25,006 nt of DNA from a virus. Positions 1-25,006 of this stretch are shown in pieces. Below the pieces are notes generated by a model. It ran no database searches, was not told where the DNA came from, and saw nothing but the letters and a program-made list of their open reading frames with translations. The stretch is taken from positions 1-25,006 of IMG/VR virus record IMGVR_UViG_3300021963_003708. One strand, 5' to 3'. Every line of letters begins with the position of its first letter. Positions within the stretch are counted from its first letter, which is position 1. Made by a program: the position numbers and the translations under genes.

Positions 1-742
1 TATTTCCACCTAAGTTGTCAAGTGGTTTAGATTTCTTTGCCTTCTTCTTCGTAACAGGTAAGTCTTCCTGTTTATATCTGTTTCTATATGTTTGATTGGC
101 TGCTATGAGTAACAAAACGGCAAGAGGGTCAAACACAAAAATGATTACTATGATTACAGCCCTTACAGCTTTATCTATGAATGAAGGGTCTTCTTTATCA
201 TAGAACAACTCGGCGATGTATTTGATAGGACCAATTTCTGCCGCCAGTTTGTTTTCTTCGGCAAGTAAAGGCAGTTTATCATTTGAAATGCGTTTTAATT
301 CTGCCTGTGTTTCCTGAATTTGAATATCAATCTTACGTGATGCAGTTGCTGGGTCACCAGCACGTTTCAGTAAATACTCCAATCTTTCACGAGCAATCTT
401 TTCTTGTGTCTCTAATGTCTTTATTTGAACTGTGTTTGCACCAAGTGTTACGTTAGATTCAAGGTGTGCCTTTGACAAGTAACCAAATATACCCATTGAA
501 GTTATTAACATCAACAAAATAATGGCACTTAAAAAATAGTAACGCATTATTCGCACAGTATCATTCCAATTGTTATATAGCCAAGATACTGTTACCAATT
601 TTGATATTTCGAGGACAGAACCCATCAATATGATTGGCCAAAAAGAACCTGGAAATATCTGTGCAAGACCAATCACAGAATAGTATGCAGCTATTCCAGA
701 TAAACCGATTGCAGTTAAAAATGGTAACAATGTTTGTAACAT
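1..742 (-). CDS. Multi-pass membrane protein with coiled-coil middle (partial, C-terminus off left edge)
   Basis: The frame opens with ATG at 742 and stays open for 247 codons to the left edge with no stop, so the C-terminus is missing. Hydrophobic segments lie near residues 5-30, 34-56, 67-89 and 193-216. Residues 105-170 form a charged, heptad-like helical stretch (for example TQEKIARERLEYLLKRAG). The visible end is Lys-rich (around 231-240). The pattern of three N-terminal helices, a coiled coil and one more helix fits an inner-membrane protein. Similar-looking membrane proteins of unknown function occur near gp43 in marine T4-like phages; that link is from memory. I assign no function. 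Confidence 0.75.
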   Translation of the reverse strand, partial: MLQTLLPFLTAIGLSGIAAYYSVIGLAQIFPGSFWPIILMGSVLEISKLVTVSWLYNNWNDTVRIMRYYFLSAIILLMLITSMGIFGYLSKAHLESNVTLGANTVQIKTLETQEKIARERLEYLLKRAGDPATASRKIDIQIQETQAELKRISNDKLPLLAEENKLAAEIGPIKYIAELFYDKEDPSFIDKAVRAVIIVIIFVFDPLAVLLLIAANQTYRNRYKQEDLPVTKKKAKKSKPLDNLGGN

Positions 743-748
743 ATTTTT

Positions 749-1294
749 TTAAGGATTATGTTTCGAATGTGGAACATCAAACACAAACGTAATCCTCACC
801 TCATCTCCAATATTTTTAGTTCCATGTGGAAGTTTATTGTTGAACCACAGCAAAGTTCCAGGTTCAACAATAACTGATTCACCACCTACTGTATATTCAT
901 AACGACCTTGGATAGAGAGGTGGTACCTATCCCTTGTCAAATAATAACTTCCAAAATCTATGTGTGTACCAACAATTTCACCAACAGGCAATGACAGAAA
1001 AGCACACCGTGAAAACTTTTTGAAGTTTCGTTTTAGAAATCCAACAATCTCGGTGTGCTTATTATAAGCAGGTGTTGGGATACAAATCTCTGTATCACCA
1101 ACAAACTCATCTGCTCGAGTAACTGCACCGATGACCAACTGTAACACATCAGCAGTAACAATATACTTTGTTGGGTCTACTTGGTCTGTTCCACTTAATT
1201 TCTTTTGTGAACCCCAATCTTCTGGATATTTTTCTAGTTGTCTCATTATCTTTGAAACATTGATACCAGTTTTAATGATACGAATATTATCCAA
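749..1294 (-). CDS. Aspartyl/asparaginyl beta-hydroxylase-like 2-oxoglutarate/Fe(II) oxygenase
   Basis: A 181-aa double-stranded beta-helix protein. The facial-triad motif HxD is at H111-D113 (GTHIDFG), followed by RYHLSIQG (R123, H125), the distal histidine in KLPHGTKN (H157) and an arginine (R167) where 2-oxoglutarate is usually held. Order and spacing fit the Asp/Asn hydroxylase family, which hydroxylates protein side chains or free amino acids using iron, O2 and 2-oxoglutarate; the substrate here is unknown. The start codon is TTG, supported by GGAG seven bases upstream, and it overlaps the end of the polymerase gene by 8 bases, suggesting translational coupling. An internal ATG start at residue 17 is a less likely alternative. 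Confidence 0.7.
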   Translation of the reverse strand: MDNIRIIKTGINVSKIMRQLEKYPEDWGSQKKLSGTDQVDPTKYIVTADVLQLVIGAVTRADEFVGDTEICIPTPAYNKHTEIVGFLKRNFKKFSRCAFLSLPVGEIVGTHIDFGSYYLTRDRYHLSIQGRYEYTVGGESVIVEPGTLLWFNNKLPHGTKNIGDEVRITFVFDVPHSKHNP

Positions 1295-3860
1295 AGAAAC
1301 TCTCCAATGAATTACTTTTCTCTGTTGACCATTCGATACAATCTAAAATTACTTTGATTGGTTCAAGGAATGATTTACTGAATTGCATATCATAATCAAT
1401 ATATTCATGCAAACCAAATTCAGCAGGCAGTCTATTGGGAAAAGAAATGACCGTATCTTTAAATGCATTAGGTTGTTTTAGATAAGCAAACTTAATCTTT
1501 TCACCCTCTTGAATTCTAGGATATTTCTTTTCAAGGCCCAACAACTTCAAATTGAAATTGTAAATGATAGCACCCTTAACATGAATAGGTGTGCCTTTCT
1601 TATACAACGTGGCAGAATCAGAATAATCTTTTAGACCATTCAATCCACGAGGAAAAGAAATTTCTTCTGGCGGAAGACTCTTAAATTCTTGTTTGAATTG
1701 TTCAATGAAATCGTGAATGTCAGATTCAGTACCATTCATCATAATGTTAATTGATTGTCGCATCTTCTCACGCACAGGCGCAGGAGTAGATGACTTGACC
1801 ATTTCAAGACCCATCACTTTGATTTGAGGTTCATTGTATGCAACGCCTTCGTTGTTATACACATTCAGAATATACCGTTTCTTTGCAGTCCAAATGCCTT
1901 TGTTCGAAAGCGCTTCACGCTTCATTTGCATTTTTTGGTCATACGCATGAACATACGTAGCAAGTTCCTGGTAACTCTTATCAATGAACGGTTGTATTTT
2001 ATCCTCACATACACGGTCCATGAAGTCAATAACTTTCTGTTTGTCGATGTTTGGAGAGACAGAGTTTTTCTGTCCAGTTCCATAAACTTTATCAACAAGT
2101 GGACCAAGATTAAGATAAATTGAATCTGTGTCTGAGGCGATAACATAATCTGTATTTGTTTTCAACAATGAATTTAGGTATTCATTGAGTTTACTTTCAA
2201 TCCATCTAATAGACAACTGACCAGCAGTAGTGACCCCAAGAGCCATTCGTAAATCATAAAAGCGGAAATACTGGCTACCAAGAGCACCGTAAGCAGAGTT
2301 AAGAGAAACTTTCTTTGCAAGTTGTAGGTTGTTATATCTAGCAATTCGTTTTTCAATTTCATATAGTTTAGATTTATCTTTTTCAACTTCATACTCCTTC
2401 TTGGCAGTAATCATCATCTTCTTAAATTTGGAACGGTCAACATACATTTCTTCCAACATTCTAGGTAAGAAACCTTGTCTTTCGGTTGTGAAATATTGTC
2501 CGTTCGGTGTGATGGTCACACCTTCAAGTTTAGATAAATCAACTTCTTTCATAAGAAGTTTCTCAACAGAAACACCACGAGAAATCACTTCACGCATATC
2601 AGATGTATAATCTTTTACTTCAATCAAAGTTTCTGGTGAAATATTATATTGCATCATCAAATGAGGATACAAACTGTTCAAGTCAAAAGATGCAACCCAA
2701 TTATGAAGACCGATTTGTGGTTCTTTAACATACGCACCTTCAAAGGCAGAGTTTTTGGTCTTATCTTCTTTTGGTGGCACAATGATGTTTTTGTCCAACA
2801 GGTAGTTGTAAATCAGAGCATCCCACATACGGGTCTGTGCAAAGATATCTTCAAAATTACATTTCGTATCATAACCAAGAGTTAGTCCCAATTCAATCAG
2901 TTTCAGTTTATCTTCTAATTGAAATACCAAGTCAACGTCTTTGATGTTATACTCAATAAACTTTTGATGGTCAAGGCGATACAGTTGGTGCAGGTTATCA
3001 AACTCATCATATGATAGTTTGTTTTCACCTAGTTCAACTGATGCAATATGGTCGAGGCGATATGATTCTTGTGACTTACCATTAGGCGCATACCAACGAT
3101 ACAGTTCAATGTAGTCAAGTGTTGAAAGACCAACGAATTCATATGCGGTCAATTCTCGGTTGTTTACAACAGCCTTACGACTATTGATGAAACCCCAAGG
3201 CGACAACTTATTAGTTTCATCTTCACCAAGAATTTTATTGAATCGGTTCACAAGATATGGAATATCAAAGAACTTAATGTTCCAACCAGAGATAACATCA
3301 GGACAATTTTCTTCCCAATATCTCAAAAACTTTTTACAAAGGTTATATTCATCATCACATTTCACATATGTGATTTCACCTTTTGTGTTCTTGTCTTTCT
3401 CACGGTCATACTCACCACAACCCCAAACGACAACATCACCATTTAGATAACGCAAACAAATAGCTGTAATGGGTTCATTAGCAAGGTATGGGTCAGGGAA
3501 ACCATTCTCTGAACCAACCTCAATATCGAACATTGCAATTGATAATTGATTTATATCCCACTCAACCATGCCTTTCTGTGTGTCAGCAATAAATGCATAG
3601 GCATAACTGTTGTTACCATAAATCTTAAAATTTTCAACTTCATTATATCGTTTAACGAAATCACGAGCCTCACGAATAGATTCGAATTTCATAGGCTCAA
3701 GATATTCACCTTCGAGTGTGGTGAAGTTGGTCTGTTTCTTAGATGGCAAATACAAAGTCGGCGTATAAGCAATTTTAAGCTTAACACGCCGACCGTCTTT
3801 GACACCTCTATAAAGAATATTGTTGCCGATACTGGCAACATTGGTGTAATATCTAGTCAT
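1287..3860 (-). CDS. 43: DNA polymerase, family B (T4 gp43)
   Basis: An 857-aa replicative polymerase with 3'-5' exonuclease. Exo I is FDIEVGS (D112, E114), Exo II GWNIKFFDIPY (N194, D199) and Exo III YNIKDVD (Y304, D308). Polymerase motif A is SFDLNSLYPH (D393), motif B KKVSLNSAYG (K517, N521, Y524, G525) and motif C ASDTDSIY (D577, D579). All catalytic residues are present and the length is close to T4 gp43 (about 900 aa). The last residues, SLESFFG, look like the hydrophobic C-terminal peptide that docks on the sliding clamp; its partner gp45 is encoded at 11361-12044. Start is the first ATG. The reading frame is uninterrupted, with no intron or split as seen in some T4-like polymerases. 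Confidence 0.97.
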   Translation of the reverse strand: MTRYYTNVASIGNNILYRGVKDGRRVKLKIAYTPTLYLPSKKQTNFTTLEGEYLEPMKFESIREARDFVKRYNEVENFKIYGNNSYAYAFIADTQKGMVEWDINQLSIAMFDIEVGSENGFPDPYLANEPITAICLRYLNGDVVVWGCGEYDREKDKNTKGEITYVKCDDEYNLCKKFLRYWEENCPDVISGWNIKFFDIPYLVNRFNKILGEDETNKLSPWGFINSRKAVVNNRELTAYEFVGLSTLDYIELYRWYAPNGKSQESYRLDHIASVELGENKLSYDEFDNLHQLYRLDHQKFIEYNIKDVDLVFQLEDKLKLIELGLTLGYDTKCNFEDIFAQTRMWDALIYNYLLDKNIIVPPKEDKTKNSAFEGAYVKEPQIGLHNWVASFDLNSLYPHLMMQYNISPETLIEVKDYTSDMREVISRGVSVEKLLMKEVDLSKLEGVTITPNGQYFTTERQGFLPRMLEEMYVDRSKFKKMMITAKKEYEVEKDKSKLYEIEKRIARYNNLQLAKKVSLNSAYGALGSQYFRFYDLRMALGVTTAGQLSIRWIESKLNEYLNSLLKTNTDYVIASDTDSIYLNLGPLVDKVYGTGQKNSVSPNIDKQKVIDFMDRVCEDKIQPFIDKSYQELATYVHAYDQKMQMKREALSNKGIWTAKKRYILNVYNNEGVAYNEPQIKVMGLEMVKSSTPAPVREKMRQSINIMMNGTESDIHDFIEQFKQEFKSLPPEEISFPRGLNGLKDYSDSATLYKKGTPIHVKGAIIYNFNLKLLGLEKKYPRIQEGEKIKFAYLKQPNAFKDTVISFPNRLPAEFGLHEYIDYDMQFSKSFLEPIKVILDCIEWSTEKSNSLESFFG

Positions 3861-3872
3861 TCAATAATTATA

Positions 3873-4172
3873 TCACATCTTTGGAATGGCTGAGGCAATT
3901 TGAATACCACTACCGAATACTTGATTATATTGATTCTCCAATTCTACAACAGGAGTAGTAATGCAGAGAACTGAATCCATCGGCACTTTAATTCCTGTTG
4001 AAAACTCTTGTGAGTATTCCAAGAAAGGAGCAAAACCAATCATAGGGCCTTCTTTTGAAGGTTGCACAATTACTTGAACTGGTTTTTTAATTACGACTTC
4101 ACCATTGTCGGTGCAATCAATATGGCCCAAAATTGTTTGGTTTGTCTTGAATGTTATTAACTGTATCGTCAT
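3873..4172 (-). CDS. Small beta-rich protein, possibly Sm-like
   Basis: 99 aa from ATG at 4172 (MTIQLITFKTN). A TTG five codons upstream would extend it, but the ATG matches the usual N-terminus of such proteins. Alternating hydrophobic strands, a TILGHID turn and IKKPVQVIVQP resemble a short SH3-barrel/Sm-like fold. The sequence aligns loosely with residues 5-90 of the 149-aa protein at 24176-24625: both read as strand, G-rich turn, strand, a P-containing strand, then a hydrophobic block. The first 56 bases overlap the upstream 60-aa gene in another frame. No function is assigned, and the Sm-like label is an inference from pattern. Confidence 0.65.
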   Translation of the reverse strand: MTIQLITFKTNQTILGHIDCTDNGEVVIKKPVQVIVQPSKEGPMIGFAPFLEYSQEFSTGIKVPMDSVLCITTPVVELENQYNQVFGSGIQIASAIPKM

Positions 4173-4299
4173 ATTTTTTAATCTCAATAACTGATTCTAT
4201 AGGTTGTTTATTGGCATAATCTACGGCTTCAGCAAAAGTTGGAAAACTTCTGGAAGAAACCATTTGGCTGCCTGTCATATAATAGGTAACTTTATACAT
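4117..4299 (-). CDS. Small conserved-type phage protein, unknown function
   Basis: 60 aa starting MYKVTYYMTGSQM. Beta-strand, then an amphipathic helix (FAEAVDYANKQ), then a strand (SVIEIKKYDD), a beta-alpha-beta arrangement common in small phage proteins. Its start overlaps the upstream gene's stop by 8 bases. Its C-terminal 18 codons overlap the next gene out of frame, an unusually long overlap for this genome, so one of the two ends could be misjudged. No function recognised. Confidence 0.6.
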   Translation of the reverse strand: MYKVTYYMTGSQMVSSRSFPTFAEAVDYANKQPIESVIEIKKYDDTVNNIQDKPNNFGPY

Positions 4300-4528
4300 T
4301 TACCTCTGTCCCTGCTGGTAGGACACCGATGGTTACCCATCGTTTAGGGAAAAGCATTTCCCTTCCACGATAATCGTTCATATCGGCAGTTGGGTCTTGA
4401 ACCCAACCAAGAACTTCAACCATATTGTCAAATTCCCGTAAATGCAAATCATACCGGTCTGCACGAGGCAGTTTATATTCAACGGCGAGTTTCTTTGCAA
4501 TTTCACGAATGTTCATATTTTCTTTCAT
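4292..4528 (-). CDS. Small protein, unknown function
   Basis: 78 aa from ATG at 4528; a second ATG at codon 5 follows AAAGAAAA and is an alternative start. Features are an N-terminal basic helix (REIAKKLAVEYKLPRADR) and an acidic, aromatic second half (LGWVQDPTADMNDYRG). It is the first gene after a sigma70-like promoter at 4549-4577 and heads the run through the two following small genes into gp43. I do not recognise a family. Confidence 0.6.
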   Translation of the reverse strand: MKENMNIREIAKKLAVEYKLPRADRYDLHLREFDNMVEVLGWVQDPTADMNDYRGREMLFPKRWVTIGVLPAGTEVNV

Positions 4529-4548
4529 AGTTTCAACAGAATAAATGT

Positions 4549-4577
4549 ATTATAACAGGATTATTGTTTGTATGCAA
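4549..4577 (-). promoter_or_regulatory. Sigma70-type promoter upstream of the 78-aa gene and gp43 run
   Basis: The minus strand reads TTGCAT, 17 bases, then TATAAT (at 4554-4549), about 20 bases before the ATG at 4528. The -35 element lies in a small inverted repeat, GCAAC-AAATG-GTTGC. Spacing and a perfect -10 support a host-RNA-polymerase promoter. Confidence 0.55.
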
Positions 4578-4597
4578 CCATTTGTTGCAAGTTTGCC

Positions 4598-4732
4598 TTA
4601 GATAATTTCGTAGTCTTCTTTACCGCAACCACATTCAGGGCAGACAAAATCATCAGGTAAAGTATTCCAATGACCTTCTGTCTCATCATCATGTTCGTGG
4701 CCACATACTACACACACATGTACTTCATTCAT
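4598..4732 (-). CDS. Rubredoxin
   Basis: 44-aa iron-sulfur electron carrier. The two Cys pairs are CVVCGH (C7, C10) and VCPECG (C31, C34), with the aromatic and loop residues expected between them (HWNTLPDDFVCPECG) and the typical end GKEDYEII. It is slightly shorter than free-standing rubredoxins (about 52-54 aa). It starts on the stop codon of the rubrerythrin-like gene (TAATG, one shared base), so the two are translated together. In classical rubrerythrin these two domains are one polypeptide. Here they are separate, and rubredoxin is the likely electron donor to the diiron partner. Residue identity is secure by motif; the functional pairing is inference. Confidence 0.93.
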   Translation of the reverse strand: MNEVHVCVVCGHEHDDETEGHWNTLPDDFVCPECGCGKEDYEII

Positions 4733-5196
4733 TATAATGTCTCCAATACTTCTTTATATGCATTTGCATGACGTTCTTCTACTTTCTTTAAAGCATGAAA
4801 ACGCTTTTCAGCTTTGACGAGTAGTTTCTTAAATTGTTCGGCATGTTCAGCACTTTCAACAATTTGATTTCTAAATTCGTTGAGTGTAATTGTATCACCT
4901 TCAACAAGTGCTTCTGCTTCAAATTTAGGATACATTGTAGTGAACTCATATGTCTCACCCTCAATGGCCTTTTCTAAACATTCTTTCGTTGATGGTTTAC
5001 CAATCAACAATTCAAGATGACCCCACGCATGTAGAATCTCTTGGTCTGCTGTGTGTTCAAAGTGTTTAGCAACATCTTCGAAACCTTCTTCACGAGCAAT
5101 CTTTGCAAAGTAGCGATACTTGATGTGAGCCATTGATTCACCTGCAAGTGCGCTTTCTAAATTTTGTAATGTGTTTGATACTTTATCAAATGGCAT
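4732..5196 (-). CDS. Rubrerythrin-type ferritin-like diiron protein
   Basis: 154 aa from ATG at 5196, chosen because AAAGGAAATAA precedes it; upstream in-frame TTG is unsupported. Four-helix ferritin-like domain with carboxylate/His motifs: E20 (ALAGESMAH), E53xxH56 (DQEILHAWGH), FEAEALVEGD (E93, E95, E99) and a fourth-helix cluster ESAEHAEQF (E114, E117, H118, E120). This matches the diiron domain of rubrerythrin, which reduces H2O2 to water. The C-terminal rubredoxin domain is absent and encoded by the next gene. A likely role is peroxide protection of the infected cell; host benefit is inferred. Confidence 0.88.
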   Translation of the reverse strand: MPFDKVSNTLQNLESALAGESMAHIKYRYFAKIAREEGFEDVAKHFEHTADQEILHAWGHLELLIGKPSTKECLEKAIEGETYEFTTMYPKFEAEALVEGDTITLNEFRNQIVESAEHAEQFKKLLVKAEKRFHALKKVEERHANAYKEVLETL

Positions 5197-5206
5197 TTTA
5201 TTTCCT

Positions 5207-5620
5207 TTATTTCGTTTGTTCAGCAAGTTGTTTATAACCTTGCATTGTTGGGTGAACTCCGTCAGAGCTCATATGTTTTTCTGGTCTCGAAAGAACAGTA
5301 TCACCATATTCTTGTGCAATTTTTTCAATTGCTGTTTGAGGAATAGGTTTACGTTCTTTACCAGGACTAATCCAAAAAACACGTTTACCTTTAATGCTTT
5401 CACGCATCTTTCTTAATTCGGCTTCGGTCTTAACACCTTTGTGGTCATTTGCACCAAGACTAATAATAATTGTCTCAAAGGGTTTTGATGATGCTTTGTC
5501 CAAATAATCTTTATTCCATTGCCAACTATTCCAACCACCTCTAGAATAACTAACACACTCTTTACGAACAATAGAAACACCAACAGCGATACTATCGCCA
5601 ATCACCATACAATCAATCAT
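5207..5620 (-). CDS. SGNH/GDSL-type hydrolase
   Basis: 137-aa alpha/beta hydrolase. Block I is VIGDSIAVG (nucleophile S10), block II is the Gly of YSRGG (G28/G29), block III is LGANDH (N58) and block V is SSDGVHPTMQGY (D120, H123). All four SGNH residues are present. No signal peptide is visible, so it probably acts in the cytoplasm or is released by lysis. The family cleaves esters such as acyl or acetyl groups on lipids, glycans or peptidoglycan; the substrate is unknown. Its stop overlaps nothing, but its start overlaps the stop of the MazG-like gene by 4 bases (ATGA). Confidence 0.85.
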   Translation of the reverse strand: MIDCMVIGDSIAVGVSIVRKECVSYSRGGWNSWQWNKDYLDKASSKPFETIIISLGANDHKGVKTEAELRKMRESIKGKRVFWISPGKERKPIPQTAIEKIAQEYGDTVLSRPEKHMSSDGVHPTMQGYKQLAEQTK

Positions 5621-5985
5621 TTTTTAACGAACCTTGTAAAATCGGGTTTCTTCCAACCCTCTGGTTTAAGAACTTTTCCATCTTCACGCTTCAAAACTTT
5701 TCCTGTTACACGGTCAATCTTCTTCAGGTTACTCAAAGAACCTTCATCCCAAATACCGTCACACTTCCAACCACGAGATAACATATAACCAACGATGACC
5801 CAAATTGTATCAAAACAGGCATCTGCTGTTTCTACATCATCACCTTTAGTTACAGCGTCAATGAATTCATTGTATTCTTCGTTGATTAAACGGCGATACA
5901 GTAACGCTTGGTCTTCATTGTCTTCGGTTGTGGTTTGTCCCGCTGCGTTCATAAAGACATGCACATCAGTAAAAACTTTAGTCAT
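5617..5985 (-). CDS. MazG-like nucleoside triphosphate pyrophosphohydrolase
   Basis: 122 aa, all-alpha NTP-PPase type. The Mg-binding signature is visible: LINEEYNEF (E36, E37, E40) followed by VETADACFDTIWV (E52, D55, D59), then a helix YMLSRGW. The C-terminal part (GKVLKREDGKVLKPEGWKKPDF) is the substrate-lid region seen in phage PRA-PH/MazG-like enzymes. The family hydrolyses NTPs or dNTPs to NMP and pyrophosphate, cleaning up non-canonical nucleotides or lowering alarmones. Start shares one base with the upstream cytidylyltransferase stop (TAATG). Confidence 0.8.
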   Translation of the reverse strand: MTKVFTDVHVFMNAAGQTTTEDNEDQALLYRRLINEEYNEFIDAVTKGDDVETADACFDTIWVIVGYMLSRGWKCDGIWDEGSLSNLKKIDRVTGKVLKREDGKVLKPEGWKKPDFTRFVKK

Positions 5986-6449
5986 TATAATTTATCTTTC
6001 CGTAATTCATGTTCGTAGGTTCTTTGGCGTAATTCACTTGAACTAAATCTATGTTTACGTGAGTTGTACCAAATTTTGATACTACGTTCTTCACAAATTT
6101 GTTTACCTGTGAATTCTTTTCCTTCATATTCTTCACCAATAAAACGAATGTTGATTGGTAAGAACATTAGTAAATCTTCTAAGTCTTTTTCGGTTTGATA
6201 TACAATAATTTCATCAACAAATTTCACAGCGGACAATTGAACATATCTTTCAACTACCGATTGAACTGGTTTGTTTTTTGTATTTGGTCTATCAATTGTT
6301 GGGTCGGTTTGTAGTGCGACAATTAGATAGTCACATACTTGTTTTGCTTCTGCAAGCATTAAGATATGACCTGCGTGTAACAAGTCAAAGGTTGAACAGG
6401 TGAAACCTACTGGTTTACCAATCATTTCATCAGGTAAAACTAACATCAT
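5985..6449 (-). CDS. TagD-like cytidylyltransferase (glycerol-3-phosphate cytidylyltransferase family)
   Basis: 154 aa. Nucleotidyltransferase motif FDLLHAGHILML (HxGH at 25-28) and the C-terminal RFSSSELRQR, equivalent to the RTSTT-x-LR signature. GFTCSTFD opens the Rossmann-like fold. The family transfers CMP from CTP to glycerol phosphate or a related alcohol phosphate, so it may feed modification of surface polymers or lipids. Two adjacent ATG codons compete as starts: GGAG lies 4 bases before the first (6449) and 7 before the second (6446). Located directly after the pqqA terminator. Substrate is uncertain. Confidence 0.85.
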   Translation of the reverse strand: MMLVLPDEMIGKPVGFTCSTFDLLHAGHILMLAEAKQVCDYLIVALQTDPTIDRPNTKNKPVQSVVERYVQLSAVKFVDEIIVYQTEKDLEDLLMFLPINIRFIGEEYEGKEFTGKQICEERSIKIWYNSRKHRFSSSELRQRTYEHELRKDKL

Positions 6450-6462
6450 ATAACTCCATTAT

Positions 6463-6500
6463 GAAAAGAAAACCAAGACGTACAGATGCAGAGGTCTTGG
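6463..6500 (-). terminator. Rho-independent terminator after the pqqA-like gene
   Basis: Minus-strand stem CCAAGAC/GTCTTGG (7 bp) with a 14-base loop, followed by TTTTCTTTTC. It lies 20 bases past the pqqA-like stop and before the next RBS, so the minigene is probably a monocistronic unit. Confidence 0.6.
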
Positions 6501-6519
6501 CCGTGTTACTAATATGTAT

Positions 6520-6594
6520 TTAGCGATTCATCACATACATTGTGATTTCAAATCCAAAACGCATATCAGTAGCTGAGGGTGTAGTCCATTTCAT
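6520..6594 (-). CDS. pqqA: PqqA-like peptide (PQQ cofactor precursor)
   Basis: 24-aa ORF starting MKWTTPSATD and ending EITMYVMNR. It keeps the PqqA signature: Trp near the N-terminus (W3), Pro (P6), D10, R12, G14, and Glu and Tyr separated by three residues (E16, Y20), with an NR C-terminus as in the Klebsiella 23-aa peptide. In PQQ biosynthesis the Glu and Tyr side chains are cross-linked by PqqE after PqqD binding, and become the cofactor. A strong RBS (TAGGAG, 7-8 bases before ATG), an upstream TATAAT and a downstream terminator frame it as an expressed minigene. No pqqB-F genes are visible here, so host enzymes would be needed. The short length leaves a residual chance of coincidence. 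Confidence 0.82.
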   Translation of the reverse strand: MKWTTPSATDMRFGFEITMYVMNR

Positions 6595-6612
6595 AGTAAT
6601 TCTCCTATTTTG

Positions 6613-6664
6613 TGTGGATTAATTTCCACATCCTTATATTATAACAATACTGCATCAAAATCAA
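6613..6664 (-). promoter_or_regulatory. Promoter and hairpin leader of the pqqA-like gene
   Basis: TATAAT lies at 6643-6638 on the minus strand. TTGATT is 15 bases upstream (or TATTGA at 17), so the -35 is imperfect. The leader contains a hairpin TGTGGA-AATTAA-TCCACA (6630-6613), then the RBS. The hairpin could protect the 5' end or control translation. Confidence 0.5.
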
Positions 6665-6676
6665 TAGAGAAAATCA

Positions 6677-6859
6677 TTAATTTTCTTTTTTATCCTTAAC
6701 TTCTTCCATATACAGAACACCATCTTTCATTTCAAGGTTCAAAACGGTGCCTTCTTTCCAACCCATATCTTCAAGTAAGTCGGTAGGAAGTTCAAGAATA
6801 GCATCACCATTCTCACAAATTTCTGCAACATTTGCGGTATATGTTTTAGATTCGTTCAA
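6677..6859 (-). CDS. AbrB/SpoVT-like swapped-hairpin small protein
   Basis: 60 aa starting MNESKTYTANVAEI. The stretch ENGDAILELPTDLLEDMGW followed by KEGTVLNLEMKDGVLYMEEV matches the beta-hairpin, short helix and hairpin layout of AbrB/MazE-type swapped-hairpin proteins. In those, a dimer binds DNA through the first hairpin. This copy is acidic, which is unusual for a DNA binder, so it may bind a protein instead. Its start overlaps the end of the dCMP deaminase gene by 14 bases. Confidence 0.65.
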   Translation of the reverse strand: MNESKTYTANVAEICENGDAILELPTDLLEDMGWKEGTVLNLEMKDGVLYMEEVKDKKEN

Positions 6860-7361
6860 CTTTTACTCCTGCTTTTTCCAAGAATTGTATGCCATCTTCA
6901 CTACGATAGCTGTTGCGATAAAAAACGGAATTGATACCAGACTGATATACCAGTTTTGCACAATCCAAACAAGGGGCATGAGTGACAAAAAGAGTAGCAC
7001 CGAGGCCAGATTCAGTTGATTTTGCCAACTTAGCGATTGCATTTGTCTCAGCATGAAGTACCTCAGGTTTAGTTTTTAAACTGTATCTACGCCAAACATT
7101 TGATTCTTTTGGATACTGTTGTTCACTATGAGGCCATCGTTCTTCAATCTCATCAGGATTTAACCAACCACCTGCGCCTTGGTCCATGTATTCTTTGTCT
7201 TCACAGTTGTTATCCCAACCTGAAGGCATGCCATTGTAACCGATAGAAATAATTCTATCATCTTTAACTACAATAGCACCAACATGTAAACGCCTAGCAT
7301 GACTAAGACCTGCGAATGTCTCCGCAGTTTTCATGTAGGCTTCAATCAGCTTGGGCTTCAT
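6846..7361 (-). CDS. cd: dCMP deaminase
   Basis: 171 aa from ATG at 7361 (MKPKLIEAYMKTAE); the frame is open further upstream, but this start fits the family N-terminus. Zinc site HAETNAIAK (H103, E105) with PCLDC (C131, C134), and the N-terminal substrate region VGAIVVKDDRIISIGYNGMP. It converts dCMP to dUMP, feeding dTMP synthesis. A longer insertion between residues 50 and 100 with C, H and acidic residues resembles the extra metal-binding region of T4-like dCMP deaminases. The first 20 bases overlap the upstream 57-aa gene. Confidence 0.93.
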   Translation of the reverse strand: MKPKLIEAYMKTAETFAGLSHARRLHVGAIVVKDDRIISIGYNGMPSGWDNNCEDKEYMDQGAGGWLNPDEIEERWPHSEQQYPKESNVWRRYSLKTKPEVLHAETNAIAKLAKSTESGLGATLFVTHAPCLDCAKLVYQSGINSVFYRNSYRSEDGIQFLEKAGVKVERI

Positions 7362-7515
7362 CTTTGCGTTTTTTCTTTTCAAACACTTTAGACCCATCAA
7401 TCTGAGCCTGAATCATCATATTCTTGTAGGAGTGGCGTTCAACGGGGTCAACAATAGTTGCCATTACACGTTTGACCTGACGGTCGATGCGGAAGTTTTT
7501 ATCTTTTTTTAACAT
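7342..7515 (-). CDS. Small basic protein, unknown function
   Basis: 57 aa starting MLKKDKNFRIDRQVKRVMAT and rich in Lys/Arg, with a C-terminal KKKRKDEAQ run. The middle (DPVERHSYKNMMIQAQ) is helical. Codon structure, ATG start and a position between the hsp20 terminator and dCMP deaminase support it as real. Small proteins with similar VKRIMATI-type motifs occur in marine T4-like phages (from memory). Function unknown; nucleic-acid binding is possible given the charge. Confidence 0.7.
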   Translation of the reverse strand: MLKKDKNFRIDRQVKRVMATIVDPVERHSYKNMMIQAQIDGSKVFEKKKRKDEAQAD

Positions 7516-7521
7516 GATTTA

Positions 7522-7527
7522 ATTATA
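7522..7527 (-). promoter_or_regulatory. Putative -10 element before the 57-aa gene and dCMP deaminase
   Basis: Minus strand GGTGTATAATTAAATC places TATAAT seven bases before the ATG at 7515. No convincing -35 is present at 16-18 bases. The same GGTGTATAAT context precedes gp45. A leaderless or very short 5' UTR would follow, so confidence is low. Confidence 0.3.
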
Positions 7528-7552
7528 CACCAAAATAATATAGTTGTGAGGC

Positions 7553-7576
7553 AAAAATGGGGTCATTGCGACCCCA
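7553..7576 (-). terminator. Rho-independent terminator after hsp20
   Basis: Minus strand TGGGGTC-GCAAT-GACCCCA, a 7-bp stem, followed directly by TTTTT. It sits 5 bases after the hsp20 stop. Confidence 0.85.
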
Positions 7577-7580
7577 AAGT

Positions 7581-8039
7581 TTAAGCTGCTTCTTGAAGCA
7601 ACTTAGGTTTTGTAAAATTGATTTCTTTCGAAAACTCAATCTTACGTGGCTTCTTATGTTCAGGAATGATATTCTCCAAACCAATTGTCAAAATGCCGTC
7701 TTTGAATTTAGCACCACGAACTTCGATGGTGTCATTCAAACGGATAGACTTGGTAAAGGAACGAGTACCAATTCCACGATACACATAGTTGACCTCAGAT
7801 TTATCGGACTTCTCACCCTTAACGACAAGAGTGCCGTCTTGGATTTCAACCGAAACTTCATCTTCACCAAAACCAGCAACAGCCATTTCAACGATGAAAC
7901 GATTATCGTCTACCTTGATAATGTTGTGTGGTGGGAAAGTGGAGTTTCGGCTTTGTTGACCTTCAACGATACGTTCTAGTTCATTGAAAAGGTTATCGAA
8001 GCCAACAAATTGTGGATACAATGTTGCAAAGCGTGTCAT
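7581..8039 (-). CDS. hsp20: Small heat shock protein Hsp20 (alpha-crystallin family)
   Basis: 152 aa. N-terminal arm (FDNLFNELERIVEGQ) typical of IbpA-type proteins, alpha-crystallin domain about residues 38-132 starting PPHNIIKVDDNRFIVEMAVA, the A-x-x-x-G-I-L signature AKFKDGILTIGL, and a C-terminal IIPEHKKP tail where an I-x-I/V motif would normally be. Acts as an ATP-independent holdase for unfolding proteins, in phage probably protecting virion or replication proteins. It has a strong RBS (AAGGAG) and a 200-base structured leader, and its own terminator. Hsp20 genes are widespread in T4-like cyanophages and pelagiphages. Confidence 0.95.
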   Translation of the reverse strand: MTRFATLYPQFVGFDNLFNELERIVEGQQSRNSTFPPHNIIKVDDNRFIVEMAVAGFGEDEVSVEIQDGTLVVKGEKSDKSEVNYVYRGIGTRSFTKSIRLNDTIEVRGAKFKDGILTIGLENIIPEHKKPRKIEFSKEINFTKPKLLQEAA

Positions 8040-8070
8040 AGTTTCTCCTTATTAAGCGAGTTAATGAAAT

Positions 8071-8239
8071 GTAACCCCGAAGGCGTTACGCATCCAGCTT
8101 ACCTTATACTGGCTCGAACTTTCGTGTCGAGGGTGTAATTACACGGACGCCTTATGCCGTAGCGACCAACGGAACCTAAGGTAGGTGTTCTTGGCAGATA
8201 TTTACAAGGGTGCCGCCTTGTTCCCATCCCGAGGGATGG
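8071..8239 (-). ncRNA. Structured, GC-rich RNA leader upstream of hsp20 (candidate cis-regulatory RNA)
   Basis: About 170 bases with no ORF and visibly higher GC than the flanks. In minus-strand order: hairpin 8239-8224 (CCATCC/GGATGG); hairpin 8221-8204 (ACAAGG/CCTTGT); a two-part stem 8181-8150 (CCTTA/TAAGG outside, CCGT/ACGG inside); then a multibranch element closed by GGCGT/ACGCC-type pairing (8151-8147 with 8086-8082). Inside it are GTGT/ACAC (8144-8133), CTCGA/TCGAG capped by AC-GAAA-GT (8131-8113) and CCAG/CTGG (8112-8094). A UUCG-capped hairpin (8089-8071) reuses the closing strand, so two folds exclude each other. That resembles a riboswitch aptamer with its expression platform. No known class recognised. 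Confidence 0.6.
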
Positions 8240-8240
8240 T

Positions 8241-8408
8241 TTATTTAGTTTCTACGTATGCGTTTTTATTAACCAAATACTTCCGATGAGGCAATTCTGG
8301 CTTATATACCTTGATAAAGACATAATTAGCCTCTCTAATTTCATCGGTCACATCATCACAATATACAATCTCTCCAGTATACGTGTTCTTTAATTTTACA
8401 AGTTTCAT
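8241..8408 (-). CDS. Small conserved-type protein, unknown function
   Basis: 55 aa starting MKLVKLKNTYTGEIVYCDDV and ending NKNAYVETK. A beta-rich pattern, strand-TGE turn-strand, then REANYVFIKVYK. It lies just downstream of RegA, separated by 15 bases, and its stop lies immediately before the structured RNA leader. I recall similar small proteins in T4-like cyanophages, but no function is known to me. Confidence 0.75.
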   Translation of the reverse strand: MKLVKLKNTYTGEIVYCDDVTDEIREANYVFIKVYKPELPHRKYLVNKNAYVETK

Positions 8409-8423
8409 AATATAAACTCATTA

Positions 8424-8825
8424 TTACTCCGGGATTTTCTTACCAATATTGTATTTGGCTATAAGTTCCCAATCGTCCTTTTCTTTGAAAGAAATAATTT
8501 TTATTTGGTGTAGTGGTGCAATATTGTCAATCATTACTTGTGGGTTTAGAATGGTAACTAGACCCCATTCTTCCAATAATTTGGCAATTGCATTCCTTCT
8601 TTGTATATCATTCTCTGAAATATTAGAAGGTTTTCCATCTAAAGCAAACAATTCTTTAAAGTGTACCACATAGTAACGACCCTGCTTATGTAAAATGTGG
8701 CAAGACTGATAAAGGACCTTTTCTTTGCGTGAAGACACGCCAATACGGGTCAATGTCTCTCTTACTTTTAAAAAGTCATCTTGTTCGTTGAGCTTTACTT
8801 CAACGAACTTATTTAAATCTACCAT
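8424..8825 (-). CDS. regA: RegA translational repressor
   Basis: 133 aa, against 122 in T4. Strong match to the T4 protein: DFLKVRETLTRIGVSSRKEK, KVLYQSCHILHKQGRYYVVH, HFKELFALDGK, AIAKLLEEWGLVTI and IISFKEKDDWELIAKYNIG. RegA binds translation-initiation regions of early phage mRNAs and represses them, tuning replication-protein levels. It follows gp62 by one base, the T4 order (62 then regA). In T4 regA is followed by 43; here about 4.5 kb of other genes separate them. Confidence 0.97.
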   Translation of the reverse strand: MVDLNKFVEVKLNEQDDFLKVRETLTRIGVSSRKEKVLYQSCHILHKQGRYYVVHFKELFALDGKPSNISENDIQRRNAIAKLLEEWGLVTILNPQVMIDNIAPLHQIKIISFKEKDDWELIAKYNIGKKIPE

Positions 8826-8826
8826 C

Positions 8827-9210
8827 TCACTTCCTCAATCCACCGATATCGGTTTGTTCTTTTAATTGTTGGATTTGTTCATTGCTAAGTAGGCGTAGAG
8901 CCTCACGGGCTTTGGTGTCTGAAAAACCATAGACTTGTTTGATACATTCCAAATCATCATTTTTCTCGGTCTTAGCCCACTTCGCAAACGGCCGTTTCTG
9001 TGACCGCACGGTATTTAGTAAAAAATCAAACTGCAACTTTTTATCAAGGAAGTGTCGTCTGTTCATCTCATTTGCATACATGATACAATCTTTATGATAT
9101 GACAGACTACGGTTCACCAAAAAAGGTTGATAGTCTTTCTCAGTTAATTCATCTACAATAAGAGGTTTCTTATTCTGTAGGATTGCATTTACATAATCAA
9201 AAGGACTCAT
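8827..9210 (-). CDS. 62: Clamp loader small subunit (T4 gp62)
   Basis: 127 aa, shorter than T4 gp62 (187 aa), as in other marine relatives. Diagnostic stretch PFLVNRSLSYHKDCIMYANE, then MNRRHFLDKKLQFDFLLNTV and RSQKRPFAKWAK. With four gp44 subunits it forms the ATPase that loads gp45 on DNA. It lies downstream of gp44, but three genes intervene (an endonuclease VII relative and two membrane proteins), unlike T4 where 44 and 62 overlap. Confidence 0.93.
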   Translation of the reverse strand: MSPFDYVNAILQNKKPLIVDELTEKDYQPFLVNRSLSYHKDCIMYANEMNRRHFLDKKLQFDFLLNTVRSQKRPFAKWAKTEKNDDLECIKQVYGFSDTKAREALRLLSNEQIQQLKEQTDIGGLRK

Positions 9211-9213
9211 AAC

Positions 9214-9372
9214 TCACCAATGTCTAATAACACCTGCCACAATAAACATGTTTGTGACAAGGTATGAAATAATAATAATGGTTCTAATCATGGCGATACG
9301 GTCAGCTTCCTGAACAGTATAACCACTCTTTTCACCTATGGCCTTGGCCCACAATCTCCACCACTTTCTCAT
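9214..9372 (-). CDS. Small membrane protein, unknown function
   Basis: 52 aa starting MRKWWRLWAKAIGEKSGYT, with one hydrophobic helix about residues 28-48 (MIRTIIIISYLVTNMFIVAG) and an aromatic end (IRHW). The basic, Trp-rich N-terminus suggests an interface with the inner face of the membrane. Start overlaps the preceding membrane-protein gene by 4 bases (ATGA). Its conserved-looking companion and placement in the clamp-loader operon suggest a shared membrane role, which is inference. Confidence 0.75.
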   Translation of the reverse strand: MRKWWRLWAKAIGEKSGYTVQEADRIAMIRTIIIISYLVTNMFIVAGVIRHW

Positions 9373-9659
9373 ACCACCAACATTCTTACCAATCCAATAG
9401 TGTCGATAGTTGTTAACAGTATGTAGTTAGCCAACATACCAAATGACTTACGAGTATAAGCAGCCCAAGCATAGATAGCGCAGCCAAGAATCCACACAGG
9501 GTAAAGAACCAAGAGGGGAGGTGTTGGTACGGTAAGTGCCATTGTAATGCTACACCCAATACTAATAGCCCAAGCAAGAAGTTCGGCAACAAAGCGAAAA
9601 CGATTAGAATACCAGTCATCTGCAATCCAGTCCCATAATTTCAATAACATATCATTCAT
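9369..9659 (-). CDS. Small multi-pass membrane protein, unknown function
   Basis: 96 aa with an amphipathic N-terminus (LWDWIADDWYSNRFR) and three hydrophobic segments near 22-43, 47-68 and 74-95. Motifs WAISIGCSITMALTVPTPPL and FGMLANYILLTTIDTIGLVR are of a type I associate with marine T4-like phages. Overlaps the endonuclease VII stop (ATGA). Sitting inside the replisome operon, it could tether replication to the membrane, but nothing in the sequence proves this. Confidence 0.75.
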   Translation of the reverse strand: MNDMLLKLWDWIADDWYSNRFRFVAELLAWAISIGCSITMALTVPTPPLLVLYPVWILGCAIYAWAAYTRKSFGMLANYILLTTIDTIGLVRMLVV

Positions 9660-10039
9660 AATCTATTTTGTAAGTAACTTACAGCCTTTTTAACACCATC
9701 AAGGTTATCACCGAGTAGACCAATTGCTGTATTGCATTGTCTACAAATCCAACCTCTGAATGTACCCCTCACAGGGTCATGGTCTAAACACAAACTATCT
9801 TTACGTTTAGTTAGTTGTTGGACATATTCTTTACCACAACATTCACAATGAGTGGTTATTGGGGGTGCAGTCTTACGTAGTTCTGCAACTTCTTTAAATC
9901 GTTTAGCTTTACAAACCTTACAACGATTGTCGTGACCATCATGGTGCGTCTTATTCAAAGGAAACTCTGACAGAGGTTTATCCTCTTTACAATACAAACA
10001 AGGTTTGGTTGTATTTAAATCAAAGTTATTCTTTGTCAT
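9656..10039 (-). CDS. Endonuclease VII-like Holliday junction resolvase (T4 gp49 relative)
   Basis: 127 aa. C-terminal endonuclease VII domain: zinc ligands C65/C68 (CECC) and C99/C102 (CRQC), catalytic LDHD (D86, H87) and N103 in QCNTAIGLLGDNLDG. This matches D40, H41 and N62 of T4 endonuclease VII. The N-terminal half adds another Cys4 site (CLYC at 14-17, CKVC at 40-43). The enzyme cuts branched DNA such as Holliday junctions. It overlaps both neighbours by 4 bases, tying it to clamp-loader expression. A homing-endonuclease origin is possible, since related domains occur in mobile HNH enzymes. Confidence 0.85.
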   Translation of the reverse strand: MTKNNFDLNTTKPCLYCKEDKPLSEFPLNKTHHDGHDNRCKVCKAKRFKEVAELRKTAPPITTHCECCGKEYVQQLTKRKDSLCLDHDPVRGTFRGWICRQCNTAIGLLGDNLDGVKKAVSYLQNRL

Positions 10040-10968
10040 ACAAACTCACACGATACCATCAATTCAGTTAAGCATGCTACTAGATTAATTTCAGTATCAG
10101 CAACAAACGCCTGTTTATATTGATAGTCAGCAAGAATGATTACAGCCTGAGGAATAGATTGTGGTTTCATCAGGTCATACAATGCATCATACAGTTGACG
10201 GAATACTGTATTCGTATCCATATCACTTGTAGCAACCCATTTACGAATAGCACCAAAATCTTTCTCTTTGATGTGTTTGATAATCTCCGTAAGTTGGACA
10301 TTACCAATCTGAGAAAGAATACCTGTATCAATCTTGCCAAACTGAGCATAACGCTGTAGTTCATTAATGACACGGCGGAAGTCTGGGAAGTGTTTCTTCA
10401 CCAATTCTGCAATTACCTTGTCTTCATACTCAACTTTTTCACTTTGCAAAACCGACTGAATTCGTTTGAAGAATTGACCAGCCATCTGTGTCTTCTCTCC
10501 GCCCTTGAGCGCAAAGTCAATCACAGCACAACGACTGTGCAATGGTTCAATGATACGGGTTTTGTAGTTACAAGTAAAGATGAATGAGCAGTTGACCGCA
10601 AATTCTTCAATAGCATTACGCAAAGCAGGTTGCGTAGAGTTGGGGTTTAGATAGTCAGCCTCATCAATGATAATGACCTTACGACCACCAGTCAATGACA
10701 TACTTGAAGCATAGTTCTTAATCTTGGTACGAAACGTGTCGATACCAGATTCGTCAGAACCGTTAATGACCATGTAATCACAACCGATTTCTTGGCACAA
10801 AGCCTTCGCAACGGTTGTCTTACCAACGCCTGCACTACCAGCAAGTAGTAGATTAGGAATTTGTTTTTGATTTACATATTCCTGAAATGGTTGTTTTAGT
10901 CGGTCAGGAAGAATACATTCTTCAATAGTTTTAGGACGGTACTTCTCCGTCCACAATAGATGTTCCAT
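10036..10968 (-). CDS. 44: Clamp loader large subunit ATPase (T4 gp44)
   Basis: 310 aa, close to T4 gp44 (319 aa). AAA+ motifs: Walker A GSAGVGKTT (44-52, K50), Walker B VIIIDEADYL (D102, E103), sensor 1 region FTCNYKTRI and the SRC arginine-finger motif HSRCAVIDF (145-147). The N-terminal LWTEKYRPKTIEEC is the RFC/gp44 signature. It hydrolyses ATP to open and load gp45. First of a tightly overlapping unit 44, endonuclease VII, two membrane proteins, 62, regA. RBS GGTGAG precedes the ATG. Confidence 0.97.
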   Translation of the reverse strand: MEHLLWTEKYRPKTIEECILPDRLKQPFQEYVNQKQIPNLLLAGSAGVGKTTVAKALCQEIGCDYMVINGSDESGIDTFRTKIKNYASSMSLTGGRKVIIIDEADYLNPNSTQPALRNAIEEFAVNCSFIFTCNYKTRIIEPLHSRCAVIDFALKGGEKTQMAGQFFKRIQSVLQSEKVEYEDKVIAELVKKHFPDFRRVINELQRYAQFGKIDTGILSQIGNVQLTEIIKHIKEKDFGAIRKWVATSDMDTNTVFRQLYDALYDLMKPQSIPQAVIILADYQYKQAFVADTEINLVACLTELMVSCEFV

Positions 10969-11008
10969 AACTCACCACTTTCATAATAAAATAATATTGT
11001 ATCACAGT

Positions 11009-11185
11009 TTAGACCAAATCAGATCCATTTTTAATCTCCTCGATACGGCGTTCTAGTACACCAATAGCTGTATTAAAATGTCCTGTGCCTTCTCGGTCAG
11101 GATTATAATAATATCTACGGAGAGTTTCAACTTCGGTTTCTAAGACCGCAATATATTCTTCACGAGTAGTATCAAATGTTTTCAT
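11009..11185 (-). CDS. Small protein, predicted helical, unknown function
   Basis: 58 aa starting MKTFDTTREEYIAVLETEVE and followed by TLRRYYYNPDREGTGHFNTA. Two helices, the first coiled-coil-like (EEYIAVLETEVETLRR), the second ERRIEEIKNG. Its ATG shares one base with the upstream stop (TAATG), supporting translation. It lies between gp45 and gp44; function unknown. Confidence 0.7.
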   Translation of the reverse strand: MKTFDTTREEYIAVLETEVETLRRYYYNPDREGTGHFNTAIGVLERRIEEIKNGSDLV

Positions 11186-11358
11186 TATTTTTTCTCATTC
11201 AATCTAGCAACAACTTCAAGGTAAGGCTCGGTGACCATCTCTGTGATAGTTTGACCCATTCGAATCAAGCAACCGTTTTCATTGTCTTCAACATACAAAA
11301 CGGCATCTGAATTAATTGCAATAGAAACACCTTTAGGTGTAGTAAAGAATTTCAACAT
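11185..11358 (-). CDS. Small protein, unknown function
   Basis: 57 aa starting MLKFFTTPKGVSIAINSDAV, then LYVEDNENGCLIRMGQTITE and a helical end. The pattern of short beta strands followed by a helix resembles small proteins that accompany gp45 in marine T4-like phages (recollection only). It follows the gp45 stop after two bases, so the two are probably co-translated. No family assigned. Confidence 0.7.
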   Translation of the reverse strand: MLKFFTTPKGVSIAINSDAVLYVEDNENGCLIRMGQTITEMVTEPYLEVVARLNEKK

Positions 11359-11360
11359 GA

Positions 11361-12044
11361 TTAAGCCTTCTCAAATTTAGAACCAGTTTCAGTTGTAATC
11401 CAATACTGCAATTCAGCAGACTTGTGTTTGAAGTGAGAGATTCCTTTTGAGGAGATTGATACAGTATAAGCACCAGACATGAGTTTACTTAGATTCTCTG
11501 TCTTGAATACCATACGATATTTGTCTCCGTTGCCACCAGAAATTTCTAGAGCATCGGTGTGAGCAGAATCATTTTGTAGGTCAAGGGTGATAATCTGAAC
11601 ATTTGTACCATCAGATTCAACAGCAACTTGTGGTGAAGATAGTACGTTTGCTGCCCGCATAATCCAATCAAAGTCTTCACCAGACAATTCAAAAGTAATT
11701 TCTGGAGATGGCATCGTCAGTTGTTTTTCAGGCGGTACAACAATCATAGTTGGTTCGCAAAAGCGATACTTGATTTTACTACGACCCTTGTTGCCACAGA
11801 TAACAACATGCTTTGAATCAAATTCAAACGATGGGTCATCTTTGTGTAGCGATACTACAGACAAGAAGTTGTTTAGGTCATACACACCAAACTCAGCGGG
11901 AATGTCCTCTTTGATAGTTACTTCAGCAAGAATGTTCTTGTGTGAAGAAACAGTTTTGAGTGTTTTACCTTTTTTGAAAAGAATGCCTTGGTTGATTGCA
12001 CCAAAGTTCTTCAAAACAGATAGAGTTTCATTAGATAGTTTCAT
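11361..12044 (-). CDS. 45: Sliding clamp / DNA polymerase processivity factor (T4 gp45)
   Basis: 227 aa from ATG at 12044, identical in length class to T4 gp45 (228 aa). N-terminus MKLSNETLSVLKNFGAINQG aligns with T4 MKLSKDTTALLKNFATINSG, and FGVYDLNNFLSVVSLHKDD matches the T4 VAIYDLNGFLGILSLVNDD segment. A GTG four codons upstream overlaps the GAGG ribosome-binding site, so ATG is preferred. The trimeric ring tethers gp43 and, in T4, recruits gp55 to activate late transcription, so gp43, gp55 and the clamp here probably work through it. Preceded by its own promoter. Confidence 0.96.
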   Translation of the reverse strand: MKLSNETLSVLKNFGAINQGILFKKGKTLKTVSSHKNILAEVTIKEDIPAEFGVYDLNNFLSVVSLHKDDPSFEFDSKHVVICGNKGRSKIKYRFCEPTMIVVPPEKQLTMPSPEITFELSGEDFDWIMRAANVLSSPQVAVESDGTNVQIITLDLQNDSAHTDALEISGGNGDKYRMVFKTENLSKLMSGAYTVSISSKGISHFKHKSAELQYWITTETGSKFEKA

Positions 12045-12072
12045 TATATACCTCACAGTTAATCATATTAAT

Positions 12073-12101
12073 ATTATACACCATTATCGAACAAATTGCA
12101 A
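12073..12101 (-). promoter_or_regulatory. Sigma70-type promoter for gp45
   Basis: Minus strand TTGCAA, 17 bases, TATAAT. The -35 lies inside the last codons of the dNMP kinase gene. The -10 is 28 bases before the gp45 ATG. Confidence 0.6.
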
Positions 12102-12695
12102 TAGCGTTTTGACTTTATTGCCTAGTTCATCAATTGAACCATTGTTCTCAATTACATGATTGAATTCGCATCCAATCCAATCCCATTCGGACTGGTGAAC
12201 GCCAAGTTCTTTCATGTGTTTTGCCGCAGAATAGAATCCCTCATTCGCATCTTCTGCCACCTTAAACCATTCAGGTTCAGGTCCACGTTTTACCCGTACA
12301 ACAACGCCGCCATTATCTTGGATATATTTTACTTCATTTTTAAACCTAACATCAGTAACAACAACGTCTTTACCTTTTGCACGGTTTAACAATGAGATAA
12401 CCCAAATGTCTTCGTGAAATACATCTCTACCAGCTTCTGTACCCATCAATTGCAAAGCAAGTCTTGGAGTAAATTCGTAACCAAACTTTTCACTCCAAAA
12501 CTTATCAGGTTGCTCACGCCAAGTCCTTGAAAACTCGGTGTTACCTTCTAGCAGTTCACGTGGCCATCCGAAAATGGAAGAACAGGCATCTTTTAATGGG
12601 CGAGCAAAACTATCGGGAATAAAACCTTCACTTGCGAGAAGGTCACCAACAGTTCCTTTACCGGAACCAATAAAACCTACCAGTCCTATAATCAT
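12084..12695 (-). CDS. Deoxynucleoside monophosphate kinase (T4 gp1-like)
   Basis: 203 aa. P-loop GFIGSGKGT (7-15), then FARPLKDACSSIFGWPRELL, LALQLMGTEAGRDVFHEDIW and VVTDVRFKNEVKYI, the typical order of phage dNMP kinases. It phosphorylates dNMPs to dNDPs, feeding replication with dCMP deaminase elsewhere in the window. Start overlaps the upstream 80-aa gene by 4 bases (ATGA). Confidence 0.9.
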   Translation of the reverse strand: MIIGLVGFIGSGKGTVGDLLASEGFIPDSFARPLKDACSSIFGWPRELLEGNTEFSRTWREQPDKFWSEKFGYEFTPRLALQLMGTEAGRDVFHEDIWVISLLNRAKGKDVVVTDVRFKNEVKYIQDNGGVVVRVKRGPEPEWFKVAEDANEGFYSAAKHMKELGVHQSEWDWIGCEFNHVIENNGSIDELGNKVKTLLQFVR

Positions 12696-12934
12696 GCGGT
12701 TGCCTCACTCTTTCGATATGTTACACCCTTTTTACCAGTTTCTGGTCTTGAATTCCAAAACAATTTGCCTTTAGACATTTGTTTCAGTCTTTGTTTTGCC
12801 ATGTAACGGCGCATTTGGTATTCATCAAATGATTCACCTTCAAGGCGTTCAGGCACAAACAGATTTTTAATTTCTGTCGGTGCAGTTTCAATTACCGGTG
12901 TTGGTGATGTGGTGTTTTCTTCAACTTCATTCAT
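12692..12934 (-). CDS. Small protein with LFVPERLEGESFDEY motif, unknown function
   Basis: 80 aa. A disordered Pro/Thr-rich N-terminus (about 1-22), then LFVPERLEGESFDEYQMRRY, a basic helix (MAKQRLKQMSKGK) and LFWNSRPETGKKGVTYRKS. The arrangement recalls small phage proteins of unknown role. The start shares one base with the glycosyltransferase stop (TAATG). Confidence 0.7.
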   Translation of the reverse strand: MNEVEENTTSPTPVIETAPTEIKNLFVPERLEGESFDEYQMRRYMAKQRLKQMSKGKLFWNSRPETGKKGVTYRKSEATA

Positions 12935-13749
12935 TACAATTTTCCTGTAAACTGAGCAACAGCAGGCATATTACCAGTAAAGGCGTATGTACCAATGTGT
13001 TGTGTTTTCATCCAAGGACACAAATAGATTTGTCCATCCATTTTACGCCACATTTGACAGAACATATAATCTTCCGACAAATAGCGGTCAGAACCACCAC
13101 CAACAATAGATTCTTTGGTGTCAATTACAGTATCAAAGTAAGCATGAATGTAACGAGTACCGTCAAAGTTGGCTTGACCAACATGGTCTGGTTTGTAACG
13201 AATCAATGGATATTGTACAGCCATCTTATCGAAAACGTGACGTTTAATCATCATAAAACCAGTACCAATTTCCATAACTTCAAGAGGTTCGGTAACTTGG
13301 AACTGTGATGTGCCTTTAACTACGTTGAAGACATACTCACCTACCAATTGTTCCAATTCTCTAGGGTCAATATTTGGATGGTTGCGGGCAGCAGTTGCGA
13401 TATTGCCCCAGTTCATTGATTTTTTAGGATATGGGCCACCGATAACATCTTTATCTAGTGCCATCAAAGCAATTACATCTTGTGGATTGAAATGAATGTC
13501 GCTGTCAATAAACAGCATGTGTGTGTAATCTGTGCGTAGGAATTCATCTACAAGATAATTACGAGCTCGAGTAATCAATGATTCATTGAACAGGAATGAA
13601 AATTTAATTTCGATTCCATATTTTGCCATGGTTGCTTGCAGGTCAAGACAAGACTTCATGTAGAGTCCGTGGTTCATACCGCCATACATTGGGGTTGCCA
13701 CGAATAGTTTGTTTTTTCTTAGTTCTTCAACTTTGACTTGTATTTCCAT
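12934..13749 (-). CDS. GT-A type glycosyltransferase
   Basis: 271 aa. Opens KLFVATPMYGGMNHGLYMKS, a family-2-like nucleotide-sugar fold; DxD metal site in HMLFIDSDIHFNPQD (D82, D84); ARNYLVDEFLRTDY before it and VIGGPYPKKSMNW after it; late acidic motif LSEDYMFCQMWRKMDG. The fold transfers a sugar from an NDP-sugar; acceptor could be phage DNA, host surface glycan or a virion protein, which the sequence does not settle. T4-like phages use other families for DNA glucosylation, so surface modification is also plausible. Begins after a strong terminator, which leaves its promoter unclear. Confidence 0.8.
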   Translation of the reverse strand: MEIQVKVEELRKNKLFVATPMYGGMNHGLYMKSCLDLQATMAKYGIEIKFSFLFNESLITRARNYLVDEFLRTDYTHMLFIDSDIHFNPQDVIALMALDKDVIGGPYPKKSMNWGNIATAARNHPNIDPRELEQLVGEYVFNVVKGTSQFQVTEPLEVMEIGTGFMMIKRHVFDKMAVQYPLIRYKPDHVGQANFDGTRYIHAYFDTVIDTKESIVGGGSDRYLSEDYMFCQMWRKMDGQIYLCPWMKTQHIGTYAFTGNMPAVAQFTGKL

Positions 13750-13760
13750 AATGTATCCAT

Positions 13761-13807
13761 AAAATAAAAAAAAGAGGAGTGATACTAATATGTATCCAAC
13801 TCCTCTT
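13761..13807 (-). terminator. Rho-independent terminator after the winged-helix-like gene
   Basis: Minus strand 9-bp stem AAGAGGAGT/ACTCCTCTT. The 18-base loop itself holds a nested hairpin GATAC-ATATTA-GTATC. A T-rich tract (TTTTTTATTTTA) follows. Strong by eye. Confidence 0.85.
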
Positions 13808-13823
13808 GTGGCCTAAGTTTTAA

Positions 13824-14096
13824 TTAGGCAAAAGCACGTTCACCTGAAGAACGGACAGCAGCGATGCCAGCGGCAACGATACGCTTGGTAGGAGTACCAA
13901 GACGGTAGAAAGAAACTTTCTCGCCGTTGCTGTTGATGCGGCTGTTAAGGTAAATTGCATGACCTTCGTTACGCAACTCATTGATGGTTGCGGATGGGTT
14001 TGCAACACCAAAGACAGACTGCATTTTGTTTGCGGTCAAAGTGTTGTAAGAGCCTTCTTTAGAAAGGTAAGCAAGAATTTTAGATTTAGTGGACAT
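13824..14096 (-). CDS. Small winged-helix/HTH-like protein
   Basis: 90 aa from ATG at 14096, supported by GGAG; the longer open frame would run through the leader RNA. Residues 1-50 (SKILAYLSKEGSYNTLTANK, MQSVFGVANPSATINELRNE) form a helix-turn-helix; YLNSRINSNGEKVSFYRLG is the beta wing. The C-terminal end is Ala/Arg-rich (RIVAAGIAAVRSSGERAF). Probably binds DNA, perhaps as a regulator or a small nucleoid-type protein. It is a single-gene unit with its own strong promoter, leader pseudoknot and terminator, so high expression is likely. Confidence 0.75.
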   Translation of the reverse strand: MSTKSKILAYLSKEGSYNTLTANKMQSVFGVANPSATINELRNEGHAIYLNSRINSNGEKVSFYRLGTPTKRIVAAGIAAVRSSGERAFA

Positions 14097-14118
14097 TAAT
14101 AGTCTCCATAATAAACAC

Positions 14119-14166
14119 GAATCGCACTTTAAAAAAGTATTTGAGAGGCGATTCAATCTCTCAAAT
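14119..14166 (-). promoter_or_regulatory. H-type pseudoknot / attenuator-like 5' leader
   Basis: Minus-strand stem 1 ATTTGAGAG/CTCTCAAAT (14166-14158 with 14147-14139, 9 bp). Its loop contains GAATCGC (14154-14148), complementary to GCGATTC (14125-14119). Loop lengths of 3, 0 and 13 bases allow an H-type pseudoknot. A T6 run follows stem 1, so stem 1 alone could act as a terminator. The fold begins two or three bases after the predicted transcription start. Confidence 0.65.
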
Positions 14167-14174
14167 CAGATAAC

Positions 14175-14203
14175 AGTATAACAAACTAATGTAAGAAAGT
14201 CAA
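14175..14203 (-). promoter_or_regulatory. Sigma70-type promoter of the winged-helix-like gene
   Basis: Minus strand TTGACT, 17 bases, TATACT. The -35 context GCTTGACT resembles the GCTTGACAA of three other promoters in the window. Confidence 0.7.
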
Positions 14204-14222
14204 GCACTATTCAGGTACAAAT

Positions 14223-14249
14223 TAAAAAAGACCCGACTTTCGCCGGGTC
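14223..14249 (-). terminator. Rho-independent terminator after the CobS-like gene
   Basis: Minus strand GACCCGGC-GAAA-GTCGGGTC, an 8-bp stem with a GNRA tetraloop and one G-T pair, followed by TTTTTT. The strongest terminator in the window. Confidence 0.93.
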
Positions 14250-14269
14250 AAGTGCTGAACCAACTTCAA

Positions 14270-15445
14270 TTAAAAGGGAATTTCTTCATCCATTGCCTGT
14301 TGAGGAATTTCAGGGGCAACTTGCGGTGCATTGATAGTATCAGCATTAGCACCCGCATCAACTTTGGTATAGAGGTCAAGGAAACTTGCCTTAGTGTCAT
14401 CATCAAAACGATTCAAACACAGGCCAATCGCCTTCATCTTATCACCAAAGATACCATAAGTTTCAACAATGTGTACCAAACGGCGGGTCGAAATCACTTC
14501 ATCACAACCGCCATCAACGAATGTTTTACGAATAACATCAGCCCATGTAACAAGTTTCTCACCGAACTCATCATCTTCACGGCCAACCGATACCAATTCT
14601 TTCTGAATGATTTTCTTTTCAGTCTTAGCAGGAGGAAATTCTTGTTCGTAAGTATTACGAAAACGCTCAAGGAAGGCTTCGTTCAATACGTTGGTAAACA
14701 TATAACGGCCATCTTCTGAACCTTTACCTTTTGTGTTCGCAGTAGCAAACACGGTAAAACCAGGAGCAGGGTGAATCAATTCACCTTTCTTTTTCAACAT
14801 GAAAGGTTTACCTTCAAGTACACGTTGAAGTGCCGAAAGGTTCTGAGCGCCGTAATCAATCTCATCAATACAAAGCACAGCGCCTTGTCGAGCGGCAGTG
14901 GTCACAGGACCATCACGCCATTCCATATTGCCGTCAACTAGAACATAGTTACCAAGCAAATCACTTTCATCGGTTTCAGGTGTCATTGACACACAGATAA
15001 ATTTACGTTTAGCTTTGGCACAGGCCTGTTCAACCGACATGGTCTTGCCGTTACCAGAATGGCCTGTAATGAATACAGGAAAGAATCGCATTGATTGAAC
15101 AATGGAAAGAACATCATCAAAGTTACCAAACGGAACATAATTCTTGTACAGTTTGGGAATCAAATCGGATGTTTCCAAATCCGTTGATATATTTTTAATT
15201 CGGTGTTCAGATTTATCTACAGTTTTTGTCATAGGCAATACTTGTGCGGTCATTTCAATTTCGGCACTAGGCACTTTATACAGTCCCCGACCAACTCGGT
15301 TATTTTCTTCTTTAGTGAAAAATTGAGCACCAGACATACCCAATTCTGAGCAGATACTTTTAATCTCAGCTTTTGTGACCGTTGACTTACCCAAAGAGGC
15401 AAGAGAAGCAAAAAACTTGGAACGATTATCAGCACGATTCATCAT
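14270..15445 (-). CDS. CobS/MoxR-like AAA+ ATPase
   Basis: 391 aa from ATG at 15445, supported by GGAG eight bases upstream. N-terminal 80 residues are a separate, possibly DNA- or partner-binding region. Numbering from an in-frame upstream codon eight earlier, Walker A is GHSGNGKT (136-143), Walker B AVLCIDEIDY (D202, E203), a sensor region FTVFATANTKGKG and an arginine-rich LERFRNTYE. This is the MoxR/CobS clade, whose members act as chaperone ATPases on a VWA-domain partner. CobS itself inserts cobalt into the corrin ring with CobT and CobN, but cobalt chelation is not shown here. The partner VWA gene is directly upstream, behind the same kind of promoter. Confidence 0.88.
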   Translation of the reverse strand: MMNRADNRSKFFASLASLGKSTVTKAEIKSICSELGMSGAQFFTKEENNRVGRGLYKVPSAEIEMTAQVLPMTKTVDKSEHRIKNISTDLETSDLIPKLYKNYVPFGNFDDVLSIVQSMRFFPVFITGHSGNGKTMSVEQACAKAKRKFICVSMTPETDESDLLGNYVLVDGNMEWRDGPVTTAARQGAVLCIDEIDYGAQNLSALQRVLEGKPFMLKKKGELIHPAPGFTVFATANTKGKGSEDGRYMFTNVLNEAFLERFRNTYEQEFPPAKTEKKIIQKELVSVGREDDEFGEKLVTWADVIRKTFVDGGCDEVISTRRLVHIVETYGIFGDKMKAIGLCLNRFDDDTKASFLDLYTKVDAGANADTINAPQVAPEIPQQAMDEEIPF

Positions 15446-15480
15446 AATATAAACTCCATCATCAATCAAATTATAGAACC

Positions 15481-15532
15481 ATTATACATCAGGTGGCTTT
15501 GTTTGTCAAGCCCCTGTTGTATAAAAGCAACA
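15481..15532 (-). promoter_or_regulatory. Promoter cassette B, upstream of the CobS-like gene
   Basis: Minus strand hairpin TGTTG...CAACA (15532-15515), then GGGGCTTGACA, 17 bases, TATAAT (15486-15481). The -35 and -10 are perfect consensus. The CAACAGGGGCTTGACAA block recurs before the CobT-like gene. Confidence 0.8.
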
Positions 15533-15533
15533 C

Positions 15534-17951
15534 TTAGGCAGCAATGCCCTGTATGAAACGGGAGACAAGCACCCGATTAACTTGTTTCTGTTTATTGAAT
15601 TTCATAAAAGCAGACTTCAACCGGTGTGCGGTAACTTTACCTTCAAATTCAAAATCTTCATCATCCGTTTGCAAATCATTACCACCAGAAATCATATAGA
15701 ATTCATTGTAGCCTTTAGTATTAGAAATCAAGAATTTATCTTCTCTGAGTTTCTTAACCAATTCTTTACTTCTATCTTGAGCTACCCATTGATTGGTTTC
15801 TTCTTTCAGGTCCTGAATAGATTTACCATTTTCATCAACATATCGGTTGTAGATAGCAGCACGAGCATAACCGTGGCGACCAGCAACAATGAAGAAACCA
15901 AAAACTTTGGACTTCGTAACTGCCTTAAACCAAGTTAATGTAGCACGAAGCAATGGGTCAGAAGCACTTGCACCTTTTTCTTCCAGTTTTGTTTCAAATT
16001 TATTTTTACGGTCAACCAATACAACATTCTGATATCGTTGGTCAAACCACTTTGTGGCTACACCAATAACATTTTGGCCAGAGCGTCTATCATAAACTTC
16101 ACCTTGAACATTCACGCTGTGGGTGTAGTCAGAATCACCGTCATGGACAACAATTAAACTGGTCATGTCAAGGTTATTAATCTTTTTGAATTCTTGCATG
16201 ACTGGTGCAATCGCAAAGATTGATTGAATCAAAGGTGTATTAGCCAAACTTTCAGATTCAGGTCTGCCAATTTTAGTGTAACGACCTTGTGAATAACCTT
16301 CTTTCAACAGAACCATATTACGCAAGCATTTGTTATACTCGGCATTAGTCATCTTTGAATTCAGGTACTCACGCAGATGGACATTGGACAAATTGATTTC
16401 ACCAACATTATTGGCAAAAGAACTCAAATCATTTTCTTTGATAGTATACCTATTAAGTTTCATATCAATGTAACGAACATCCATGTTGTCAGTAAAAGAA
16501 TACACAACAAAAGGAATATTCACTTTGCGACAGAACATGGTAAGAACCAAAATCTGTTCAATTGAACCTGCCATGTTATCCGACATAGAACCAGAATAGT
16601 CAAGTAACAACACCAGACCGTGAGACTTACCTTTAGGGATATGCATCACTTTACGGAAGATATTGTCATCGAATTTGTAACCAGCAAGGCGACCAATATC
16701 AATGTCACCAGAATCGGAAACTTTATTTTTGGCAAACGCTTTCGCTGCCTTTCTCATTTCAAATTCTTTGGCAAGCAAAGAAACATAACGCTCATTCTTA
16801 CGTTTGAATTCGGTTACCAATTCTTTGACATAACTTTCTTTCAAAGCATAATACGGGTCTTTATCAGCGATACGACCATCATAATATTCAGAAAGCAATT
16901 CTTGAACACGTTTAGCAGGCGTATAAATGTTTTTGGCCTGAATAGTAGGCACATTTATATACACATACTCTTTACACTTTTCATCAAGAAGCAAGTCTTC
17001 ATTCGTGCGGTAAGTATCGTCAGTTTCACACTTAGGTGCAAACTGGTCACCATATGATTCGGTAGAATCTTTGAAACGATTTAGTTTAGTGCCATTTTCA
17101 TCGGGCACTTCTTCTGGTTGTTCTTCCGATTCAGGAACATCTTTATTGCCAGATTCGTTTTTGTTTTCAGAATCATCAGCTTCATCCGTTTCTTCTGGTT
17201 GCTCATCTTGAGCTTCATCGGATTGTTTTGTATCTTTAGGTTTCTCAGACGACCGTTCAGGTTCTTGATTAGAATCGGTTTCTTCCGAATCATAATCATA
17301 TTCATAATCATCTTCATAATCGTCACCATCATCGGAACGGCCAAACGATTGGAAATCTTGCATTTCCATCATTTCAAATTGCTCATCTTTTGAGTATGCG
17401 TAAATTTCATCCGTAACACGCATAACATCATCCCAAGTTTCTAGTGCAAGAACCTTGTTAATTAGGTTTTGTTCATCTTGGGAAAACTTAATGTAAGTGG
17501 CAGTATATTGCGATTTGGTAAAAATATTCAAACGCTCAACGAATGCCATGCCGTTAATATCACGGCCTTTAATGCCGAAGAAATCTCGGTCCATCAATTC
17601 TTGGTAAGCATTACGAAAAGATTTGGTCAGGCCAGGATAACGGCGTTTAACTTTCTTTTCAATACGAGCATCTTCAACAACATTAAGGAATGATTTAAAG
17701 TTTTTACCTTTACTTTTATCAACAACGGCATCATGCCAACCATCCGCAGGTGTGTACAATGCATGGCCAACCTCATGACCGCAAAGCAGGTCGTACAAGT
17801 CACCAGTCATATTTTGCCAAATTGGCAAATACAGTACACGATTTACGGGGTCAAATTTAGCGGTGCGAATCTTTTGGTGTTGCACCGTGAGGTTCTCGGT
17901 TGCCATCAATTTGGCAAGCTGAGACTTTTGTTCGGCAGTAAAAGTTGTCAT
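15534..17951 (-). CDS. CobT-like VWA protein with N-terminal HExxH metallopeptidase-type domain
   Basis: 805 aa. N-terminal region has GHEVGHALYTP (H59, E60, H63) followed by LNVVEDARIEKK (E93 as a likely third ligand), a zinc gluzincin-like arrangement. Residues 205-290 are a highly acidic, Ser/Glu/Asp-rich linker, as in CobT. The VWA domain begins near 445 with the MIDAS motif LLLDYSGSMSDN (D451, S453, S455) and runs to about 700. Proteins of this architecture pair with a MoxR/CobS ATPase, encoded just downstream. RBS TAGGA lies seven bases before the ATG. Roles in metal insertion, in protein remodelling or in proteolysis are all possible; the cobalamin label should not be taken as established. 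Confidence 0.85.
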   Translation of the reverse strand: MTTFTAEQKSQLAKLMATENLTVQHQKIRTAKFDPVNRVLYLPIWQNMTGDLYDLLCGHEVGHALYTPADGWHDAVVDKSKGKNFKSFLNVVEDARIEKKVKRRYPGLTKSFRNAYQELMDRDFFGIKGRDINGMAFVERLNIFTKSQYTATYIKFSQDEQNLINKVLALETWDDVMRVTDEIYAYSKDEQFEMMEMQDFQSFGRSDDGDDYEDDYEYDYDSEETDSNQEPERSSEKPKDTKQSDEAQDEQPEETDEADDSENKNESGNKDVPESEEQPEEVPDENGTKLNRFKDSTESYGDQFAPKCETDDTYRTNEDLLLDEKCKEYVYINVPTIQAKNIYTPAKRVQELLSEYYDGRIADKDPYYALKESYVKELVTEFKRKNERYVSLLAKEFEMRKAAKAFAKNKVSDSGDIDIGRLAGYKFDDNIFRKVMHIPKGKSHGLVLLLDYSGSMSDNMAGSIEQILVLTMFCRKVNIPFVVYSFTDNMDVRYIDMKLNRYTIKENDLSSFANNVGEINLSNVHLREYLNSKMTNAEYNKCLRNMVLLKEGYSQGRYTKIGRPESESLANTPLIQSIFAIAPVMQEFKKINNLDMTSLIVVHDGDSDYTHSVNVQGEVYDRRSGQNVIGVATKWFDQRYQNVVLVDRKNKFETKLEEKGASASDPLLRATLTWFKAVTKSKVFGFFIVAGRHGYARAAIYNRYVDENGKSIQDLKEETNQWVAQDRSKELVKKLREDKFLISNTKGYNEFYMISGGNDLQTDDEDFEFEGKVTAHRLKSAFMKFNKQKQVNRVLVSRFIQGIAA

Positions 17952-17980
17952 TTAGATATCCTATTACGATTTATAGGACT

Positions 17981-18033
17981 ATTATAACATAACTGGCCGT
18001 CTTGTCAAGCCCCCTGTTGCGGTAAAACAACAG
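17981..18033 (-). promoter_or_regulatory. Promoter cassette A, upstream of the CobT-like gene
   Basis: Minus strand hairpin CTGTTG...CAACAG (18033-18014), then GGGGGCTTGACA, 16 bases, TATAAT (17986-17981). Almost the same as cassette B, with one extra G and a spacer one base shorter. Confidence 0.8.
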
Positions 18034-18059
18034 TCGGGAAGTCAATGGAATCAGAGGGT

Positions 18060-18122
18060 TGGAGCGGATAACAAGAGTTAAACTTGCCTGCCTATGGGGA
18101 TAGGTTGTCTCGGACTCTCCGC
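18060..18122 (-). ncRNA. tRNA-like small RNA of unknown class
   Basis: 63 bases in a 215-base gap without ORFs. Minus-strand reading: an acceptor-like stem GCGGAGA/TATCCGC (one mismatch), an 11-base unpaired segment GTCCGAGACAA, a 5-bp hairpin CCTAT-CCCC-ATAGG, then a T-arm GCAAG-TTTAACT-CTTGT with a 7-base loop close to the TTCRANY pattern, and TCCA at the end. It is too short for a tRNA, lacks a proper anticodon loop and D-arm, and no tmRNA tag is visible. A perfect sigma70 promoter precedes it, predicting a start near 18126. It could be a degenerate tRNA, the acceptor piece of a split RNA, or a leader for the CobT-like gene. Confidence 0.45.
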
Positions 18123-18132
18123 AATTGTGTTT

Positions 18133-18161
18133 ATTATATAATTATATATGCACTTTGTCAA
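18133..18161 (-). promoter_or_regulatory. Consensus sigma70 promoter for the tRNA-like RNA
   Basis: Minus strand TTGACA (18161-18156), 17 bases, TATAAT (18138-18133). Both boxes and the spacing are ideal. It starts six bases past the DruA-like stop codon. Confidence 0.85.
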
Positions 18162-18166
18162 GCGTT

Positions 18167-19444
18167 TTAACGACCAACTTGGCAGAGATACTTATCTTTT
18201 GCCTGTTCCCATGTTAGGTAACATAGGTCATCATAGAAAAGGGTATCATTATTATTACGACTTTTCTTTACTAACTGTTTGATACGGGGTTTCGCATGTT
18301 TGGTTTTCCAAATCTCAACCAATGCCTCTACGCTTGTATCAAACGATTTAACCAAGTCTTTATCTTCAATTTTTTTGTTTAGATAATCAATACTGTTATC
18401 ATATAAAGGTGACCAGTAAATACCACGAGCATGGTCTGTACGAATCAATTCTTTAGGAATGTCCAACTTACTATAAACAAATTGTAATGAACGATTCTTA
18501 TGGTCACGCTTATGTGGTTGTCCTGATGGTTTCTTTGCAACATACCATTCAAAATACTTGCGTGTATGTTTAGCACGAAGCCAATCACGAATCTCATAAC
18601 GAGTATCTTTCTCAGGTTCAAATGATACAGAACCTGCGGTGAAACCCATTTTCTGCCAGTGGTCTAGACCATCATACTGTGATAGACCATCGGCCTTTGT
18701 ACGACCATATAATGATGTAGTTGTTACCGAAACAAGTGTGTCACCATAAAGTTTCTTCCATAATTGTTGCACAGGGTCAGCAAGGCATAACAATGCAAGT
18801 AGTTTACCACCAACGTAATTGAAACCAAGTGGTTGCAAAGGAACAATTGTAGAGCCGATTGCAGAATGATTAATCATACCGCCTTGTGTTTTCAACTCTC
18901 TTGGCCAACCAATGTGATTGTCACGAGGTGTCAGGTCAAGGAAGTCAGATGAAATACAAATAACACCAAGATATTTCTTAGTTACTTTATCACGGATAAC
19001 AAAGTTAAGATTACGCCCAATGTTAGAATTGTTCTTCATTGTTGATGAGAATGTTCTAATACAATTCCAAAGTTCAGGCAGGTCTGCCTCTTTGTTTGTA
19101 TAAAGCATTTCAGGTTGTAGATTCAAATAATCTTCAGGTGTTTCAGGTACCCAAAAATTAGATTTGACTTCTGCAATTGCACGGCGTTGACCTTCATCAG
19201 CAAGAACCCGTGTCTCACCTTCCCACAAATCATTCACAACAACCGATGGGTACTTGTCTTGAACCTCACACCACTTTTGATATAGTGTGTATTCTTTAAC
19301 ATCCATACCAGAAACAAACGTGAGGTCTTTGATAATCTTATCACGCAATACTTCGTCAGTTAAAATGGCAGGTTCAACATTGTGTTCTTGCCATTTTGTC
19401 CATTGTGTTTCTACATCATCTTTAGCGTCAAACGTATAACTCAT
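18167..19444 (-). CDS. DruA-like protein (DUF4338)
   Basis: 425 aa. The central region carries the pattern I associate with DUF4338/DruA: YLGVICISSDFLDLTPRDNH (159-177), IGWPRELKTQGGMINHSAIG, IVPLQPLGFNYVGGKLLALL and DPVQQLWKKLYGDTLVSVTT. DruA is a component of the Druantia anti-phage system, and the domain also occurs in stand-alone and transposase-linked proteins. Here no other Druantia component is present and the gene shares one base with the deformylase stop (TAATG), so it is part of a phage operon. A nucleic-acid role is plausible. The family call rests on motif memory and is moderate. Confidence 0.6.
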   Translation of the reverse strand: MSYTFDAKDDVETQWTKWQEHNVEPAILTDEVLRDKIIKDLTFVSGMDVKEYTLYQKWCEVQDKYPSVVVNDLWEGETRVLADEGQRRAIAEVKSNFWVPETPEDYLNLQPEMLYTNKEADLPELWNCIRTFSSTMKNNSNIGRNLNFVIRDKVTKKYLGVICISSDFLDLTPRDNHIGWPRELKTQGGMINHSAIGSTIVPLQPLGFNYVGGKLLALLCLADPVQQLWKKLYGDTLVSVTTTSLYGRTKADGLSQYDGLDHWQKMGFTAGSVSFEPEKDTRYEIRDWLRAKHTRKYFEWYVAKKPSGQPHKRDHKNRSLQFVYSKLDIPKELIRTDHARGIYWSPLYDNSIDYLNKKIEDKDLVKSFDTSVEALVEIWKTKHAKPRIKQLVKKSRNNNDTLFYDDLCYLTWEQAKDKYLCQVGR

Positions 19445-20019
19445 TATTTGTTTTTCTCAAATTTTCTAAACTTCTTCATCATCTTGGCTTGTTTTTGTCT
19501 TGCTAACAACATAGAAGTTTCACCAACATGTTTTGTAAATTTAATTCCATTCAGGTGGTCTAACTCATGTTGAAAACAACGTGCAGTCAAACCGTCTAGC
19601 CTTACCTGTTTGAGTTCACCATTTTCATTAGTGTATTCTACCTCAATAGATTTAGGTCTTTCTATTTTAAGTGATAAAGCAGGGAAAGAGAGGCAACCTT
19701 CACCTTGTTTTTCAACTTCTGCCGATGTAGATATGATTTTTGGATTGATACAGGCAATTTGAAATTGGTCTGTACCTATAATAAACACTCTTTGGAATAT
19801 ACCACACTGGTTTGCCGCCAAACCAAGGCCTGAATATTCTTTCATTGTCAATTTCAATTGTTGAACCAACTTTGTCATTTGCGGATTAGGCAAAGAAGAA
19901 GTATATTCTGGAATCTTTTCAGACAACATAGGAAGGTTGTCGCTAAAAACTGGCAACAACTCAACTTTTTCTTCTTTAATAATACCTAAACCAGTATCAA
20001 TTGTTAATACATCACTCAT
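19444..20019 (-). CDS. def: Peptide deformylase
   Basis: 191 aa. All three motifs are present: GLGLAANQ (64-71), EGCLSFP (C109 as metal ligand) and QHELDHL (H151, E152, H155). It removes the formyl group from nascent protein N-termini using Fe or Zn. Phage deformylases are often shortened; this one keeps a C-terminal basic helix (QAKMMKKFRKFEK) and has an N-terminal region of about 20 residues before the usual start of the domain. Start overlaps the stop of the 57-aa gene by 8 bases. Confidence 0.95.
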   Translation of the reverse strand: MSDVLTIDTGLGIIKEEKVELLPVFSDNLPMLSEKIPEYTSSLPNPQMTKLVQQLKLTMKEYSGLGLAANQCGIFQRVFIIGTDQFQIACINPKIISTSAEVEKQGEGCLSFPALSLKIERPKSIEVEYTNENGELKQVRLDGLTARCFQHELDHLNGIKFTKHVGETSMLLARQKQAKMMKKFRKFEKNK

Positions 20020-20185
20020 CTTTATTCACCCAATCTTCTGCAAAAAATTCTGCATCTTCTTCATTTACAAATTTAGCTGTGTAGTATATACCCGATGAAC
20101 TCTTTACTGTGGTAAAGTAACCATGTTCATCTTTATATACAGTTGCTTCCGTTTTCTCACCAAAAAATTTACTCAATTCTTTCAT
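20012..20185 (-). CDS. Small protein, unknown function
   Basis: 57 aa starting MKELSKFFGEKTEATVYKDE and ending AEDWVNKDE. A beta-hairpin-like centre (GYFTTVKSSSGIYYTAKF) followed by an acidic helix (NEEDAEFFAEDW). Overlaps gp46 by 4 bases (ATGA) and the deformylase by 8. This tight placement supports it as real. No function recognised. Confidence 0.7.
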   Translation of the reverse strand: MKELSKFFGEKTEATVYKDEHGYFTTVKSSSGIYYTAKFVNEEDAEFFAEDWVNKDE

Positions 20186-21894
20186 TTAACAATCCTACTA
20201 AAGTTTTTAACTTTCTCAAAACGAATCACATTCGCAAATTTGTCTTGTAAGATATCGCCCTTGTGTGAGATTACAAACAGGTTAACACCCTCAAGCATAT
20301 GAAGAATCTTCATTAGTTCTTCTGTACCATTCGTATCAAGGCTTGAATCAAACACTTCATCAAGTATCAATAAATTGGTGTTGGAAGAATTCTTCAACTT
20401 GGCCACGGCACGCCATGTCAACATCAATGCCATATCAATACGTTGTTTTTCACCCTCACTAAAATTGTTATAGGTGAAATCATCACGATGCCTTGACTTG
20501 ATTGTTTCTTTGAATGATTCATCAAGGTTAAAGTTGACAAAGAAATCCAAAGACGCTAAATACTTGTTGACAAGTTTATTAATTATAGGCAGGTACTGTT
20601 TAATAATCTTGGTCTTGATACCAGTATCTTTCAACAAACCAGAAGCGACTTCGTAATATGTTTTTTCTTGTATTAGCTCTTTCAACTCTGCTTGCAGTTG
20701 AGACAAAGAACCCTTTAATTCTTTCAGGTCTTGTTCTTCTTTTTCTGTCGTTACCTTGGATTGCTTAAGAGATAAAATCTCTTTCTCCAATTTGGAAATA
20801 TACTTGTTTGTTTCCGTAATTGTTGTATTCTTCGTAGCGATTTCAATTTGTTTTGCCTGAATCTGTTTTTGGATTTCAGCAATAACATTTAACTTATTCT
20901 GTTCTTCGATTAATTTTTGTTCGAGCTCGGTGAGGCCGTGCTCACATTTGTTGGCCTTATCGGATAGACTGTTAAGTTCCGTCTCTTTAAACCCCATGGC
21001 AATGGCTTGCCTACAGGTTGGACAACTATCATTTGATTCAAAGAAATGTATATCTTTTCGAAATTTGGATAAGTTGCTTTCAATTTGCGATTCAAGTTTT
21101 CCAAGTTTCTTGACCTTACTCTCAATTTCAGTCTTACTAGCGACTTGTTTGGAGAGGTTCGATACATCTTGTGTAAGTCCGTTAATTTCTTCATGTATGG
21201 TTTGTACCACACCCTGATTACTCTGTACCTCTTGAACATATTGAGTCACCTTATTTTCATTGTTCTCCTTCAAACTCTTGATATGTTTATCTTGTAAATC
21301 ATATCGTTGTTGAGTTAATTCGGATTCAGATTTCTTTTGTGTAGTCAAATCTTTATTGTTTGTCAACCTATCTTTCAATAGACCATTCATGGTAGAAAAG
21401 ATTTGAATGTCTAATAGGTCTTCAATGATTGCTCTGCGGTCAGATGCCGACAATTGCATAAAGGGAACAAAAGATGCACTACCCAAGATAACAATCTGAG
21501 TAAATGATTTGTAGTTTAATTTGAGAATGAACTTCTCAAGGTATTCTTGATAGTCTCTTACTGCCGCATCTTGATTCAATAACTCACCATCACAATAGAT
21601 TTCAAACTTGTTCGGTTTGATACCACGAATGACCTTGTATGATTTATTGTTTGAATCAAATTCAACTTCAACGACACAATCTTTACCATTGATTGAATTC
21701 AATAGGTTAGGTTTGTTGACATTACGAAACGCCTTACCGAACAAACCAAAACACAATGCATCAAGCATTGTTGATTTGCCAGAACCATTTTCACCAACAA
21801 CTAATGTGTTTTGGTTATTATCAAGTTTGATTTCTGTATAATAATTACCAGTTGAAAGTAAATTCTTCCAACGGACAAAACGAAATATAATCAT
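20182..21894 (-). CDS. 46: Recombination endonuclease subunit, SbcC/Rad50-like ATPase (T4 gp46)
   Basis: 570 aa, close to T4 gp46 (560 aa). Walker A VVGENGSGKST (33-42), long coiled coil about 175-415, zinc hook CPTC (C291, C294), ABC signature NFSEGEKQRIDMAL (478-490), Walker B LLILDEVFDSSLD (508-520) and H-loop VISHKGD. With gp47 it resects DNA ends for recombination-dependent replication. Start overlaps gp47 stop by 4 bases. Confidence 0.97.
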   Translation of the reverse strand: MIIFRFVRWKNLLSTGNYYTEIKLDNNQNTLVVGENGSGKSTMLDALCFGLFGKAFRNVNKPNLLNSINGKDCVVEVEFDSNNKSYKVIRGIKPNKFEIYCDGELLNQDAAVRDYQEYLEKFILKLNYKSFTQIVILGSASFVPFMQLSASDRRAIIEDLLDIQIFSTMNGLLKDRLTNNKDLTTQKKSESELTQQRYDLQDKHIKSLKENNENKVTQYVQEVQSNQGVVQTIHEEINGLTQDVSNLSKQVASKTEIESKVKKLGKLESQIESNLSKFRKDIHFFESNDSCPTCRQAIAMGFKETELNSLSDKANKCEHGLTELEQKLIEEQNKLNVIAEIQKQIQAKQIEIATKNTTITETNKYISKLEKEILSLKQSKVTTEKEEQDLKELKGSLSQLQAELKELIQEKTYYEVASGLLKDTGIKTKIIKQYLPIINKLVNKYLASLDFFVNFNLDESFKETIKSRHRDDFTYNNFSEGEKQRIDMALMLTWRAVAKLKNSSNTNLLILDEVFDSSLDTNGTEELMKILHMLEGVNLFVISHKGDILQDKFANVIRFEKVKNFSRIVK

Positions 21895-22961
21895 TCAGTA
21901 GTTTCTGTGTTTAATGCCTCAATGTAGAGTTCTCTCATCAGAGTTTTTAGTTTTTCACTCTCAACATTCAAAGTCAAATTATCAATATACTTAGACAAGA
22001 TGGTCATAGTATCTTCAGCTTGGTCAATCAGTTCTTGGTCATTCTCAATTACAGTATCAGTAAAATCTTCAACGATTGAAATGTCTGATACGCCTGCCTT
22101 GTAAAGATTGTCAATAACATTATCAAACAAATATGGATTTTGTTTATTCAGTACAACGACTTTGACATACGTTTCTTTCAACGCACCAAAGTCATATCCT
22201 TTCCAATGTTCAAAGTCTTGCGTACCGTCATCATAATTAAGTTTATGAAACATACGATAAGGATTTTGAATAAACTCCAACTCTCTATTAGCTGTGTCAA
22301 AGGTATGAAAACCTCTTGGGTCATTATAGTCAGCCCAAGTCATTTCACCTGGCGTACCAACATAGTAGATATGCCCATCATTTGATTTGTGATGGAAATG
22401 TCCTGTCAATACGATATCATACTTGTTTAAAGGTTGTTTGTCAATACCACCATGACAAACATTGCCACGGTCCATTTCAAACCCATCAATCTCAAAATGT
22501 CCAAAACAAATTTGATTTGTACTGTTCTTTATTTTGGTAAAGATTTCATCTTGGTTGTCTGAGCAAAGCCAAGGTACAATATCAACTTCAACACCATCAA
22601 ACGATACCGAATCAAACTCATCATAGATTGTAATGTTTTCATATTCTTGCAATAACAAACTGGTTGAGTTTACCTCAAGTGTGTTCTTAAACGCCACATC
22701 ATGGTTTCCAAGTAATGTATGAAGTGAAATTTTGTTGTCACGGAGTTTGTCAAAGAAGTATTTGCGACACAGGTACAATGAGTTGAAGTTAATAAACTTC
22801 CTGCGGTCAAACAAATCACCAAGCTGAAAAACCGTATCAATCTTATTTTCGATTAGATACGGAAAGAATACTTCATCATAAAACTTTTTATAATAACGGT
22901 GAAACTCCAATGAATCACCACGCATACCGAAATGCGTATCACCTAGAATACAAATTTTCAT
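21891..22961 (-). CDS. 47: Recombination endonuclease subunit, Mre11/SbcD-like (T4 gp47)
   Basis: 356 aa, near T4 gp47 (339 aa). Calcineurin-type phosphoesterase residues: ILGDTHFG (D8, H10), QLGDLFDRR (D49), LLGNHDVA (N86, H87), CFGHFEIDG (H154 region) and TGHFHHKS (H188, H190). It provides Mn-dependent nuclease activity in the gp46/47 complex. C-terminal residues after about 270 would form the capping and gp46-binding part. Overlaps both neighbours by 4 bases. Confidence 0.97.
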   Translation of the reverse strand: MKICILGDTHFGMRGDSLEFHRYYKKFYDEVFFPYLIENKIDTVFQLGDLFDRRKFINFNSLYLCRKYFFDKLRDNKISLHTLLGNHDVAFKNTLEVNSTSLLLQEYENITIYDEFDSVSFDGVEVDIVPWLCSDNQDEIFTKIKNSTNQICFGHFEIDGFEMDRGNVCHGGIDKQPLNKYDIVLTGHFHHKSNDGHIYYVGTPGEMTWADYNDPRGFHTFDTANRELEFIQNPYRMFHKLNYDDGTQDFEHWKGYDFGALKETYVKVVVLNKQNPYLFDNVIDNLYKAGVSDISIVEDFTDTVIENDQELIDQAEDTMTILSKYIDNLTLNVESEKLKTLMRELYIEALNTETTE

Positions 22962-23137
22962 GCTAATTGTTTTCTGAACCCTTCAATTTCATCTTTGAGT
23001 GCCAACTTTTCTTTCTTAAGCACCTTAATGATGTAATCATTGCCATGACTTTCGATTGCCTTACTTATTCGGGCATCAAGGTCATCGTGCTTTTCTTGTA
23101 AATGGGAAATATGATGTTCGATTTTCTCTCTATTCAT
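22958..23137 (-). CDS. DUF465/YdcH-like small coiled-coil protein
   Basis: 59 aa from ATG at 23137, chosen because AGGAG lies five bases upstream; a GTG two codons earlier is in frame. Pattern HHISHLQEKHDDLDARISKA followed by VLKKEKLALKDEIEGFRKQL matches the DUF465 family, short two-helix proteins with an L-K-K-E-K-L-x-L-K-D motif. Function is unknown in bacteria and phages. It heads the unit with gp47 and gp46. Confidence 0.8.
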   Translation of the reverse strand: MNREKIEHHISHLQEKHDDLDARISKAIESHGNDYIIKVLKKEKLALKDEIEGFRKQLA

Positions 23138-23153
23138 TTGCACTCCTTTTAAT

Positions 23154-23182
23154 AGAATAACACAAGTTTAGTTGTTTGTCAA
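23154..23182 (-). promoter_or_regulatory. Sigma70-type promoter for the DUF465-gp47-gp46 unit
   Basis: Minus strand TTGACA, 17 bases, TATTCT. The -35 overlaps the last codons of gp55. The RBS AAAGGAG lies about 12 bases past the -10. Confidence 0.65.
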
Positions 23183-23734
23183 TGGTTCTTCAGGCAATTC
23201 TTCTTCAATAAACTTTTCAAGGCCTTTTGACTTGCTTTCTTTTTTCTTCTTTTTGTTTTCTTCAAAGTTTTGAATGAATTCAGAAATGTTCTCATACAAT
23301 TCAAATTGCCTCATATGGCCATCCGAATCTTCATACATTTCAAACTCATCAAGTATACCAAACTGTTCTGTTGCCTTGTATTTGACATAGAGTTGTTTCT
23401 TCTCTTTCATAATACGGCGAAGGAACGCATAGTAAATAATTTGCGTGAAGTAGGCAAATGGGTTCTTTGATTTGTCGGGGTCAAAGTTTCTGAAATACAT
23501 TAGGCAGTTTTCAATGCCGTCTGCAATCATCTCATCACGGAAAGAATAAGAGATGAAGTTTGGCTTCCTTGAAAGATGTTCTGCAATCTTTAGGAAACAT
23601 TCACCAATATAATTCGGTATCTGTGGGTCAGGTTTATTTTCTTTAGATGCCTCTTTACAGGCCTCTTTATATTTGATTAGAGCTTCTAGGAAGTCTCCGT
23701 TGTTTACATAATGTTTTGGTTTTTTATCACTCAT
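23168..23734 (-). CDS. 55: Late-transcription sigma factor (T4 gp55)
   Basis: 188 aa from ATG at 23734 (MSDKKPKHYVNNGDFLEALI), matching the T4 gp55 N-terminus MSETKPKYNYVNN; the open frame extends 51 codons further upstream but overlaps the next gene. Diagnostic RDEMIADGIENCLMYFRNFD, NPFAYFTQIIYYAFLRRIMK and EKKQLYVKYK match sigma region 2. It directs host RNA polymerase to late promoters with the clamp as coactivator. The C-terminal GLEKFIEEE may be the clamp-binding peptide, which in T4 has the sequence SLDFLYE. Confidence 0.93.
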   Translation of the reverse strand: MSDKKPKHYVNNGDFLEALIKYKEACKEASKENKPDPQIPNYIGECFLKIAEHLSRKPNFISYSFRDEMIADGIENCLMYFRNFDPDKSKNPFAYFTQIIYYAFLRRIMKEKKQLYVKYKATEQFGILDEFEMYEDSDGHMRQFELYENISEFIQNFEENKKKKKESKSKGLEKFIEEELPEEPLTNN

Positions 23735-23774
23735 ATTTGCCTTCTTTTTTGCTTGACATTGCTCTTGACAACTG

Positions 23775-24176
23775 TTAAAGTAGCGGTGTTCCGTTTGAAG
23801 ATAGTTCATTAGATACCTTATCCAGTAGTTGTAACACTCGGGTTCGATATCCAAATCCCAACATCGAAGACTTCTCACCTGTGTCATAAGGAGGAGTTCT
23901 TCCCTTAGAATGGTATTGGTCAGAAGTCAAATCAATAAGTTTACCTTCTTTATCAACTGCCCACCAATGCCAAATATCTTCATCGTCAATTGCACGGTAT
24001 AATTTAATATTCTTTGAACCAAAAATTTTCTGTAAGCAAGCAGACGCAGTATGGCAATGGCCAAACATTGGGTTTGTAGAATTTCTTTCAACCCATTTCT
24101 TTGGTAATAAATCTGGTGTAAGGTTGTTAATAATTACCTTAGACACCAAATCTAAATTTTGTTCATTGTAATCCAT
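23775..24176 (-). CDS. YunG-like protein, possible papain/transglutaminase-type fold
   Basis: 133 aa. A Cys in GHCHTASACLQKIFG (C41), a His in DIWHWWAVDKEGK (H70) and an Asp in LIDLTSDQYHSKG (D82) occur in the order of a Cys-His-Asp triad. The LIDLTSDQ stretch recalls the YunG family of Bacillus, of unknown function. Function is unknown: it could be a cysteine hydrolase or a non-catalytic relative. It starts on the stop codon of the Sm-like gene (TAATG) and is 40 bases upstream of the gp55 start. Confidence 0.6.
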   Translation of the reverse strand: MDYNEQNLDLVSKVIINNLTPDLLPKKWVERNSTNPMFGHCHTASACLQKIFGSKNIKLYRAIDDEDIWHWWAVDKEGKLIDLTSDQYHSKGRTPPYDTGEKSSMLGFGYRTRVLQLLDKVSNELSSNGTPLL

Positions 24177-24625
24177 TAATGTAATCTGCCTTTACGTTTC
24201 AAAGACATGATTTGTTCCATATCTTCTTTTGTTATTTCTTCTGGTTCATCATATTCATCTACATCAAGTTCTTCAATATCACTCATATCATCAATACGTT
24301 CTTGCAAATTTTCTTGCAACGTATTATCACGAATGGCTTTTAACTGTTCGTGGTTTATTAGATTGCCATAATATTCTATTAGCATTTCTTTTGGTTCAAT
24401 GATTGTTAAAATGTCCGTTGTGTAGATAGTGGCCATATTATCTTTAATTAACTCAATTGGCAACCATGGCATCATCATCATTACCGTACCACGTGGAGTT
24501 CTTTTAAATATTAAATGCATTGGATTATCCAACATAACAATCTCAGATTCATCATCTGCAAGATAGCCTGCGATGATATCTTCACCTGATTGTAGTCGGA
24601 CAATTTTTATGGATGGTTCTGTCAT
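24176..24625 (-). CDS. Sm-like-type protein with acidic tail, unknown function
   Basis: 149 aa. Residues 5-90 form a beta-rich domain with SIKIVRLQSGEDIIAGYLAD, IVMLDNPMHLIFKRTPRG and MMMMPWLPIEL; a helical and very acidic tail follows (about 100-140, for example DIEELDVDEYDEPEE). The domain resembles the 99-aa protein at 3873-4172, suggesting paralogy. An SH3/Sm-like barrel with an RNA or protein ligand is a possibility, not shown. Start overlaps the UvsW stop by 4 bases (ATGA). Confidence 0.65.
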   Translation of the reverse strand: MTEPSIKIVRLQSGEDIIAGYLADDESEIVMLDNPMHLIFKRTPRGTVMMMMPWLPIELIKDNMATIYTTDILTIIEPKEMLIEYYGNLINHEQLKAIRDNTLQENLQERIDDMSDIEELDVDEYDEPEEITKEDMEQIMSLKRKGRLH

Positions 24626-25006
24626 TTTAGCTCGATGTTATAAAATTTGTATTCAAACTTTTCTTCATCGTATATTTTAACACGTTCTATGAAATGTTTC
24701 AATGTGTAATTGGCAAATTTGCCTATTCTAAAATCATCAGCAATGTCAAACAATACTGCCGCTTCTTTGTTGTCACCTTTGCGAAGACCACGACCAATAG
24801 ATTGTAGGTTTCTTATGCGAGATTTGGAAGGTGAAGCAAATATAACATTATGTAGGTTGCGAATATTTACACCAGTAGAAAACGTACCATAGGATGCAAC
24901 AATGATGGCATCTTTTTCTTTCTCGGTAATAGAACGAACTGATTCTCTTATCTCTACGTCAGTACCACCAAATACAAAAAATACATGGCGTTTCTTTGCA
25001 TGTTCT
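24622..25006 (-). CDS. uvsW: UvsW helicase, C-terminal part (N-terminus off right edge)
   Basis: About 127 codons are visible, ending at a TGA at 24622. Helicase C-domain motifs: ASYGTFSTGVNIRNLHNVIF (motif V region) and SIGRGLRKGD (motif VI, QxxGRxxR type), preceded by VFFVFGGTDVEIRESVR. The tail (FDIADDFRIGKFANYTLKHF, then ERVKIYDEEKFEYKF) matches T4 UvsW. UvsW is an SF2 helicase that regresses forks and unwinds R-loops, turning off origin-dependent replication late in infection. The gene continues beyond the window. Confidence 0.93.
   Translation of the reverse strand, partial: EHAKKRHVFFVFGGTDVEIRESVRSITEKEKDAIIVASYGTFSTGVNIRNLHNVIFASPSKSRIRNLQSIGRGLRKGDNKEAAVLFDIADDFRIGKFANYTLKHFIERVKIYDEEKFEYKFYNIELK

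What the first reader, a model, noticed from the sequence alone, without database searches (positions are those of the whole stretch)
6463..6664. PqqA-like cofactor-precursor minigene in a T4-like phage, with its own promoter, hairpin leader and terminator
The 24-codon ORF has the PqqA signature W-x-x-P, D-x-R-x-G and E-x-x-x-Y (E16, Y20) with an NR end, nearly the layout of the Klebsiella peptide. It has TAGGAG before the ATG, TATAAT upstream and a stem-loop plus T-tract downstream. No other pqq genes are in the window. The phage may supply extra precursor peptide to boost PQQ production, and hence periplasmic dehydrogenase activity, in the infected host. The conserved Glu and Tyr argue for true PqqA rather than a chance ORF. 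Other T4-like genomes may carry it unannotated because of its size.
Basis: partly seen in the sequence, partly recalled or inferred. Interest (0 to 1): 0.85.

Follow-up and report, generated by a model that had tools for sequence, protein, structure and literature searches.

The report
Phage-borne gene for cofactor raw material
A T4-like phage carries a genuine 24-amino-acid PqqA gene, the peptide that bacteria consume to make the cofactor PQQ, and the same tiny, mostly overlooked gene sits in well over two hundred other viral sequences, including nine sequenced phages of methanol-eating bacteria.

Summary
Window 6520-6594 (-) encodes MKWTTPSATDMRFGFEITMYVMNR, a clear PqqA: Pfam PF08042 41.5 bits (cut-off 21.1), NCBIfam TIGR02107 38.1 (cut-off 20).

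The gene is under selection. In viral contigs found with patterns that left Glu and Tyr free, 240 of 240 copies (205 distinct sequences) keep both, with synonymous change. Five syntenic phages keep the promoter, leader hairpin and RBS. The terminator is real (5 of 7 pairs compensated) but predates pqqA: pqqA-less relatives have it.

Viral pqqA is solitary: each of 50 larger viral records has one copy, none with PqqE or a PQQ dehydrogenase above cut-off. It lies unannotated or antisense-annotated in nine Methylophilales phage isolates. P19250A's peptide is identical to that of likely hosts, which themselves often keep several scattered copies (149 of 150 family genomes have pqqA).

Best explanation: the phage adds the consumable substrate of host PqqD/PqqE, raising PQQ for host dehydrogenases. 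The boost is inferred. The window's own host is not established: its variant was absent from 187 genomes of that family.

Phage PqqA was reported before (Lake Baikal, 2020). New are its breadth, solitary nature, fixed chemistry and cassette form.

The parts
6520..6594 (-). pqqA: 24-codon gene for a PQQ precursor peptide, MKWTTPSATDMRFGFEITMYVMNR; E16 and Y20 match the residues cross-linked by PqqE
   Evidence: conservation
6602..6607 (-). ribosome-binding site TAGGAG
   Evidence: purine-rich RBS in 237 of 247 distinct viral loci against 19 in shuffles
6614..6629 (-). leader hairpin GTGGA-AATTAA-TCCAC in the 5' UTR
   Evidence: GTGGAAAT...TCCAC kept in five syntenic phages, so pairs mostly do not vary
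6635..6643 (-). -10-like element TATAATATA
   Evidence: identical in all six syntenic sequences
6661..6673 (-). conserved upstream promoter element TTTTCTCTATTGA
   Evidence: identical in all six syntenic sequences; single exact copy in the window
6464..6500 (-). intrinsic terminator: CCAAGAC / GTCTTGG stem then TTTTCTTTT
   Evidence: 5 of 7 pairs show compensatory double changes, 100% paired in 6 sequences; also present in relatives without pqqA
5985..6449 (-). downstream neighbour: cytidylyltransferase-like gene
6677..6859 (-). upstream neighbour: 60-aa protein of PHROG 661 (function unknown; AbrB-like by eye)

Best explanation
The locus is a genuine pqqA gene acquired by a phage as an accessory cassette. 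The phage makes only the precursor peptide. Host PqqD binds it, host PqqE cross-links Glu16 to Tyr20, and host protease, PqqB and PqqC finish PQQ. Because one PqqA is consumed per PQQ, an extra strongly expressed copy can keep PQQ supply up during infection, so that periplasmic PQQ dehydrogenases (methanol dehydrogenase in methylotroph hosts) keep delivering electrons for phage production. Shown here: gene identity, selection, solitary state, accessory presence or absence, and presence of the partner enzymes in the likely host family of related phages. Inferred: expression in infection, processing by the host, and the metabolic benefit.
For: Family scores at nearly twice the cut-offs. E and Y unchanged in 240/240 viral copies with those positions free in the search; pN 0 with pS 0.8-1.0 at these codons; whole-core dN/dS 0.10 and 0.08, partly lowered by positions fixed in the search. 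Each of 50 larger viral records: one pqqA, no PqqE and no PQQ alcohol dehydrogenase above cut-off. Nine Methylophilales phage isolates carry it; P19250A's peptide equals that of 1.3-Mb genomes of the likely host family. That family: pqqA in 149/150 genomes, often several scattered copies, PqqE over cut-off in 57/60, hexulose-phosphate synthase in 59/60, PQQ dehydrogenase in 23/26. A PQQ-producing methylotroph has five pqqA copies, three of them separate, and a study cited there made PQQ by adding purified PqqA to a cell extract (PMC9851590). PqqE chemistry at Glu16/Tyr20: PMC10906245.
Against: No transcript, peptide or PQQ measurement for any phage was found. In A. pasteurianus a partial construct (apparently pqqAB) raised PQQ by 29%, the whole pqqABCDE cluster eightfold (PMC7936290), so substrate may not be limiting everywhere. 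The window's exact core (DMRFGFEITMY + V/I) was in 0 of 187 host-family genomes and 2 of 399 of the wider order, so its host, and that host's pqq genes, are unproven.
Confidence: 0.75

Rival explanations
1. Decoy: phage PqqA floods PqqD/PqqE and slows host PQQ production, for example to redirect SAM, iron-sulphur chemistry or carbon.
For: It would also be a solitary substrate-like peptide with strong expression signals.
Against: A decoy need not keep the cross-linked Glu and Tyr, yet both are invariant in 240/240 copies. Some phage peptides are identical to host PqqA, which is simply more substrate.
Confidence: 0.08
2. The peptide has a second role (signal, regulator, or precursor for another radical-SAM enzyme or phage-host conflict) rather than serving PQQ.
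For: Seven of 50 viral records carry weak, below-cut-off radical-SAM matches. A metatranscriptome study linked a PqqA-type peptide family to defence-system co-expression in Pseudomonadaceae (PMC11118758).
Against: 43 of 50 records have no match to the PqqE model at E 0.001. Conservation centres on known PqqA positions and several phage types resemble host PqqA types.
Confidence: 0.1
3. Neutral passenger picked up by recombination, with no benefit.
For: The gene is short, host-like and absent beside the downstream gene in most relatives sampled (65 of 72 testable).
Against: Purifying selection, many different neighbour families (about 125 upstream, 138 downstream), and no decayed copies among relatives lacking it.
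Confidence: 0.05
4. Chance ORF.
For: Only 24 codons.
Against: 56.8 bits against at most 11.0 in shuffles; cross-phage conservation.
Confidence: 0.005

Closest known systems
Bacterial PqqA (PF08042 / TIGR02107), e.g. Methylophilaceae-like and Burkholderiales copies
   Same: Length, W-x-x-P, D/E-x-R-x-G, E-x-x-x-Y, NR/NK end; 18 of 22 core residues identical to the nearest bacterial forms compared
   Different: In a phage, without pqqBCDE; bacterial genomes have pqqE, although host copies are also often orphan
PqqA of Lake Baikal phage population VP_266 (PMC7678222)
   Same: T4-like, with peptide deformylase and glycerol-3-phosphate cytidylyltransferase, as genes of these kinds occur in this window; same proposed role
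   Different: That population also carries methanol dehydrogenase; none of the 50 records tested here does. That paper says P19250A has none of these genes, but it carries an unannotated pqqA
Enzyme-type phage auxiliary metabolic genes (psbA, mazG, phoH)
   Same: Host-derived gene proposed to sustain host metabolism in infection
   Different: Encodes a consumed substrate peptide, not a catalyst

Membership tests
PqqA precursor peptide | Matches curated family models above cut-off | tested here: met
   PF08042 41.5 vs 21.1; TIGR02107 38.1 vs 20
PqqA precursor peptide | Glu and Tyr four positions apart (E-x-x-x-Y), the PqqE cross-link site | tested here: met
   E16, Y20; invariant in 240/240 viral copies
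PqqA precursor peptide | Selection at the protein level | tested here: met
   dN/dS 0.10 (D type), 0.08 (E type), with the caveat that some positions were fixed by the search; at E and Y, which were free, pN is 0
PqqA precursor peptide | PqqE/PqqD available in the same cell | tested here: inconclusive
   PqqE in 57/60 genomes of the host family of related phages; the window's own host is unknown
PqqA precursor peptide | Cross-linked by PqqE and converted to PQQ | not testable with these tools
   needs biochemistry
Phage auxiliary metabolic gene | In a virus genome, not host contamination | tested here: met
   On one contig with T4-like gp43 polymerase and gp44 clamp-loader genes; nine complete phage isolate genomes carry it
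Phage auxiliary metabolic gene | Alters host metabolism in infection | not testable with these tools
   no infection data

The most novel reading that the evidence does not exclude
Unrelated phages of methylotrophs have repeatedly acquired the consumable substrate of a cofactor pathway, without its enzymes, because PqqA supply limits PQQ in infected cells: a substrate-only class of auxiliary gene, overlooked because it is too short to be annotated.
Probability: 0.5. Interest if true: 0.75.

Novelty: new member of a known kind. Interest (0 to 1): 0.55.

Why it matters
Methanol oxidation by small aquatic methylotrophs is part of the carbon cycle, and PQQ is its cofactor. A gene this common in their phages, missed by annotation, suggests that PQQ supply matters in infection and makes a simple test possible: is the precursor peptide the limiting part? 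It also warns that gene callers drop short auxiliary genes, and it corrects the published statement that phage P19250A carries none of these functions.

Tried and rejected
First pattern in viral contigs had one base missing and found nothing. The search for related loci refuses a 24-aa query. Single-linkage clustering of neighbourhoods collapsed 244 of 282 loci into one group and was discarded; only counts of immediate neighbour families are used. 'Acinetobacter phage MD-2021a' hits were rejected as phage evidence: the contig carries pqqB, pqqC, pqqD and a radical-SAM gene beside ppk, so it looks bacterial. A guessed accession for phage HIM624-A was another phage, so I cannot say whether HIM624-A, MEP431-434 or Venkman EXVC038S (names) carry pqqA; 'nine' counts the isolates that matched, not a fraction of all. 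Alphaproteobacterial-type PqqA: only 5 viral contigs, not pursued. Two regex errors and two failed scripts were corrected and rerun. Assigning the window to a Methylophilaceae host was considered and not accepted. Structure prediction was not possible for a peptide under 30 aa.

Full report
Observation. The minus-strand ORF at 6520-6594 encodes MKWTTPSATDMRFGFEITMYVMNR. It matches Pfam PqqA at 1.2e-10 and NCBIfam TIGR02107 at 9.3e-10, both far above the curated cut-offs, and no PHROG. A PSSM from bacterial PqqA gives 56.8 bits; the best score in 25 shuffles of the window was 11.0. The window is T4-like: gp43 polymerase and gp44 clamp loader, the polymerase nearest to cyanophages and marine virus contigs at about 50% identity.

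Relatives. tblastn of the peptide against 50,697 phage records hits nine Methylophilales phage records (P19250A, Venkman, MEP301, MEP401, MEP402, four Melnitz variants), one spring-water podovirus, and two records named Acinetobacter phage. The phage loci read carry complete ORFs. In P19250A, Venkman, MEP301, MEP401 and MEP402 nothing is annotated there; in Melnitz and the podovirus an ORF is annotated on the opposite strand. The Acinetobacter record is a bacterial-type pqq operon and is set aside.

Breadth and selection. Two further patterns left Glu and Tyr free: 119 and 120 contigs, both again stopped at the limit. With the window, 240 copies and 205 distinct core sequences resulted, and all 240 keep Glu and Tyr. 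Both codons for each residue are used (TAT 105, TAC 100; GAA 194, GAG 11). dN/dS over the core is 0.10 and 0.08; at the weakly conserved positions 2, 3, 5, 6, 7 it is 0.77 and 0.37. Positions fixed by the patterns lower the whole-core figures; the Glu and Tyr result does not suffer from this.

Anatomy. Five phages with the same gene order (L072, L035, L098, L134, L018) keep TTTTCTCTATTGA, TATAATATA, the GTGGAAAT...TCCAC hairpin and the RBS; L072, L035, L098 and L018 are close to each other, so this is fewer than five independent cases. Across 247 distinct viral loci, a stem plus T-tract follows within 90 nt in 111 against a mean of 1.2 in mononucleotide shuffles, TATAAT precedes in 77 against 28, and an RBS in 237 against 19. 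Of 282 loci, 54 have pqqA opposite to both neighbours, and neighbours fall in about 125 upstream and 138 downstream families. The terminator after the window's pqqA shows compensatory changes at 5 of 7 pairs, but the same stem precedes the next gene in relatives without pqqA: pqqA appears to have entered in front of an older terminator. Among 72 testable relatives of the downstream gene, 7 have pqqA adjacent, all with Glu and Tyr; in the other 65 no remnant was found.

Solitary gene and hosts. In 50 larger viral records there is exactly one pqqA each, no PqqE above cut-off, and no PQQ alcohol dehydrogenase; these records may be incomplete. In three 1.3-Mb genomes the three copies are scattered and encode MWTTPAATEMRFGFEVTMYVMNK, the same peptide as phage P19250A and 24 of 120 E-type viral copies. 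Other phage types resemble other bacterial types, for example L051 and a 2.1-Mb genome differing at one core residue. The window's peptide is 18/22 identical to both the Methylophilaceae-like form and a Burkholderiales form, and its exact core was in 0/187 and 2/399 genomes, so its host remains open.

Mechanism. PqqE joins Glu16 and Tyr20 of PqqA held by PqqD; a protease, PqqB and PqqC follow (PMC10906245). A PQQ-producing methylotroph has five pqqA copies, three separate from the operons, and a cell-free study cited there converted added PqqA to PQQ (PMC9851590). This last condition is an inference; one engineering study found a larger effect from the whole cluster than from a partial one (PMC7936290).

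Known and new. Phage PqqA was reported in a Lake Baikal T4-like population with the same idea (PMC7678222); a 2026 paper lists viral pqqA, pqqE and pqqD (PMC13188868). In the papers on Melnitz, Venkman, MEP301 and the MEP401 lineage held here, 'pqqA' does not occur in the text. New are the breadth, the presence in isolates, the fixed cross-link residues, the solitary state and the cassette form.

Noticed in passing
window 18167-19444 (-): 425-aa protein matching Pfam DruA of the Druantia anti-phage system (8.7e-17), in a T4-like phage genome.
   Followed up: no
window 4598-4732 and 4732-5226 (-): Rubredoxin and rubrerythrin genes side by side; homologues of both lie near pqqA in several other phage loci (L019, L021, L057, L065, L075, L123).
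   Followed up: partly
G005, G330, G414 (whole genomes): Bacterial genomes with 9 to 12 pqqA copies: a Methylophaga MAG with 9, two Methylophilaceae-like genomes with 12.
   Followed up: partly
L321, CAKLQF020000010.1: A record named Acinetobacter phage MD-2021a carries ppk, pqqB, pqqC, pqqD and a radical-SAM gene and looks like bacterial chromosome.
   Followed up: partly
Melnitz MZ577097.1 76100-76195; MW202481.1 2067-2195: Annotated hypothetical genes on the strand opposite pqqA, probably spurious.
   Followed up: yes
L545-L549: Five viral contigs with alphaproteobacterial-type PqqA (for example MKWSAPIVQEVCVGMEVTSYDSAEIDTFN), far fewer than the beta/gamma type.
   Followed up: no
L117 (364-kb contig) and L119 (231-kb contig): pqqA also in contigs of jumbo-phage size.
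   Followed up: no
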